Shown here: piece after piece, positions 1 through 64,000 of the stretch | How the letters are laid out: each line of letters opens with the position of its first letter | Numbering within the stretch: position 1 is the stretch's first letter | Source: Opitutia bacterium ISCC 52 | Lineage (GTDB): Bacteria; Verrucomicrobiota; Verrucomicrobiia; Opitutales; UBA2995 | Assembly (NCBI GenBank): GCA_014529675.2 | Contig: CP076040.1 | Coordinates: 4,553,501 to 4,617,500 of the forward strand | Direction: 5' to 3' | DNA: 64,000 bases | Made by a program: the position numbers and the translations under genes | Notes under the pieces: generated by a model | Told to the model about the DNA's origin: nothing | The model's input: only the letters and a program-made list of their open reading frames with translations | The model's database searches: none

Positions 1-526
1 AGTTCTGTAGAATCACGTAGACCAAAATCCCGGTCACTGAAACATACATCCAGATTGGGAAGGTCCATTTGGCCATCCGTTTGTGCTTTTCATAGAACTT
101 ATTGATCGCGAACCACAGGGTCAGGAGAATCAAGGGCACTACGACTACCGAAAGCAAAATATGGGAAATTAAGATGAAGAAGTAGATGGGCCGAATGAAC
201 CCCTCAGCGAGAAACTTCGTATCCCCATGATAGTGATGGTAGATGATATAGCAGACCAGAAACAGAGCCGAAGACACGGTGGCAGAAATCATCATACCGA
301 TGTGAATGCGTTTCAGCCCCCGCTTGATCGCAACAATCCCGACTCCCAGGCAACATGCGGAAACCGCATTTAGTCCTGCAAAGATGGTCGGTAACTTCAG
401 AAACCAATCTCCTTCAGCCTTACCGGGGGTCTTGAAATAAATCAGCCAGAAGAGGAAAGCGAGGATGGCCGCGCTTATTCCAATGGCTGGAGCAATTGCT
501 TTGTTGGACTGGGTTTCGTTTGCCAT
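1..526 (-). CDS. DUF420 family membrane protein (3' end cut by window)
   Basis: The reading frame starts at an ATG at 526 and runs off the left edge, so the C-terminus is missing. The visible 175 residues contain at least four hydrophobic segments. They show the histidine-rich pattern typical of DUF420 proteins: a His after KRI, a YHHYHG cluster, a His in the third helix, an EKHKR stretch before a helix, and the closing YVSVTG motif. DUF420 proteins are inner-membrane proteins often found near cytochrome oxidase genes and suspected to act in haem-copper oxidase assembly; that role is family knowledge and nothing in this window proves it. The start is only 5 bases after the trpE(G) stop, so the gene is probably cotranscribed with trpE(G) and would share its attenuator. 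The family call is from motif recall. Confidence 0.8.
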   Translation of the reverse strand, partial: MANETQSNKAIAPAIGISAAILAFLFWLIYFKTPGKAEGDWFLKLPTIFAGLNAVSACCLGVGIVAIKRGLKRIHIGMMISATVSSALFLVCYIIYHHYHGDTKFLAEGFIRPIYFFILISHILLSVVVVPLILLTLWFAINKFYEKHKRMAKWTFPIWMYVSVTGILVYVILQN

Positions 527-531
527 AATTT

Positions 532-2667
532 CTATTTCAGAGAACTAAGCACATTATGGATGAGCTTCAACCCCAGGTGGCCCCTTAAGGTAAGAATCGA
601 CTCCGGATGGAATTGGACCGCAGCGTAGGGCAGCTCCTTGTGTTGAATCGCCATGATGGTTCCGTCTTCTGTTTCAGCCGTAACTCCCAGGCAATCAGGA
701 AGTGCATCCCTGTCTGCATAAATGGAGTGATAGCGACCTGCTCGGAAGGACTCTGGAAAACCATCGAACACTCCGCTCTGGCGATTGGTCACATCGGATG
801 GCTTTCCATGCATGGGATAGTCCAGCAGTTTCAACTCACCACCAAATGCCTGCACCATACCTTGCAACCCCAGGCAGACTCCAAAGCAGGGAATACCTTT
901 GTCTACGCAGTACTTCACCACGGTTGGTACATTGAACTCCTCTGGTGTTCCCGGTCCTGGTGAAATGAAAACAAGGTCAGGATTGAATTCGTCAATCTTC
1001 TCTAATGGGAAGCCTGCCCGGATGGTAATCACTTCGGCCTGAGCCTGACGAAAATAATTCGCCAGGGTATGCACAAAGGAATCCTGGTTATCGACAAAGA
1101 ACACCCTTGGTTGGAAGCCATCGCGATGAGGCACTTGGAATCCCAGGTCTTTGGTTCGTGTTTTGCCTGCGAGTACATCTAGAAAGGCTGATGCCTTAGT
1201 TCGGCATTCACGATCTTCTGCTTCAGGATCCGAGTCACAAAGCAGGGTCGCCCCGACGCGAAACTTTGCCAGTCCTTCTTTCAAATGAATGGTCCTGATG
1301 GTGATGCCGGTATTCATATCGCCATTGAAGCCGATGAATCCAACCGCACCTCCGTACCATTCACGCGGCGAGTTTTCCAGATCTTCAATCATCTGCATGG
1401 CCGCTGGCTTCGGAGCCCCGGTCAAAGTGCAGGCCCACATGTGAGAGAGGAGGGCATCGAACGCATCATAATCGTCCAACAGCTCCCCATCAACATGATC
1501 CACTGTATGAAACAAGCGTGAATAAGCTTCAATCAGCCGGCGCCCGACAACCTGAACAGAGCCAGGTTTGCAAACGCGGGATTTGTCGTTGCGATCTACA
1601 TCGGTGCACATCGTAAGTTCGGCTTCGTCCTTCTTGGAGGTCATCAGCTCAAGAATGCGTTCCGCATCTTCGATGGCATCATTACCTCGAGGAGCCGTGC
1701 CTGAGATCGGGCAGGTTTCTACCCGACTACCACGTACTCGAACAAACATCTCTGGAGACGCACCCACCAGTTGCTCATCGCCCAGGTTGATTAGAAACTC
1801 ATAGGGGCTCGGATTCACCTTGCGAATCTTGTCGAACAACTCTCGAGGAGTGTCCAAACAACCGGACGTAAACACCTGACTCAGTACGACCTCAAAGAAG
1901 TCACCTTTTTTGGTTCCTTCGATGATCTTATCTACCTTCTCAGCATATTCGCCTGGATGGTTATCGCTTTCGATTTCCTTAGACTGTCTTTCTGGCAGAG
2001 GAAAATGCTTTCCTGCCCGATCCAATCCCTGGGTATTGTGAGTGCCCATGTGGAAGTCATAGTTTCTCACCTCAGCATTTTCCTTGCGGTGGTCTACTAT
2101 AAACAGCTGGTCGGGCAAAAACAGGTGAGCGTCCGCATAGTTGTACGGCCGCTCGTGTTTGAGCTCAATCGGTTCAAACTGGAAAACCAGGTCGTAACCA
2201 AACGAACCAAAAAAACCAATGTATGGATCTTGATCAGACCCGAAGAAACTTCGGATCGAACGCAGCATGGAGAAAAGCCCCGGTTGTTTGCTTCGCTCTT
2301 CCTCCGGAAAATAATCCGGCATAGGTACCAGTTCACCGGTAATAGATTCAGGACCGACATTCATAGATTCAATGTAATCCTGGCCTTCGATGGCCTTCTG
2401 AATCATGGGGAGAATACGTTTGCCCCGTTCGTTGAGTGCATTGATCTCAAACTTCCGGTGTCGACCGATAATCTCAAGAGGAGGTCGGATAAATCCAATA
2501 TCCCAACGGCTATACCGACCCGGGTATTCGTAGCCGCTGCAAAACAGCGCTCCCTGGTTGTGGTCAATAGCATCAAACGCATCGTTCAACGCCTCAGAAT
2601 AGGGAGTGGATTCGACCTCGCAAATGACGGTCGCTCCTCCTGGGGTTTGGTATTCGATCTTAGACAT
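532..2667 (-). CDS. trpEG: Anthranilate synthase, fused TrpE and TrpG
   Basis: This 711-residue protein makes anthranilate from chorismate and glutamine, the first committed step of tryptophan synthesis. The N-terminal ~500 residues are the chorismate-binding TrpE part, with the ISGTAPRG region and the GGAVGFIGFNGDMNTGITIRT-type signature near its end. The C-terminal ~190 residues are a class I glutamine amidotransferase with the catalytic Cys in FGVCLGLQG and the His/Glu pair in VQFHPES. The single-chain TrpE(G) form is known from rhizobia and other scattered bacteria, and its length matches those proteins. The gene follows a trp leader peptide and two terminator hairpins, so transcription attenuation is expected. 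The DUF420 gene follows after 5 bases. Confidence 0.95.
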   Translation of the reverse strand: MSKIEYQTPGGATVICEVESTPYSEALNDAFDAIDHNQGALFCSGYEYPGRYSRWDIGFIRPPLEIIGRHRKFEINALNERGKRILPMIQKAIEGQDYIESMNVGPESITGELVPMPDYFPEEERSKQPGLFSMLRSIRSFFGSDQDPYIGFFGSFGYDLVFQFEPIELKHERPYNYADAHLFLPDQLFIVDHRKENAEVRNYDFHMGTHNTQGLDRAGKHFPLPERQSKEIESDNHPGEYAEKVDKIIEGTKKGDFFEVVLSQVFTSGCLDTPRELFDKIRKVNPSPYEFLINLGDEQLVGASPEMFVRVRGSRVETCPISGTAPRGNDAIEDAERILELMTSKKDEAELTMCTDVDRNDKSRVCKPGSVQVVGRRLIEAYSRLFHTVDHVDGELLDDYDAFDALLSHMWACTLTGAPKPAAMQMIEDLENSPREWYGGAVGFIGFNGDMNTGITIRTIHLKEGLAKFRVGATLLCDSDPEAEDRECRTKASAFLDVLAGKTRTKDLGFQVPHRDGFQPRVFFVDNQDSFVHTLANYFRQAQAEVITIRAGFPLEKIDEFNPDLVFISPGPGTPEEFNVPTVVKYCVDKGIPCFGVCLGLQGMVQAFGGELKLLDYPMHGKPSDVTNRQSGVFDGFPESFRAGRYHSIYADRDALPDCLGVTAETEDGTIMAIQHKELPYAAVQFHPESILTLRGHLGLKLIHNVLSSLK

Positions 2668-2716
2668 TAGAATTAAAGGGCTGTATGGTTATGGGTGAAA
2701 TTTGAAATTGGAAAAT

Positions 2717-2749
2717 AAAAAAAGCCGCGGACTTGAAACCACGGCTTGG
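2717..2749 (-). terminator. Second hairpin terminator of the trpE(G) leader
   Basis: Read on the minus strand, a nine-pair stem (2739-2747 with 2722-2730, one G-U pair) with an eight-base loop is followed by a run of seven U (2717-2723). This is a textbook intrinsic terminator. It lies between the first leader terminator and the trpE(G) start at 2667, so transcripts must pass both to reach the gene. Its left arm contains CCGTG, which is complementary to CACGG in the descending arm and loop of the first hairpin, so the two structures may be coupled (inference). Confidence 0.8.
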
Positions 2750-2754
2750 GAAAT

Positions 2755-2785
2755 AAAAAACGCGGTCCGTGACAAAGGAACCGCG
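2755..2785 (-). terminator. Attenuator terminator (3:4 hairpin) of trpE(G)
   Basis: On the minus strand CGCGGTTC (2785-2778) pairs with GGACCGCG (2768-2761), an eight-pair stem, followed by six U (2760-2755). The same GGACCG sequence occurs once more, just upstream at 2811-2806, overlapping the stop codon of the leader peptide. That copy can pair with CGGTTC of the ascending arm instead, giving an antiterminator. The arrangement is what a Trp-codon attenuator needs: a ribosome stalled at the Trp codons frees the upstream copy, and a ribosome that reaches the stop codon covers it and lets the terminator form. Confidence 0.85.
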
Positions 2786-2805
2786 CAAAGAATAAGTGTA
2801 ATGAA

Positions 2806-2831
2806 CGGTCCTAATTAAAAGACCACCACCA
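2806..2831 (-). promoter_or_regulatory. Trp-codon stall site and antiterminator segment
   Basis: Three consecutive TGG codons lie at 2831-2823 on the minus strand, seven codons after the internal ATG of the leader peptide's end region and four codons before its stop at 2813-2811. GGTC at 2824-2821 can pair with GACC at 2810-2807, and GGACCG at 2811-2806 can alternatively pair with CGGTTC at 2783-2778. These are the segment 1:2 and 2:3 pairings of a classical amino-acid attenuator. The pairings were read by eye; no folding was run. Confidence 0.75.
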
Positions 2832-2915
2832 ACTTTTGCTCATTGCGAAGCAGGAAACAACCAATGCGAAAATCGCTTTGGGTGCTTTGCTGGAATGAAT
2901 CTGTTGATGTTTCAT
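2811..2915 (-). CDS. trpL: trp operon leader peptide with WWW
   Basis: A 34-residue open frame begins at ATG 2915-2913, preceded by GGAG about ten bases upstream as a plausible ribosome binding site. It ends SKSWWWSFN before a TAG at 2813-2811. Three tandem Trp codons next to the end of a short peptide, directly upstream of terminator hairpins and of trpE(G), identify a regulatory leader peptide whose translation reports charged tRNA-Trp levels. The same design, with three tandem Trp codons, is established for trpE(G) of Sinorhizobium meliloti. The frame is also open further upstream (to 3056), but the ATG at 2915 has the better ribosome binding site and the usual leader-peptide length. Confidence 0.85.
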   Translation of the reverse strand: MKHQQIHSSKAPKAIFALVVSCFAMSKSWWWSFN

Positions 2916-3164
2916 GGTTTCCGTTCTCCGTCTCTGGTACCCAATTGTCAAGCACGGAGCTTCTGGCTGGGACCTGCATTGAGTAGAGGTGAACCGGCAT
3001 CTTGCCTGTTTATTCATTAGGCAATTAAGCTCGCTGCGTCCCTGAAGGTTTTCCAATTAGTTCGATTACAAGGCCTTATACTCCTGCCACCTGTTTGCCA
3101 TTTGTACATTTGCGTTGATTTTATAGCAACAATTTGGCTTAAAGAAACAGCTTAACCCTAATAT

Positions 3165-3893
3165 ATGCTACCTGCGCAACCTAATCGTAGTTTAATGGAC
3201 GGCATTCGTTGCCTCCAAATTTTGTCGACCATCCCAGGCCCGATCGGGGCTCGCGAACTCGCCAGGCGCCTGGATATGGAAACTACGCGGGCTCATCGAC
3301 TGCTCAAGACCCTCGCTCACATGGGTATGGCGCGCCAGAATCGACACGCGAAATACATGCCAGGACCTGCGATGCACGTGCTAGCAGCACAGAGCTTGTA
3401 TGCTTCGGGTCTGATTGGAAATTCGACCAAGCCACTGCGTGAACTTCATCGGAAGGTGGGTCTCATTACCGCTTTCGGTATGCTCTGGGAGCGAAATTGC
3501 TATTATCTTTATCACCTCATGCCTGGTATGTCGGCGGAAGAAGCGGTTGGGCGAATGCGTTTGCAACCAGCGACCCAATCGGGAATCGGCATGATGATCT
3601 TGTCCAAGAAAACCGATGATGAAGTGCGAGAGCTTTATGAGGGTGTAGATGATATTCCTTCTTATATGGGAGGGGTAGAAATGGTGATCGAGGATCTTCA
3701 CCGCATACGCAAATTAGGTTACGCCTTTGTGGAAACCCATTCAGAGACCGCCGAAGTCTCACTCGCAGCTATGTGCCCAAATAGCTTATACACTAGTGTT
3801 GCCGTCGCCGGTTCATTCGATGAGTCAAGGATTCCGGAGCTCAAAGCCTGCATTGACCAAGCATTAGAAGAGATCTTTCCGGTAGCACCGTAA
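3165..3893 (+). CDS. IclR family transcriptional regulator
   Basis: This 242-residue protein has an N-terminal winged helix-turn-helix (about residues 10-70, with GARELARRLDMETTRAHRLL as the recognition region) and a C-terminal IclR effector-binding domain (about 85-240). The end of the effector domain shows the usual pattern SLAAM...SVAVAGSFDESRIPE. IclR proteins control catabolic operons by binding small carboxylates or sugars, but no adjacent catabolic gene points to a ligand. The gene is divergent from the trp leader, about 250 bases away, and followed by an OsmC-like gene. Whether it regulates either neighbour cannot be read from the sequence. Length is near the family norm of ~250. Confidence 0.9.
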   Translation: MLPAQPNRSLMDGIRCLQILSTIPGPIGARELARRLDMETTRAHRLLKTLAHMGMARQNRHAKYMPGPAMHVLAAQSLYASGLIGNSTKPLRELHRKVGLITAFGMLWERNCYYLYHLMPGMSAEEAVGRMRLQPATQSGIGMMILSKKTDDEVRELYEGVDDIPSYMGGVEMVIEDLHRIRKLGYAFVETHSETAEVSLAAMCPNSLYTSVAVAGSFDESRIPELKACIDQALEEIFPVAP

Positions 3894-4039
3894 TCCAGAG
3901 TATTCAGTAAGCAGGTAACTGTGGTCAGTATTTGATTGAGGTCGCATCGCATTGTCGAGGCGAGCGATGTCACAAGGTCAAATATCCCTCGTCCTTCGTC
4001 CCTTGCCACACATCCCATTTCTCCTTCAATCTCTGGCCT

Positions 4040-4447
4040 ATGGTTGAAATGAATTTGGAATACACGGGCGACTTGCGAGCACTTGCCACTCACGGTCCCT
4101 CCGGCACGGTTATCCAAACCGATGCTCCCACGGACAACATGGGGAAAGGTGAGTCCTTCTCCCCAACAGATCTCTGCGGGGCTGCACTCGCCTCCTGCAT
4201 ACTGACCACTATTAGTATTAAAGGACAAAACAAAGGCTGGGACCTAAAAGGAGCTACGGCCAAGGTTCAGAAAATCATGTCCGACGATCTCCCTCGTCGA
4301 ATCTCGCAGCTCAATGTCGACATCGAAATCCCTAATCAATTTTCCGAAGACGATAAACAAGAGATGCGTCACATAGCCGATACCTGTCCGGTTAACCAGA
4401 GTTTGAATCCGGATATTCAGGTGAATCTGAAGTTGGAGTGGGTTTAA
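4040..4447 (+). CDS. OsmC-like peroxidase/redox protein
   Basis: A protein of 135 residues if started at ATG 4040; the frame is open upstream to 3932, but that extension has no OsmC similarity. It carries the two conserved cysteines of the OsmC/Ohr fold, Cys53 in ALASC and Cys116 in ADTCPVN, which act as the thiol pair that reduces organic hydroperoxides in characterised members. The sequence resembles the small YhfA-type subgroup rather than Ohr. It is cytoplasmic, with no signal peptide. It is separated from the IclR gene by ~146 bases with no clear terminator, so cotranscription is possible. A second possible start, ATG 4049, would lose only three residues. Confidence 0.85.
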   Translation: MVEMNLEYTGDLRALATHGPSGTVIQTDAPTDNMGKGESFSPTDLCGAALASCILTTISIKGQNKGWDLKGATAKVQKIMSDDLPRRISQLNVDIEIPNQFSEDDKQEMRHIADTCPVNQSLNPDIQVNLKLEWV

Positions 4448-4462
4448 GGGTTACTGGAAGGT

Positions 4463-5188
4463 TTATTCGTGAAGGTAACCAAATGAGGCTATCGTACCGC
4501 TTGAACTAATTCCGAAAACTTTTGCCTTCTTCTCGTTACTGAGCTGCACCGAAACGAATTGGGCAGCCGGCGAAATCTCCCTCGCGAACTGAATTTCCAG
4601 CTTCTCGGGCCTCGTATCCAAATTTTGGTGATGTAGTGCGGTTTGTAGGTATTCCATGTAGGCGGTGTTATTGACGTGTTGGTTGCCGTCGATGTCACCA
4701 TAGCGGAGGCTGATGCGTGTCTCCTGTGCGTCAGCCCCCGGTTTGGGTAACCGGAGTTTGTCAAGTTTATCGAAATAGACCTCATCGGGTCGCGTGAGGA
4801 AGTTGTCTTCGATTTCCTGTGGAAGGCGAGTAAGTGACTTGCTCTCCATGTTGATACAGAGCCACAGGGTAGAAACCTGTCCGATTAGTTCATCGCCCAC
4901 ATACAAACGAAAGTCCCGAAAGCCTTTGAAATGTTTCATTCCGCTTGCCCATGTTTTGATGAGTAAGACTTCGTCGAACTTTGGATAGCGCTCCAGCTTC
5001 ATTGCTACCCGGTTGAGAATCCAGGACTCACCTTTATCCTCCATGATCTGGGTTCCAATTTTCGCTTGGTTGGCGTGGTGAATAGCCGCTTCCTGGAGCA
5101 GTTTGAAAAGCGAACCCAGTTGAATGCGATGATTCCGATCGACCTGGAAATACCCGACGCGGTGGGTGAGCTCATAGATTTCGTCCAT
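4463..5188 (-). CDS. Acyl-ACP thioesterase (double hotdog)
   Basis: A 241-residue protein of the acyl-ACP thioesterase family (FatA/FatB-like bacterial branch, PF01643). It contains two hotdog repeats: residues ~1-130 with the long helix QEAAIHHANQ, and ~150-241 with the catalytic motif YGDIDGNQHVNN at 163-174, where Asn169 and His171 match the active-site Asn/His of plant FatA. The expected reaction is release of free fatty acids from acyl-ACP. It is transcribed away from OsmC (convergent, 15 bases apart). The next minus-strand gene upstream is a TesA-like esterase, so two lipid hydrolases sit side by side. Substrate chain length cannot be predicted. Confidence 0.88.
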   Translation of the reverse strand: MDEIYELTHRVGYFQVDRNHRIQLGSLFKLLQEAAIHHANQAKIGTQIMEDKGESWILNRVAMKLERYPKFDEVLLIKTWASGMKHFKGFRDFRLYVGDELIGQVSTLWLCINMESKSLTRLPQEIEDNFLTRPDEVYFDKLDKLRLPKPGADAQETRISLRYGDIDGNQHVNNTAYMEYLQTALHHQNLDTRPEKLEIQFAREISPAAQFVSVQLSNEKKAKVFGISSSGTIASFGYLHE

Positions 5189-5249
5189 ACCATATCAAAG
5201 TTTCAATCGCCTCTTAACGTGCAAGGTTTTTGTAATACTCCTTTGTTTT

Positions 5250-5280
5250 CTTCTGTTCAGAAATCTTTTTTCAACAGAAG
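5250..5280. repeat. Inverted repeat between the two thioesterase genes
   Basis: An eight-base perfect inverted repeat (5250-5257 with 5273-5280) with a 15-base spacer lies in the 177-base gap between tesA and the acyl-ACP thioesterase. On the minus strand the right-hand side is not followed by a clean U-run, so it is a poor terminator for tesA; it could be an operator for the thioesterase. Confidence 0.3.
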
Positions 5281-5365
5281 CAAACGAAGGGAACGAAGAA
5301 CCTACACAACTGCGAAATGTGGGAAACTTCCCTATCTGCTTGTACCGAATTCTTGGTAGGCGACG

Positions 5366-5998
5366 CTACTTCTCTAACAGCGGATCTAGATGCTCCCACA
5401 CCAAGTCGGCAATGATCGCATGGCCTTCGACGGTGGGATGGATCCCATCGGCCTGATTAAGATCTTCAATGCCACCCACGCCTTCCAAGATGAATGGGAT
5501 CAGATGAGCTCCCGTAGCTTGGGCAACTTTTTCGAAGGCGCTGCGAAAGGCTTCCGAATAATCAGGACCCAAATTGGGAGGGACCTGCATGCCGGCCAAA
5601 ACCAACTTAGCCTCAGGATACTTGCTTTTTACCTTCTCCAAAATGGCGGTGAGGTTCTTGCGAGTTGATTCCACCGGGTGGCCGCGTAGTCCGTCGTTGG
5701 CACCCAGTTCCAATACAAAAATATCCACGGGTCGATTAAGCAGCCAATTGGTCCGGGCAAGCCCGCCTGCAGACGTATCGCCACTCACCCCGGCATTCAT
5801 GACCGCGTAGTCGAAGCCTTCCTCATCGAGCTTCTCCTGAATCAAAGCGGGAAAAGCGCGATCATCGCCGATTCCATAACCAGCCGTGATACTATCTCCC
5901 ATAAACAGAATCGTTTTTGAAGTAGCTGTTAGAGCGGAACTACAAAGTAGTAACGTAATGAAAACGATGTGCGTTAGACTAAATTTGAAACCTTTCAC
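5366..5998 (-). CDS. tesA: Periplasmic SGNH/GDSL esterase, TesA-like
   Basis: A 210-residue protein with a Sec signal peptide (hydrophobic residues 11-24, likely cleavage near residue 25). The SGNH hydrolase blocks are complete: GDSITAGYG with nucleophile Ser36, the oxyanion Gly in NAGVSGDTSAGG, Asn in ELGANDGL, and the Asp184/His187 pair in DGIHP. It matches TesA (multifunctional acyl-CoA thioesterase I/protease I/lysophospholipase L1) and related arylesterases in length and motifs. It is divergent from an ABC exporter whose order matches E. coli tesA/ybbA-ybbP, which supports the TesA assignment. Mature activity would be periplasmic. Confidence 0.9.
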   Translation of the reverse strand: MKGFKFSLTHIVFITLLLCSSALTATSKTILFMGDSITAGYGIGDDRAFPALIQEKLDEEGFDYAVMNAGVSGDTSAGGLARTNWLLNRPVDIFVLELGANDGLRGHPVESTRKNLTAILEKVKSKYPEAKLVLAGMQVPPNLGPDYSEAFRSAFEKVAQATGAHLIPFILEGVGGIEDLNQADGIHPTVEGHAIIADLVWEHLDPLLEK

Positions 5999-6076
5999 TT
6001 TTGTTTCGGGACAGAGTCATCAAACATAGGTTCACTTTTTATCGTCTTTCCAGTTAATAAACTCAACGTAGCCCAT

Positions 6077-6754
6077 ATGAGCATCCTTCAGGTCCAAAAT
6101 GTATTTAAAACGTTCACCACGGAAAGTCATGAGGTGCCCGTCTTGCAGGATGTAAACCTGAGCATTGAAGCAGAGAGCAAATGCTCCATCCTTGGGCCAT
6201 CGGGAAGTGGGAAAACAACTCTCCTGGGATTGTGTGCTGGATTAGACCGTCCAACGAGTGGAAGTATCTATCTCAACGAACATGCCTTGCATGAATCGAG
6301 CGAAGATGACTTGGCCCAGATTCGTAACCTGGAGGTGGGCTTTGTTTTCCAGAACTTTCAACTGATCCCTTCCTTATCTGCCTTGGAAAATGTTTTGGTC
6401 CCGCTGGAGCTTCGGGGTGAATCCAGCAAGCAAGCTCGAGCGAAAGAGCTCCTATCACGAGTGGGCCTGGGCGATCGGTTTGATCATTTCCCAGTCCAGT
6501 TATCTGGCGGGGAGCAACAACGGGTGGCCTTGGCACGAGCCTTTATTCATCAGCCCTCCATTCTTTTTGCAGATGAGCCAACAGGCAATCTCGACGGAGA
6601 TACCAGTGGGATGGTTGAGGAACTTTTGTTTGATTTGAATAAAGAAGCAGGGACGACCCTGGTTCTGGTGACGCACAACCTGGATCTGGCGAGAAAGACT
6701 GATCAGATCTACCGGATTCATCAAGGAGCTGTGGAGGTTCTAGAAAACGTATGA
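6077..6754 (+). CDS. ybbA: ABC exporter ATPase, YbbA/LolD type
   Basis: A 225-residue ATP-binding subunit of the MacB/LolD class. Walker A is GPSGSGKTT, the signature motif is LSGGEQQRVALARAF, and Walker B is SILFADEPTGNLD, the NLD being typical of this class. The stop overlaps the start of the permease by four bases (ATGA), so the two are translationally coupled and form one transporter. Position next to tesA matches ybbA, for which the E. coli substrate is not firmly established. LolD was considered, but LolC/E partners are much shorter than the 866-residue permease here. Confidence 0.92.
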   Translation: MSILQVQNVFKTFTTESHEVPVLQDVNLSIEAESKCSILGPSGSGKTTLLGLCAGLDRPTSGSIYLNEHALHESSEDDLAQIRNLEVGFVFQNFQLIPSLSALENVLVPLELRGESSKQARAKELLSRVGLGDRFDHFPVQLSGGEQQRVALARAFIHQPSILFADEPTGNLDGDTSGMVEELLFDLNKEAGTTLVLVTHNLDLARKTDQIYRIHQGAVEVLENV

Positions 6755-9351
6755 GCCGATCCGATGCAGGTCCCGGTTGGAAGTGGGTGACTCTAATGGC
6801 TTGGCGGGACAGCCGGCGAAGTCGAGTGAAGCTGGTTCTCTTCGTGCTTTCTATTGTGTTTGGATTGGCGGCCTTGGTTGCTATTCGCGGATTCCGGACC
6901 AATGTGGAAGATGCCATCCAGAGCCAGTCGAAGGAGCTGCTTGGAGCGGATGTGGAGTTCAACTCCCGCAGTCCGTTCTCGGAGGAAATTGAAAATTTCA
7001 TCGACGGACTGGGTGGTGAAAGGACCGATGAGATGCGTCTGGCCACCATGGGGCTCTTTGAATCGAACGGCGGTTCGCGTTTGGTTTCCATGCGGGCATT
7101 TGAGGATAGCTTTCCCTATTATGGTATTCCCGAAACCAGGCCGGAAGTATCGATGGAGCAATTTCATGCCGAGCGTTATGTGCTGTTGGAGGAAAGCCTC
7201 TATCATCAATTTGAAGTGTCGGTTGGTGATCAAGTAAAGCTTGGCCAAATCCATTTCGAGGTGTTGGGAATCATGGATCGGATTCCAGGTGAGTCCAAAC
7301 TGACCGGCTGGGTAGCCCCTCGAGTTTATATTTCTAAAAACCATTTGGAGAGCACGGGTCTGATGCAGTTTGGCAGTCGGGTGTCCTATCGCTCTTACCT
7401 CAAGCTGGAAAACAGTGACACCATCGATGAAGAGCTGGAAACCCAACGCCGTTTCTTTCGTGAAAATCGGGTCGGGGTGGATACGGTGGAGGAAGAGCAA
7501 CGGGAGTTAATCAATTCATTTCAACAGGTTACCGACCTGCTCAATCTGATAGGGTTTATGGCGCTCATTCTGGGTGGTGTCGGAGTGACCAGTGCCGTTC
7601 ATGTTTACCTGAGTGGCAAAATGGACACCATCGCCATTCTTCGTTGTCTGGGGACCAAGTCCTCACTCGGAATATCCATTTTTCTGGTACAGGTCTCGGG
7701 CTTGGGACTGATCGCATCCTTTATCGGATCCTTATTCGGCACGGCTATTCAATTTGTTATACCTGTCTTTGTTGCTGATTACCTGCCGTTCGAACTAGAG
7801 GCGCGGTTCTCAATTCTCGATTTCGGGATCGGGCTGTTTTTCGGCTGGCTGGTTTGCTTCCTGTTTACCCTCCTGCCTCTGGTTCCTTTGAGAAAGATAT
7901 CACCTTTGCGAGTCCTGCGAACCGGGGTGGAAAACCCTGGTGCGATGAAAAAGGACCCGTGGGTTTATCTCATTGTTGCTACCCTGGCTCTCGCGCTGTT
8001 CGGATTTGGCTTCGCCCAAACGGATAGCCTGAAAGTGAATCTCGGGTTTTCAGGGGGACTGCTCGTGGTATTGGGTCTGCTGAGTCTGATTGCCTGGTTG
8101 TTTCTTAAAGCAATTAAGAAACTTGTGTCCAAAGGCCTTCCATTTGCTTGGCGTTATGGCATCGCCAATCTTTACCGGCCCAACAATCGCTCAGTTCTCA
8201 TGCTGGTGGCGCTGGGTCTTGGATTCATCATTGTCCTTTCCCTCTTTCTGACCAAGGAAGCGATACTCAAGCAGATCATTGTCGATCGTGGAGGCAATAG
8301 TTCCAATATGATCCTATTCGATATTCAGCCGCATCAGCTTGCCGATGTTGAGACGGTACTGGAGGAGAATAATCTGCCTATTGTCGAGGCGGCTCCCTTG
8401 ATAAACATGCGGATTTCTGAACTCAACGGCAGACCCGTTCGCGAATTTATGCGTCGAGGGCCTGGTCGTGAAGGAGGGGGACGTGACCGAGAGCGGCGGG
8501 GTGAAGATGAGGGACCTGGAGGTTGGGCCTTGCGAAGAGAGTATCGCTCAACCTATCGAGATCACCTTACCGAGACCGAGACATTGATCGAAGGAACGTT
8601 TATTGCGGAAGCCTCCATCGAAGATGAACCGATCCCGGTCTCCATTGAAGAAGGTCTTACCGAAGATTTGGGCGTGAGTCTGGGGGATCGCCTGGTATTC
8701 GATATTCAGGGTCTGGCTTTGGAAGTGGAAATAGCCAGTATTCGCAAAGTCGATTGGAACCAGGTCAGGGCAAACTTCTTTTTCGTTTTTCCAAAAGGTG
8801 TATTGGACGATGCTCCTGGTATTTTTATGGTGGCCACGCGAACGCCGGATGCTGTGACAACGGGAAAAGTCCAAGCTGAACTCATGGATATTCATCCGAA
8901 TGTTTCTTCCATAGACCTGAGGTCCATCCTTTCGACAATCGATGACATTCTGGGAAAGATTACCTGGGTCGTTCAATTCATGGCCTTGTTTACGATTTTG
9001 GCCGGACTGATGGTCATGGCCGGAACTATCATAACCAGTCGTTACCAACGGATACGTGAAAGTGTGCTGCTTCGGACACTGGGTGCCGGATCAAAAACCA
9101 TTAAAGGCATTCTTTTTATCGAATTTGCTGCCGTTGGATTTCTTGCCTCCTTGGTGGGAGGTTTTGTTTCCATTGTTGCGACCTGGTCCTTGATGAAGTT
9201 TCTTTTCAAGCTTCCCTTAGTAGTTGCTTGGGATGCCGTGGGAATTGGAATGGTGACAATGATGGTTCTGACCACGGTGACCGGTTTATTGAATAGCCGT
9301 GGAATTACGAAACAGCCGCCGCTTGAGATATTGAGGGACGAGTCGTCCTAG
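6751..9351 (+). CDS. ybbP: ABC exporter permease, YbbP type (FtsX family)
   Basis: An 866-residue inner-membrane permease with two FtsX-type membrane units. The N-terminal helix lies at ~28-48, followed by a large periplasmic domain, a helix bundle at ~255-400, two more helices at ~410-450, a further helix at ~485-505, a second periplasmic domain, and a C-terminal three-helix bundle at ~735-850. This two-unit, ~800-residue layout is that of E. coli YbbP. The second periplasmic domain contains an unusual Arg/Gly/Glu-rich stretch at about residues 565-592. It is coupled to the ATPase gene just upstream. The family moves hydrophobic cargo or lipoproteins; the substrate here is unknown. Confidence 0.9.
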   Translation: MSRSDAGPGWKWVTLMAWRDSRRSRVKLVLFVLSIVFGLAALVAIRGFRTNVEDAIQSQSKELLGADVEFNSRSPFSEEIENFIDGLGGERTDEMRLATMGLFESNGGSRLVSMRAFEDSFPYYGIPETRPEVSMEQFHAERYVLLEESLYHQFEVSVGDQVKLGQIHFEVLGIMDRIPGESKLTGWVAPRVYISKNHLESTGLMQFGSRVSYRSYLKLENSDTIDEELETQRRFFRENRVGVDTVEEEQRELINSFQQVTDLLNLIGFMALILGGVGVTSAVHVYLSGKMDTIAILRCLGTKSSLGISIFLVQVSGLGLIASFIGSLFGTAIQFVIPVFVADYLPFELEARFSILDFGIGLFFGWLVCFLFTLLPLVPLRKISPLRVLRTGVENPGAMKKDPWVYLIVATLALALFGFGFAQTDSLKVNLGFSGGLLVVLGLLSLIAWLFLKAIKKLVSKGLPFAWRYGIANLYRPNNRSVLMLVALGLGFIIVLSLFLTKEAILKQIIVDRGGNSSNMILFDIQPHQLADVETVLEENNLPIVEAAPLINMRISELNGRPVREFMRRGPGREGGGRDRERRGEDEGPGGWALRREYRSTYRDHLTETETLIEGTFIAEASIEDEPIPVSIEEGLTEDLGVSLGDRLVFDIQGLALEVEIASIRKVDWNQVRANFFFVFPKGVLDDAPGIFMVATRTPDAVTTGKVQAELMDIHPNVSSIDLRSILSTIDDILGKITWVVQFMALFTILAGLMVMAGTIITSRYQRIRESVLLRTLGAGSKTIKGILFIEFAAVGFLASLVGGFVSIVATWSLMKFLFKLPLVVAWDAVGIGMVTMMVLTTVTGLLNSRGITKQPPLEILRDESS

Positions 9352-9376
9352 TTTTCATTGGTTACCGTTCAGACGC

Positions 9377-9460
9377 ACCGCTCGCTCGGCGATCGAGCCC
9401 TCCACAAATACATTAAATCCGCCGAGAAAAGGTAGGGCGACCTCGCCGTTGCGAATGCGG
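9377..9460. repeat. Possible interspersed GC-rich repeat remnant
   Basis: The 237-base gap between the ybbP stop and the aldose-epimerase-like stop holds no gene. It contains two GC-rich, partly palindromic blocks, 9377-9404 (GCTCG...CGAGC core) and 9431-9460 (GGCGACCTCGCC core). They differ in composition from the surrounding sequence and look like degenerate intergenic repeat elements of the REP kind. No second copy exists in this window, so the repeat status is a guess. Confidence 0.3.
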
Positions 9461-9588
9461 TTTTAAGAGGTAGAGTTCAGAGGAGCAAAGCGACGACAAG
9501 ACCGGGCTGCGCAGCAGAACCGGAACAAGAGGAAGTTTCCTTCACTGCGCCTAATGATAACTGACCACCGATTACTTCTACACTCTCG

Positions 9589-10515
9589 CTACTCCTCCAA
9601 CGTCACCTTCACTTTAAAACTGTCGGTCTCCCCCGGCTCCACCCAATGGAGGCCTTTCTTGTGTTCTGGGCTGTTGGGTGGGCCCATCCAGGGCTCGACA
9701 CAATAGAAGGGGCTGTCGTCGAACTCAGTCCAGGTAACCACAGTGGCTCCTGGAAGCGGACGAACAGCATCGGAGACGATGACGGTGACATCTTCCTCTC
9801 CGTTTTTCAGACCAAACTTTACCTTATTGTTTTTGAGGCGAAAATGAATGCGGTCCACTAGCTCCGGATCGTCCATGGAAACTTCGCCTCCTTTGAAATC
9901 GGCAGAAACGAGCGCACCATCTGCGGCGTGATAGACCGATTTGCAACCGGGCATGAGGGTTCGGTAGTGCTTGCGGCTATAGCCTTCTTGCCAGGGAATG
10001 GTGAAGTAAAAGTGGTGGCCGGCGCTCCAGGGGATTTTCTCACTCCCTAGATTGCTCAAGAGAAACTCAACCTCCACCGAGAGCATAGAAAACTGGTACC
10101 TAACCAAGAACTCATAGTCGAAAGGGTAGGCCAGGGCATCTTCCTCAACGGGTACAAGCTTCAAAGTGATGGATGAGTCGTCCTGCGCTTGAATCTCGAA
10201 GTGACCATCCCTGGCAAACCCATGCTTGGGCATGGGAAGTACTTCGCCGCTGGGAGATTTCCAGTTTTCAATTTTACCTTTGTGGAAGGTGCGGGCTGAA
10301 AATGGAAATAAAATAGGATTCCCTCCGCGAATGGACGCCAGGTTTTGAAAATCTACCCCTTCAGGCCAATGGATGACCGACCTCGTTTGATTTCCAGATA
10401 GCTTAAGTTCCCAATCCATTAACCGGGCTCCACGCTGGGGCAGCATCCGAAAGGTGGAGGGCCCTAAACTCCATTTGAATATTTCCTGATCTTGGAGGTT
10501 TTCTCTAGTTAACAT
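9589..10515 (-). CDS. Aldose 1-epimerase-like protein
   Basis: A 308-residue protein of the galactose mutarotase-like fold. Recognisable family features are the substrate loop GGNPILFPFSAR (about residues 63-74), KHGFARDGHF (about 96-105) with the conserved His-Gly-Phe-Ala-Arg, SAGHHFYFTIP in the middle with the catalytic His region, and WMGPPNSP near the C-terminus. It probably interconverts anomers of a hexose or hexose phosphate; the SAGHHFYFTIP pattern resembles the YeaD/LacX-type branch. No sugar operon surrounds it, so the substrate is open. It is divergent from the NfeD operon with a ~100-base shared promoter region. Confidence 0.85.
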   Translation of the reverse strand: MLTRENLQDQEIFKWSLGPSTFRMLPQRGARLMDWELKLSGNQTRSVIHWPEGVDFQNLASIRGGNPILFPFSARTFHKGKIENWKSPSGEVLPMPKHGFARDGHFEIQAQDDSSITLKLVPVEEDALAYPFDYEFLVRYQFSMLSVEVEFLLSNLGSEKIPWSAGHHFYFTIPWQEGYSRKHYRTLMPGCKSVYHAADGALVSADFKGGEVSMDDPELVDRIHFRLKNNKVKFGLKNGEEDVTVIVSDAVRPLPGATVVTWTEFDDSPFYCVEPWMGPPNSPEHKKGLHWVEPGETDSFKVKVTLEE

Positions 10516-10617
10516 GATTCAAAACTTAGCACGGTTTACAAAACTGCCAGCACTTTCGATTAATCGTCGAAGCTTACTTGCTTTTGCCGTCTTCCCTTCC
10601 ATGATTATTTTTTGGCT

Positions 10618-12165
10618 ATGAGCCGATTCATTTACCTCATCATTTTCTGCCTCACTACGGCAATGCTTTCTACGTCAGCATTTGCCCAAGAAGGGGATTC
10701 CAATTCTGAGTCGAAATCAGAATATGTAGAATTCTCCGGGATCAATATGTCCGGGCTTTCGAAAGAGGAACTGATTCCTGCATTGGAAGGCATCGAGTTA
10801 CCCGAAGAGGGGCCGCTCAAAGTGGCTGTCATTCCTGTCAAAACCGATATTGGCAATCCCGTCCTCTATATATTGCGACGATCTATCAAGGATGCCATGA
10901 CTGCTGAAGCGGATGTTGTGGTGCTCGATATGGATACGCCCGGCGGCCGTCTGGATATTACTCTGGAGATTATGGAAGTGCTCAACGAGTTTCCGGGAAT
11001 CACGGTGACCTACATCAACGATGAAGCGATCTCGGCCGGAGCCATTATCTCTTCGGTAACCGATTATATATATTTCGCCCCTCTTGGGATTATGGGTGCC
11101 GCCGCCGCCGTTTCTTCTTCCGGTCAGGAAATTCCTGATACTATGCAGGCCAAAATCAAGAGCTACCTGGATGCACGCATCGAGTCTTACGCTCAGGATA
11201 AAAAGCTCAGGAACAACGTCATCAAAGCGATGATGGATAAAGAATTTGAATTCGTTGAAGATAATGTGCTGATCAGCCCCAAAGGGGAGCTCTTGGGATT
11301 AACCGCATCCAAAGCGGTAGTGAAGTTTGGAGATCCACCTCAACCATTAGTTGCAGATGGAATCGCTGAATCCATTGATGAGATTTTTCAATACGGATTC
11401 GGCACTGAAGAAGTAGATATCACCAGGTATGAGCCTTCGTGGTCAGAAGAGTTTGCTTCCGTGATCGATTTTCTAACCCCCGTTCTCTACGGACTCGGCA
11501 TCGTTATGCTGGTTGTGGAATTAAAGACGCCAGCTTTTGGCCTGCTCGGTTTGTTAGGCATTGGATTGATCGTGATAGCTGTCTTTGGACACACCGTGGC
11601 CGGACTCGCTGGCTTCGAAGCCATTCTTTTATTGGTTGGTGGTGTTGTGCTACTGGCCATAGAAGTCTTTGTCCTGCCGGGTACCTTCATTTTTGGAATC
11701 TCAGGAGTACTGTGTATTCTCGGAGCCATGGTTTGGTCTATGGCCGATGTGTGGCCGGTTGTTCCTCAGCCCGGAGAAAGCCCTATCGATTGGAAGCTGA
11801 ATACAGATTCTTTATCCAAGGGGGTAGGCGATGTAGCGATTGGAATGCTTATTGCAGTTGCTGGAGTATGGGCCGTTTGGCGCTTCCTTCCCAAATCGCC
11901 CTTCTATAAAAGCTTAGTTCACCAGGGCCAATCCGGAGATCCCAGTACGATTGTATCCGGTGGAGGTCGTTATGTTGAGGAAAAGTCATTGCCGGATATC
12001 GGTTCAGAAGGAGTTGTTGTCACAAATCTTCATCCACTTGGCATGGTCGAGGTTGATGGAAACCGTTACGAAGCGACTACCTCGGTTGGAGATTTAGCCA
12101 GAGGGGAGAAAATTATCGTTGTGGGGTATAAGAGCTACTCACTGCTCGTAGACAGGAAAGCCTAA
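10618..12165 (+). CDS. NfeD1b-type membrane serine protease
   Basis: A 515-residue protein with a Sec signal peptide (AFA|Q cleavage near residue 23). It has a ClpP/SppA-class protease domain at ~65-270, containing DMDTPGGRLD and the nucleophile Ser in NDEAISAGAIISS, with a Lys further on (MQAKIKS) as the likely general base. Four to five membrane helices follow at ~290-440, and a soluble OB-fold NfeD domain at ~445-515. This is the architecture of archaeal PH1510/STOPP-type proteases that cleave stomatin partners, and a flotillin-like gene follows two genes later. I chose ATG 10618; a TTG two codons upstream is also in frame. Confidence 0.9.
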   Translation: MSRFIYLIIFCLTTAMLSTSAFAQEGDSNSESKSEYVEFSGINMSGLSKEELIPALEGIELPEEGPLKVAVIPVKTDIGNPVLYILRRSIKDAMTAEADVVVLDMDTPGGRLDITLEIMEVLNEFPGITVTYINDEAISAGAIISSVTDYIYFAPLGIMGAAAAVSSSGQEIPDTMQAKIKSYLDARIESYAQDKKLRNNVIKAMMDKEFEFVEDNVLISPKGELLGLTASKAVVKFGDPPQPLVADGIAESIDEIFQYGFGTEEVDITRYEPSWSEEFASVIDFLTPVLYGLGIVMLVVELKTPAFGLLGLLGIGLIVIAVFGHTVAGLAGFEAILLLVGGVVLLAIEVFVLPGTFIFGISGVLCILGAMVWSMADVWPVVPQPGESPIDWKLNTDSLSKGVGDVAIGMLIAVAGVWAVWRFLPKSPFYKSLVHQGQSGDPSTIVSGGGRYVEEKSLPDIGSEGVVVTNLHPLGMVEVDGNRYEATTSVGDLARGEKIIVVGYKSYSLLVDRKA

Positions 12166-12170
12166 GCAAG

Positions 12171-12635
12171 ATGACCACAATTATAGTAACTTTAATCATC
12201 GTATCCTTCATTTTATTCTTTATGGAGGTCTTCGCACCTGGAGGTGTATTAGGTTTTTTTGGCGCCTGTGCTCTTATTGCGGCTGCCGTTTTGGCCTACG
12301 ATACGATGGGTCTCTTCGGGTCTATCTCCATTTTAGTAGGCGGAACTTTGGCGGCTATTGCGCTATTTTTTATACAGATCAAGTTGCTCGCGAAGTCCAG
12401 GTTCGGAAGGACCATCCAGCACAAGGACCAACAACGAGCACAGACATCCCCTGTTGGGCGAAATAATCTAATAGGCAAAACCGGTATCGCATTGACCACA
12501 ATGGCGCCTTCGGGAAGAGTAAAGATTGCCAACGAAACATTTGAAGCCGCTTCGAATAGTGGTTTAATTGATAAAAATGCCACGGTTGAAGTGGTAAGGT
12601 CGGAACACTTAAAATTAATCGTTAGAGAAATATGA
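12171..12635 (+). CDS. Short NfeD-like membrane protein
   Basis: A 154-residue protein with two to three membrane helices in the first ~70 residues and a C-terminal OB-fold NfeD domain (~90-154, with [20 protein letters not shown], the typical entry strand pattern). It begins five bases after the NfeD protease and overlaps the floA start by four bases. NfeD proteins are thought to work with stomatin/flotillin partners at membranes, and this arrangement supports such a complex. Confidence 0.85.
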
Positions 12636-13669
12636 TACCTGTAATTGGAGCCACCACGACAGTACTATCGATCGTCGCGATCATCGTAGTACTCGGAATC
12701 TTTTTCATCATCCTTTCGTTTTTCAGCGTATGGATGAAGGCGTACTCTTCTGGAGCGCCTGTAAGCATGATGAATCTCATCACTATGCGCTTTTTTAGAA
12801 AGCTGCCGTATAGCTTGATAGTGGAGGCACGAATTACTGCCGTAAAGGCAGGTATCGACCTCCCAATTGAACACCTGGAGACCCACTACATGGCTGGTGG
12901 TGATATCATGCAAACCACCTTGGCCTTGATTAATGCCCAAAAGGCCGGCCTGCCTCTTGATTGGGATCAGGCGACCGTGATTGACTTAGCCACCAAAGGA
13001 ACTGAGAAGTCTGTGGTCGCGGCTGTTAGAACCTCCATCAATCCGATTGTTATCGATTGCCCGGCTTCTAATTCAGGGAAAGTCACCATTGATGGGGTTG
13101 CCAAAGACGGTATCCAAGTAAAGGCACGCGCTCGAGTAACCGTTCGCAGTAACCTTGAACGTTACGTGGGTAGTGCTCAGGAAGAAACGATTATAGCTCG
13201 TGTAGGGGAGGGTATTGTAACTACCATTGGTTCAGCTGAATCGTACAAATACGTTTTGGAGAATCCGGATTCCATTTCTAAAAACGTATTGAATCGTGGT
13301 CTCGACGTTGGAACGGCTTTCGAAATTATTTCAATCGATATCGCCGATATCGACATTGGTGAGAACATAGGTGCCCATCTGCAAGAGGCCCAAGCTGAAG
13401 CGAATAAGAAAATCGCCCAAGCGCAGGCTGAAATCCGGCGTGCTGCTGCGGTTGCGCAGGAGCAAGAGATGAAGGCCAAGGTTGAAGAAATGAATGCGAA
13501 ACTGGTAGAAGCTCAGTCTCAAGTGCCCATGGCCATCGCCGAAGCATTCCGCGCTGGCAATCTTGGAATCATGGATTACTACCGCCTTGAGAACATTCAG
13601 TCCGATACTTCCATGAGAAAGTCGATTTCTGATACTGACTCCGACGGACCCACACCTCCAACCAGTTAA
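12632..13669 (+). CDS. floA: Flotillin-like protein FloA
   Basis: A 345-residue protein of the bacterial FloA (YqfA/UPF0365) family. One N-terminal membrane segment (~10-34) is followed by a SPFH/PHB-like domain ([20 protein letters not shown] and the region around [19 protein letters not shown]). A C-terminal Ala/Glu/Gln-rich coiled coil follows (~250-310, [20 protein letters not shown]). FloA scaffolds membrane microdomains in Bacillus. The gene overlaps the short nfeD gene upstream (ATGA), and the pair nfeD-floA is a conserved operon. Length is close to the family norm of ~330. Confidence 0.93.
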
Positions 13670-13684
13670 TCATTAGTTTTTCCA

Positions 13685-14275
13685 ATGGATTGGGTTCTAA
13701 ACAATCTGGAGAATGTAATCATTCCCATCATCATCATGGTTCTGTATGGCCTAGGTAGTGCCAAACAGAAGAAGGATGGGAAGAATGCTCCTGTGGAACA
13801 GCCTTCCGAGGCGGATCCAGATGAAGCAAGACGCGTTCGAGAGATTCAGGAAGAGATCCGTCGCAAAATTGCCGAGCGAACCGGTCGGGTTCCCCCGCCG
13901 GTTCCGGCTCCAGCTCGAGTACCGCAAACCAGTAAGCCTGCGCCGCAAACTCAAAAGTTTCCAACACCTTCACGCACTCCCACGCCTCCACCTGCACCTG
14001 TCCCGGTTCAACCAACGCGTTCTTACCAGGATGAACTTCAGGCCAAATTGCGTCAGATTAAAGAGCTGGAAGAACAGACCGTCACCAAGGTCGATACTTT
14101 ATCCGCTTACTCTCAAGTCAAACCGAGCCTAAAGGTCGCACGGGGTGAGTTACGGTCTCAATTGTATGCCGATCTTGCTCACCCTGTAGGACAGAAGAAA
14201 GCCATACTCGTGGGTGAAATTCTAGGACCTCCAATTGGAATAAAAGGACCGGCAGGTTGGAAAGCTAACGTGTAG
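13685..14275 (+). CDS. Unknown protein ending the NfeD/FloA operon
   Basis: A 196-residue protein I do not recognise. It has one N-terminal membrane segment (~8-25), a charged helix (DEARRVREIQEEIRRKIAE), a Pro-rich linker (~70-110), a short predicted coiled coil (~112-130), and a compact C-terminus with VGQKKAILVGEILGPPIGIK. The layout suggests a membrane-anchored adaptor with a long extended arm. It starts 15 bases after floA and is the last gene before a convergent gene, so it is probably part of the nfeD-nfeD-floA operon and works with it. Confidence 0.75.
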   Translation: MDWVLNNLENVIIPIIIMVLYGLGSAKQKKDGKNAPVEQPSEADPDEARRVREIQEEIRRKIAERTGRVPPPVPAPARVPQTSKPAPQTQKFPTPSRTPTPPPAPVPVQPTRSYQDELQAKLRQIKELEEQTVTKVDTLSAYSQVKPSLKVARGELRSQLYADLAHPVGQKKAILVGEILGPPIGIKGPAGWKANV

Positions 14276-14281
14276 CAGAAA

Positions 14282-15118
14282 TCAGGGTATAGTGATTCGG
14301 CCAAGCCCGTCAGTTCCAGGGCTGTAGGTTTGCCCACCTTTGGTGTAGCTTAAATTGCGACCTTCGCTGAATGCTATTGTGACGGGACCATTCTTGCGGA
14401 TCTCTATCTCTTCACCTGCTGCCATGGGATCACTGAAAAGACGATTGTTACTCGCTTTTTCGATAACCAGTACGTTCACGTCACCTGATGCGATCAGCTT
14501 AATTACCTCTTCAGCTGACTCCAAAATTTGAGCACCAGATGAGTTGATAACGGGTGCTTCTACTAATTCAGGATTAATTTCGGGGCTTTCCTTATTAATG
14601 ACGTTCCACACCACGTAGACCAAAAGTATAAATACCGCGAATACCGCGGCTACGGCAAAACCGAGTTTCCAATAGAGTGAATAATCAACCTCAGGGTCTG
14701 CATCATTGCTGACCAAGCCAGAAGTTCCTGTTTCTGGTCCGCCCTGAGAGAAAGAACCAAGAGGAGCGAGGTTTTCGGATTGTTGGGCTTCCATTGAAGC
14801 TGGCTCTTCTTTATCCGGAGCTTGATCTGGCATATCCAGTCGGCCTAGCAATTCACCGCGATCTCGCTTCGAGATTTTGCTCCTGCCGAGCTTAAAAGAG
14901 TTATAATCGGTAACAATCTTAGCTGGATCAATATGTAGAAATTTTGAGTAATTACTCAAAAATCCGCGCGTATAGATGTCCGGAATACCGATATCGAATT
15001 TGTCTTTTTCGAAGCAATCAAGGAAGTCACCGCGTATTTTGGTAGCGTCAGCTGCCTCGCGTATGGAAATACCCTTTTTTTTCCGGGCTTCTTCTAATCT
15101 TTCCCCAATGGATTGCAT
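14282..15118 (-). CDS. RodZ-like helix-turn-helix membrane protein
   Basis: A 278-residue protein when started at ATG 15118, which puts the HTH at the very N-terminus; the frame is open upstream to 15235 without similarity. Residues 1-70 form a RodZ-type HTH_25 domain (LEEARKKKGISIREAADATK, then RGFLSNYSKFL). A linker of low complexity is followed by one membrane helix (~151-173) and a periplasmic DUF4115-like beta domain at the C-terminus. RodZ links MreB to the cell wall elongation machinery; other family members act as regulators, so the function is inferred from architecture. It is 135 bases downstream of an ftsK start on the same strand order, convergent with the FloA operon. Confidence 0.8.
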   Translation of the reverse strand: MQSIGERLEEARKKKGISIREAADATKIRGDFLDCFEKDKFDIGIPDIYTRGFLSNYSKFLHIDPAKIVTDYNSFKLGRSKISKRDRGELLGRLDMPDQAPDKEEPASMEAQQSENLAPLGSFSQGGPETGTSGLVSNDADPEVDYSLYWKLGFAVAAVFAVFILLVYVVWNVINKESPEINPELVEAPVINSSGAQILESAEEVIKLIASGDVNVLVIEKASNNRLFSDPMAAGEEIEIRKNGPVTIAFSEGRNLSYTKGGQTYSPGTDGLGRITIP

Positions 15119-15253
15119 AATTGTTTGGTTTAGGGAGACCGTCCGGAAAAAGCAAAGAAAATGATTATCACTCTGTTCAAACGATGAAAATAGTTTGGCT
15201 TTACCGACTTTGGTTAGGAACTTTCCTTCTCTCAACTGGTAAAGCGCTAAGCT

Positions 15254-17818
15254 CTACAAGCTATCCAGGTCGCCAATGATATCTCTAGGCTTGGATCCGT
15301 TGTCGGGGCCAACAATGCCGCGAGCCTCCATGAGATCCATGATACGGGCTGCTCGATTGTAGCCAATCTTGAGTCGACGTTGTAGCATCGAAGTCGAAGC
15401 TCGCCCGGTAGTTCTCAATACATTGATCGCCTCTGGAAAGAGATCGTCCTCTTCGTCTTGAAGTTCGCCTACATCCTCGTCATCCGCCTCCAGATGCTGC
15501 TGTACTTCTTCTACGAAACTGGGTTCCCCATTCTGTTTTAGGAAGTCCACGATATTATTGATTTCGTCATCCGAAACAAAGCAACCTTGGGAACGAATGA
15601 GTTTACCCGATCCATCAGGCAAATTGAAAAGCATGTCTCCTCGACCGATCAGCTGATCGGCGCCGTTGGCATCAAGAATGGTGCGGCTGTCTACCTTCGA
15701 ACTCACTCGGAATGCAATTCGACAAGGTAAATTGGCCTTAATCAGTCCTGTGATTACATTCACAGAGGGTCGCTGAGTAGCGATGATCAAGTGGATACCT
15801 GCAGCTCGTGCTAACTGAGCCAGGCGAACGATGCCTGCTTCGACATCCTGCGCAGCTACCATCATCAAGTCAGCTAGCTCATCGATAATACATACGATGT
15901 ATGGATATTTATCAGGTATATCGATCTCAGCGTCTCTAGGAACTTCGATTTCCGGAGCTTCTGCCTCTGGGATGTTGTCCAGACCGAGAATGTCGTCGGT
16001 TGCCATATCATCCATGGCATCCTGGGCATTGCGATCAGCTTCTTCCTGTCGCTTCTTTTTCTGTTTATCGTTAAAGCCATTAATATTGCGAACGCCCATT
16101 TTGGCGAACACCTGGTAGCGGCGTTCCATTTCGCTGATGAGCCACTTAAGAGCTCCCGGAACCTTCTTAGGTTCGGTTACAACGGGAATCAGCATGTGGG
16201 GCAGGTCGTTGTAAACCTGCATTTCCACGATCTTCGGATCGACCATGATAAAACGCACGTCCTCCGGACTGGAGTGGTAGAGCAAAGATGCAATGATCGT
16301 ATTGATACAAACGGTTTTACCTGCGCCGGTCGCACCCGCGACTAAGAGGTGAGGCATTTTGGTAAGGTCGGCTATGAGTGGGCGACCACTAACCTCCTTA
16401 CCCAATGCAATAGGAATCTCTGCCTTTGAATTGGCCCAATCTTCCGACTCAATTATATCACGAAGGTAAACAGACTCACTGATTTTGTTGGGCACTTCGA
16501 TACCCACCGTTCCTTTTCCTGGAACCGGTGCCTGTATCCGAACAGCCATGGCTTTGAGGCCAAGTGCTATGTCGTTTTCCAAACTCAGGATCTTACCAAC
16601 CTTTACGCCAGGTGCCGGTAATACTTCATAGCGTGTAATAACCGGACCCGTGTGAACTTCGCCCATCTTGACCTTTACATTGAAGCTGGCCAAAGTCTGT
16701 ACCAAAGCGGTGGCTGTTTCCTGGTGTTCTGACTCATCCAAAGAATCATCCTTTTGGGGTGGTTCCTGCAATAGCCCTAGATTTGGGAAAATGTAGCTTC
16801 CTCGTTTCTTTGGAATTTGTTTCTTCGAGGCCTTACGGGTCGCCTTGCTCGCAACAATCTTAAATTCTGCTTCGGGTTCATCCTTTTTGGAGAATCCTTC
16901 TATGGGTGACTTGAGACCCACACTGGGCTTTTGCTCTACCGGCGTATGTTTATTGGTGACGAGAGGAACTATTTCATCTTCAACGTCGTCGAGTTCGATA
17001 GGCTCGAGCTGCGTTTCCTCTTCTTCATCCTCACGAAGGCTGATTTTGCCTTTTGGCTTTTTGGAACCTGCGTCGGGTTGCCCCAAATCCTTTAGCTCCT
17101 TCGCTTCAAGTTCGGCTGCCTTCTTGCGCTCTTTCTCTTCTTTCCGTTTTTTACGTCTCTCTGCACGAGCTAACTTACTTTCCGCCCACCAGGTTTGGGC
17201 TCGCTCCATCATGTTGGAGAGATCGGAGGTAAGTAGAACCATCAGGCTTACCACCACCATTGCCCCTATCACGATGGAAGTTCCAAGGGGCCCAAGCGCT
17301 GTGCGAAGGAAATTGGTGTAAAGGGTGGTTCCGACGACTCCGCCAAGACCCTCTGCGTAGCTCCAATCGTTATGAATCTGCTCAGTGCGTTGTTCGAAGA
17401 AAACTTCTTGGATCATCGAGCCGAGCACCGAAATCGAGAAAATATAGGCCGCCATAGCAACGACCTGTGGCCATTTGAACAAGTGAGACCGCTTAAAGAA
17501 GCAAATGTAGCTGATCCAGAACCAGCAAAGCGTCACGATCCACGCGGAAAAGCCAAAAATGACCAGTGTCCAGAATGCGATTTTTTCTCCAACAACCCCA
17601 ACAGCAAATTCCTGCCCACCATCCACTACGGAATTGGTGGGAACGAAATCGACCCGCTTGTATGAGCTGTGGTCCAAATCGAATGCAAACAGCGAAATTA
17701 AAAACAAAATCCCGATAACCAGGAAGATGAAGCCGATGACCGGACGTGATTTACCGGTATAGGAACCAAGCGTCTTCTTTTGAGTCGCTTTAGTAGCCTT
17801 TTTCTTGGTGTTCGCCAT
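15254..17818 (-). CDS. ftsK: DNA translocase FtsK/SpoIIIE
   Basis: An 854-residue chromosome translocase that pumps DNA through the division septum. The N-terminal ~200 residues hold about four to five membrane helices. A Lys/Glu-rich linker (~210-370) follows, then the alpha/beta motor with Walker A GATGAGKT (about residue 500), Walker B YIVCIIDELADLM, and the ATQRPSVNVITGLIKANLP motif. The C-terminal gamma domain (~790-854) is a winged helix that reads polar DNA motifs. An acidic stretch of roughly 50 residues (QKKKRQEEADR...EIEVPRDAEI) sits between Walker A and B. The gene is first in its transcript, with the RodZ-like gene downstream. Confidence 0.95.
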   Translation of the reverse strand: MANTKKKATKATQKKTLGSYTGKSRPVIGFIFLVIGILFLISLFAFDLDHSSYKRVDFVPTNSVVDGGQEFAVGVVGEKIAFWTLVIFGFSAWIVTLCWFWISYICFFKRSHLFKWPQVVAMAAYIFSISVLGSMIQEVFFEQRTEQIHNDWSYAEGLGGVVGTTLYTNFLRTALGPLGTSIVIGAMVVVSLMVLLTSDLSNMMERAQTWWAESKLARAERRKKRKEEKERKKAAELEAKELKDLGQPDAGSKKPKGKISLREDEEEETQLEPIELDDVEDEIVPLVTNKHTPVEQKPSVGLKSPIEGFSKKDEPEAEFKIVASKATRKASKKQIPKKRGSYIFPNLGLLQEPPQKDDSLDESEHQETATALVQTLASFNVKVKMGEVHTGPVITRYEVLPAPGVKVGKILSLENDIALGLKAMAVRIQAPVPGKGTVGIEVPNKISESVYLRDIIESEDWANSKAEIPIALGKEVSGRPLIADLTKMPHLLVAGATGAGKTVCINTIIASLLYHSSPEDVRFIMVDPKIVEMQVYNDLPHMLIPVVTEPKKVPGALKWLISEMERRYQVFAKMGVRNINGFNDKQKKKRQEEADRNAQDAMDDMATDDILGLDNIPEAEAPEIEVPRDAEIDIPDKYPYIVCIIDELADLMMVAAQDVEAGIVRLAQLARAAGIHLIIATQRPSVNVITGLIKANLPCRIAFRVSSKVDSRTILDANGADQLIGRGDMLFNLPDGSGKLIRSQGCFVSDDEINNIVDFLKQNGEPSFVEEVQQHLEADDEDVGELQDEEDDLFPEAINVLRTTGRASTSMLQRRLKIGYNRAARIMDLMEARGIVGPDNGSKPRDIIGDLDSL

Positions 17819-18015
17819 AGTATTTAAATGCAGCCTAGGGGTGGCAGGTGGAGTGACAACGACATGAATCTACTTTGACGCTTGATTAACAAAAAAATCA
17901 AGCCCGCTAAGTCGTTGCAAAGCAACGATAAGAGAGCAGTCGCGGGATCCCGAAAGTCGGTTGTGGTCAGTCACCGGAAAGAATTGGATGAGTTGATGGA
18001 TGAAAGATAATAAAT

Positions 18016-18045
18016 AGGGGCCAAATAAAATTGTTTTTGGCTCCT
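18016..18045. repeat. Ten-pair hairpin between ftsK and manA
   Basis: The 292-base divergent gap between the ftsK and manA starts contains a perfect ten-pair inverted repeat (18016-18025 with 18036-18045, one G-U pair) with a ten-base loop. It is followed on the plus strand by A residues rather than U, so it is not a plus-strand terminator. It lies ~65 bases upstream of manA and could be an operator or a 5' leader hairpin. A smaller palindrome CGTTGCAAAGCAACG lies near 17911-17926. Nothing else is recognisable in the gap. Confidence 0.4.
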
Positions 18046-18110
18046 AAAAAAATGTCATCATAGTATCTTTCCAGTGAATGAAAAGTTTCTATTCTTGTAC
18101 TTTTTAACCC

Positions 18111-19064
18111 ATGTCTTCTCCAATTTACTTTAAACCCCTGTATATGGAACGCGTCTGGGGAGGCCGAGGCCTCGAGGACAAGCTAGGACGATCTCTGCCG
18201 TCAGACAAAGTCATTGGCGAGAGTTGGGAGATAGTCGATCGCCCTGAAGCGCAGTCTGTAGTGGCTACCGGTGCATTTGAAGGACAGACTATTCGTGAGT
18301 TGTTGGAATCATCTTCTGGCACCGTAATGGGCCCCACTTATGATTCTTCCAAACCCTTCCCCATCCTTGTGAAGTGGTTGGATTGTCAGGAGAAACTTAG
18401 CTTGCAAGTGCACCCACCGTATAAGGTTGCTGAAAAACTGGGAGGCGAACCTAAAACGGAAAATTGGTATATTACGGATGTGGATGAAGGTGCCGAGCTT
18501 ATGGTTGGCCTCAAAGATGGGGTGACTTGCGAAGCTTTTGAAGAGGCTCTCAAAAACAATGCGCTTGAACCCCTGGTTAACAAGGCGACCGTTTCACCCG
18601 GTGACTCTATTTTTGTTTGGAGCGGACGCATTCATGCGATTGGTGGAGGAAACTTCATTTTGGAAATCCAACAAAACTCAGACACCACGTATAGAGTGTA
18701 TGATTGGGGTCGAGTAGGATTGGATGGAAAACCTAGAGATCTGCATATCGATGAATCGATGGAATCGATAGCTTTCGATGACTACGAGCCGGAGCCGATG
18801 AGGGATACGCAGCCCGGAGATACCATCGCAGACTGTAACGAGTTTCGTATTCGGAAGGAAAAGGTGGGCGTCGATAAAACGCTGAGTTTCCCCGAAACCA
18901 GCCAACCAGTACTCCTCAATGTTGTTTCCGGAGAAATTGATATCCAGGGCCAAGATCGCACCCGATTTAAAAAAGGAGACACGGTATTATTACCTTACAC
19001 CGGAGATTTTGTGGTGAGCGGAGTTGGCGATGCAGATTTGTTGATCACGGATCACTTTGCGTGA
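18111..19064 (+). CDS. manA: Mannose-6-phosphate isomerase, class I
   Basis: A 317-residue zinc enzyme interconverting mannose-6-phosphate and fructose-6-phosphate, feeding GDP-mannose and polysaccharide synthesis. The cupin metal ligands are visible: QVHP (Gln/His) around residue 100, Glu in KTENWY, and His in SGRIHAIGGG around 178. The start MSSPIYFKPLYMERVWGG matches the short, Bacillus ManA-type subfamily (~315 residues) rather than the ~390-residue E. coli type. It stands alone on the plus strand, divergent from ftsK, with a weak terminator-like hairpin after the stop. Confidence 0.92.
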   Translation: MSSPIYFKPLYMERVWGGRGLEDKLGRSLPSDKVIGESWEIVDRPEAQSVVATGAFEGQTIRELLESSSGTVMGPTYDSSKPFPILVKWLDCQEKLSLQVHPPYKVAEKLGGEPKTENWYITDVDEGAELMVGLKDGVTCEAFEEALKNNALEPLVNKATVSPGDSIFVWSGRIHAIGGGNFILEIQQNSDTTYRVYDWGRVGLDGKPRDLHIDESMESIAFDDYEPEPMRDTQPGDTIADCNEFRIRKEKVGVDKTLSFPETSQPVLLNVVSGEIDIQGQDRTRFKKGDTVLLPYTGDFVVSGVGDADLLITDHFA

Positions 19065-19073
19065 TTTCCAGTC

Positions 19074-19090
19074 GCAGGTGGCCTGCTTTT
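19074..19090 (+). terminator. Weak hairpin terminator after manA
   Basis: GCAGG (19074-19078), a three-base loop and CCTGC (19082-19086) are followed by TTTT. The stem is short, so it is a modest terminator between manA and grpE. Confidence 0.4.
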
Positions 19091-19171
19091 CCTGAAAATT
19101 GGGTCTGAAATAAGACCGTTAGTATTGCTTGAACTTGTTGGAAGAACCGCTTTCCTTAGCTGGTTCCAATC

Positions 19172-19837
19172 ATGAAAGCAGAGGAAAAAAATCAAACATC
19201 TGAAAACGAAATTGAAGAGCCGGTAGTTGAAGAAGCCCAAGAGGCGACTGAAAATACAGCTGAAGCCGAAGCTCCTCAAAAGGATGTAGCCGAAGCAACC
19301 GAGGAAGAGGCTTCAACTGACGAAGTGGCGACTGATGAGGAGAAGGAGCTCACCGTCGACGAGCTTCTTCAGCAAAGCCATAAAGAAAAAGAGGACCTTT
19401 ATCAAAAGGTACTCCGGGCAGCCGCTGACTTTGAGAATTTTCGTAAACGTAGTCTCCGGGAAAAAGAGGAGCTTCGTAAGTATGCAGTATCTGGATTAAT
19501 CGAAGATCTGCTACCTGCATTGGATAATTTAGAACTTGGACTGGCAGCAGCCGACAATCATCCGGAAGCGAAGGCGGTATCCGATGGATTTCGAATGGTA
19601 GCCCAGCAGATCACTAGCATTCTCCAAAACAATGGAGTGGAGTGCGTTAATCCTGAAGGTGAAGATTTTGATCCAAACTTTCACGAGAGCGTGGGTTTTC
19701 AGCCCAGCGACGAAGTTGAGGATCAAAAGGTAATTCAAGTGCTTCGCAAAGGGTATAGCTTGAATGGTCGTATTCTTCGCGCTGCGAATGTGATTGTTTC
19801 CAGTGGTCCCGCTAGTGAAGAAGAAGGAGAAAGCTAA
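19172..19837 (+). CDS. grpE: GrpE, nucleotide exchange factor
   Basis: A 221-residue co-chaperone that drives ADP release from DnaK. The first ~65 residues are a Glu-rich, disordered tail, longer than in E. coli GrpE (197 residues). A long coiled coil follows (~65-130, with [20 protein letters not shown]), then the C-terminal beta domain with [21 protein letters not shown], the GrpE signature region. Two bases separate it from dnaJ, so they form an operon; dnaK is not in the window. No CIRCE-type operator (TTAGCACTC-N9-GAGTGCTAA) is visible upstream. Confidence 0.95.
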
Positions 19838-19839
19838 TT

Positions 19840-20997
19840 ATGGCGGATGATTATTATGAGCTATTGGGTGTAAGCAGAGAAGTTTCAGGCGATGAGCTGA
19901 AAAAAGCCTATCGGAAACAAGCGCTTAAGTACCACCCAGACCGCAATCCGGATGATAAGGAAGCGGAAGAGCAATTTAAGAAAGTATCGCATGCTTACGA
20001 AGTTCTCAAAGATTCGGAAAAGCGAGCGGCGTATGACCGTTATGGACCTCAAGCCTTCCAAGGAGGTGGAATGGGAGCCGGTGGCGGAGGTGGGTTTCAT
20101 GACCCCTTTGATATGTTTCGCGACGTCTTCGAAGGTCAAGGCGGCAGCGGCGGTGGATTTGGTGGTATTTTCGATGAGCTATTTGGCGGCGGTCGGAGCA
20201 GCGGCCCCGGTGGAGCCCGTGCGGGAGCGAACCTCCAGTACGACTTGCAAATCAGCCTGGAAGAAGCCGCTAAAGGCGTTGAAAAGGAAATTACTTTTCG
20301 CCGCGCGGTTGGTTGCGAACAGTGTAACGGTAGTGGTGCCGAACCTGGTACCAGTAAGAAAACCTGTAATACCTGTGGTGGTGCTGGTCAAGTAACCTCA
20401 TCCCGTGGGTTTTTCCGAGTAAAGCAGGCCTGCCCAACCTGTCACGGAACGGGGTCAATTATTGAGAAACCTTGCTCTCAGTGTTCAGGGGAAGGCCGCG
20501 TAATGAAAACCAGCACTTCTCAGGTTAAAGTACCTGCCGGAGTCGACACGGGTTCTCGTTTACGTCTTTCCGGAATGGGAGAAGCAGGTACCGGTGGTGG
20601 ACCAACCGGAGACTTGATTATAGTTATCCATGTCAAGGATCACGATATCTTCGATCGCGATGGAGATGACCTTTATTGCCAAATCCCCATCAAGTTTACT
20701 TTGGCTTCATTGGGTGGCGCTATCGATGTGCCTACTTTAAGCGGAAGGGCCTCACTCAAAATCCCTGCAGGGACTCAATCGGGAACGACGTTCCGTATGC
20801 GGAAAAAAGGAATGACTTCGTTGCGTGGTTATGGAAATGGCGATCAGTACATCACGGTGCACGTGGAAGTTCCCAAATCACTGACAGGAAAACAGAAGTC
20901 GCTTTTGGAAGAGTTTGCCAAAGAATCGGGGGACGACCAGAATCCAGTTGGAAAGTCGTTTTTTGATAAAGCAAAACGTTTCTTCGACGACAAGTAG
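19840..20997 (+). CDS. dnaJ: DnaJ, Hsp40 chaperone
   Basis: A 385-residue type I J-protein that delivers substrates to DnaK and stimulates its ATPase. The J domain (1-70) contains the essential HPD ([10 protein letters not shown]). A Gly/Phe-rich region spans ~75-130. Four zinc-binding repeats lie at ~155-215: [24 protein letters not shown] and CSQCSGEG, all intact. Two C-terminal beta domains follow. It is in an operon with grpE just upstream; prmA follows 31 bases later. Confidence 0.97.
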
Positions 20998-21028
20998 TTA
21001 GAAGTATCGGAGTTTCTCACCACGAGCC

Positions 21029-21931
21029 ATGCCGCTGTTTCAAGTGACCATTCCCATCACCGGTGAGCAGGTTGAATCACTGGAGGAATTGCTTTTCGAA
21101 GTAGATGACGGGCATTGGAATATCTTCCTTGATCAGGACACACAGATAGGCACAGCTTCTGGAGTATACGAGAGTGAGAAAGATGCACGGACTACTTGGC
21201 AGGTCATTGCGCCCTTTTTTGAAGAAGTGTTAGGTTCACTTGAGCCTCGTTTCGAAGAGCTGCCTGATAAAGATTGGAAGGACAGTTACAAAGACCACTT
21301 TAAGCCATGGAGTTTCGAGGGGTTGCATTGGGTACCTGTATGGGAACGGGAAAACTATGAGGTCCCGCCGGGCGATGCGGTGGTCTTCTTAGATCCGGGA
21401 ATGGCCTTCGGGACTGGCAACCATGAGACCACCCGTTTGTGCATAGAGGCTCTCATTGATTTTCTTAAACAACCAGGACTCGAGAAAACTCCTCTGGAAG
21501 AATTGACCTGTTGTGATGCGGGTTGTGGTTCCGGAATCCTAGCTATCTCGGCTAAAAAGCTAGGCCTGGGGTCTGTATTCGGTTTCGATAACGATCCGGA
21601 TGCTGTCCGTATCAGCCATGAGAATACAGAGCTGAATCAATTGGTCGGTGAGATTGATTTTATCAAAGGAGATATAGACAGCGGCTTTCAAAACCAATCC
21701 CATGACCTTGTGTTTGCCAACATCCTTGGAGTGGTGCTTATGGAATTTCCCGAACAGCTACTGAATTCAGTAAAGCCTGGTGGCAGGCTCATTCTAAGTG
21801 GGATTTTGAAAGTCGAATTGCAACAAGTTGAATATGTTTTCCGCAAGCAAATGGAGGAGATGGGCCAAACGGGCAGTATTCACCTGCATGAGCTAGGCGA
21901 ATGGTCGGACGTTGTTATCGACCTGATATGA
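21029..21931 (+). CDS. prmA: Ribosomal protein L11 methyltransferase
   Basis: A 300-residue SAM-dependent methyltransferase. The family-specific FGTGNHETTRLCIEAL motif (about residues 130-145) and the SAM-binding DAGCGSGILAISAKKLG (about 168-185) are present, with the catalytic-site NILGVVLMEFP (replacing the usual NILA..L). The N-terminal ~95 residues are the L11-recognition domain. PrmA commonly sits behind dnaJ, as here. The gene runs into the convergent amaP-like gene, one base apart. Confidence 0.93.
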   Translation: MPLFQVTIPITGEQVESLEELLFEVDDGHWNIFLDQDTQIGTASGVYESEKDARTTWQVIAPFFEEVLGSLEPRFEELPDKDWKDSYKDHFKPWSFEGLHWVPVWERENYEVPPGDAVVFLDPGMAFGTGNHETTRLCIEALIDFLKQPGLEKTPLEELTCCDAGCGSGILAISAKKLGLGSVFGFDNDPDAVRISHENTELNQLVGEIDFIKGDIDSGFQNQSHDLVFANILGVVLMEFPEQLLNSVKPGGRLILSGILKVELQQVEYVFRKQMEEMGQTGSIHLHELGEWSDVVIDLI

Positions 21932-21932
21932 A

Positions 21933-22364
21933 CTAGGCCTTGGGCCTTGGTTCAGCAAGAAAGCCTTCCACGATTACATTTACCTCACCCAGGTTTTCGA
22001 TTCCCAGGTCGTGTCGAATGGCATGCGTGATTTGTCGCTGAAGCTCATTCGAAATGTCCTGTAGTCGTGTTTTAACGCGAAGTTTCAATCGTACCTTGAT
22101 GTGAATCTGGCCCTTAATCTTGCGAATATCACTACGCGCTTTTCCAACTTCCACGAACTGCTCGCAGGTACGTTGAACAATTTCCTGAATGGCATTGCGA
22201 GAAATCTCTACTTTCCCGTCCTGATTGTTGAAAACCAGAAGATTCTTCTCTCCCAATTTTAGAAATAGAACCACCAAAACCACGAAAATGACGGCTAGGG
22301 GAATGAGGACCATGAGGGTGAGCTGCAAGGGCTCAGTGCCAAATTTGTCTAGGGTGCTTTCCAT
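21933..22364 (-). CDS. AmaP-like membrane-anchored Asp23-domain protein
   Basis: A 143-residue protein with one N-terminal membrane helix (~15-38) and a small alpha/beta domain resembling the Asp23/Gls24 fold. The pattern VEISRNAIQEIVQRTCEQFVEV is followed by a strand-rich RLKLRVKTRLQDIS and a last strand LGEVNVIVEGFL. In Staphylococcus, AmaP anchors Asp23 to the membrane, and here an Asp23-like gene lies directly upstream. The two are separated by an intrinsic terminator, so their expression may be uncoupled. The assignment rests on fold pattern and context. Confidence 0.75.
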   Translation of the reverse strand: MESTLDKFGTEPLQLTLMVLIPLAVIFVVLVVLFLKLGEKNLLVFNNQDGKVEISRNAIQEIVQRTCEQFVEVGKARSDIRKIKGQIHIKVRLKLRVKTRLQDISNELQRQITHAIRHDLGIENLGEVNVIVEGFLAEPRPKA

Positions 22365-22418
22365 ATAAGTTGATAATTGAGAATGCGGCTAGCGTGGGTG
22401 TATCTGGTGGGGCTGTCG

Positions 22419-22448
22419 AAAAAAAACGCGGACCCGTAGGACCGCGTT
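22419..22448 (-). terminator. Intrinsic terminator after asp23
   Basis: On the minus strand AACGCGG (22448-22442) pairs with CCGCGTT (22431-22425), followed by a run of eight U (22426-22419). It lies 21 bases after the asp23 stop and 55 bases before the amaP-like start, so it probably ends most acc/asp23 transcripts. Confidence 0.85.
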
Positions 22449-22468
22449 TAGCAAAGTTATCAGTAAAT

Positions 22469-22903
22469 TTACTCTACTTCCTGTAGATTGGAGGTTCCAT
22501 CCTCATCTCTACCATCAGGTGATTTGACGCCATCGATAACGACATCAACACGCTCAACCAATTTACCAGTCATGTTTTCGACTCGGTCTTTTGCGGCAAT
22601 CTGCACGTCATAGGCACATTTTGCCAGTTCGACCCCGTAGTTGAGGATGAGGCGAATTTCGATGACGTAGTTGCTCTGCTCGCTCTCTGTAACACGCACT
22701 CCTTTTTCTTCCTTCTTGGAAAACATATCGGCGATGCCTTCAACAAAGCTGCCAGCTACGGCGTAAACGCCACCGTTTTCGAGTGCGGCCAAGCGAACGA
22801 TGCTCGCTACCACCGAGTGATTAATTTTGATGTCCCCTAAAGAGTTGGAGTCTTCCGTTGAAAGGGAGGGAATTTGTTGGGTATCCGATTTGTCGCTGTC
22901 CAT
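22469..22903 (-). CDS. Asp23/Gls24 family protein
   Basis: A 144-residue protein of the Asp23/Gls24 (DUF322) envelope stress family. The core begins INHSVVASIVRLAALENGGVYAV, followed by a variable loop, GVRVTE, then IRLILNYGVELAKCAYDVQIAAKDRVENMTG and a final VDVVIDGV strand, the usual layout. The start is two bases after the accC stop, so it belongs to the accB-accC transcript. Asp23 proteins attach to the membrane in Gram-positives; coupling to fatty acid synthesis here is an inference from position. Confidence 0.88.
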   Translation of the reverse strand: MDSDKSDTQQIPSLSTEDSNSLGDIKINHSVVASIVRLAALENGGVYAVAGSFVEGIADMFSKKEEKGVRVTESEQSNYVIEIRLILNYGVELAKCAYDVQIAAKDRVENMTGKLVERVDVVIDGVKSPDGRDEDGTSNLQEVE

Positions 22904-22905
22904 GA

Positions 22906-24291
22906 TTATTCGATGTTGTGATTAGACTGCAGTAAGGTATCCATGTTAGCGCGTTCTACAAATTCTTCGATAAACTTGGTCGTCGCTTTACCATTTCTAA
23001 ACACTGGATCCTGCATAATTGCTTTAGAAAACGGAATCGTCGTTTTGATCCCGCTAATAATAAATTCTCCCAAGGCCCGGTACATGCGGTCCATGGCGAT
23101 TTCCCGGTTTCTGCCATAGGTAATGAGCTTCCCGATCATGCTATCATAATAGGGAGGAATCGTGTATCCACCGTAGACATGCGAATCCACACGTACACCG
23201 TGTCCCCCGGGCGGATAATAAAGATCGATCGTTCCTGGGCAGGGTGCGAAGTTTCTCATTGGATCTTCCGCATTGATGCGGCACTCAATCGCATGGCGAT
23301 TGATAACGATCTCATCCTGAGTGAAGCGCAGTTTTTGCCCATCCGTGATGCGGATTTGCTCCTTGATCAAATCAGTATCCGTAATCTCTTCAGTTACCGG
23401 GTGTTCCACCTGTATCCGGGTATTCATCTCGATGAAGTAGAAATTTCCATCTTCATCGACTAGAAACTCAATCGTACCGGCATTGGTATATCCTACTGAC
23501 TTAGCCGCTTTGATGGCTGCATTCCCCATTTTCTCCCGCAATCCGTCTGTCAGGAAGGGTGAAGGTGCTTCTTCGATGAGTTTTTGGTGCCGGCGTTGAA
23601 CCGAGCAATCCCGTTCTCCAAGGTGAACCACATTGCCATGGTTGTCGGCAAGGATCTGGAACTCAATATGACGAGGATTGTTGATAAATTTTTCTAAGTA
23701 GACGTCGCCATCTCCAAAGGCTTTTTCGGCCTCTGCTTTGGCCATCTCAAATTCTTTGTGGAAGGCTGCGCTATTGTGGGCTACGCGCATTCCTTTTCCA
23801 CCGCCACCTGAAACCGCTTTGATAAGTACTGGGTATCCAATGGATTCGGCTACTTTGACTGCTTCTTCCGCTGTTGGGATGACTCCGTCACTTCCGGGGA
23901 CAGTTGGCACCCCTGCTTTCCGGGCCGTTTCGATTGCCAGGGCTTTGTCGCCCATATTGCGGATTATTTCCGAGCTTGGGCCGATAAATTTAATTTTGCA
24001 GCTTTCGCATTGTTCTACGAATTCAGCCTTCTCCGAAAGAAATCCATAGCCAGGATGGATAGCATCTACATCTGAAATCTCAGCTGCACTGATGATGCGA
24101 TCCGCTTTTAGATAGCTTTCACTGGGTGAAGCCGGTCCGATGCAGATAGCTTCGTCGGCCAATTGGACGTGCAATGACTGCTCGTCCGCCTCCGAATAAA
24201 CGGCTAGCGTCTTAATACCTAGCTCCCGACAGGCGCGAACGATGCGAAGAGCAATTTCGCCACGATTGGCGATGAGAATTTTACTGATCAT
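22906..24291 (-). CDS. accC: Acetyl-CoA carboxylase, biotin carboxylase
   Basis: A 461-residue ATP-grasp enzyme that carboxylates biotin on AccB, the first half of malonyl-CoA formation. Visible motifs: [13 protein letters not shown] at the N-terminus, [12 protein letters not shown], the ATP-binding [31 protein letters not shown], and the catalytic [16 protein letters not shown]. Length is slightly above E. coli AccC (449). It is 12 bases after accB and followed by asp23 after two bases. Confidence 0.97.
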
Positions 24292-24303
24292 AGATGTAAT
24301 CCC

Positions 24304-24771
24304 TTAGGACTTAACCTTAAACAGTGGCTGGCCGTACTCCACGGCCTCTCCGTTTTCTACAAGGATTTCTTTGATCGATCCAGAGAGTTCAGCCGGGATT
24401 TCATTCATGACCTTCATGGCTTCGATGATACAAACCGTGGTGTCCTTGTTTACTGAATCTCCTATACTTACAAAGGCTGGGCTCTCCGGAGAAGAAGCTG
24501 AATAAAAGGTGCCAACCATCGGTGACTTGATAATAACGACACCCTTCTCCTCTACTTCGCCTGCTGCAGCCTCAGCTGCTGCAGCAGCTGCCGGTGGAGG
24601 TGTATAGGCAGGAACGGGCGCTGCATAAGCCGGCATGCCCGCTGCGCTGTTGCCCTGGTTTTCATCACTTCGACAGATTCGTAGCTTCAAGTCTTTTTCC
24701 TCAATCTCAAACTCAGTGAGCGAGGACTTTTTCATGATGTCGATGATCTGTTTTATTTGTTTTAAGTCCAA
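24304..24771 (-). CDS. accB: Acetyl-CoA carboxylase biotin carboxyl carrier
   Basis: A 155-residue carrier protein. The N-terminal region (1-35) and an Ala/Pro-rich linker (~45-75) are followed by the biotinyl domain with EAMKVMNEI, where Lys120 is the residue biotinylated by BirA, and the BCCP-specific thumb-like stretch [20 protein letters not shown]. It is the first gene of accB-accC-asp23. A birA homologue lies on the same strand at 33115-34110. The 196 bases upstream, down to the AsmA-like gene, show no convincing terminator. Confidence 0.96.
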
Positions 24772-24967
24772 ATTTTTGCGTGGTTTAGGTTGAATTACCC
24801 AGTCAGTGCTAGGTTCTTATCCTGGTCAGTAGGTTGGTTATTTATTAGCGAGAATAGGTATTCTGTATAAGTTATCAGCCAGCTTTAGTAGATTTGCTGC
24901 AAATATCCACAAAAATCAGGTATCAGATTTTTGGGCGTTTTTCAAAAATTTGGGTCCAGACTCAGTC

Positions 24968-27727
24968 TTATTTCCGGAATTCGAAGTCTTGCAGCTCTTC
25001 CTTGGGCTCTTCTTTGATTTCCTCGGGCTTTGAGTCGAACAGATTGAGTGGGCTGATGGCGAACCGCCACTCTGGTTTTTTCAGGGTTCCCTTTAGATTA
25101 ACCGAAGCCATGTGGCTGACTGGATCGAAAAGGGGCATAATGATATCTGAAATCAAGGGGATATCGGTCTCTCGTAGGAGATACATTTGAACCTGGAAGT
25201 CTAAGAGGGAACTACTGGTGTGGTAGTCACCGATTCCTTCCAAACGTCCAGTTTTACCGGTTAGAACTAGGTCTGGAAAAGTCATTTTGCCATCGTCCCA
25301 GGCAAAATAGGACTTGGCTTCATTCAATTGTAGTTTGGTGAAGGGTAATAAGTCGGAGAGAGGGCCAAAGAGTGGAATCTGTGCGAGATTCCCTTCAGTG
25401 ATTTCAATTTCTCCTTTGGCCATGACTCGATCCAAGCCATACCCAGCTGGTGATATCCCGTTCACATGGATCTGAAGCTTTCCTTCAAGTGGCTCTTGGT
25501 CCTTCTCATTACTGGGGGCTGTTTCTTCCTCTTCTTCAATTTCCTTAACCGAAGCGATGCGTTGGAGCGACTCATCCAGATCTGCGTTTTCGATATCAAA
25601 ATCAAAAATAAGAAAAGACTGTTCTTCCTGTCTCAAAAAGGATGCTTCGCCCCAGCCATTTCCACCAGCAAAGCCAAATTGGACATCATCCAACAAGGTG
25701 TCGCCTCGTTGGTAACGGCCTTGGACATCCAAGCTGTCGAATGGAAAATCATAGAGAGTCATTCCCTGATCTGTTTGGATGGAGAAGTCTATGTCCTGCC
25801 AATGGGTATCATTCTCAAAGTTGAACTCTCCCTTAACTGAAATGTTGGGATTTCCATCCCAGGTATAGGGTTCGAGGATTCTTAATCCACTTTCGCCAAA
25901 TAAGCTGAAGCTGGGCTCTAACTCGATGTTGGACTCCACATCCACGATCACGTTTTTCAGCTTACTGAACACCAGCTGCCTTTGAAAACCTCCCTTGGCA
26001 TTGCCTTCCGGCCTTTCGAGCTCGAGATCAAGCGCATCGATATAGTTGGGGCGAATAAACATTTTAGAGGAAGCCCGGTCGAAATGCATGCCTTTCAAAT
26101 TGATGTTCTCTGCTTCTGCATATCCAAACAACGTGAGCTGCTTTTTAAATTTGAAGGCATTGCGGAGAGAAAGATCCATCCAGGGTAGTTCGCCTTTGAT
26201 ATCCAGGTAGTCGAAGGTCTTTTTCCACCAATCTCGCCACCAGACATCGATGTCGTGAGGGCGAAAGCGACCGACCATTGAGAAGTGATAAAATGGGCTT
26301 CTAAGATCTTGGCGAAAGCTGCACAGCAGGTCGTTTCCATAACCTCCGCCTTCCAGTCTATAAACATCTGCTTTGGTGCCTTCCAATGTACCTCGAGCCT
26401 GCGCCCACTTAAACGGCGTCTTGATAATGTCTATATCACGAGTTTCAACGCGGAATTGAGCGGTGGCTTCATCCAGATTGCCAGGGTATTTGAAATTGAG
26501 ATCCACGTAGAGTGGTTTGTATTGTTTGGACCATCGAAGTTTCCAGAGGTGATCAAATTCAGGACGCGCAAAAACCTCTTCCAGATTCAGGGATCCTGTT
26601 AAGGTTCCCGCAGCCGTCTTTTCTTTCCAGTCTCCTGTGAGGTCTGCTTCGAGGCTCCCGCCATAAAGCGAAGTAACCAAACGGCCTTCCGCTGAATTTT
26701 GACTTAGTAGTTGGCCTTTGAATATCAGGTGATCTACCGCGGTGCCTTGGATTTCAATGGGGCCAGTTGTTATGTCTGCCTCGAAGGGAAACAGGGTATC
26801 CAGGTTGAAGATCGGTGTATCTTTCCAGACCGAAAGGGTTAAATCTGATGCGCTTAGCTGGTTGATGGTGTCCTCTAGAGATGTGGCCTTTATCTGAATG
26901 GGCCCACGCATCTGAATTTCTGGAAATACTTGAATCAGTGATTGTTGACTGGCTTCCGTGATCGTGGGCAGACCCTCGTAGCTAAATGCATCCGCCATCA
27001 GAGTAGCTTCAACGACGAAGGTTTCCCTTCCCTCGCTGCTCAACCGAAAGTTCGCGCGTGGAGAAAGTGCTCCCTGGAGGTTTTTTGAATAGTCCGAAAG
27101 AAACCGCGATAGTTGCAAATATTGAATATACAGTTCCGGGCGATCTTCCTTCTTTCCTCGCGGCTGGCTCAGCTTTGCCACGAGTGCGCTTAGATCGCCA
27201 TGTGCGGATAGGTTAAGGGTTTTGAAACGTCCGGTCAGGTAGTTAAGGTTCCAGGTGCTCCATTTTCGTGTAAGCTCAAGATTTAAGTCGCTAACAAGGG
27301 TTTCAGTTGCTCCGGATCGTGAGACAACAGGAGGGCTATAGAAACTGGTGCTGCCAAGTCGAAGCAGGGCGAAGGGCGGTTTGCCAATAATAAGCGCAGC
27401 GTAGTTGATATCCAGGTACAGTGATCCAACGTCCAAAGCAGGACCCTCAAGATCGGTAAATGCTACACGAGCACTTTTAATGAAAACATTACCCCTGAAA
27501 TCCAGGGCTATCGTTTCGAAATCTAGGTTCAGGCCTTGCTTCTCGAATTCCGCTTGGAGCTTTCGTATCAGTTTATCAGGTACAGGTAGCTCCTCATAGT
27601 ATATACTTAACCCAAGCGCTGTTAGCAAAAGCATCAGGCTAAATATCAGGGAGATCATTACCAAATTCTGGCAATGAAGGTAACACCTCATCAGGAAGGA
27701 GCGCTGCTTCTTGGCAAGGTAAGACAT
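24968..27727 (-). CDS. Large AsmA/TamB-like envelope protein
   Basis: A 919-residue protein with one N-terminal membrane helix (~22-46) and an otherwise all-beta, repetitive body without catalytic motifs. Features typical of the AsmA/DUF3971/TamB superfamily are the opening ALDFRGNVFIKSARVAF segment, many strands ending in aromatic pairs, and the C-terminal GISPAGYGLDRVMAKGEIEITEGNLAQIPLFG, the AsmA C-terminal signature. Such proteins form long hydrophobic grooves thought to carry phospholipids between inner and outer membrane. It lies 53 bases after the DUF4340 gene and before accB, so lipid-related genes surround it. Superfamily is fairly sure; the role is inference. Confidence 0.8.
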   Translation of the reverse strand: MSYLAKKQRSFLMRCYLHCQNLVMISLIFSLMLLLTALGLSIYYEELPVPDKLIRKLQAEFEKQGLNLDFETIALDFRGNVFIKSARVAFTDLEGPALDVGSLYLDINYAALIIGKPPFALLRLGSTSFYSPPVVSRSGATETLVSDLNLELTRKWSTWNLNYLTGRFKTLNLSAHGDLSALVAKLSQPRGKKEDRPELYIQYLQLSRFLSDYSKNLQGALSPRANFRLSSEGRETFVVEATLMADAFSYEGLPTITEASQQSLIQVFPEIQMRGPIQIKATSLEDTINQLSASDLTLSVWKDTPIFNLDTLFPFEADITTGPIEIQGTAVDHLIFKGQLLSQNSAEGRLVTSLYGGSLEADLTGDWKEKTAAGTLTGSLNLEEVFARPEFDHLWKLRWSKQYKPLYVDLNFKYPGNLDEATAQFRVETRDIDIIKTPFKWAQARGTLEGTKADVYRLEGGGYGNDLLCSFRQDLRSPFYHFSMVGRFRPHDIDVWWRDWWKKTFDYLDIKGELPWMDLSLRNAFKFKKQLTLFGYAEAENINLKGMHFDRASSKMFIRPNYIDALDLELERPEGNAKGGFQRQLVFSKLKNVIVDVESNIELEPSFSLFGESGLRILEPYTWDGNPNISVKGEFNFENDTHWQDIDFSIQTDQGMTLYDFPFDSLDVQGRYQRGDTLLDDVQFGFAGGNGWGEASFLRQEEQSFLIFDFDIENADLDESLQRIASVKEIEEEEETAPSNEKDQEPLEGKLQIHVNGISPAGYGLDRVMAKGEIEITEGNLAQIPLFGPLSDLLPFTKLQLNEAKSYFAWDDGKMTFPDLVLTGKTGRLEGIGDYHTSSSLLDFQVQMYLLRETDIPLISDIIMPLFDPVSHMASVNLKGTLKKPEWRFAISPLNLFDSKPEEIKEEPKEELQDFEFRK

Positions 27728-27780
27728 TGGAAGCTAAGCTAAGGTGTTTTTCTGATATTGAATTCTCGTAGAGAAGAGAA

Positions 27781-29685
27781 TCAGGGCGAAGGTTCGACCG
27801 GACTCACTTCATCCTGTTGAGGTGTTCTTTCTAACGGCGCTGTGGGTTCAGGCTCTGGACCGGGATCGAATCTTGTAAAACTCAGTTTGAAGAAGGCATC
27901 GATAAATCTCTGGGTGGTATAAAACACATGCCCTCCTGCCTCCATCCCGGCGATGGCATTGGTGCCCGTGAGTCGTTCGGTTACCCAGAGCGGCGTTGTC
28001 CAGGCGCGCGTTTCCGTGCTGTCGGTCGACTCGAAGAGAAGATCAAGCCGGAACTTCCAAGGTACATTCCCGAATCCCTCCTCGATAAATTCACGAGCTT
28101 CAATCTGGCTGGATTGTTCCACGAGCGAAAGCAGGCTTTCCTTACCCTCATCGTCTAATTCATCGGCTTCTGCAATGGCTTCCCAAGTGGGAGTTACTTC
28201 ATTCAGAACAGCGTTGTAAACGATACTATCCGTCTCTGTATCGGAAATGGTGATGCCGACTAGTTTCGCGTTTTCGGGTTCCTCGTGCAGGAGTCTGAGG
28301 CGGTAGTTAAATGGACGTGTATGAAAGTCGGCTAGTATTGAAGTATCTACTTCATAAATAAATGGATCTTTCTCTAATTTAGCATAGGCATGCCGCGCAT
28401 TTCCTTCTACCAGATCGCCAATGATGAGCGTTAGAGGAGTATCCCCTTTCAGCTGCACGATGCGTTGAGGATCGGTAAATCCGTAGTTTTCCAGATCTGC
28501 ATTCGAAGGAGCATCGGAGACAAAGTTTTGTGCTCTTAGAAGAAACAGGCTGCCGACTAATTCAGCCAAGATCTTTGTATCAGCCGGACTGGCTGCGATA
28601 TTACCGTCGTCATCGCGACTCAAGACCTGCCAGGCACCGGTCTCTAATTTTTGTAAGGAGACCGAACGGTTGGACTGGGTAATTTCTATTGTACTGAGAG
28701 AATTCGGTTCAAACTCCACAAATCGCCGATCTCTAAGAGCTTCTTGTGCGTTGTTGAGGCGTTGATCAAACAGGAGCCCAGGAATGGTAAATACCGTGTC
28801 GCTTTCACTGCCTTTGGCGTAGTATAAACGGTCACCTTCCGGAGTAATTAGTTCATTACCAATTTCGATGGTTTGGCGTTTATCTTCGGCCTCGAGGGTC
28901 AAACGCGTTTGCGGATTTTCCAACCCGTACTCACCGAGATCTGGACCTGCGTCAGTGATAAATTCTTGTACGTTAAGGCTGTTGAGTCCATTAATCACCG
29001 TTTCCACCTCTGCACGATCGGCCCTTGTTTGGAATGGAATTTCAAAGCGCCAATCTTCTGCGCTGCGAGAAATACGGATGCGTAACGGAGTAGGGAAGGA
29101 CTTGTTCAGACTGAGCGTCTGAACCTCGAAAAGAGGAATATCGAAGACCGATTGGCTACGTAGGTTACTCAAATTGACCAACAAGCTGTCGAAGAGATCG
29201 CGTTTGATGACCATGATTTCCTCCCGATCTGGAGATAAAATATAGACGCGATTCCCTATTTCAGTGGTAGAGCCTATCTCGATGGAGGTTCGTTTGATAT
29301 CCTTGCCGAATTCCAGTTTCATTTGAGGCTTATCCAGTCCGTAACTGGACAAGTCGCGACCCGCGGCTTCGATTTCTTTGACCTCAAAACTGGTTTCCTT
29401 TTCCAGGAAAGTAATTTGGTGGAGAATGCGACTGACGGCAAAGAAGTTGGCCGGCCATTCATACGGTGATATGAGGTTCCAGCTGTTTTCCACTTTGCGA
29501 AGCACTCGATCTGGGCCCAAATTTTCACCTGAGATCCGGATATAGTCGATATCGACTGCTTCCGCGCCAAATATTTTGCGGCCCTCCAGTTCGTCGGGCG
29601 CACGGCCTCCTTTTTCAAACAAGTAAAATACCGCAAACACGACCAGGTTAAGCAGGATGAGGATAACGGTGAGCTGTTTTCTCAT
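27781..29685 (-). CDS. DUF4340 domain protein
   Basis: A 634-residue protein started at ATG 29685; the frame is open 22 codons upstream without similarity. One N-terminal membrane helix (~5-22) anchors a large periplasmic part built of repeated units. The units share the DUF4340 pattern, seen at least three times: a Trp in W.L..P, then Y.L..P...LE....., then IEIG......R.Y. Examples are SSYGLDKPQMKLEFG, GEYGLENPQTRLTLE and ENYGFTDPQRIVQL. DUF4340 genes frequently follow GldG-type ABC components, as here (17 bases). The C-terminal ~30 residues are Pro/Glu-rich. Function unknown; probably an accessory subunit of the exporter. Confidence 0.85.
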   Translation of the reverse strand: MRKQLTVILILLNLVVFAVFYLFEKGGRAPDELEGRKIFGAEAVDIDYIRISGENLGPDRVLRKVENSWNLISPYEWPANFFAVSRILHQITFLEKETSFEVKEIEAAGRDLSSYGLDKPQMKLEFGKDIKRTSIEIGSTTEIGNRVYILSPDREEIMVIKRDLFDSLLVNLSNLRSQSVFDIPLFEVQTLSLNKSFPTPLRIRISRSAEDWRFEIPFQTRADRAEVETVINGLNSLNVQEFITDAGPDLGEYGLENPQTRLTLEAEDKRQTIEIGNELITPEGDRLYYAKGSESDTVFTIPGLLFDQRLNNAQEALRDRRFVEFEPNSLSTIEITQSNRSVSLQKLETGAWQVLSRDDDGNIAASPADTKILAELVGSLFLLRAQNFVSDAPSNADLENYGFTDPQRIVQLKGDTPLTLIIGDLVEGNARHAYAKLEKDPFIYEVDTSILADFHTRPFNYRLRLLHEEPENAKLVGITISDTETDSIVYNAVLNEVTPTWEAIAEADELDDEGKESLLSLVEQSSQIEAREFIEEGFGNVPWKFRLDLLFESTDSTETRAWTTPLWVTERLTGTNAIAGMEAGGHVFYTTQRFIDAFFKLSFTRFDPGPEPEPTAPLERTPQQDEVSPVEPSP

Positions 29686-29702
29686 GATTCGTGAGGGTAA
29701 AA

Positions 29703-31187
29703 TTAACTTCTGCGGAGCCAGTAGATAAAGGTTCCAAATATGGCACTGCAACCGGGCAGTAAAAACCAGAGGGCCAATCGTAGCTTTTTCATTTCTTGTT
29801 GGCTAAGAGTGATGTGTAGCCGGTCGATGGGCCTGGGTGCGATCGACAATAAGTTATTCCTATCCAGTGCCCAGTTAAAGGTATTCAAAATGAGGGTAAA
29901 ATTTCCCAATACGTTGAGGCGGCTATTTGTAATAAGGTTGGAAGTGCCAAACACCACCATCCGTCCGCCCGGGATGTCGATTCCTAGATCTGAGGAGATC
30001 GAACGTTCAGAGACCACAGCGATACTGACTGGGCCTTTCAGGTCTACTTCTTCATTATACCCAATTTCATTTTCGTCCCGATAGAAGCGTTCCCCCCAAC
30101 TCGTTTCTGAGCCGCCGACTATCGGCAGAACAGACAGTCGGTCATCCATGGGTGCGCCAATGTCTGCTCGAACGGGTCTGGAAAAACCAACCACTACAGA
30201 CTGGCTGTTTTTCGCCATGGATTCTGTAATCGGATGCTCAGAATCAAAACGTCGAAGGAGTAAGTCCCCGCCGTTCATCATGAAATCTGGCCCACTGTCC
30301 AGAACTACCATGTCCTCAGCCAGAACACCCCATTGGTAGAACAGATCGCCCAGGTTATTGTTGATTCCCGGATCGATCAGTATGACTAAGCGGCCTGCAT
30401 TTTCTGCCAGGTAATCTTTTAGAATGGTTACTTCTCTAGCTAGAAGAGGTTGTTGTGGGCCGGCTAAAACGAGCAAGTCTGCATCTTCAGGAATACTCGA
30501 GTTGGCTGGTGTCAGGTCCAGGGTGTCTATTGTGAAATTCCGCTGGCGCAACTCTTCGGTCAATTGGGACAATCCAGAGATGGGGTCCACGTTCGCGATA
30601 TCCAGTTCACCGTGCCCTTTCACAAAGTAGATGGAAGTATTCTGCGGGCTACTCACATCCAACAGGGCCGAGGTAAAGACCTGCTCTCCGCGGAAGGCCG
30701 TCTTTTCCATCTCCTCCATTTTGTAGATTTCGTCAGGGGTAATGATGCGGTGTTTATTTTCGGAGGCGAAAATGATTAAGTTGGGCTGATTGATGCCAAA
30801 CTCATCTGCCAATTGTTGGGCTAGCAGGGTCTGCTGAAACACATTAACAAATTCGGCTTCAATCGGCCCTTTCCCTGCTCTTTGGGCTTCGTAAGCGTAC
30901 TCTTTAACCAGATTTTCTACATCCTGGTAATAGGAATCCAGATCAGAGCTGTTCTCGCTGGTGCTTCGAGTAACGATAATACGAATAGGTTCATTCAGCT
31001 CCTCAACATAAGAAATCGTTTCCGGTGAGAGAGAGAACATCCGATTCTCTGTCAGATCGAAACGCTTAAAGTGGGTCAATGAGAGGGTGTTGAGTCCGAT
31101 AAAGAAACTACATACCAGCAAAAACTGAAAGATCGAATGGCTGGTATTAATCCAGCGACTGACTTTGAAATCTTCGAATTTTGACAT
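29703..31187 (-). CDS. GldG-like ABC transporter auxiliary protein
   Basis: A 494-residue protein with one N-terminal helix (~18-40), a large periplasmic part, and a C-terminal helix (~468-490). The periplasmic part shows the GldG/DUF4350-like (ABC_transp_aux) pattern: RIIVTRSTSENS, then YFVKGHGELDI, and LLVLAGPQQPLLAREVTILKDYL. GldG is known from Bacteroidota gliding ABC transporters, but homologues occur widely in non-gliding bacteria. The gene is 6 bases after the permease, making an operon of ATPase, permease, GldG and DUF4340. Confidence 0.88.
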   Translation of the reverse strand: MSKFEDFKVSRWINTSHSIFQFLLVCSFFIGLNTLSLTHFKRFDLTENRMFSLSPETISYVEELNEPIRIIVTRSTSENSSDLDSYYQDVENLVKEYAYEAQRAGKGPIEAEFVNVFQQTLLAQQLADEFGINQPNLIIFASENKHRIITPDEIYKMEEMEKTAFRGEQVFTSALLDVSSPQNTSIYFVKGHGELDIANVDPISGLSQLTEELRQRNFTIDTLDLTPANSSIPEDADLLVLAGPQQPLLAREVTILKDYLAENAGRLVILIDPGINNNLGDLFYQWGVLAEDMVVLDSGPDFMMNGGDLLLRRFDSEHPITESMAKNSQSVVVGFSRPVRADIGAPMDDRLSVLPIVGGSETSWGERFYRDENEIGYNEEVDLKGPVSIAVVSERSISSDLGIDIPGGRMVVFGTSNLITNSRLNVLGNFTLILNTFNWALDRNNLLSIAPRPIDRLHITLSQQEMKKLRLALWFLLPGCSAIFGTFIYWLRRS

Positions 31188-31193
31188 GGTTCG

Positions 31194-31949
31194 TTATTGC
31201 CTTTTGTGGTCAACGGCCAACACCGCCAAGCTAAGCATGAGCAATGTTCCGCTGCCGTAAAAAACGATTGGACGAGTATCAACCACTCCTCTGCTAAAGT
31301 CTCTTACATGATCAAACATGTGAAGGTATTCGATGATGACTCGAAGCGTATCGAATTCATTGAGACGTTCAGCAGCGGCGTTATTGAGCGTGTTAGTACC
31401 GAAAATAAATCCAAACAATAGTGTGAAGGTAAATATACCTGCGACCAATTGGCTCCGTGTCATCGAGCTGGCAAAGATACCCACAGAGACAAACAGTAGG
31501 CCACTGATACAGATAAAAAAGTAACCTCCAATCAGGCTCGCCTGGTCTATGATCCGACCGTCAGGGAAATAGTAATAGGTGATGGCTGGGTAAGCCAATG
31601 TGAGGAGGTAGAGTGTGGTGTAGAAAAAGTATGCCGCCGCAAATTTACTAGCCACCAGTTCAATTGAATTGATGGGTGTTGTCAGCAGGCTGTCCATCAA
31701 CCCCAAGCGCCGCTCTTCAGCAATACTGCGCATCGTAAACAGAGGCACGATGAACAACGCTGGAAAAAAGAACATATTCAGGAACAGGTTCGAAGGAAGC
31801 ATCTCATGGGGAGCTCGATTATAATCTTCGAGCACCCATTGATATAAAAAGCCCATCACCAGCAGAAAAAAGAACGAAGCCAGGTAGGTGGACGGACTCA
31901 AGAGAACGCCCCTGAGTTCATGCCTTAAAAGGATAAAGAAATGTCTCAC
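31194..31949 (-). CDS. ABC transporter permease, GldF/ABC-2 type
   Basis: A 251-residue inner-membrane protein with about six helices and the ABC-2 layout, including the cytosolic EERRLGLMDSLLTTPI motif typical of GldF and NosY-like permeases. It starts three bases after the ATPase stop and is followed by the GldG-like gene. With the ATPase it should form the membrane core of the exporter. Confidence 0.9.
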   Translation of the reverse strand: MRHFFILLRHELRGVLLSPSTYLASFFFLLVMGFLYQWVLEDYNRAPHEMLPSNLFLNMFFFPALFIVPLFTMRSIAEERRLGLMDSLLTTPINSIELVASKFAAAYFFYTTLYLLTLAYPAITYYYFPDGRIIDQASLIGGYFFICISGLLFVSVGIFASSMTRSQLVAGIFTFTLLFGFIFGTNTLNNAAAERLNEFDTLRVIIEYLHMFDHVRDFSRGVVDTRPIVFYGSGTLLMLSLAVLAVDHKRQ

Positions 31950-31952
31950 AGC

Positions 31953-33041
31953 TTAAGCTTCCTCCTTTGTTTCTGGTTCGTTTTCAGGAGAGACTTCCTC
32001 TTCCTCATCTTCGATTACCTCGTATGGTTTCCTGAAGGGCGTGGCTGTCAATCGATCTGGATCTTCCTCATTCACCTCCCAGGAGCGTTTCGTTGCCGCT
32101 AGGAATATGTCTTCCAAGGTGGCTTCCTGGCAATGCAGGGAACGCAACTTGAAATTGGGTAGACTCGACAAATGCTTGATCAATTTTTCTCCGACTTTGG
32201 GGTCCGAAGGTCCAGCTAGAGTAACTCGGTTCAGTTCAGAGCCGGAAAAGGACTCATTCGAAAGAATAGCCAACTTGGAGCTCACATACTTAATCTCTGG
32301 TTCCAGCGATTCCGATGATCCGGCGATCTCCAAGTGATAGGTGCTTTCCGGGAGAAATTCTTTTCTCAATTCCTCCGGGGTGCCGGAAGCGACTACATAG
32401 CCGCGATTAATAATGATCACTCTATCGCAGGTCAGCTCGATCTCAGGAAGGATGTGGCTGGAAATAATAACACTCATGCGGCCTTTTAGAGTACCTATGA
32501 GCTCCCGAATTTTAATGATCTGGTGTGGATCGAGACCGATGGTCGGCTCGTCCATGATAATCACTTCTGGCTCAGATAGGATAGCCTCTGCAATGCCGAT
32601 ACGCTGGCGATAACCTTTCGAGAGACCCCCGATAACGCGGCGGCGAGCGCGTGCAAGGTCGCAGAGTTCAAGCACGTATTCAATGCGTTTGCGAAGCTTA
32701 CGTCCCGATACACCTTTCAACTTCCCTCGAAATTTTAAGTACTCAGTCACCCGCATGTCCCCTGGTAGAGGATTGTTTTCAGGCATGTAACCGATCTTGC
32801 CCTTAATTTCTTCTGGGTGTGTGGCGACTGGGATTCCACAGATGTAGGCCCTTCCACTATTTGCAGTAATCAGACCTGAAAGGATTTTCATCGTCGTGCT
32901 TTTACCAGCACCGTTGGGACCCAGGAAACCAACAATTTCCCCTTTCTTCAATGAGAAGGAGATATCCTGAATGGCCGTTATGCGGCCGTATTGTTTGGTA
33001 AGGTTGTTAACCTCTATGCTGTATTCGACGGAGTCTTCCAT
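31953..33041 (-). CDS. ABC transporter ATPase, GldA type
   Basis: A 362-residue ATP-binding subunit. Walker A is GPNGAGKST, the signature LSKGYRQRIGIAEAIL, Walker B EVIIMDEPTIGLD, and the H-loop SSHILPE. The domain ends near residue 230. A ~100-residue regulatory extension with a DUF4162-like segment (to ~300) and an acidic, Glu-rich tail follow, longer than in most ABC-2 ATPases. First gene of the four-gene exporter cluster; birA lies 73 bases upstream. Confidence 0.93.
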   Translation of the reverse strand: MEDSVEYSIEVNNLTKQYGRITAIQDISFSLKKGEIVGFLGPNGAGKSTTMKILSGLITANSGRAYICGIPVATHPEEIKGKIGYMPENNPLPGDMRVTEYLKFRGKLKGVSGRKLRKRIEYVLELCDLARARRRVIGGLSKGYRQRIGIAEAILSEPEVIIMDEPTIGLDPHQIIKIRELIGTLKGRMSVIISSHILPEIELTCDRVIIINRGYVVASGTPEELRKEFLPESTYHLEIAGSSESLEPEIKYVSSKLAILSNESFSGSELNRVTLAGPSDPKVGEKLIKHLSSLPNFKLRSLHCQEATLEDIFLAATKRSWEVNEEDPDRLTATPFRKPYEVIEDEEEEVSPENEPETKEEA

Positions 33042-33114
33042 CAGGATAAGAAAAGCTAAGAGAAGGCTGGCATCTTGCGTTTTGCAATGGCGATTTTATA
33101 GGGTAGCAGAACTT

Positions 33115-34110
33115 TTACCTGCGCTTGATGTGCACTTCGCCTGAGTTAAGGGTGGTTATTTTGCCCTCCCCGGTTTTCAGGATTAATGATCCTCGGTTAT
33201 CTAGCCCATTGGCTACGCCCTGAATGTTGCCATTGCGGGTTTCGGCTTCGATGAGCTGTCCTTTCAAAATATCAAATTCGGGCCACATGTCTTCAAAAGT
33301 GCTGCGGATGTTGCCAGCCAGGAAGGCCTGATAGCCTGTGTAAATGGCCTCAATCAAGAGAGCCGCGGTTTTATTTAGGTCCTGTTCCTCTCCGCAGAGT
33401 TCCCTCAAACTGGTCGCGGACTCCTTCAATTCCTTGGGCCAATCCTGTTTGGTCTGGTTTACATTGAGCCCGATTCCAAAGACAAGTTCTCTCAATGAAT
33501 CAGCATCTACACGAGCTTCTGTTAGCATGCCTCCCAGTTTCTTGCCGTTGAAGAACAGATCATTGGGCCATTTGACTCCGACCACCTTACCAAGTTGCTG
33601 CCTCAGGTGCCGTGCAACATAGACGCCCATCCACAAGGTAAATAGCTGCATTCGATTTGGTTGCACATAGGGCCGGCTGCCAAAACTCATATAGAGATTA
33701 CTCGAGGGTGGGCTGTGCCAGGCTCGTCCCATTCGCCCCCGGCCAAGGGTTTGTTGATTGGATATTACCAGGAAGGGCGCCTCGTAATCATTGGCCAATA
33801 GCCGACTCGCATGATCGTTGGTGCTGTCGATGGTGGTTAGGAATAACAGTTCGGGGCAATCTTCCGACTCCTTCAAGTAAGCTCGCGTTAATAGAGCATT
33901 CAGAGAGTCTGGCTTCTTGCTGATTCGGTATCCCTTGCGGCGAATCGCTTCGAATTCAAAGCCTTGGCTCCTCAGTTGTTTCATGCGTCCCCACACGCTG
34001 ACCCGACTCACACCCAATTGCTCCGCAAGAGCATTGCCGGAGACAAAGCCATCCTGAGCTTCCAGGAGTGCCTTCAATATGATGAGGGAGTGATCTTCTG
34101 AGTGAGGCAT
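33115..34110 (-). CDS. birA: Biotin ligase/repressor BirA
   Basis: A 331-residue protein of the bifunctional type. The N-terminal winged helix (~20-65, NALAEQLGVSRVSVWGRMKQL) suggests it can also bind DNA. The catalytic part carries the biotin/ATP loop LGRGRMGRAWHSPP, GVKWPNDLFFNGKKLGG and GIGLNVNQ. A small C-terminal SH3-like domain closes it. It attaches biotin to AccB Lys120, whose gene lies 8.3 kb downstream on the same strand. No biotin synthesis genes are in the window, so a regulatory target is not visible. It starts nine bases after nadC. Confidence 0.93.
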   Translation of the reverse strand: MPHSEDHSLIILKALLEAQDGFVSGNALAEQLGVSRVSVWGRMKQLRSQGFEFEAIRRKGYRISKKPDSLNALLTRAYLKESEDCPELLFLTTIDSTNDHASRLLANDYEAPFLVISNQQTLGRGRMGRAWHSPPSSNLYMSFGSRPYVQPNRMQLFTLWMGVYVARHLRQQLGKVVGVKWPNDLFFNGKKLGGMLTEARVDADSLRELVFGIGLNVNQTKQDWPKELKESATSLRELCGEEQDLNKTAALLIEAIYTGYQAFLAGNIRSTFEDMWPEFDILKGQLIEAETRNGNIQGVANGLDNRGSLILKTGEGKITTLNSGEVHIKRR

Positions 34111-34119
34111 GTGTCTAAA

Positions 34120-35043
34120 TTACTTCCAGTCCAAGCCGATGTCTTTCCATACAGACTTATGGACCAAGGCACCAGTGGACACGAAATCCACGCGTATCTC
34201 CGCAATTTCGTGCAAGTTTGTCAGAGTAATGTTCCCTGTTGCTTCTGTACAGGCTCGATCGCCGATAATGTCCACAGCGGCTTGCAAGTCCGAAAGGTGG
34301 AAATTGTCCAACATCAGCTTGTCTGGCTCAGCAGCCAACACCGCCGAAATTTGGTTAAGATGATCAACCTCTACTTCAATGAGCAGATCAGGATTTAGAT
34401 CCTGTGCGCGATGCACCAGATCAGTCAAAGACTGTCCCGTTTGAGCTTGGTCTGCCGCCAGGTGATTGTCTTTCAGCATGACTCGGTCGAACAATCCGAG
34501 TCGGTGATTCCAGCCACCTCCGCAAGCCACGGCATATTTTTGCAGCATGCGGTATCCCGGGGTGGTTTTGCGCGTATCGAGGAGTTTAGTAGACGATGCG
34601 CCCAACGCATCGACATATTTATAGGTCTCGGAAGCTACCCCTGAGAGAAACTGTAAAAAGTTGAGCAGTACACGCTCAGCCATGAGCAGTGTCGATATGG
34701 GGCCTGTTATCTCACCAATGGATCCGCCAGCCGCCAAGCTGGCTCCATCTTCGGTATGGGGTGTAAAGGCCAATTCTGGATCGTAAGCCTCGAGCACCAA
34801 AGTCACCAATGGCAACCCACAGAGGACAAGATCTTCGCGGGCATGGAGCACAGCGTTGCCGGTGCCTGTCTGATTGAGCACGGATGAGGTAACGTCTTGG
34901 GGACATGCGTTTGAATGGCGCAAACCTGCACCCTTGAGGTCCTCGTCTTTCGCTAATGCGACCAACCCCTTCAAATACGTCGGGGATAAATCTTCTGCAG
35001 CAACCCGGTGCAAAAATCTTTGAATTCTCTCCTCATTATTCAC
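34120..35043 (-). CDS. nadC: Quinolinate phosphoribosyltransferase NadC
   Basis: A 307-residue enzyme forming nicotinate mononucleotide from quinolinate and PRPP in NAD synthesis. Recognised by the KLLDTRKTTPGYRMLQKYAVACGGGWNHRLGLFD core (about residues 155-190; the His-Arg pair and DTRKTTPG are active-site residues), LKDNHL, and EVEVDHL. The C-terminal TGALVHKSV replaces the usual TGALTHS. It heads the long minus-strand run that continues with birA. Confidence 0.95.
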   Translation of the reverse strand: MNNEERIQRFLHRVAAEDLSPTYLKGLVALAKDEDLKGAGLRHSNACPQDVTSSVLNQTGTGNAVLHAREDLVLCGLPLVTLVLEAYDPELAFTPHTEDGASLAAGGSIGEITGPISTLLMAERVLLNFLQFLSGVASETYKYVDALGASSTKLLDTRKTTPGYRMLQKYAVACGGGWNHRLGLFDRVMLKDNHLAADQAQTGQSLTDLVHRAQDLNPDLLIEVEVDHLNQISAVLAAEPDKLMLDNFHLSDLQAAVDIIGDRACTEATGNITLTNLHEIAEIRVDFVSTGALVHKSVWKDIGLDWK

Positions 35044-35137
35044 GGGAGTACCTTAAAGCTGATACCTTGGAAGCTCACAAGCTTTAAGCCTGCTGGTTTG
35101 CCGCAAAACGGGCTGAGATTATCGAGCGGGTTCCAAG

Positions 35138-35161
35138 TGGCAATATGGAAATGAATTGCCA
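35138..35161. repeat. Inverted repeat upstream of the SulP gene
   Basis: A perfect seven-base inverted repeat (TGGCAAT at 35138-35144 and ATTGCCA at 35155-35161) with a ten-base spacer lies in the 209-base divergent gap between nadC and the SulP gene. Its spacing fits a dimeric regulator site, but no regulator is adjacent. No other element is recognisable in the gap. Confidence 0.35.
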
Positions 35162-35252
35162 AGTAGCTGTTTGAGCGTCAATACCCCCGACCTTTTGCGT
35201 AACAGGGTTGAAACGCCTTCTAGTTCTCGGCCCGTAAAAGCCTACTTTTCAC

Positions 35253-36812
35253 ATGTTTGATTTGCTGACCAAGAAGCGGGGTAATTGGAAGGATGACATT
35301 CTCTCAGGCCTCACCGTCGCTCTAGCGCTCGTTCCCGAGGCGATTGCTTTCTCTTTTGCTGCTGGAGTGGATCCACTCGTTGGCCTTTGGGCAGCCGTTT
35401 TCATGGGCTTCATTACGGCTTCTATCGGTGGTCGCCCGGGAATGATTTCTGGCGCCACAGGAGCGATCGCTGTGGTGGTTGGAAAGGCCGTGCAATATGG
35501 AGAAACCCAGGGTGAAGGACTAGGACTACAATATTTGTTTACGGTGATTATGCTGGCCGGTGTGATTCAGATCACCTTTGGCCTACTTCGATTGGGTCGG
35601 TTTATCAGACTGGTGCCTCATCCCGTGATGATGGGTTTTGTAAACGGCCTCGCGATCGTGATTTTTATGGCCCAGTTCACATCCTTCAAATCGCCGGACG
35701 GCTCTTGGTTGCCTCAAGATCAGCTTATGGTCATTGGTGCGCTCATTGTGGCGACGATGTTGATCATCCAATTCTTCCCAAAACTGACCAAGGCTGTCCC
35801 CTCTACTTTGATGGCCATTGTCAGTGTTGGGTTGCTCAGTTATTTCTGGGCAGATTCGAAAACTGTTTCAGATATGCTCTATGAAGGTACTGGTAGTGGA
35901 GTACTCAGTGGCGCATTTCCGCTACCCTCCATTCCTACCGGCTTCATCGATTGGAATTGGGAAAGCATCAAGGTCATTGGAGGCACAGCCCTCACGGTGG
36001 CCATGGTGGGTCTCATCGAATCCTTAATGACTCTGCAATTGATTGATGATTTGACCGAGACTCGTGGACACGGGAATCTGGAGTGTATTGCCCAAGGGGG
36101 TGCTAACTTCATGTCCGGACTATTTGGCGGCATGGGCGGTTGCGCCATGATCGGCCAAAGTTTGATCAATATTAAATCTGGAGGCCGAGGACGAACTTCG
36201 GGTGTCGTTGCCGCCGTCGCGTTGGCCATTTTCATTATGGTTGGCGGACCGGTTATCGGACAAATACCCATTGCAGCTTTAGTTGGAGTTATGTTCATGG
36301 TGGTCATCGGCACTTTTGAGTGGTCTACCTTCAAGACATTCGGGCGTGTCCCATTCTCTGAAATCTTTGTCATCTTAGCTGTGACCTTGATCACTGTTTT
36401 CCTCCACAATCTGGCGCTTGCTGTCATTGCAGGTGTGATTTTATCGGCCCTGGTCTTTGCATGGGAAAGTGCGAAGCACGTGCGGTTGAATCCTCAGGAT
36501 CGTGAAGATGGTGTGCGTCTGTATGGACTTCAGGGATTACTATTCTTTGGGTCTGTCCGTGAGTTCACGGAACGTTTGTCTCCCAGAGATGATCCCGACG
36601 AAATAATTATCGATTTTCTGGAAGCCCGCGTGTGTGACTACTCCAGCTTGGAGGCATTAAATGCGCTCACCGAGCGGTACAAAAAGTCTGGGAAACGGGT
36701 ACGTCTGCGTCACCTCAGTCCGGATTGCCAACAGCTTCTCAAGAGATCCGCTCCTTTGGTGGAAGTTGAGATAGCTGAGGACGATCCGCACTACACAGTC
36801 GCTCGGATTTAG
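35253..36812 (+). CDS. SulP family anion transporter with STAS domain
   Basis: A 519-residue inner-membrane transporter of the SulP/SLC26 family. It has about 11-14 helices in residues 15-395, with the conserved start DILSGLTVALALVPEAIAFSFAAGVDPLVGL and the GGMGGCAMIGQSLINIKSGG loop. A cytosolic STAS domain (~415-515) includes DFLEARVCDYSSLEAL. Substrates in the family include sulfate, bicarbonate and dicarboxylates; the residues here do not decide. The stop overlaps the stop of the convergent flippase-like gene. Confidence 0.92.
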   Translation: MFDLLTKKRGNWKDDILSGLTVALALVPEAIAFSFAAGVDPLVGLWAAVFMGFITASIGGRPGMISGATGAIAVVVGKAVQYGETQGEGLGLQYLFTVIMLAGVIQITFGLLRLGRFIRLVPHPVMMGFVNGLAIVIFMAQFTSFKSPDGSWLPQDQLMVIGALIVATMLIIQFFPKLTKAVPSTLMAIVSVGLLSYFWADSKTVSDMLYEGTGSGVLSGAFPLPSIPTGFIDWNWESIKVIGGTALTVAMVGLIESLMTLQLIDDLTETRGHGNLECIAQGGANFMSGLFGGMGGCAMIGQSLINIKSGGRGRTSGVVAAVALAIFIMVGGPVIGQIPIAALVGVMFMVVIGTFEWSTFKTFGRVPFSEIFVILAVTLITVFLHNLALAVIAGVILSALVFAWESAKHVRLNPQDREDGVRLYGLQGLLFFGSVREFTERLSPRDDPDEIIIDFLEARVCDYSSLEALNALTERYKKSGKRVRLRHLSPDCQQLLKRSAPLVEVEIAEDDPHYTVARI

Positions 36813-37909
36813 TCTGTTTCTTTCGTGCCAGTTGGATTTTCCTTTCTAGGAAAAATGCGGTTCATATGACCGCTGACATAAAAGAATACTGCACCGCCTC
36901 CGATCAAGTAGAGGTGGTAGGTGGAAAATCGCCAGAGAAGTAGTACCAGCCCAACCATGCTCTCAGGGACAAAATGGCTGAGAATGAAATAGGTTGCTAC
37001 TTCTACGCCACCTCCACCGCCAGGCAGGAACACAAGCATGGCGAATAAAAACAGGAAGCCTTGGATAAACAGGAGCGGGAATGGATTTTTCAGGCTACCA
37101 AATGCGAGTAAGATGAGTGGGAGCGCCCCGTAACGGCAAAGCCACTGGACGGAGGCCAAACAAAAATTGATGACTAATGCGCTGCGACGTTTGCGAAAAA
37201 GAAAACGGGTAATGAGCCAAGTGCGTCGCATGCTTCGTTTTAGCTCCCAGCGGAAGTGGCGAAATTTGCCAGGCCAGCGTCGTCTTCTCCCGGTAGGAGT
37301 AGCTATGGAAATTGCGTGAATGACTTTGGACCAGAGCCCGGTTTGAAAAAAGACCACCATTCCAATCAATGCTGCTAGAACCAATCCGCCGGCCAAGGCC
37401 ATCTGCCATCCTGGAAGTTCTGTGAACATGGACGTCCAGTTTTGATCGCGGACGATAAAGAAAATGGCAATGGGTGTAAGCAAGCCAAAGAATGTTAAGT
37501 CTACGACTACATCAGCTGCCAACATAGAGGCGCTGGTTGTGAGAGGGACGTGGGCCTTCTTTAGCAAGTATAGGCGTAGGGCCGTACCACCCATGCCTGC
37601 AGGAGAGGCCGCTATTCCAAACTCTGTGGACATGGAAACAGAGATTGCTTGCTTATAGGTCAGCTGGTGACCCAACGCCTTGGAATTGATCCATATGCGG
37701 CCGCCATTACAAAGCCAGGCGATGAAAATACAGACGAGGATTATGGGAGTAAAGACCCAATTGAATTGGGCGATGTGGTTCCAGGTTTCGCTCTCAACCG
37801 TGAAGAATAAAATAACAACCGTGGCTAAAACGCATAGTGTAACACCCTGCAGGCCATAGCGCAGATATTTTCCAAGTTTTGGAGATGAGCTATTTTGTAT
37901 ATCGGCCAT
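36809..37909 (-). CDS. Lysylphosphatidylglycerol synthase TM-domain protein
   Basis: A 366-residue protein with about eight membrane helices, of the LPG_synthase_TM/UPF0104 family. Conserved family features are the GGRIWINSKALGHQLTYKQAISVSMSTEFG stretch near residues 65-95 with the AGMGGTALRLYLL motif, and LPGGGGGVEVATYFIL around 310. In MprF this domain flips lipids, but here the lysyl-transferase part is absent. It sits last in a cluster with a glycosyltransferase, a GNAT and a DUF2334 deacetylase-like protein, so a lipid- or isoprenoid-linked substrate is likely (inference). Confidence 0.88.
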   Translation of the reverse strand: MADIQNSSSPKLGKYLRYGLQGVTLCVLATVVILFFTVESETWNHIAQFNWVFTPIILVCIFIAWLCNGGRIWINSKALGHQLTYKQAISVSMSTEFGIAASPAGMGGTALRLYLLKKAHVPLTTSASMLAADVVVDLTFFGLLTPIAIFFIVRDQNWTSMFTELPGWQMALAGGLVLAALIGMVVFFQTGLWSKVIHAISIATPTGRRRRWPGKFRHFRWELKRSMRRTWLITRFLFRKRRSALVINFCLASVQWLCRYGALPLILLAFGSLKNPFPLLFIQGFLFLFAMLVFLPGGGGGVEVATYFILSHFVPESMVGLVLLLWRFSTYHLYLIGGGAVFFYVSGHMNRIFPRKENPTGTKETD

Positions 37910-37915
37910 TCCTGT

Positions 37916-38689
37916 CTAGCCAGCTGCCAGGGTCACAGGTGTTTGTTGATCTATTGGAATCAGATCACGATAGTTAGCACACGTCTTAGTGCTTAGGGCC
38001 TTTTCTAAAACTCTGTATAGATGGGCTTCAATATCGGGGTAGGAAAAATCAATGGGGTGAACGGCAAAGCGCAGCACATGTGCATTGCGGTTGTAGGCAT
38101 GAAAAAAGTTAATCCAGAGCTTGGATACGATTCTGCGCCAGGCACTACGCGAACTGTAAACGAGGGTGGGGGCTTTTATAAAAATGTTTGATGAGGTGAG
38201 TTCCACACCATCCCAAAGCGTATTATAGAGGAATCCTGTATCACGAATAGTTTGTTTTGCTTCCTCACTGCACAACCAAGCGGGTGCAGTAAAGCCATGA
38301 ACCGTGAGGTCATGAGGATGAAATAAACGCATTCCAGCCTCGAGCTTTTCCTGTGCTTGTTCGCTCGATAATTGATAAAACTCGCCTTCGCCCTTCGTGT
38401 AAACATTGCCCTTCATTTGTTGAAACCATCCACCACGAACTCGCTCTGCTTGATGGTAGTAACCGTGTAGACAAAGATCGAATTGGTCAGATGGCAGGGA
38501 CTGTAGCCAGGAGACAAATTCTGGGTTCTCTGTAAAAGGAGGTGCTCCGTGATACTGCGGGATGACGAGTAAAGACATCTTGTTGGCCCCCAATGCTTGG
38601 CAACGTTCAATAAAGCCTTTGCAAGCTTCCCAGGAGCCGGGATGCAAATCGTGGAATGAGATAATCAACTGTTTCTGCTCAGTATTCAT
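37916..38689 (-). CDS. DUF2334 polysaccharide deacetylase-like protein
   Basis: A 257-residue protein started at ATG 38689, which overlaps the GNAT stop (ATGA); upstream codons are open but unlikely. It has a NodB-like fold as in DUF2334: a metal-site Asp in LIISFHDLHPGS near the start, His residues in CLHGYYHQ (about residue 95), and a TVHGFTAPAW motif (about 150) with the catalytic His. Enzymes of this type remove acyl groups from N-acetylated sugars using a divalent metal. Position next to a glycosyltransferase and a GNAT fits modification of a glycan. No signal peptide is seen, so it acts in the cytoplasm. Confidence 0.85.
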   Translation of the reverse strand: MNTEQKQLIISFHDLHPGSWEACKGFIERCQALGANKMSLLVIPQYHGAPPFTENPEFVSWLQSLPSDQFDLCLHGYYHQAERVRGGWFQQMKGNVYTKGEGEFYQLSSEQAQEKLEAGMRLFHPHDLTVHGFTAPAWLCSEEAKQTIRDTGFLYNTLWDGVELTSSNIFIKAPTLVYSSRSAWRRIVSKLWINFFHAYNRNAHVLRFAVHPIDFSYPDIEAHLYRVLEKALSTKTCANYRDLIPIDQQTPVTLAAG

Positions 38690-39366
38690 TTTACGGTTGG
38701 CAAAGGAGGATCGTCCTTCTTTTCGAACTCGTTGTAAATCGTAGCTACCCACACGCGTTCGTCGTAGTAGTCTTTGAATTTGGTGACCTCTTTTCTATCT
38801 ATGAATTTGAAGCCGTAGCGCTCGAAGACTTTCTCAGATCGTCGATCTTCATAGACCTGCATTTGCCCATACACTCCTTTGATGCCTAACTCAGCAACCC
38901 GATTAACGAATGGGAAAATTAACCTTCGTCCCGCAAACCCCGTACGATATTCCGTATACATGTTGATATGAAAGTGAGCGGCCTCTGGAACACTTTTTGG
39001 AGTTTCCCCTGCTGCCTTGAATAGAAACCAGCTCAAAAACTTAATGGAGGCCATGTTGTATTGGAGCGTGATCATACGTCCCAATATTTTGGGTACAGTT
39101 CGAGTGATGATTAACCAGAGCTGTTTGCGGTTCACTGAATTGCAATCTAGACAGCCGAGTAAGTAGCCCACGACTCGACCTTCATCTTCAGCCACCAGAG
39201 CATTTTCGGGTTCTATGTCTGTGTAGTAACGAGTGAAGAAATCCGCAAACGCATCGCGATCGATGTATACGGGGTCAATGGGCTTTCCCATAAAGCCCGT
39301 GTCGCAACAAATGTCACGGACCGCTTGGCGATCACTGGGTGAATAGGGCCGAATCTTCAGGCTCAT
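38686..39366 (-). CDS. GNAT family acetyltransferase
   Basis: A protein of about 226 residues beginning KIRPYSPSDRQAVRDICCDTGF, a GNAT N-terminus. The acetyl-CoA-binding region follows NALVAEDEGRVVGYLLGCLD and the C-terminal motif ELGIKGVYGQMQVYEDRRSEKVFERYGFKF. It overlaps the glycosyltransferase gene by about 35-45 bases and the DUF2334 gene by four, so it is translationally coupled to both. ATG 39375 (three codons earlier) is an alternative start. The acceptor is unknown; an amino sugar is a reasonable guess from context. Confidence 0.85.
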   Translation of the reverse strand: MSLKIRPYSPSDRQAVRDICCDTGFMGKPIDPVYIDRDAFADFFTRYYTDIEPENALVAEDEGRVVGYLLGCLDCNSVNRKQLWLIITRTVPKILGRMITLQYNMASIKFLSWFLFKAAGETPKSVPEAAHFHINMYTEYRTGFAGRRLIFPFVNRVAELGIKGVYGQMQVYEDRRSEKVFERYGFKFIDRKEVTKFKDYYDERVWVATIYNEFEKKDDPPLPTVK

Positions 39367-40576
39367 GCTTTCCAATCTTAGCAGCGTTTTCGCGTAAGGT
39401 ATGCTTTTGGGCGAGTTCGGAGTAGAGGGCGGTCATTTTTGAAAAGGTAGCATTCCAGGAGAAAGTTTTCTCCATATTCTGGCGTCGGAGGCCACGTTCA
39501 ATCTCTGTTTCTTCGAGCTCCCAAATTTCACCTACCGCCTCTGCCAATGCTTTTCCTGACGTATCTTTCGCCATGATCAGAGGAGATTCATTTTTTAGAC
39601 CTTCATCCAAGCCACCTCCCCGTATGGCCAGCACCCTTGTCCCGCATGCCTGAGCTTCGAGTGATACCAGGCCAAACGTCTCACAATCACCTGCGTGAAC
39701 AAAGAGATCTGCAGCGGAGTAAAAATCTGCTAGGCGCTCAGGAGAATCGCTGAAATGCATCCAGCTTATATTTTTCTCCTCGCGGGACTTTTGCCGCACT
39801 TCGTCCCGCCATTCGCCATCCCCCAGCAAAGCCAAATGATGTGGTTCGGGCCGCTTCTTCAACTCTTCCATCATATCAAATAAACTCCGAATGTTCTTTT
39901 CGCGGGCGAGGCGACCCACGAATAGCAATAGCTTGGTGTCCGTTGATATTCCTATTTCTTTGCAGATACGGGCTCTACTATCACGTGGGGTGAAAGTTTT
40001 CAGGTTAGTGCCCAAGGCAATCTGCCGCAGATTCTGAATCCCGATTTCATCGAGAGCTTTGTAGCATCGTTTACTCGAGACTACCGTAGCGGACATTCGT
40101 TTGTAGAGTTTGATCAGATAACGTTGGATCAGTGGAGAGACCAGGCTTTCAATATAAGGTCCAGTGTATTTACGAAGCGTCCGATCCAGAGCTCGAGGGT
40201 AGTCGGAATGATAAAATGCAACGATAGGTATTTGATTTCTTTTTGCCGCCTCTAGACCTATCCAAGCGGCTCGATACGGATCACCCACTTCAATGACATC
40301 AGGTTGCTCTTCAGCGATTGCCTGCAAAATCTTCTTTTTGCCGACCAGCATGCGGTAGCTGTTCGATCCAATCAGCTTTGGACTTTTAATTTCGTAGATT
40401 GAAGTGCGTCCTTCGTGGGTGATTGCATTTCGATGTGATGGAATTACCAAGCAATGTGAGTGAGGGGTATGTTCTAACAGGTACGCTATTTTTTCATGAA
40501 CATAGCGTCTTACGCCACCACTCAAGGTGCTGTAAAATTGTACGACATCACAAATTTTAAGGGCTTGAGATTCCAT
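39332..40576 (-). CDS. Glycosyltransferase family 4 (GT-B)
   Basis: A 414-residue cytosolic glycosyltransferase. The N-terminal Rossmann domain opens CDVVQFYSTLSGGVRRYV. The C-terminal domain (PF00534) starts LLFVGRLAREKNIRSLF and contains the nucleotide-sugar site HAGDCETFGLVSLEAQACG with the EX7E motif. It is the first gene of the envelope cluster. Donor and acceptor sugars cannot be read, but the GVRRYV start and the DUF2334 neighbour resemble phosphatidylinositol mannoside-type or diacylglycerol glycosyltransferase loci. Confidence 0.92.
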   Translation of the reverse strand: MESQALKICDVVQFYSTLSGGVRRYVHEKIAYLLEHTPHSHCLVIPSHRNAITHEGRTSIYEIKSPKLIGSNSYRMLVGKKKILQAIAEEQPDVIEVGDPYRAAWIGLEAAKRNQIPIVAFYHSDYPRALDRTLRKYTGPYIESLVSPLIQRYLIKLYKRMSATVVSSKRCYKALDEIGIQNLRQIALGTNLKTFTPRDSRARICKEIGISTDTKLLLFVGRLAREKNIRSLFDMMEELKKRPEPHHLALLGDGEWRDEVRQKSREEKNISWMHFSDSPERLADFYSAADLFVHAGDCETFGLVSLEAQACGTRVLAIRGGGLDEGLKNESPLIMAKDTSGKALAEAVGEIWELEETEIERGLRRQNMEKTFSWNATFSKMTALYSELAQKHTLRENAAKIGKHEPEDSALFTQ

Positions 40577-40710
40577 TGATAGGATAGAAGACCAAATATT
40601 GTTCAGAGGCGGGTCTTCACTGGCAACTGATTTTTCAGCGCCTGAAAAGAACCATTTGTTGAAGTTTGGCCCAGTGAAATGGATACCTGAATCCAGCCAA
40701 ACCTTTGCTG

Positions 40711-41178
40711 CTACAGGCCTAATTCTGAAAGGGCGATCTTGACTACCACTTTCTTAATCATTTGTGGAGCTCCCACAGCGAGCTGGGGCATATGGCAATC
40801 CTGAGGCAACAAATAGGCAAATGAGCCAGGATAAACGTCAACCAGGGTAGGAATGATTTCGGGAGTATGGTAGAACGTTACATCTCTATCCTCTTCGTAA
40901 TCGGTAGTGGAGGTAAGTCCCTCTGTTTGTACCACTGCAATACCTTCAGCTCCTGCGAGTGTGCTTTGGATATCGGCGTACTTCTTGTGCGCTTCAAATC
41001 TGGCCTGGTCTGGCTCTTTGGTTTCATAGCTCATGACAATGGCAAATATGGATTTTCCGTCGATCGGGTAGTCGCCATCAGCGGTATCTGCATTGATCGT
41101 ATCTAGAAATGCGAAAGCCTTATCCCAAGCTGGGCCCAAAGAATAGCTACTAGCGTTGGCAATGGTATCTGTGATCAT
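40711..41178 (-). CDS. YhcH/YjgK/YiaL family protein
   Basis: A 155-residue cupin-like protein of the DUF386 family. Visible features: DGDYPIDGKSIFAIVMSYETKE, EAHKKYADIQSTLAGAE (the HKKYADIQ motif with metal-binding His), and AYLLPQDCHMPQLAV (second His). Some members have sugar anomerase activity on sialic acid or similar substrates, but no sialic acid genes are near. It stands alone between the glycosyltransferase and the first pseudopilin gene, divergent from the latter. Confidence 0.9.
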   Translation of the reverse strand: MITDTIANASSYSLGPAWDKAFAFLDTINADTADGDYPIDGKSIFAIVMSYETKEPDQARFEAHKKYADIQSTLAGAEGIAVVQTEGLTSTTDYEEDRDVTFYHTPEIIPTLVDVYPGSFAYLLPQDCHMPQLAVGAPQMIKKVVVKIALSELGL

Positions 41179-41299
41179 GCTCTTTTTCCGATGTATAGGG
41201 TTTTTGTAAATCGTGTGTAAAGTAGAGGCTGCAACTGCAGAGTTTTTGACCTAACCAACTTCAATTCCAAGTTTTGACCGTTATTAATCAGCGCAAGTC

Positions 41300-41770
41300 G
41301 TGAAGAGATCAAAGCAAAATACCAGAGGCTATACCCTCGTGGAAATAATGTTCGTCGTAGTCATAATTGGATTACTGGCGACCATGGCGTATCCCGCATT
41401 CATAAAAGTGAAGACTCATTCACTGGCATTTCGGCTTGCAAATGACTTTCGCGTTTTCTCCGGATTGTTCGAAGCATACACACTCGACAACGGGGTATAC
41501 CCAGCCGATGCGTCGCCTGGAGCGATTCCAGCTGGTATGGAAGATTACATCAAATCAGCTAACTGGTCGGAACCATCTCCTATTGGCGGTAGCTACGATT
41601 GGGTCTATAATGGAGTTGGGTCAGGTGGAGTAGCGGCTGCGGTATCTATTACTAGCTATACCTCAGGCGATGACCCAGTCAGCAAGCTGGACGAGCTAAT
41701 GGATGATGGAAACCTCGGAACGGGGGTTATTCAGAAAAATGGTGGCACTGTTCTATATATCATCGAATAG
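41300..41770 (+). CDS. Type IV pilin-like pseudopilin 1
   Basis: A 156-residue protein with a GTG start. It has a short basic leader, prepilin peptidase site RG|YTLVE with the conserved Glu5, and a hydrophobic helix (to ~residue 34). The globular part contains YTLDNGVYPADASPGAIPAGM and ends GGTVLYIIE. The pattern is that of GspG/PulG-like pseudopilins common as single genes in Verrucomicrobiota. A close paralogue follows 155 bases downstream. No secretion ATPase or pilin peptidase is nearby, though a PilC-like gene lies at 55502. Confidence 0.88.
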   Translation: MKRSKQNTRGYTLVEIMFVVVIIGLLATMAYPAFIKVKTHSLAFRLANDFRVFSGLFEAYTLDNGVYPADASPGAIPAGMEDYIKSANWSEPSPIGGSYDWVYNGVGSGGVAAAVSITSYTSGDDPVSKLDELMDDGNLGTGVIQKNGGTVLYIIE

Positions 41771-41925
41771 CTGCACTCTATAGTGAGACTTTAAGTCCAT
41801 TGGAATGGGGACGTTTTCCTAGATTCTGGAATGTTGTAAGAAGAACGTAAATGGTTCTAGTAATATTGTTGCTCTACTCTTAATAGAGCTATCTTGGCGT
41901 TGTTCAATTAACCTGAAATAGTCCA

Positions 41926-42405
41926 ATGAAAACAAGTAACATAACTTTAGCCCCAAAAGCAAAACACGGCTTTACGCTGGTGGAAATCATGATCGTCGTG
42001 GTCATCATAGGTATTCTTGCCGCCATGGCTGGAGTTGCTTTCAAGCACACCCGCGACCGCTCTATTGCTACCCGAGTTGCGAACGATCTCCGTGTTTTTG
42101 CAGACGCTTTCCAAACCTATACCCTAGAGAACGGAGCGTATCCAGCCGATGTGGGTCCAGGTACCGTTGCGTCTGGAATGGAGGAATATATAAAAACGAG
42201 TGTTTTTACCTCTGTAACTCCCACTGGAGGAAGATACGATTGGGATGAAGGCGTTTTCGGGATTACCGCTGGCGTATCTCTTCAAAACCCTTCTGTTGAC
42301 AATTCGGTTCTACTCTAAATCGACAAGATTATCGACGATGGCAATCTAAACTCTGGATTTTTCCGAAGTCGTTCAGGCGGACTGCTCTACATTATTGAGG
42401 GTTAA
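41926..42405 (+). pseudogene. Type IV pilin-like pseudopilin 2, broken by a stop codon
   Basis: The reading frame opens at ATG 41926 with HG|FTLVEIM, a prepilin peptidase site like that of pseudopilin 1, and aligns with it along its full length. It stops at TAA 42316-42318 after 130 residues. The same frame then continues for 28 more codons, IDKIIDDGNLNSG...GGLLYIIEG, which align with the C-terminus of pseudopilin 1 (LDELMDDGNLGTG...GGTVLYIIE), ending at 42405. A single base change (CAA to TAA would give a Gln) explains the break. The gene is followed by a strong terminator. It may be a pseudogene, a sequencing error, or produce a shortened pilin. Confidence 0.7.
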
Positions 42406-42429
42406 TATTTTTATCTGTCTACCAAATGT

Positions 42430-42460
42430 GTCCCGGTAAGAGATGGCCGGGACTTTTTTT
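42430..42460 (+). terminator. Strong terminator after pseudopilin 2
   Basis: GTCCCGG (42430-42436) pairs with CCGGGAC (42447-42453) around a ten-base loop, followed by seven T (42454-42460). It closes the pilin pair and lies 25 bases after the ancestral stop at 42405. Confidence 0.92.
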
Positions 42461-42502
42461 ATGCTGAGAGGTAAGTTCTGGTAACAAACTTCGATGTATT
42501 AA

Positions 42503-42616
42503 CTAGTCGCCGCAGTATGTGACCCCGGTCTTTATGGCCAGGGTTTCTTCTTCTACTACAGGAAGTTCGAAGAAGTTCTGCTTACCAAATTCATAGACGT
42601 TCCGATAAATAGCCAT
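42503..42616 (-). CDS. Possible small unknown ORF
   Basis: In the 301-base gap between the broken pilin and the GT-C gene, a frame on the minus strand from ATG 42616 (or ATG 42625) to TAG 42503 encodes 37-40 residues with ordinary codon use (MAIYRNVYEFGKQNFFELP...). I do not recognise it and the ribosome binding site is weak. It may be a fragment of an older gene. Besides this and the pilin terminator, I see nothing in the gap. Confidence 0.25.
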   Translation of the reverse strand: MAIYRNVYEFGKQNFFELPVVEEETLAIKTGVTYCGD

Positions 42617-42706
42617 TGCTCCCATTCTTGTTGCGTCATTTCAGAATTCACTCGGATGGATAAATTTCTGTTGTGGCAAGTCAGGTAGGTTCTGAAGCTC
42701 TGATTC

Positions 42707-44215
42707 ATGCGTCTTCCGAGACCTTTTGCTTATCCTACCATTGCCCCTTATCTGTTGCTTGTATTTTTTGTCACCAAAGCGGCGATAACTGGAATCTGGG
42801 TGGTACGTCCCTGGGACGTACCCGACGAAGTTGGGCATTTTTCTTATATTCAGGACATCGCAACGGGGAAAGGCATTCCAGTATTACACGAAACGCTGGT
42901 CAATCAAGAGCTCTGGAGGGACTTTGCTCGGAAGGCTGAAACGGCTCCTGATAGTAACTGGATTGCCCAGCATCCACCGGGCTATCATTTGTTAATGGCT
43001 CCAGCCTATTGGATAGGCTCACTATTTGGGGAATCCTTCTGGGGAGCGTTTTACTTCATCCGGCTTCTGACTGCCTGTATTTTTGGGCTGGGAATTTTGG
43101 TGTTAGTAAAAGCGTTTCGTGAGGCGGAATTATCGGCACCGGTATCTCTTGGACTGGGCATCATGCTCGCTTGCATACCAAACCATACCTTTTTGGCCGG
43201 TTCTGTAAATCATGATGCCTTGGTCTTCTTGTGTGGGAGCTTAGCATTATTCTTTTTGATCCGTTACACCAAGCGAGGTTTGAGCTCCGATTTGCTTTTT
43301 CTCGGGCTGGTGCTCGGCTCTGGCGGGTTGGTCAAATACACTTTTTTAGTCATTATTCCTCCGGCCCTGGGATGGGCTGGGTTCGTACTATGGCGTAGCA
43401 AAAAGTGTTCGCCCAAATCGATCGCACTATTTCTGGGGTTGGTGATGGGGCCTATCTCTTTGTGGATGTTGCGAAATGTTATACTATTGGGTGAGCTGCT
43501 TCCCTTGGATACTTCCGGCTTTCATTCTGAGCAGCCATTGGAGATCGGGGTTCTTGAGTTCGGTCAATCGTTTCCCATTTTGTCCATCATCACCCGGAGC
43601 TATTGGGGGCTCCTTGGTTGGTTGGGTGACGGTACGCTAAAAGTCAGATGGCTACAGGTATATACTCTTTATCAGCAGGTCTTCACTTGGCCGGTGATTA
43701 TGCTTCTGGCGCTAACTTTATGGTACTTGGTTAAAGAACGGGTCAGGGGTGGAGCCTGGATGAGCTACTGTGTAGTTGGTTCAGTTGTGGCAGTTCTCTC
43801 CTTTGTTTCTTCAGGTTGGTGGAAAATGGAGCACTGGTTCTATCTTCCCCTGTTTTTTCTCGCTGTCGCGATTGTGGGTTGGCGAATTGGAGAAGTGATC
43901 AATGGTGTGCGGACTCGCAAAGTGGATGCTGTCTGTTTGGCTGATATGGGTGCGGTCTTTGTCTGCCTGTTTTTTATGATCGTCCATTTCTATAAAATTT
44001 ATTCCTACAGCCTGCCAAGTGGCTTAATTCAAGGTTCGTTCGGGCGGTATTATATCTTTCTTGTTGGATTTTTTGTGGTTGGATTTTTTGGAAAGGGAGT
44101 GAGGTCCTTTCCCATTGCTGCACATCTTGTATTGGGATTTTCCATTCTCTACTCATCCGTCGAATTGTATGTCTGGCTTCATGAGGCCATTCCTTTCTTT
44201 TACGTGTATGACTAA
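42707..44215 (+). CDS. GT-C membrane protein, DUF2142-like
   Basis: A 502-residue inner-membrane protein with about 11-12 helices. The first periplasmic loop contains RPWDVPDEVGHFSYIQ, where the DE pair followed by His is the sign of GT-C glycosyltransferases and of DUF2142 proteins, which transfer sugars or mannose from polyprenyl-phosphate donors. The following WIAQHPPGYHLLMAP also fits (the HPPGYH stretch before the second helix). Its stop overlaps the next start, so the two are coupled. The substrate is unknown. Confidence 0.75.
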   Translation: MRLPRPFAYPTIAPYLLLVFFVTKAAITGIWVVRPWDVPDEVGHFSYIQDIATGKGIPVLHETLVNQELWRDFARKAETAPDSNWIAQHPPGYHLLMAPAYWIGSLFGESFWGAFYFIRLLTACIFGLGILVLVKAFREAELSAPVSLGLGIMLACIPNHTFLAGSVNHDALVFLCGSLALFFLIRYTKRGLSSDLLFLGLVLGSGGLVKYTFLVIIPPALGWAGFVLWRSKKCSPKSIALFLGLVMGPISLWMLRNVILLGELLPLDTSGFHSEQPLEIGVLEFGQSFPILSIITRSYWGLLGWLGDGTLKVRWLQVYTLYQQVFTWPVIMLLALTLWYLVKERVRGGAWMSYCVVGSVVAVLSFVSSGWWKMEHWFYLPLFFLAVAIVGWRIGEVINGVRTRKVDAVCLADMGAVFVCLFFMIVHFYKIYSYSLPSGLIQGSFGRYYIFLVGFFVVGFFGKGVRSFPIAAHLVLGFSILYSSVELYVWLHEAIPFFYVYD

Positions 44216-44873
44216 GTTTTTCCGAATACTATTCTCCTCAAAGATTAGCTGTGTTGCGGGAATCTTAGTCGTTGGCGTTGTTACCAGCGTAATCTTGCGG
44301 GAAGATTCCGTGCAGCCGTTGCACAACAGCTTTCGAAGCAATGAGGTTGTGAGCCAGCCCTTGTTGAATGGCGTCCAATATACTCAAATTCTGTCTATTC
44401 CCCACAATTTGGAATCGGAGGACTTTTTGATAGCCTTGTTCTTTGGATGCCCTGAGGCCGATTGCTCCGGAGCAGCAACTGTAAATCTTCAGCAGGGCGA
44501 CCATCGGCAGGAGCTAACTTCCCCTGGGCTCTTTCCAGCGCCTTTCGAGGGGTACCGTTTCCCCTTTTCGGGGTTTTCAGCTGGCCCAGCCACATTAGAG
44601 GTCAAGGGCATATCACAAAACGGGGACAACCCACCTGGCTTACTTTATCTCACTGACGGGAATGAGAAGTTGTTGTCAGGGCCAGGTATTCAAAAAAATG
44701 CCAATGCTGCCATCGACTGGTTCAAAGTCGTATCAGGAAATGAAAAACTTAGCCTCACATTTCCCAATTTTATGATTAAAGGTATGTGGCTCTTATCCTT
44801 CATGGGATTTGTTGGGCTTGCCTGGCGAGGGGCTCGGCCTGAGGGCTCGAATAACTCAATCAACCAAGACTGA
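44208..44873 (+). CDS. Unknown membrane-anchored protein
   Basis: A 221-residue protein started at ATG 44208, overlapping the GT-C stop. It has an N-terminal helix (~12-30), a beta-rich middle with two Cys (FFGCPEADCSG), and a second hydrophobic segment close to the C-terminus (~193-208, MWLLSFMGFVGLAW), followed by a polar tail. I do not recognise a family. Coupling with the GT-C gene suggests that it serves it, for example as a periplasmic accessory subunit. Its 3' end overlaps the convergent kinase gene. Confidence 0.7.
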   Translation: MTKFFRILFSSKISCVAGILVVGVVTSVILREDSVQPLHNSFRSNEVVSQPLLNGVQYTQILSIPHNLESEDFLIALFFGCPEADCSGAATVNLQQGDHRQELTSPGLFPAPFEGYRFPFSGFSAGPATLEVKGISQNGDNPPGLLYLTDGNEKLLSGPGIQKNANAAIDWFKVVSGNEKLSLTFPNFMIKGMWLLSFMGFVGLAWRGARPEGSNNSINQD

Positions 44874-45858
44874 CTTTCTGGCGAATTTCTCTCCAGCGTT
44901 CTTCTGGTAACGAGGCACCCATTATTTGGACAGCTTCAGCCCCTAGCAGCGACCCGAATTCACCCGATGTTTTTAGGCTTTGGCCGTTGAGCAACCCATA
45001 CAAAAATCCTGTTGCCCAAAGATCTCCGGCACCTGTCGTGTCGAGAGGACTGTCTACCATGCATGGGTCTACCTTCATACGCTCATCCCCGCGTCCAATA
45101 AGAGAGCCTTCTTTGCCGAGTTTTACAACCGCCACTTCCGCCAGATCGGTTAGTTGATCCAGCATCCCCGGGTAATCATCACCGAGTTCAGTGAATGCTG
45201 CTGCCTCTTCTTCATTTGCAAAGAGGTAGTCGACGTAATCTCGGATTATGTCGGCCATGATATCCTTAGTCGCATTGACCACTTCGAAGGAGGCCAGGTC
45301 CAAGCTTATGGTGCATTTTGCTTCCTTCGCTGATTCCAGGACCTGGTACATCAAGTCACGATTGAACAAAATATAGCCTTCCACATGAGCATGGTCGTAC
45401 CCTTCAAAGTCTTTGGCTGAAATCTCATCAGGCGATAGTGTCATGGCTGCACCTAGATCTGTGCGCATGGTGCGTTCCGAGTCCGCAGTCACCAATGACA
45501 AACAACGTCCATTGGGAATGATTCCCGTTTTGAAGCGTGAACCATCTCCTCCCCGAGCCAAAAGGCCTTCACGATAATAGGTTCCTGTTTCACAGTTTCC
45601 GATTTTACCCAACATCGCTACTGGGTTGCCCAACTCAGCCAATCCGAGAATGGTATTCCCTGCTGATCCGCCAGGAGCGCGGGTGGGCTCTACGGGCAAT
45701 TCTTTCAACATGAGGTCCATAGCCGCTGTATCGACGAGGACCATTCCGCCTTTTTCTCCAGCGACTGAGGCGACAAATTCTTCGCTGACGTTGGCCAGGT
45801 AATCGACAACGGGATTTCCGACTCCGATGATTTTTGTATGTGGGCGATTGGTTTCCAT
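44860..45858 (-). CDS. PfkB family kinase, adenosine kinase-like
   Basis: A 332-residue ribokinase-fold enzyme. The substrate-binding GNPVVDYLANV near the start and GGSAGNTILGLAELG at ~65-80 are of the adenosine kinase type, and the catalytic DTTGAGDLWATGFLYG (near residue 270) is intact. It likely phosphorylates adenosine or a related nucleoside with ATP. It stands alone, divergent from pyrG across 271 bases in which I see no clear element. A sugar kinase activity cannot be excluded. Confidence 0.85.
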   Translation of the reverse strand: METNRPHTKIIGVGNPVVDYLANVSEEFVASVAGEKGGMVLVDTAAMDLMLKELPVEPTRAPGGSAGNTILGLAELGNPVAMLGKIGNCETGTYYREGLLARGGDGSRFKTGIIPNGRCLSLVTADSERTMRTDLGAAMTLSPDEISAKDFEGYDHAHVEGYILFNRDLMYQVLESAKEAKCTISLDLASFEVVNATKDIMADIIRDYVDYLFANEEEAAAFTELGDDYPGMLDQLTDLAEVAVVKLGKEGSLIGRGDERMKVDPCMVDSPLDTTGAGDLWATGFLYGLLNGQSLKTSGEFGSLLGAEAVQIMGASLPEERWREIRQKVSLG

Positions 45859-46063
45859 TTGGGTCTTAGGATTGATCGTTATTAAACAAGCTGTTCAAAT
45901 ATAGTGGGACTCTTGGACGAGCAACTTGCTAAGTCTGGTGAAGAAAAAGAGGGAGAAATACTGCAGGTCAACTGGATTGTGAGAGGCTTTTACTCCAATA
46001 TTTCAGGAGTTAGGGGACAAAAAGTTCCAGTTCTACCTGACCAATTCTAAACAATTTTCATGA

Positions 46064-47731
<1,668 letters not shown>

Positions 47732-48538
47732 ATGTTTTTTGATTCCGATAAATTATTGCTCCTTGCGGGGCCCTGCTCCTTGGAGTCTTTGGAGACATGC
47801 AGGCCTGTTGCCCAGCGCCTGATCGAGCTTCAGGAGCAAAATCCGGAATTAAATATCGTTTTCAAAGGGTCTTTCGATAAGGCCAACCGGACTTCTATTA
47901 GTGGATCGCGCGGTACAGGTCTGGAGTCAGGCTTGGAAATTCTCAGTAGCATTAAAACTGAGTTTGGATTGCCGGTAATGACCGACGTGCATGAATCCAA
48001 TCAATTAGCCAAACTCGCCGAGGTGGTGGATGTTATCCAAATTCCGGCCTTTTTATGCCGTCAGACCGATCTTTTGCTGGCAGCTGCTAAAACAGGGAAA
48101 GTGGTAAACGTCAAAAAGGGGCAGTTCCTTGCGCCGCAGGATATGGCCCATGTGGCTGTTAAATTGCAGGAAGGTGGAGCTTCTGAAATCTGGCTTACCG
48201 AACGAGGGTCTACTTTTGGCTACCAGAATCTTGTGGTGGATATGCGTGGTTTTGAGCAAATGAAAGAAACAGGATATCCTGTCATTTTTGACGCTACCCA
48301 TAGCGTGCAGCTCCCCAGTGGTGGGGACGGGAAGAGTGATGGACAGCGAGAATTCGTGCCACCATTGGCCCGAGCAGCCCTCGCCGCTGGCGCTCAGGGA
48401 ATATTTTTGGAAACCCACCCTGGCCCAGAAAAAGCAATCTCGGATGGGCCTAATATGGTTCCCCTTTCCGAATTATCTGATTTAGTGACCCAATTATTGA
48501 AAATCTGGAAGGTCATGAAATCCTTGGCTCCCAGCTGA
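47732..48538 (+). CDS. kdsA: KDO-8-phosphate synthase
   Basis: A 268-residue TIM-barrel enzyme making 3-deoxy-D-manno-octulosonate 8-phosphate from arabinose-5-phosphate and phosphoenolpyruvate, needed for lipopolysaccharide. Motifs: [10 protein letters not shown] at the N-terminus, [38 protein letters not shown] and [11 protein letters not shown]. It shows the lipid A/LPS outer membrane type of cell. It starts directly after pyrG. The next gene follows after 22 bases. Confidence 0.96.
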
Positions 48539-48560
48539 AAACCATTTTTATATAAGCACA

Positions 48561-50138
48561 ATGGATATGTTTGTTGCTCAAATCCCAGTCCCCTCTATGG
48601 GGGCTACCGTCCACGAATTAACTCTCATCGATGTTGAGGTTGAAGATGGCGAGTCTGTCCAAAAGGGACAGAAATGCGCCGAATTTGAGAGCGATAAATC
48701 TGCCTTCGATTTTGAAGCCCCTTGTTCGGGTACGATCAAAAAAATCCTGGTAAGAGCGGGCGATATCGTGGAAGCGAATTCCCCTTTTATCTGGATTGAA
48801 ACAGCCGATAGCTCTCAAAAGCACCTTGAAGTTTCAGACGAAGCTGCAAATGGCGTGGATGCACCTTCACCTAAAGAGCCAGTTTCCAAACCACAGCCTG
48901 CGGTCGAAAGTGCTCCTTCAGTTTCCCTAGTTGTGAGGCCTGCCCTGCAAAGTTCTCAACCAGGAGGGTCGGTAAAATGGACACCCAAAGCTTTGCGAAT
49001 CATTCGTGATGCTGGGTTTGATCCCGCGACAATCACGGATATTCCAGCAACGGGACCCGGCGGTCGTGTTTCAGGATATGATGTTCAGGCATATTTAGCT
49101 ACACAACCAGCTCCCACACCAGCTGTGGAGCAGAAGCCTTCGTCAGGATCAGATCGGGAAACCGTATGTATTGCTGGAATTGGCTTTGCGGTTCCCAAAA
49201 CGGTAAAAACGAATAAGGAACTCTTGGAGAAGTTTCCTGGAAAAACAGAAGACGAAATAGTCAAGACAACTGGTATCTCTCAACGGCACATTGCCGGAGA
49301 GGGGGAAGGAGTCACTAAATACGCTTTGTTGGCCTGTGAAAATGCCCTGTCGATGTCTGGAATAGAGGTTTCCGATGTGGATGGTATCATCATGGCTACC
49401 ATCATTCCAGATCAACCCGTTCCGAGTTCAGCCAGTGCCTTGGCTCAACTGCTAGGAATTCCAGGAGCTTTGGCCTTCGACTTGAATGCGGCTTGTTCGG
49501 GCTGGTTATATGCCTTGGAAACCGGGCGTGCTTTTATTCGTTCCGGGACTGCCCGAAACCTATTAGTGGTAACGGGGGAATTACTTTCTCGAATAACTAA
49601 CTACGAAGATTACAGCACGGCTTTCCTATTCGGAGATGGTGCCGGTGCTGCTGTATTAACGGATTCAGAAGAAGGCCATCAACTTCATCGTTTGGAACTT
49701 ACCGGTGACGCAACTCAGTACGAAGCCATCCAGCGTGCTGGAGGAGGAGCTAAGAACCCGATAGCCAAACCCGGCTGTGATTTGTCCGACTTTTACCTTA
49801 CGATGAATGGAGCGGCTGTATTTAAATACGCCGTAGTCGCTTTTGCGGATATCATAGAAGAAACGTTAAAGCGTGAGAATCTTTCCGTGGAGGATGTTGA
49901 TTGGGTGGTTCCACACCAGGCCAATGAACGAATTTTAAAAGCTGTAAGTAAGCGAGTAGGCATACCCTACGAGCGTTTTGTTGTGACCATCGGAAAGTAT
50001 GCGAATACCTCAGCCGCTTCCGTGTCTATGGCGCTGGGGTGGGCCGCAGAAGAAGGGATCTTCGAGCCCGGAAACAAAATCATTTTTTGTTCGGTAGGCG
50101 CAGGATTGACCTACGCGGGTGGGCTTCTCGAGTGGTAG
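48561..50138 (+). CDS. Lipoyl domain-PSBD-FabH fusion protein
   Basis: A 525-residue protein with three parts. Residues ~4-80 are a lipoyl/biotinyl carrier domain with ESDKSAFDFEAP, Lys46 being the expected lipoylation site. Residues ~138-180 are a peripheral subunit-binding domain of the 2-oxoacid dehydrogenase type (WTPKALRIIRDAGFDPATI...GPGGRVSGYDVQAYL). Residues ~200-525 are a beta-ketoacyl-ACP synthase III with the triad Cys312 (AACSGWL), His452 (VPHQAN) and Asn482 (KYANTSAAS). The first two parts match the start of E2 subunits and the E2 acyltransferase core is replaced by FabH. A role in starting branched or unusual fatty acids from a lipoyl-bound acyl group is an inference. Two Pro/Ala-rich linkers join the parts. 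It starts 22 bases after kdsA. Confidence 0.92.
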   Translation: MDMFVAQIPVPSMGATVHELTLIDVEVEDGESVQKGQKCAEFESDKSAFDFEAPCSGTIKKILVRAGDIVEANSPFIWIETADSSQKHLEVSDEAANGVDAPSPKEPVSKPQPAVESAPSVSLVVRPALQSSQPGGSVKWTPKALRIIRDAGFDPATITDIPATGPGGRVSGYDVQAYLATQPAPTPAVEQKPSSGSDRETVCIAGIGFAVPKTVKTNKELLEKFPGKTEDEIVKTTGISQRHIAGEGEGVTKYALLACENALSMSGIEVSDVDGIIMATIIPDQPVPSSASALAQLLGIPGALAFDLNAACSGWLYALETGRAFIRSGTARNLLVVTGELLSRITNYEDYSTAFLFGDGAGAAVLTDSEEGHQLHRLELTGDATQYEAIQRAGGGAKNPIAKPGCDLSDFYLTMNGAAVFKYAVVAFADIIEETLKRENLSVEDVDWVVPHQANERILKAVSKRVGIPYERFVVTIGKYANTSAASVSMALGWAAEEGIFEPGNKIIFCSVGAGLTYAGGLLEW

Positions 50139-50254
50139 TAGGCCCTTAAAAACGCGGGTTTTTATTAAAAGCATTTAAAAATCTGATCCCATTCTGATGG
50201 ATTCTGGATAGGTTACCTTGTACCAGTAGCTTCTATCGGATCCTAGCTTCTGCT

Positions 50255-50854
50255 ATGTCAGTCTTGCTCAACATCCTCATTGAAACTCTTCTTCTGATGG
50301 CCTTCCTATGGATAGGTAAGTCCATCATGAAAGCACAGTTGCACGCCAAAACATTGGTGGTTGCTGCGTTGGCAGGTGCTTGTGTAAGTCAGGTTCCCTT
50401 TGTCGGGCTCTATCTTTCCTTTGCTGTGGTCCTCTTTTTTATGTGGAAAATGGCCCGCGTGGATATGGTACCCGATGGTGCACTGATCGTAATTATCGGT
50501 AAGGGCGTTTCCTTTATCGCGATGATCTGGGTAGTAGGAGCAATTTGGGATCAACCCGGTTCAGGAGACTTAGCTGGGTTGGTAGAAGAAATGCCAATTT
50601 ATGAAGATGGGGACGGCATTCTATATTTCGCTGAAGGAGAAAAAGGTTACCACCGCAATGTGGACGAAGAAAAGGTGTACGTAGATGCTAACGTGCTTTT
50701 TGGTCTATCTGAAGTGGTTTCGGATTCTGCTGAAAGTGACACAACAAATGCCTCCGCGGAGGGCAATGATGTTGCCCCAGATGAGCCTGAAGAAATTGCA
50801 GCCGTTCCACCGAATAATTCAGCTGATGTGGATTCTATTCCGGGATTTTCTTAG
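50255..50854 (+). CDS. Unknown membrane protein
   Basis: A 199-residue protein with three hydrophobic segments in the first ~105 residues (about 4-20, 33-65, 78-98), followed by an acidic C-terminal half (YEDGDGILYFAEGEKGYHRNVDEEKVYVDANVLFG...). The tail is Asp/Glu/Ser-rich and likely disordered. I do not recognise a family. A second unknown gene begins 18 bases downstream, so the two may form a unit. The 116-base gap upstream of it holds an A/T-rich stretch but no clear terminator. Confidence 0.65.
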   Translation: MSVLLNILIETLLLMAFLWIGKSIMKAQLHAKTLVVAALAGACVSQVPFVGLYLSFAVVLFFMWKMARVDMVPDGALIVIIGKGVSFIAMIWVVGAIWDQPGSGDLAGLVEEMPIYEDGDGILYFAEGEKGYHRNVDEEKVYVDANVLFGLSEVVSDSAESDTTNASAEGNDVAPDEPEEIAAVPPNNSADVDSIPGFS

Positions 50855-50872
50855 CCATATCTATCCGACTTG

Positions 50873-51319
50873 ATGGTCCGAGGTGAGCCCATTCCGTTTC
50901 TGCTCTTTGTTCCTAAAGGTTGGATGGTAAAAAAGGAAAAAGGTTCAGTCGCCCTGCGAATTGATGATCATACTTTCATCCACTGCTACTCCAATGATGC
51001 CATTTCGAATAATAAGGCCTATTTACGGGATGAAGTAAATCGCGTACTGTCACAGTATTCTGGGTACGAAGTAGCTCGACAGGAAATTGTAACTATGGAC
51101 AAAAAGCAGTGGGCTCGTGTGCAATTTGTAAACCAAAGGGGTGATCAAGTTCTTATTCTTACTCATGGAGCGAAGCGTGGTTCTTACACCGTTGAGCTAA
51201 ATGGATCATTTAAGCAGCGTAGCTCTCAGAAATCTGTTTTGAGTCGAGTGATTACCAGCTTTAAGTTTCCGGCAAGTACGTACTTCGTAGCAAAAGTTGA
51301 GGCTGAAGAAGAGCTCTAG
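50873..51319 (+). CDS. Unknown PsbP/DUF1795-like small protein
   Basis: A 148-residue protein started at ATG 50873 (a TTG one codon earlier is also possible). It has the profile of small alpha/beta PsbP-like or DUF1795-like proteins: PFLLFVPKGWMVKKEKGSVAL, then VNRVLSQYSGYEVARQEIV, and SVLSRVITSFKF near the end. The similarity is by pattern only. It has no signal peptide or membrane helix. It probably belongs with the membrane protein just upstream. The 3' end overlaps the convergent rsmE gene. Confidence 0.6.
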   Translation: MVRGEPIPFLLFVPKGWMVKKEKGSVALRIDDHTFIHCYSNDAISNNKAYLRDEVNRVLSQYSGYEVARQEIVTMDKKQWARVQFVNQRGDQVLILTHGAKRGSYTVELNGSFKQRSSQKSVLSRVITSFKFPASTYFVAKVEAEEEL

Positions 51320-52041
51320 TCCTCAATCTGTTTCATAAATTCGGAAAGTACCGATAATGCGGATACAGCGGCTGTTTCTGATCTTAGCACGTGGGAGCCT
51401 AATGATACCGGTTGAGCTCCACCTTCAATCAACAATTGATATTCATCAGGGGTAAAGTCGCCTTCAGGGCCAATGAATAAAGTTACTGCTTTGGAAAGCT
51501 GTAAATCACTCCAAATTTTTGCCGTTGATTCCAGGCTGGCAACCACTGCTGTCTCTATTGGATTTTCAGCTAGGAACAGGTCCAATTTTTTTGGAGCACT
51601 CAAAGTGGGTAGCCAAGGGTTTCCGCTTTGTTTGCAGGCTTCAACTAACTGCAGCTGCCACTTCTTGCATTTCGATTCGGCATTTTTAATTTGGACCTGA
51701 GTCCATTGGGTTATCAGTGGTTGAATCCGAGTTACCCCAAGTTCGGTTGCTTGCCTCAGGATTGAATCAAACATTTTGCCCTTAATTAGCGCGATCGCCA
51801 AGGTAATATCTTGGGTGGGTCTATTATTATGAATAGCTTCTTCCTTAATCAGAACACTTCGTCGCTTGTCGGCCTGTTCCAGCCGAGCCTTCCACTCTAA
51901 TCCAGCGCCGTTGAATAGAATTACCTCATCTCCCAGCTTTGCTCGATTGGTTCCCACCAAGTGATGTGACTCGAAGGGCGACAATGTGATTGTGCTTTTT
52001 TCGAGCCCTAAATCTGGGGAATAGTTGCGGAAGTCTGACAT
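51316..52041 (-). CDS. rsmE: 16S rRNA m3U1498 methyltransferase, RsmE copy 1
   Basis: A 241-residue protein of the SPOUT family started at ATG 52041. It carries the knot motif LFIGPEGDFTPDEY and the final LGSHVLRSETA of canonical RsmE, and AIALIKGKMFDSILRQATELGVTRIQP in the middle. It methylates U1498 of 16S rRNA in the assembled 30S subunit. A second, more divergent copy lies at 52895. The 296-base gap between this gene and rsmD holds a nine-pair hairpin at 52116-52139 and otherwise no recognisable element. Confidence 0.9.
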   Translation of the reverse strand: MSDFRNYSPDLGLEKSTITLSPFESHHLVGTNRAKLGDEVILFNGAGLEWKARLEQADKRRSVLIKEEAIHNNRPTQDITLAIALIKGKMFDSILRQATELGVTRIQPLITQWTQVQIKNAESKCKKWQLQLVEACKQSGNPWLPTLSAPKKLDLFLAENPIETAVVASLESTAKIWSDLQLSKAVTLFIGPEGDFTPDEYQLLIEGGAQPVSLGSHVLRSETAAVSALSVLSEFMKQIED

Positions 52042-52115
52042 CGGACCAATCTTGCACACCTTTTTTAGGCCTTGTCCAGATTGTGAAACCTAAATTCAAC
52101 AAGCCCGTACGCAAA

Positions 52116-52139
52116 GAAGCTCCGCTTTCACGGAGCTTC
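52116..52139. repeat. Nine-pair hairpin upstream of rsmE and rsmD
   Basis: GAAGCTCCG (52116-52124) and CGGAGCTTC (52131-52139) form a perfect inverted repeat with a six-base loop in the rsmE/rsmD divergent gap. Neither side has a U-run, so it is not a normal terminator. It may be an operator or a leftover terminator. Confidence 0.45.
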
Positions 52140-52337
52140 CCTTGCTTACAAACTACAAACTAGACTGAAACTATGAACTTTACTCTAATAATGCTCTTTA
52201 GCTTCGTTAAGTAAGACGCAGGCTTATCCAAATTCGTTCAAAGTTTTCTCCGTTTTTCTGAAATAAACTTCCACAGATCTCTAAATGATTGAACAAGAGG
52301 CAATTACCTAAATAAAATTTTTTGAGTTCCCACCAAT

Positions 52338-52898
52338 ATGAGAATAACAGGAGGAAGAGCTAAGGGAATTACTCTCAAATCCCCTAAGGGTTCAGTTACA
52401 AGGCCCGCTGCCGACGCCATTCGAGAAGCGCTTTATTCTTCCATTTCCGAAATGGTGCCTGGAAGCCGGGTGTTGGATTTGTTTGCTGGAACGGGTGCTT
52501 ATGGGCTCGAAGCATTGAGCCGAGGAGCCTCCAGGATACAATTTGTGGAATCAGACAGAAAGGCAGTGGCCTCAATTAAAGAAAACCTGCAACGCGTGAG
52601 AAAGAGTTCAGATCTTGAGTCTGCAGAAACAGAGATTTTTCAAGGTGATGTTTTCAAGCTTCGTTCGCTGAACACACAAGATTGGGATATTCTGATCGCT
52701 GATCCTCCCTATGCCGATATCCCGTCCATCGAATCAAAGCTCTTTTATTTGGCTGAGCGATTGCTGGTCTCAGCTGGTTTATTAATTTTGGAGCACCCTG
52801 CGAATCTAATTCTTACTTCCGAAAACTGGGTGGAAATAAAACGCTTGGGAAAGAAGCGTGGTCGTGGACCGTCGGTTAGTATCTGGAGAAGATCTTAG
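52338..52898 (+). CDS. rsmD: 16S rRNA m2G966 methyltransferase RsmD
   Basis: A 186-residue Rossmann-fold methyltransferase. The start MRITGGRAKGITLKSPKG, the SAM site RVLDLFAGTGAYGLEALSRGA and the catalytic motif LIADPPYADIP (DPPY) identify RsmD. It acts on G966 of 16S rRNA. It overlaps the convergent second rsmE gene by four bases. Confidence 0.93.
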   Translation: MRITGGRAKGITLKSPKGSVTRPAADAIREALYSSISEMVPGSRVLDLFAGTGAYGLEALSRGASRIQFVESDRKAVASIKENLQRVRKSSDLESAETEIFQGDVFKLRSLNTQDWDILIADPPYADIPSIESKLFYLAERLLVSAGLLILEHPANLILTSENWVEIKRLGKKRGRGPSVSIWRRS

Positions 52899-53608
52899 AG
52901 CTTAGCTTGGCTGCTAATAATTGCGATTCCTGAGATACAAGCTGTTTCGGTTCGTAGAACTCGTGAACCCAAGTCTACCAGTGTAAATCCATTTTTTCTG
53001 AGAAGATCCCTCTCCAGCTTGCTCCAACCTCGTTCGCCACCCACGGCTAGAGTTATAGGTTCATTCAATAACTCGATGGCGCCCAGCGGTTTTTTACTTT
53101 CGTAATTGTCCAAGGCCAAACACGTCCCGGCTGGTTTATTATCTTCAATGGTATCTGCAAGTTCGTCTCCAAACCTCAGTTGTGGAATCTGAGTACAAAA
53201 TGCTTGTTCGGCACCACGAATCAATAGCCTTTCAGCTTCGCCTGTTGTCCAAAGCTTACTCTTTCTGTAACTAGGCTCACATTTTTCAGTATCAAAAAAA
53301 TTGATACTATTAACTCCCAGTGATGCACATTCCTGCAAAATTCTTCGACAAGTTTGAGGTCTGCAGAAGCTGACCCACAAATCTATTGAGAGCAGGGAAG
53401 GGACCTCTGTCTCCCACTCAAAACTAAGTTGCAATGGTCCCTTGTCTGCACTTTTCCAACTAGCCTTTCCACGGGGACCATTTATTAAGCCCACATCAAA
53501 CGTCTGCCCTGAGTCCATCCTTAGTACTTCTAGGATATGAACCGCGCGTGGATCTGATCTTACTAGGGGAACCTCAAGCTCTTCTTGTTTAAACAGAATC
53601 AGGTTCAC
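52895..53608 (-). CDS. RsmE family methyltransferase, divergent copy 2
   Basis: A 237-residue SPOUT-type protein of the same COG1385 family as the gene at 51316 but of a different branch. It begins MNLILFKQEEL and has LWVSFCRPQTCRRILQECASLGVNSINFF, CEPSYRKSKLW, and the knot LAVGGERGWSKLE with LGSRVLRTETA. The RPQ...ILQ...LGV and YRKS pattern is that of the proteobacterial-type RsmE branch. Whether both copies methylate U1498, or this one has another target, is open. It is followed by the metal permease gene upstream in the operon order (12 bases). Confidence 0.85.
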   Translation of the reverse strand: MNLILFKQEELEVPLVRSDPRAVHILEVLRMDSGQTFDVGLINGPRGKASWKSADKGPLQLSFEWETEVPSLLSIDLWVSFCRPQTCRRILQECASLGVNSINFFDTEKCEPSYRKSKLWTTGEAERLLIRGAEQAFCTQIPQLRFGDELADTIEDNKPAGTCLALDNYESKKPLGAIELLNEPITLAVGGERGWSKLERDLLRKNGFTLVDLGSRVLRTETACISGIAIISSQAKL

Positions 53609-53620
53609 GAAATACGTTGA

Positions 53621-54868
53621 TTAATTGATTCCCTTGAACTCATACCCGGCTTCTTCAACCGCCTGAGAAACTTGTGAAAGATTGATGTCCTGTCCTTCAA
53701 CCCAAGCCAGGTTTTGATTCGCATCTGCCTTGGCTGAGTGGATGCCCGAAATTCCCTCGAGTGCCTGTTTCACGTGATTCGCGCAATGGCTACAAGTCAT
53801 CCCATCGATTTTCAATGTAATCGTATCTGAGTCCGTCATGGTTGTTTGATTTTTCTTCTGTGCTAACTTTGGATGCAAATAGGTCCAAGTGATCATGCTC
53901 AGTAGGCTGATAGCTGAAATAAATTTGATCCACGAAAATTCTCCCGACATATCGTGATGTGCCATCCCTTCCCTTATTAGGATTCCCCCGTAGATGTCTA
54001 GTAGCCAACCACTCAGCCAGGATATGCCAATAATAGATAGTAGATAAATGGAAATGGTTTTGCGCCCAAGCATCTTGTATAGGGTGGTGATGGTAGCTAC
54101 GTTGGTGGCTGGGCCTGCAATCAGGAAGACCAAGGCGGCTCCGGGGCTGACTCCAGATGCCAGTAGCGCGAAAGCGATTGGTATCGAACCGGTTGAGCAC
54201 ACATAAAGAGGGATGGCTATCATAGTTACTGCCAGGTAGGTTAACCATGGGTTGCTTAAATAATTTTCACCCCAGTTCTCCGGAAGAACTGCTCCCAATA
54301 GCCCTGCTAAAACAATGCCTAATACCAAGGTCTTTCCTATGTCCTGAGGAAGTGTATAAAACCCATAAGTGAATATCGCTATGAACTTTTCTCCTGCGCG
54401 TCTAGTATCGGCAACAACAGCTTGCGACTCGATGCACTTTATTTTGGGAGCTTCTTTGTCTAATAAGTCGACAACCAGTCCTGCGATGATACCCGAAACC
54501 AACGCTACTGCTACTCGGAACGAGGCAAAGAAGGGGCCAATGAGCCCAGCGGTTGCCAAAATGGAATCCACCCCCGTTTGGGGAGTCGAAGTCAGGAAGG
54601 AAGTTGTGGCTCCCTTGCTTGCTCCTCGCTGGTAGAGAGATGAAGTGACTGGGATAACGCCACATGAGCACAAGGGTAGGGGAACTCCCAATAGGGAAGC
54701 TTTGACAACTGAGCCAAAGGAACGCTTTCCAAGCCACCGTTCAATCAGTTCTTGTCGAACAACAATGGAAAGTAAACCCGCTAGAATGAAACCCAATAAA
54801 AGGTAAGGGGACATTTCCAATATAATGTCCCATGTCTCCAGCAGCCAGTTGAGTATCCAATCCTTCAT
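53621..54868 (-). CDS. Cu/Zn efflux permease with HMA domain (SO_0444 type)
   Basis: A 415-residue protein. The membrane part (~1-330, about ten helices) belongs to the DUF318/ArsP permease family and has the hallmark PLPLCSCGVIPVTSSLY and its repeat PLYVCSTGSIPIAFALL. The C-terminus (~350-415) is a heavy-metal-associated domain with GMTCSHC (Cys359, Cys362). Permease plus HMA is the form known as SO_0444-type Cu/Zn efflux. The neighbouring CsoR with a Cu-type ligand set supports copper. The start lies seven bases after the csoR stop, so repression is shared. Confidence 0.88.
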   Translation of the reverse strand: MKDWILNWLLETWDIILEMSPYLLLGFILAGLLSIVVRQELIERWLGKRSFGSVVKASLLGVPLPLCSCGVIPVTSSLYQRGASKGATTSFLTSTPQTGVDSILATAGLIGPFFASFRVAVALVSGIIAGLVVDLLDKEAPKIKCIESQAVVADTRRAGEKFIAIFTYGFYTLPQDIGKTLVLGIVLAGLLGAVLPENWGENYLSNPWLTYLAVTMIAIPLYVCSTGSIPIAFALLASGVSPGAALVFLIAGPATNVATITTLYKMLGRKTISIYLLSIIGISWLSGWLLDIYGGILIREGMAHHDMSGEFSWIKFISAISLLSMITWTYLHPKLAQKKNQTTMTDSDTITLKIDGMTCSHCANHVKQALEGISGIHSAKADANQNLAWVEGQDINLSQVSQAVEEAGYEFKGIN

Positions 54869-54875
54869 CGAAAGA

Positions 54876-55145
54876 TTAGCGGTTTAGTTTAAACATGATG
54901 TCTGTCAGCTCCTGGTAATGCTCGTTACCGTCACCTTTTTGAATCGAATCGGTTACGCAGGTTTCCAGATGATTACGTACAATTTCTTTGGATACACCTC
55001 GAAGCGCTTCTTGGATGGCTGCAATTTGTGTCAGTATCTCCAGGCAATAGCGTTCTTCCTCCACCAGTTTTGTTATTCCGCCGACTTGGCCCTGTATGAT
55101 TTTAAGGCGACGTAGCGCTTTTCGTTTATGTTCAGATAAAAGCAT
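54876..55145 (-). CDS. csoR: CsoR-type copper-sensing repressor
   Basis: An 89-residue all-helical protein of the CsoR/RcnR family, started at ATG 55145. It carries the copper ligand set Cys34 (RYCLEIL), His59 and Cys63 (NHLETC), which in CsoR binds Cu(I) and releases DNA; RcnR-type nickel/cobalt sensors differ. A 17-base G/C palindrome of CsoR-operator type lies directly upstream. An open frame four codons further up would place the start in the operator and is rejected. It is in an operon with the efflux permease. Confidence 0.92.
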   Translation of the reverse strand: MLLSEHKRKALRRLKIIQGQVGGITKLVEEERYCLEILTQIAAIQEALRGVSKEIVRNHLETCVTDSIQKGDGNEHYQELTDIMFKLNR

Positions 55146-55153
55146 GAAAGGGC

Positions 55154-55181
55154 ACAATACCCCAGGGGGGTATTAAGTCAA
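55154..55181 (-). promoter_or_regulatory. csoR: csoR-permease promoter
   Basis: On the minus strand TTGACT (55181-55176), a 16-base spacer and TATTGT (55159-55154) form a fair sigma-70 promoter. The -10 box ends only eight bases before the csoR ATG at 55145, so the mRNA would be leaderless or nearly so. Confidence 0.6.
55157..55173. promoter_or_regulatory. CsoR operator
   Basis: The 17-base palindrome ATACCCCAGGGGGGTAT (one-base centre) is of the CsoR operator type: two TACCCC halves facing each other. It lies exactly in the spacer between the -35 and -10 boxes, so bound repressor would block RNA polymerase. Confidence 0.85.
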
Positions 55182-55254
55182 GGGGGCCTAGAGTTTATCC
55201 TGTTGTATTTATAGAAGTCCTTGTTTGTTGGCCCCATAAACTACACCTGTACAC

Positions 55255-55284
55255 AAAAAACCCCCGTTGCTGTAAGCGGAGGTT
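55255..55284 (-). terminator. Terminator after tRNA-Gly
   Basis: On the minus strand AACCTCCG (55284-55277) pairs with CGGGGGTT (55266-55259), with one G-U pair, followed by six U (55260-55255, overlapping the stem end). It lies 11 bases after the tRNA 3' end. Confidence 0.85.
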
Positions 55285-55294
55285 GTGAAGTAGA

Positions 55295-55368
55295 TGGTGC
55301 GGGTGGACGGAATCGAACCGACGTAGCCAGCTTGGAAGGCTGGAGTTCTACCACTGAACTACACCCGC
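55295..55368 (-). tRNA. tRNA-Gly (anticodon TCC)
   Basis: A 74-base cloverleaf on the minus strand with CCA encoded at 55297-55295. Acceptor stem GCGGGTG/CACCCGC, D arm GTTC-AGTGGTA-GAAC, anticodon stem-loop CCAGC-CTTCCAA-GCTGG with TCC at 34-36, and T loop TTCGATT. The identity is tRNA-Gly. One T-stem pair (positions 50 and 64, at 55321 and 55307) is T-T, not a base pair; all other stems are complete. Confidence 0.95.
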
Positions 55369-55501
55369 GGAAAAGTCGGCTATTCCGTGCTAGAAAGACT
55401 TATTGATCAAGCACTTTTTTAACTTTTTTAGGCCTGAATTCGGGGTGAAAATTTACACTTTATTAACCATGTTCAGCATTGCCTAAAGCCCTACAGTTCA
55501 C

Positions 55502-56686
55502 ATGGTTATAAATACCATGCCTATCATATCTTCGTCTGCTAATCTCGGTTCAAAAGGGTCTTCTAGAAATTCTAAGAAGAAGGCCGGTTTTGCTGAGTCA
55601 CAGCGTTTGGCCAAAATACGGTCAGCCGAAAAGCGTGCTCCCAAGCACAAAGTTAAGCTTGCTGATTTAACAGTGTTTACCCAGCAGCTGGGCTCCATGT
55701 TGGAAGCTGGTCTACCTCTGGTATCCTCACTGGATGCCTTGCAGGAACAGACAGAGGACAATGTATTTCGCATTATTATCCGCGATGTTAAGAATGACAT
55801 CTCAAGCGGAACTTCCTTTTCTGATGCGGTTAAGAAATACCCCAGAGCTTTCAATAACCTCTTCACCTCTATGGTTGAAGCTGGTGAAGCGAGTGGTCAA
55901 CTTTCTGAGATTCTCATGAAGGTGTCTTGTTACTTTGAGGATTCGGTAAAGCTAACCAAGAAAGTTAAGAGCGCTTTGATGTATCCGATAGCGGTTATTC
56001 TGCTGGCGGTTGGTTTGGTGAACGTATTATTGATTTTCGTAATTCCGACTTTCAAAGAAATGTTCACTGATATGGGAGCCGAGCTTCCAATGCCGACTCA
56101 GATGTTGATCGACCTCTCTGACTGGTTGAAAGGGAATATCATATTTGTACTTATAGGTGCCGTTATTTTATGGAAGGTTATGGGTAAATTCTTGGCGACA
56201 CCACGTGGACGGGTCATCAAGGACCGGGTATGTTTTAGACTACCGATTGTAGGTGGATTGAGTCAGAAAGTATCAGTTTCTCGATTCTGCCGCACATTCG
56301 CTATTCTGTTACGGTCGGGTGTTCCGATTTTGAAAGCGTTGGACATTGTATCCCGAGCTAGTGGTAACACATTTATTGAAAGTGCCTGTAAAGATATCAG
56401 TAGGGTGATTAACCAAGGGGGGCAGATCTCAGAGATCCTAGCTGAAAGACCTTATTTCCCTCCCATGGTAAAGCACATGGCCAAGGCTGGTGAGCAAACC
56501 GGTAAAATGGACGATATGTTCGATAAGATATCTGACTTTTATGATTCAGAAATTGAATCCACGGTTGCTGGACTTACTTCTTTGATGGAACCTATCCTCA
56601 TCTGCTTCCTCGGTGTTGTCATCGGTGGAATTGTAATAGCTATGTTCTTACCAATCTTCAATATGGCCAATGTCGTGGGAGGCTAA
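55502..56686 (+). CDS. pilC: Type IV pilus/type II secretion platform protein PilC/GspF
   Basis: A 394-residue inner-membrane protein with two GspF domains (about residues 60-185 and 265-385). Each contains FTQQLGSMLEAGLPLVSSLDAL or FCRTFAILLRSGVPILKALDIV and the GE.SG/GE.TG motif (VEAGEASGQL, AKAGEQTGKM). Three to four membrane helices are present, the last near the C-terminus. It organises pilus or secretion assembly with an ATPase that is not in this window. The start ATG 55502 was chosen; ATG 55517 is possible. The response regulator gene follows 71 bases later. Confidence 0.92.
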   Translation: MVINTMPIISSSANLGSKGSSRNSKKKAGFAESQRLAKIRSAEKRAPKHKVKLADLTVFTQQLGSMLEAGLPLVSSLDALQEQTEDNVFRIIIRDVKNDISSGTSFSDAVKKYPRAFNNLFTSMVEAGEASGQLSEILMKVSCYFEDSVKLTKKVKSALMYPIAVILLAVGLVNVLLIFVIPTFKEMFTDMGAELPMPTQMLIDLSDWLKGNIIFVLIGAVILWKVMGKFLATPRGRVIKDRVCFRLPIVGGLSQKVSVSRFCRTFAILLRSGVPILKALDIVSRASGNTFIESACKDISRVINQGGQISEILAERPYFPPMVKHMAKAGEQTGKMDDMFDKISDFYDSEIESTVAGLTSLMEPILICFLGVVIGGIVIAMFLPIFNMANVVGG

Positions 56687-56757
56687 TATCCGGAAGTCTT
56701 AAATTTATAGGACGTAGCGTTTTAGTTCATCCCAATCCTAACCATATCCATTAAATC

Positions 56758-57882
56758 ATGTCGTCGGTCCTAATAGTTGATGACCAAAAGGAACTTCACG
56801 ATATCCTGAAAGTAGTTGTCCAGCCTCTTGGCTGTGATGCGAAGTTTGCCTTTGATGGTCAGGAGGCCCTCGATCTTTTCAAAAACAACTCATTTGATAT
56901 CGTTCTTTCTGATATCTCTATGACTCCCATGGATGGTATCACTCTCCTGAATGAGATTAAGGACATCGACCCCAATGCCATTGTCATTCTCATGACGGGC
57001 TATGGAAGCATGGAAACTGCCGTAAGTGCGTTGAAGAGCGGAGCTTTCGATTACATCCAAAAGCCTTTGAAAATTAAGGAATTTGTGGCTGCTATTAAGA
57101 AGGGTTTAGATGCAAAGTCTCGGGGTCTGATTTCCCGTCCGATTGCGCAAACTTCTCAAAGAACGATTCCTCCCTTCCAAGCCTCCGAAAATTGCTACGC
57201 CCTGATCGGAAAGAATAAGCAGATCGTTAAGGCACAACAACAAGTTGACCGATTGATCAAAGTCAGCACCCCCGTATTGGTTCAAGGACCTAGTGGAACA
57301 GGTAAGAAAATGGTCGCCTTGACCATTCATCACTCCAGTAGCTTCAACGAAGGCGAATTGGTGGCTGTTGATTGTTCAATCGCAGACCAAAGTGTTCTTA
57401 AAGAGCAATTGGTCGGTCACGATGGATTAGGTGGACCTCTCCTCGAACGTGCTACCGGTGGCTCTCTGTATTTACAATCTGTGGAAGACTTAGATCTTGG
57501 CCTTCAAGCTACGTTTTCCAAATTACTTAGGGCTGTGGAGCATGAGTTTAGGCTTATTTGTTCTTCTGAGGCTGATTTGGAAGAAAAGATGGATGCCGGT
57601 GAATTCTCGCACGAACTCTTTTACCGGATCGCCTTGTCAGTCATTCATCTTCCAGGATTGGAAGATCGAAAAGAGGATCTGGAAGACATTGTGCGAACCA
57701 TTATTGATAACTCTTCAAACTTCAAATTTGATAGTCGGAAAATTGAGTTGTCTGATGAAGCAAACAGCTTTCTGGCAAACCAGTCATGGAGCTTCAATTT
57801 GGAGCAATTGGTGCAGAAAGTAACCAACGCTGTTTCCAATACGGAAGACCGAGTCATCACTCCTGAAGTGCTGCAGGCTTAA
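56758..57882 (+). CDS. Response regulator with degenerate NtrC-like AAA+ domain
   Basis: A 374-residue protein. Residues 1-115 are a full receiver domain: acidic pair at 8-9, phospho-acceptor Asp52, Thr80 and Lys102. Residues ~145-320 resemble the sigma-54 activator AAA+ domain. Walker A is kept (GPSGTGKK, 176-183), but the GAFTGA loop is replaced by LVGHDGLGGP, and Walker B LFLDEI by LYLQSV with no acidic pair. The C-terminal Fis DNA-binding domain is missing. The protein therefore can hardly activate sigma-54 or hydrolyse ATP; a role as phosphorylation-dependent binding partner is more likely. No histidine kinase is adjacent. Confidence 0.88.
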   Translation: MSSVLIVDDQKELHDILKVVVQPLGCDAKFAFDGQEALDLFKNNSFDIVLSDISMTPMDGITLLNEIKDIDPNAIVILMTGYGSMETAVSALKSGAFDYIQKPLKIKEFVAAIKKGLDAKSRGLISRPIAQTSQRTIPPFQASENCYALIGKNKQIVKAQQQVDRLIKVSTPVLVQGPSGTGKKMVALTIHHSSSFNEGELVAVDCSIADQSVLKEQLVGHDGLGGPLLERATGGSLYLQSVEDLDLGLQATFSKLLRAVEHEFRLICSSEADLEEKMDAGEFSHELFYRIALSVIHLPGLEDRKEDLEDIVRTIIDNSSNFKFDSRKIELSDEANSFLANQSWSFNLEQLVQKVTNAVSNTEDRVITPEVLQA

Positions 57883-58002
57883 ACTGGGTTTAGGTGTTTA
57901 GGAAAACCTCCGCTTTTTACTTTTCAAGCTGAGAGGTATTCTCCAAGTTAGTGCGAATTTTGCATTCGCAACTACCTGTGTACCGCACGAGCTCGTTCTT
58001 AT

Positions 58003-61000
58003 ATGCCTAAACGTACCGATTTAGAAACTATCCTTATCATTGGATCCGGCCCAATTGTTATTGGGCAAGCCTGTGAATTTGACTACAGTGGGACTCAAGC
58101 CTGCAAAGCCCTGCGAGAAGAAGGATACCGAGTCATTTTGGTTAACAGCAATCCTGCTACGATCATGACCGATCCGGAGTTCGCCGATGTTACCTACATC
58201 GAGCCTCTCAACGTCGATATGGTTGGTAAGATTATTGAGAAGGAGCGGCCAGACGCCCTACTTCCAACTCTGGGAGGGCAAACCGCTTTGAATTTGGCCT
58301 TGGATCTTGATGCTGCCGGAGTTCTTGAAAAATTTGGCGTTGAAATGATTGGCGCAAAGCCCGCGGCCATTAAGAAGGGTGAAGACAGATTGTTGTTCAA
58401 GAAGGCCATGATAAAAATTGGTCTGGATGTCGCCAAATCCCGGGTAGTCTACACTTTGGAAGAAGCCCGTGACGCAGCCAAGGAGATTGGCCCATTCCCA
58501 TTAATCATACGCCCTGGCTTCACTTTAGGTGGATCAGGAGGGGGAATCGCCTACAATAAAGACGAGTTTGACCATATCGTCGCCAACGGTCTCGAACTAT
58601 CTCCTGTAACGGAAGTTTTGATTGAGGAATGCTTGTTAGGTTGGAAGGAATACGAGATGGAAGTCATGCGTGATCACAAGGATCAATGCGTGATCGTTTG
58701 CTCGATTGAGAATCTCGATCCGATGGGCGTGCACACCGGCGATTCCATTACCATCGCTCCTTCAATGACTCTAACCGACAAGGAGTATCAACTGATGCGC
58801 GACGCTTCCTTTGCCTGTATTCGTGAAATTGGAGTTGAAACGGGTGGAAGTAACATCCAGTTCGCCGTAAATCCTCAAGATGGGCGACTCGTAGTCATTG
58901 AAATGAATCCACGTGTTTCCCGAAGCTCGGCTTTGGCTTCCAAAGCAACTGGATTTCCTATTGCTAAATTTGCCGCGAAGCTTGCGGTAGGGTATACACT
59001 CGATGAAATTCAAAACGATATCACGCGTGTAACACCGGCCAGCTTTGAGCCGACTATCGATTATGTTGTGACGAAGATTCCTCGCTTCACCTTTGAAAAG
59101 TTTGAAGGCACGGATACGACTCTAACCTCCGCAATGAAAAGTGTGGGTGAGGCCATGGCCATTGGTCGTACCTTTAAGGAGTCTTTGCAAAAGGCACTTC
59201 GTTCACTTGAAATAGGTGCCCGAGGCCTTGGAGGTGGAGGAAAATTAGGAGGCCGTCCCGAGATTGAAGAAAGTGTTATTCGGAGCCGCCTATCCATCCC
59301 CAATGCTGAGCGTATGTTCTATATCCGATATGGGCTGTTATCGGGGATGACGGAACAGGACATTTTTGACTTAACAGCGATTGATCCTTGGTTCGTTAGC
59401 CAAATTGCTGGAATTGTGAGCTTGGAACAGGAGCTGGAAGCGGAATCACTAGAGTCCGTGAGTGCAGACCAACTCAAACGAGCGAAAGAAGCTGGCTTCT
59501 CCGATGCCCAACTAAGCCATTTGCTGGAAGCTGCTCGCGAGGAAATCAAATCCAAACGAGAATCCTTAGGCCTGGCTACTAAGTTCCGCCTAGTCGATAC
59601 CTGTGCAGCAGAGTTTGAAGCATTTACTCCGTACTACTATTCATCCTATGGAGATGAGAATGAAGTAATAAAATCGGATAACCCTAAGATCATGATCCTA
59701 GGTGGTGGACCGAATCGAATTGGTCAAGGAATCGAGTTTGACTATTGTTGTGTGCACGCCTCCTACGCATTGCAGGAGGAAGGTTTTGAAACCGTCATGG
59801 TCAACTCCAACCCTGAGACGGTGTCTACGGACTATGATACATCGGATCGCCTTTACTTTGAGCCACTGACTCTAGAGGACGTTTTAGAAATCTATCATCA
59901 GGAGCAATGCCAGGGAGCGATTGTTCAATTTGGAGGGCAGACGCCACTTAATTTGGCAGTAGATCTGAAAGCCAATGGGGTAAACATCATTGGTACTAGC
60001 CCCGAGAGCATTGAAGCGGCTGAAGACCGACAATTATTTACCGACATTCTTACTCGACTGAACTTAAAGCAGCCGGCTAATCGCATCGCCATGAATGCTG
60101 AAGAAGCATACGCCATGGCGGAAGAGGTTGGGTTTCCGATTTTGCTTCGCCCTTCCTTCGTTTTAGGAGGACGCGGCATGTTTGTGGTTTCCTCGATCAA
60201 GGAAATGGAAGAAGTGGTTTCTGATACCTTCCAGGTCGTACCTGACAAACCCGTGCTTATTGACCAATTCTTACAGGACGCCATCGAGGTGGACGTAGAT
60301 TGTATATCCGATGGTGAGACTATTTTAGTGGGAGGCCTACTTGAGCATATTGAGTATGCTGGAGTTCATAGTGGTGATGCTGGGATGGTCATGCCTCCAC
60401 ACACGCTTTCCGATGACATGATCCATCAAATCAAGGAAGCGTCCTATTCCTTGGCCAAGGAGCTGAAAGTCATCGGTCTGATGAATGTTCAATATGTCAT
60501 TAAGAATGATGAACTATTTATTATTGAGGTAAACCCTCGGGCTTCCCGAACAGTACCATTTGTCTCCAAGGCAATTGGAGTTCCACTAGCTAAGCTCGCC
60601 GCAAAAGTGATGTCTGGGGCCAAGCTCAAGGACCTTGATTTTACCGAGGAGATAACTCCCAAGCATTGGTGCATCAAAGAGTCTGTTTTCCCTTTTAAGA
60701 AATTTCCGGGAGCAAAGGTTGTTCTTACTCCAGAAATGCGGAGCACCGGTGAGGTCATGGGACTTGATTACAACTATGGGATTGCATTCGCAAAAACCCA
60801 GATGGCCGCTCAGCCACCCTTACCCGCCTCTGGGAACGTTTTTATCAGCGTTAAAGATTCAGATAAAGACAAGGTGATCGATCTTGCTCGGCGATTGGTT
60901 AAGCTTGGTTTTGCGATCTACTCGACTTCGGGTACTGCACGCGTTTTGGCTGACAACGAAGTCCCGGTGAACAAGTTGTTCAAGATCGATGAAGGCAGAC

Positions 61001-61236
61001 CCAATGTGATCGATATGATCAAGAATGGAGATATGCACCTCATCATTAATACACCTTCTATTGGAATGATCCCGCAGCGTGACGAAAACACCATCCGGAC
61101 TGAAGCGGTTCTGATGAGTGTTTGTATAGTTACAACCATTACCGCCGCACATGCGTCTGTTGAAGCGATTGAGGCGATGACTTCTCAGACGGTTGAAGTA
61201 AAATCGTTGCAGGATTACTACCTGGAGCAAAATTGA
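58003..61236 (+). CDS. carB: Carbamoyl phosphate synthase large subunit
   Basis: A 1077-residue enzyme making carbamoyl phosphate for pyrimidines and arginine. Two ATP-grasp halves are visible, each with [19 protein letters not shown] or [19 protein letters not shown] and [14 protein letters not shown] or [11 protein letters not shown]. The C-terminal MGS-like allosteric domain (~940-1075) ends it. Length matches E. coli CarB (1073). carA is not in this window. It is followed by purU after seven bases. Confidence 0.97.
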
Positions 61237-61243
61237 CCGCTTT

Positions 61244-62107
61244 GTGACTGCTTCCCAGGACACCATTACTGCCTTGCTTTCTGGTCCGGATCAATCCGGC
61301 TTGGTGGCAAAAGTTTCAGGATGGATTTTTGACCGGGACGGCAACATCATTCATGCGGATCAGCACCGGGATATGGAAGCGGAAGTATTTTTCCAACGGA
61401 TCGAATGGACACCCGCTCCTGATGGACTAGACCCTGCTTCGGAGATCGAGGCATTTAGGGACTATGCTGCGAGCCTTAGCATGAACGTGGAATGCAAGTT
61501 GTCTTCTGAGCGAAGCAGAGTAGCTGTGTTTGTTTCGAAGTATGACCATTGTTTTCACGAACTATTCTTAGGGCAGAGGTCTGGTGAACTGAACTGCGAA
61601 ATAGTCTGTGTGATCTCGAACCACGAAGATCTTGCGGAGGCTACAAAGGCCTATGGGGTTCCGTTCGTCCACGTTCCAGTCAGCAAGGCCAATAAACCAC
61701 AGGCAGAGCAAAAGCAGTTGGAGCTACTCAGGGAATATGACGTCGATCTCGTAGTCATGGCTCGATACATGCAAATTCTCAGTGATGGTTTTTTAAGCGG
61801 ATTCGGAAATCCAGTAATTAATATCCATCATTCATTCCTCCCCGCTTTTGCCGGAGGACGTCCTTATCATCAGGCCCACAATCGAGGTGTAAAACTGATT
61901 GGCGCAACAGCCCACTATGCAACCCCGGTATTAGATGATGGTCCGATAATTCAACAAGATGTGGACCGCGTTTCTCATCGCCACACTGTCAAAGATTTGG
62001 TGGTTCGAGGTAGAATGCTTGAAAGGCATGTGTTGGCTCAGGCAGTTCGGTGGCATTTGGAAAACCGAGTGCTCGTCTATGGTCGAAAGACAGTCGTGTT
62101 TGACTAA
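61244..62107 (+). CDS. purU: Formyltetrahydrofolate deformylase
   Basis: A 287-residue enzyme with a GTG start that hydrolyses 10-formyl-tetrahydrofolate to formate. The N-terminal ACT domain (~5-85, LLSGPDQSGLVAKVSGWIFD) is followed by a formyl-transferase domain with NIHHSFLPAFAGGRPYHQAHNRGVK and the catalytic His/Asp pair in the IGATAHY...LDDGPII stretch. It supplies formate for purine synthesis or relieves one-carbon overload. Seven bases after carB, so probably cotranscribed. Confidence 0.94.
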   Translation: MTASQDTITALLSGPDQSGLVAKVSGWIFDRDGNIIHADQHRDMEAEVFFQRIEWTPAPDGLDPASEIEAFRDYAASLSMNVECKLSSERSRVAVFVSKYDHCFHELFLGQRSGELNCEIVCVISNHEDLAEATKAYGVPFVHVPVSKANKPQAEQKQLELLREYDVDLVVMARYMQILSDGFLSGFGNPVINIHHSFLPAFAGGRPYHQAHNRGVKLIGATAHYATPVLDDGPIIQQDVDRVSHRHTVKDLVVRGRMLERHVLAQAVRWHLENRVLVYGRKTVVFD

Positions 62108-62188
62108 CTTTCCCTGCTGCCATGGGGCTTCCGTTATGAGGTTGACTAAACCCACTTTTGCCTAAATGTCAGACGGTTTCAAATTTTC

Positions 62189-62914
62189 ATGGCCTCAAAA
62201 TCTAAAGACACGTCCAATTCTGGCGACAATCAAGATACCTTCGAGAAATTGGATGAAGCGTATGCAGAATCCAGTGTGGAGGAGCAATTGCTCGTTTATT
62301 GGAACCGCCATAAGAACCAGATCGTACTAGGCATAAGTGTAGTCGTTGTTCTGATTATTGGTTTTCAAATTTCCAAGTGGTGGAGTGCCAAAGCGATTTC
62401 TGATCGTGGGCAAGCCTATGCGGAGGCAAGCGACGATGCACAGAAACAGGCATTTGCTGATGACAATTCTGGTTCAGATCTTGGCGGAATTGCCTATCTC
62501 GAACTGGCCGACAGCGCCTACTCCGAAGGTGAATATTCTTCAGCCGTCTCCCTCTATGAGAAAGCATTCAAAGCATTCGAGATGATTGAGTTCAAGCAAC
62601 GCGCTCATCTCGGCCTGGCAATGTCTCGTTTGCAAGCAGGAGAAGAAGGCAATGCCAGCAAGGACCTGCAGTCTATTGCCGACAACTCAGAATACCCTGA
62701 TGCGGCTCGAGGTGAAGCGCTTTACCAATTGTCTGTCATCGATTGGCAGAACGGAGATTTCGTCTCCATGCTAGCCCACCAGGATCGGATCGACGGGCTG
62801 GTCAATGCAGGAAACTGGCAGGGTAAAGCGCTCCAATTGCAGAGCTCCATTCCTGAATTAAAGGAGTTGGTTGAAGCGAGTGCTGCTGGAGGAGAGACCG
62901 CTCTCGAAAACTAA
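62189..62914 (+). CDS. YfgM-like TPR membrane protein
   Basis: A 241-residue protein with an N-terminal polar region, one membrane helix (~50-68, NQIVLGISVVVVLIIGFQI) and a C-terminal TPR-like helical repeat region (~75-235, GGIAYLELADSAYSEGEYSSAVSLYEKA). The layout is that of YfgM-type ancillary SecYEG subunits (DUF2133). Family proteins act at the membrane with chaperones. It is convergent with, and overlaps by four bases, the ExbB-like frame. Confidence 0.75.
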   Translation: MASKSKDTSNSGDNQDTFEKLDEAYAESSVEEQLLVYWNRHKNQIVLGISVVVVLIIGFQISKWWSAKAISDRGQAYAEASDDAQKQAFADDNSGSDLGGIAYLELADSAYSEGEYSSAVSLYEKAFKAFEMIEFKQRAHLGLAMSRLQAGEEGNASKDLQSIADNSEYPDAARGEALYQLSVIDWQNGDFVSMLAHQDRIDGLVNAGNWQGKALQLQSSIPELKELVEASAAGGETALEN

Positions 62915-63348
62915 GTCTCTTCCTCCTTTCCCTCATCGAGGGTGTCCATCAATACATTGGCAGCTTGGATCGTTGCCAGCATCCCGTTGTTCACACGGTT
63001 GCGCATCATAAAGAAGCAAATCATGGATGGAATTCCGATTACCAAGCCCGTGGCTGTCGTAATGAGTGCTTCGCCTATATTACCAGCAAATAGCTCGGGG
63101 CGCCCCATTCCGCTGGTGGCCATAGTTTGAAAGGCGCCAATCATTCCGCTTACCGTTCCGAGCAGACCAATCATGGGTGCGACCGCTGCAATTACATTTA
63201 GGTAGGTTAGCAATCCTTCCTTCTCGGCCCGATTGGTTTCCTCCGCCAACCAGGTTTGAAAACCATCGGGATCGCGTTTGATTTTTTCCAACGCCTGAAG
63301 GATAGACTGAGTCTCAGCTGCTTGCGTGTCGTTCCCGTATGTGATCAA
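62911..63348 (-). CDS. ExbB/TolQ-like fragment, possibly chimeric
   Basis: The frame has no ATG near the ExbB part; the first usable start at 63348 is a TTG. Residues from ~45 on are a normal ExbB/TolQ/MotA second half: GLLTYLNVIAAVAPMIGLLGTVSGMIGAFQ and GEALITTATGLVIGIPSMICFFMMRNRV. The first ExbB helix and cytosolic part are missing. The first ~30 residues (ETQSILQALEKIKRDPDGFQTW) read instead as the continuation of the TPR gene upstream. No ExbD gene follows, since a convergent gene starts at once. This is likely a deletion product joining a TPR gene and an exbB gene, or an assembly error. Confidence 0.6.
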   Translation of the reverse strand: MITYGNDTQAAETQSILQALEKIKRDPDGFQTWLAEETNRAEKEGLLTYLNVIAAVAPMIGLLGTVSGMIGAFQTMATSGMGRPELFAGNIGEALITTATGLVIGIPSMICFFMMRNRVNNGMLATIQAANVLMDTLDEGKEEET

Positions 63349-63355
63349 AGCTTCC

Positions 63356-64000
63356 TCAAAAACCGGGTAAGCTTGATCCGTTTTTCCATCTTGCTGATAG
63401 GCCCAGCCAATACAGAGCTTCGGTCACTCGAATCTTCGGGCTTTCGTCCTCTTCAAGAAATGATTCAAACAGCTGCACCATACCAGGATAGTCTTCCTGT
63501 GCGCGGTATATCTTGCCGCGTTGAAACAGGCTATACAGATACATATCCGGTGACTCCCAGGATACGGAATCGAATGATGCTGTGGCTTCCTCCAGCAAAC
63601 CTTGGCCCATTAAAATGTCACCTCGAAGCACATGCGCTTCATTCACGCGCTGATGCCGTGCAAAGTTTTTCAGATAGTCGTCGATGGTTTCAAGCGCGGG
63701 CTCATAGTCTCTGGCAGAGTAATGAGCTGAGGCGAGCCGGTAGAGAATTTCTGGATATAATGGGTGACGGGAATCCAAGCTGCGAAGCTCTGAGAGTTGA
63801 TCGATACAGGCGGCATAATTTCTTTCGAAGAAATATGTGAGGGCGTTCCAGAGCCTGGAATTTATAGCAAGCTGTCCTTGTGGATGCTCAGTTGCATAGC
63901 GCGCGAAATCTGTTCTTGCCGCTTCATAGTCTTCCAACACTACCTGATTGAATCCACGAGTGAATACCCACCGTCCGTGCAATGGGTGGTCGGGGAACGA
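63356..64000 (-). pseudogene. TPR repeat protein, frameshifted, cut by window edge
   Basis: The frame is open to the right edge (no start visible) and encodes tetratricopeptide repeats (NSRLWNALTYFFERNYAACIDQL, EILYRLASAHYSARDYEPALETI, YLYSLFQRGKIYRAQEDYPGMVQLFESFL). It ends in a short odd tail at 63356. The missing half of the last repeat, WAYQQDGKTDQAYPVFEEALITYG, is found in another frame from ~63406 down. The break lies at 63402-63406, where restoring a second copy of the five-base CTGGG would join the frames. It may be a real frameshift or a sequencing error. Confidence 0.6.

Follow-up and report, generated by a model that had tools for sequence, protein, structure and literature searches.

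A lipoyl and subunit-binding arm fused to FabH in Opitutales: a putative 2-oxo-acid dehydrogenase E2 with a ketosynthase in place of its acyltransferase core

The genome of Opitutia bacterium ISCC 52 encodes a protein in which a lipoyl domain and an E3/E1 peripheral subunit-binding domain (PSBD) precede, in one frame, a full FabH (KAS III) domain. Judging from sequence comparisons, we consider it probable that this protein serves a 2-oxo-acid dehydrogenase as its 'E2', with FabH in place of the acyltransferase core and with a hand-over of the acyl group to FabH that does not involve CoA. This reading is favoured because an orphan E1, an invariant lipoyl-domain lysine, a docking domain and the loss of the CoA contacts of FabH are each expected under it. 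On balance, we also favour a CoA-free start of fatty acids from 2-oxo acids, in which lipoyl-lysine, instead of CoA or ACP, would carry the primer when the carbon-carbon bond is formed and which may feed branched chains to outer-membrane lipids.

Domain organization of the fused protein

The following features of the fused gene were located in the window, which is the whole stretch of 64,000 nucleotides that was analysed (contig CP076040.1), numbered from its first letter; "rows" are those of the residue survey given below.

48561..50138, + strand: lipoyl domain-PSBD-FabH fusion gene, one frame from the ATG at 48561 to the stop at 50138, 525 aa
48579..48788, + strand: lipoyl domain, residues 7-76 (Pfam PF00364 Biotin_lipoyl, E 2e-15; a barrel in the structural model)
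48696..48698, + strand: Lys46, predicted lipoylation site (ESDKS), in 77/77 loci having the N-terminal part
48849..48968, + strand: flexible linker, residues 97-136 (pLDDT < 50)
48975..49088, + strand: PSBD, residues 139-176 (Pfam PF02817 E3_binding)
49161..50135, + strand: FabH (KAS III) domain, residues 201-525 (Pfam and NCBIfam)
49494..49496, + strand: Cys312, catalytic nucleophile (81/81 rows)
49914..49916, + strand: His452, catalytic (81/81 rows)
50004..50006, + strand: Asn482, catalytic (81/81 rows)

The FabH half was recognised in Pfam by ACP_syn_III (residues 306-379) and ACP_syn_III_C (436-525), two FabH subfamily models of NCBIfam exceeded their cut-offs over residues 201-525, and membership of the KAS III family was supported by TIGR00747 with 307.1 bits against a cut-off of 292.1. 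The E2 models of NCBIfam were confined to about residues 5-199, with scores under their cut-offs, and the Pfam and NCBIfam scans of the 525-aa protein gave no match to the E2 acyltransferase core (PF00198), in whose place FabH stands. The E3_binding match of the window protein, at 23.9 bits, barely exceeds the cut-off of 23.7 and is borderline when taken alone; the PSBD was nevertheless counted as real because the same family was matched at E ≤ 0.001 in all 47 aligned fused proteins (best 4.7e-12), namely the one of the window together with those of 46 fused loci out of the 51 described below. Lipoyl and FabH family matches were likewise found in 47/47 of these proteins, and Lys46, Cys312, His452 and Asn482 were invariant throughout the alignment. 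A preliminary description of this DNA, made from the letters alone, had proposed a one-frame fusion of a lipoyl domain bearing Lys46, a PSBD and a FabH with an intact Cys312-His452-Asn482 triad, lacking the E2 acyltransferase core. The family matches, the like architecture of 51 of 80 relatives and the triad kept in 81/81 rows confirm this layout, and no PF00198 match was found to contradict the missing core.

An AlphaFold2 model of the 525-aa protein (mean pLDDT 75.9) agrees with this organization. Strands between residues 4 and 81 form a lipoyl-type barrel, with Lys46 on the turn that joins strand 38-43 to strand 48-52, and helices 142-150 and 172-181 are followed by the FabH domain. The pLDDT falls below 50 in the linkers at residues 97-136 and 187-197, and also near the active site at residues 307-310, 479-481 and 483-486.

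Distribution and gene architecture

A pattern scan covering one genome per bacterial or archaeal species found 118 relatives, and the best 80 of these 118 were analysed (loci and genomes are designated below by L and G numbers). Among them, 51 carry the fused form, 25 an adjacent gene pair, one is probably frameshifted and three show no visible lipoyl part. By their labels, all but one of the 80 belong to Verrucomicrobiota, mostly to Opitutales/Opitutaceae (four bins are labelled Akkermansia), and the remaining one is labelled only 'bacterium'. The split form of the 25 loci consists of a separate lipoyl gene of 155-168 codons followed by fabH, with 37-61 bases from the lipoyl gene to the FabH match (349 in L075); the PSBD of the split forms was recognised by eye in six loci. 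Two of the rows without a lipoyl part, L072 and L078, start at a contig end, and in L079 no lipoyl part was found in the ORFs read upstream of fabH. An assembly join or chimera was ruled out as the source of the fusion by its recurrence in 51 of the best 80 relatives, with adjacent genes in 25, and a broken E2 followed by chance by a downstream FabH was ruled out by the invariance of Lys46 and the triad and the conservation of the binding domain. In the frameshifted locus (L071:10001-11915) the lipoyl and FabH parts are out of frame and the match frame holds 16 stops, probably through an assembly frameshift or decay.

Maximum-likelihood analysis of the FabH part placed all 25 split genes, along with two rows in which no lipoyl part was visible, in one group among the fused ones (support 94/99, under the star of the tool, in a tree rooted at midpoint only), which suggests that the split genes arose by later fission of the fused form. 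Covalent tethering would not seem to be needed, since the lipoyl-PSBD part is separate in 25 loci and none was seen in L079.

A phylum-wide search of 337 genomes (E ≤ 1e-18) placed the module in 27 genomes of the order and, outside it, in G602 alone; by eye, this last match looks like an ordinary E2 of PDH that has a core itself, and it was rejected as a true module. One genome (G213) carries a second full-length lipoyl-PSBD-FabH (L175:4405-5982), possibly a specialised copy, with 46% identity to that of the window over the lipoyl-PSBD part and no kdsA in the ORFs read around it.

An orphan E1 that accompanies the module

The genome of ISCC 52 is a single contig of 4.8 Mb with five biotin/lipoyl-type matches and three PSBD matches; at E ≤ 1e-10, it has two E2 cores. 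Besides the lipoyl-FabH, the PDH E2 and the OGDH E2 account for the PSBD matches, and both E2s adjoin E1 genes. Searches for E1 retrieved those of PDH and OGDH, a third, orphan E1 of 686 aa in which alpha and beta are fused and beside which no E2 is encoded, and weaker matches, one of which we take to be a transketolase. An E3 gene and a canonical fabH, adjacent to what is presumably plsX, are also present. The preliminary description had named E1 and E3 genes and a second fabH as items to look for in the genome, and all of them are there, the E1 being without an adjacent E2.

With respect to membership of the branched-chain 2-oxo-acid dehydrogenases, the orphan E1 is of the alpha/beta type. 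Among PDB entries its alpha half is nearest to human BCKDH alpha (1.3e-25; a bacterial PDH alpha gives 2.3e-18) and its beta half is equally close to PDH and BCKDH; it is probably of the branched-chain type. A branched acyl group, as the preliminary description had suggested, appears likely, yet the orphan E1 falls short of every NCBIfam cut-off, and the models that fit it best there are those of PDH. In the 20 top-scoring E1 loci, the motif GDG...NN, with 24-28 residues between, was present in 20/20 and the E1 histidine motif in 19/20, and two of the 20 matches have a stop before the last three residues.

Among 286 genomes of the class, 35 carry the module, and it is these 35 and no others that have a close homologue of the orphan E1. 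The cut for the module lay at E below 1e-20, after which the matches continue at 1.4e-18 with frames the size of an E2, and the E1 homologues counted have 46-59% identity, the other rows listed having 43% or less and the best full-length ones 34-37%. Among 376 genomes of the order, 167 carry both, four the module only, four the E1 only and 201 neither, at thresholds of 1e-18 for the module and 1e-90 for the E1 among the matches listed, so that the E1 counts may include a few distant ones; the eight genomes in which one partner is missing are draft assemblies in 160-900 contigs. Because the genomes group by descent, this co-occurrence rests on few independent losses, and the value of a Fisher test, which takes no account of descent, is not to be taken as a probability. 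One family contains 34 of the 35 pair-bearing genomes of the class. Two genomes of the same family, G024 and G205, lack both E1 and module and have three E2 cores each, although the class set includes four members of the genus of G205 that carry both. Of the pair-bearing genomes, 24 carry no more than two E2 cores, ten carry three and one carries four.

In four genomes chosen from other orders, an E1 homologue of 34-36% identity is followed directly by an ordinary E2, whose core was confirmed by Pfam in L138; these genomes were picked from the 34-37% E1 matches, G150 on account of a lipoyl match already noticed beside its E1. By BLASTP, the lipoyl part of the window protein is nearest to the E2 adjoining the E1 homologue in one of them (L139, 4.7e-17), with 1.3e-9 to the PDH E2 of its own genome; the E2s of L138 and L141 score no better than that PDH E2 and that of L140 scores worse. 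These scores do not single out one source for the lipoyl part.

Active site and coenzyme A contacts of the ketosynthase

Active-site residues were surveyed in the 80 lipoyl-FabH loci and the window protein (81 rows, E. coli FabH numbering). Canonical FabHs from 28 related genomes, of which 26 carry the E1-module pair and two do not, served as reference, from which two lipoyl-FabH rows were left out. The substituted positions of the window protein are as follows.

49254..49256, + strand: Glu232, at E. coli FabH Trp32 (CoA adenine stacking); Glu in 78/81
49266..49268, + strand: Thr236, at E. coli FabH Arg36 (CoA contact)
49419..49421, + strand: Val287, at E. coli FabH Phe87
49611..49613, + strand: Tyr351, at E. 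coli FabH Arg151 (CoA adenine stacking); His in 71/81

The catalytic Cys112, His244 and Asn274 are present in 81/81 lipoyl-FabHs. Three basic residues of E. coli FabH that we take to face ACP are also largely retained, Arg249 in 81/81, Lys214 in 79 (Arg in two) and Lys256 in 77 (Arg in four). According to the parts of PMC4606726 available to us, in which a CoA-bound E. coli FabH was superposed, the CoA adenine is contacted by Trp32, Arg151 and Thr28 and the pantetheine by Arg36 and two Asn. Thr28, Trp32 and Arg36 are kept in 0/80 lipoyl-FabHs (one more row is gapped there) and Arg151 in 0/81, against 28/28 canonical FabHs for each of the four. Decay does not account for this loss, position 32 being Glu in 78/81, whether fused or split. 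Phe213, Ala246 and Asn247 of the pantetheine region are kept in 81/81 lipoyl-FabHs; Asn at position 247 is shared by both sets and Asn at position 210, which we take to be the second pantetheine Asn named in the same excerpts of PMC4606726, occurs in neither. With the ACP-facing residues kept and the CoA contacts lost, the lipoyl-FabH should still meet malonyl-ACP but hold CoA badly. These substitutions make CoA an unlikely donor, although the kept Phe213, Ala246 and Asn247 may still allow it to bind, and an acyl-ACP donor would fit the residues as well.

The preliminary description had raised the alternative that the arm merely localises FabH. In that case, the lipoyl-PSBD part would bring FabH to a dehydrogenase, and acyl-CoA made on a different E2 core, such as the one in PDH, would then be used by FabH nearby. 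An E2 core of broad acceptance could indeed serve the orphan E1, three E2 cores occur in ten of the 35 pair-bearing genomes and four in one, and the pantetheine-region residues are kept. The absence of Thr28, Trp32, Arg36 and Arg151 from the lipoyl-FabHs (81 rows, one gapped), when 28/28 canonical FabHs keep them, and the invariance of Lys46 and its surroundings in 77/77 loci, which a mere anchor would not need, weaken this alternative, to which we grant a low but appreciable probability.

Some KAS III enzymes of secondary metabolism take their primer from acyl-ACP. Priming of the lipoyl-FabH in the same way, with the lipoyl arm in a redox or regulatory role, is a rather improbable explanation: it would leave the close pairing with an E2-less E1 unexplained, even though the loss of the CoA contacts fits any protein-bound primer and lipoyl proteins with roles outside acyl transfer exist, as stated in the portions available from PMC6067878.

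At position 87 the lipoyl-FabHs have Val in 79 rows and Ile in two, whereas the 28 canonical FabHs have Met in 11, Phe in 10, Leu in six and Ile in one. Phe87 of E. coli FabH presumably lies in the primer pocket, work on the E. coli and S. aureus enzymes is the basis for linking the size of this residue to that of the primer, and the small residue suggests a larger primer. This bears on the explanation that the E1 of PDH loads the arm with acetyl, for straight-chain initiation without acetyl-CoA. The genome does encode the E1 and E2 of PDH, and the PSBD could bind that E1; however, the module and the orphan E1 occur together and position 87 is small in 81/81 rows, which makes acetyl loading very improbable.

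A canonical FabH was matched in all 30 genomes searched, and in the 28/28 of them that bear the pair it stands besides the lipoyl-FabH (full-length in 26, partial in G059 and G478). The lipoyl-FabH as the sole FabH of the cell was ruled out in this way in the genome of ISCC 52 and in 27/29 others, the match in G059 and G478 being partial.

Proposed reaction and comparison with known enzymes

In the E2-like reading that we prefer, the orphan E1 would decarboxylate a 2-oxo acid and load the acyl group onto the lipoyl arm at Lys46, which we expect to be lipoylated, and the arm would swing via the flexible linker to the FabH domain. There Cys312 would take the acyl group directly from the lipoyl thioester rather than from acyl-CoA and condense it with malonyl-ACP, and the E3 common to OGDH, held by the PSBD, would reoxidise the arm; contacts of the PSBD with both E1 and E3 are presumed. 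The predicted net reaction is 2-oxo acid + malonyl-ACP + NAD+ -> 3-oxoacyl-ACP + 2 CO2 + NADH, with no free acyl-CoA. A route from E1 through the lipoyl arm to FabH that by-passes acyl-CoA was the central proposal of the preliminary description, and the co-occurrence of E1 and module and the loss of the CoA contacts argue for it. On the other accounts, the pairing with the orphan E1, the invariant Lys46, the PSBD and the lost CoA contacts need separate excuses.

The protein resembles the E2s of PDH, BCKDH and OGDH in its N-terminal lipoyl domain, flexible linker, PSBD and C-terminal predicted acyl acceptor and, as for those complexes, a candidate cognate E1, together with an E3, is encoded in the genome; it differs in that the PF00198 core is absent and a KAS III stands instead, so that the predicted acceptor is the ketosynthase Cys and malonyl-ACP, not CoA. 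It shares with FabH/KAS III the full-length domain, the Cys-His-Asn triad and the ACP-facing basic residues, but departs from canonical FabH in its N-terminal carrier and docking domains, in the replacement of Thr28, Trp32, Arg36 and Arg151 and in Val/Ile at position 87. It is not a strict member of the E2 family, because the catalytic core is absent, nor, by its residues, a CoA-primed FabH, because the CoA contacts are absent. In the route of Bacillus to branched-chain fatty acids, BCKDH and FabH are two separate enzymes joined by free acyl-CoA; the input (a branched 2-oxo acid) and the output (a branched 3-oxoacyl-ACP) are likely the same here, but both steps are predicted within one complex, without the free acyl-CoA link. 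A swinging arm that carries a thioester to a ketosynthase Cys is familiar from fatty-acid and polyketide synthases, from whose carriers the present one differs in that the arm would be lipoyl-lysine, reductively acylated by a TPP-dependent E1, and not phosphopantetheine. In the open PMC literature, to which the search was confined, no description of the lipoyl-PSBD-FabH architecture was apparent among the papers listed; the preliminary description knew of no characterised protein with this layout.

If true, this reaction would link fatty-acid initiation with oxidative decarboxylation, central machines that textbooks present separately, and the acyl group would go from the dehydrogenase to the growing lipid, skipping the acyl-CoA pool. 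It could explain branched acids in many Opitutales without a third E2, and would offer a testable case in which another catalyst has taken over from an E2 core, as well as a module for the production of branched lipids. In the portions available from descriptions of fatty-acid content (PMC12193912, PMC5303756, PMC10288369), Lacunisphaera and Nibricoccus (Opitutaceae) have much iso-C15:0, iso-C14:0 or anteiso-C15:0 (PMC5303756, PMC12193912), and iso/anteiso acids are also given for Coraliomargarita and Puniceicoccus, outside Opitutaceae. Fatty-acid content was set aside as a discriminator, since in these excerpts branched acids also occur outside Opitutaceae and the assayed isolates are not matched to the genomes analysed.

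Genomic context

Upstream of the fusion the window holds the following gene.

47732..48538, + strand: kdsA (3-deoxy-8-phosphooctulonate synthase), NCBIfam TIGR01362 over its cut-off, 22 bases upstream of the fusion

The gene order in the window is pyrG, kdsA and the fusion, and kdsA and the fusion probably share an operon. In the 72 loci having at least 1.5 kb upstream of the module, kdsA lies within 400 bases in 41, pyrG lies directly upstream in 12 and neither does in 19. In the genome of ISCC 52, kdsC comes 3 bases after the orphan E1, and next come lptC, lptA, lptB and hprK; lptC has no NCBIfam name and was assigned from its place, and lptA scores 43.6 bits, under the cut-off of 71.7. In 19 of the 20 top-scoring E1 loci, this genome included, kdsC adjoins the E1, the exception being L124. 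Because kdsA, kdsC and lpt genes are the neighbours of the two systems, we infer that the product is used in envelope lipids.

The E1 and the lipoyl-FabH were not seen in one operon at any locus read. Four genomes with both matches on one contig were fetched; in L134-L136 both systems lie within 14-16 kb, and the stretch of L137 stopped short of the module. At these three linked loci the E1 and the lipoyl-FabH are 10-12 kb apart.

A dehydrogenase stands beside a lipid A gene again in one of the other-order genomes, which we take to be Akkermansia-like, where genes for E1 alpha, E1 beta and E2 are directly followed by lpxI (L138:4896-9079). Just downstream of the fusion, the window encodes a protein of 199 aa (50255-50851, + strand) with no Pfam match; among the best 80 loci, genes like it were noticed in L001, L002 and L072 only. 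Further on, two genes on the - strand (51316-52059 and 52895-53608), presumably encoding RsmE-like proteins, flank a third that we take to be RsmD-like; the first resembles, at 22-30%, what occupies the place of the second in near relatives. They are followed by a gene (53621-54868, - strand) for what is presumably a permease-like protein whose C-terminus resembles a heavy-metal-binding domain.
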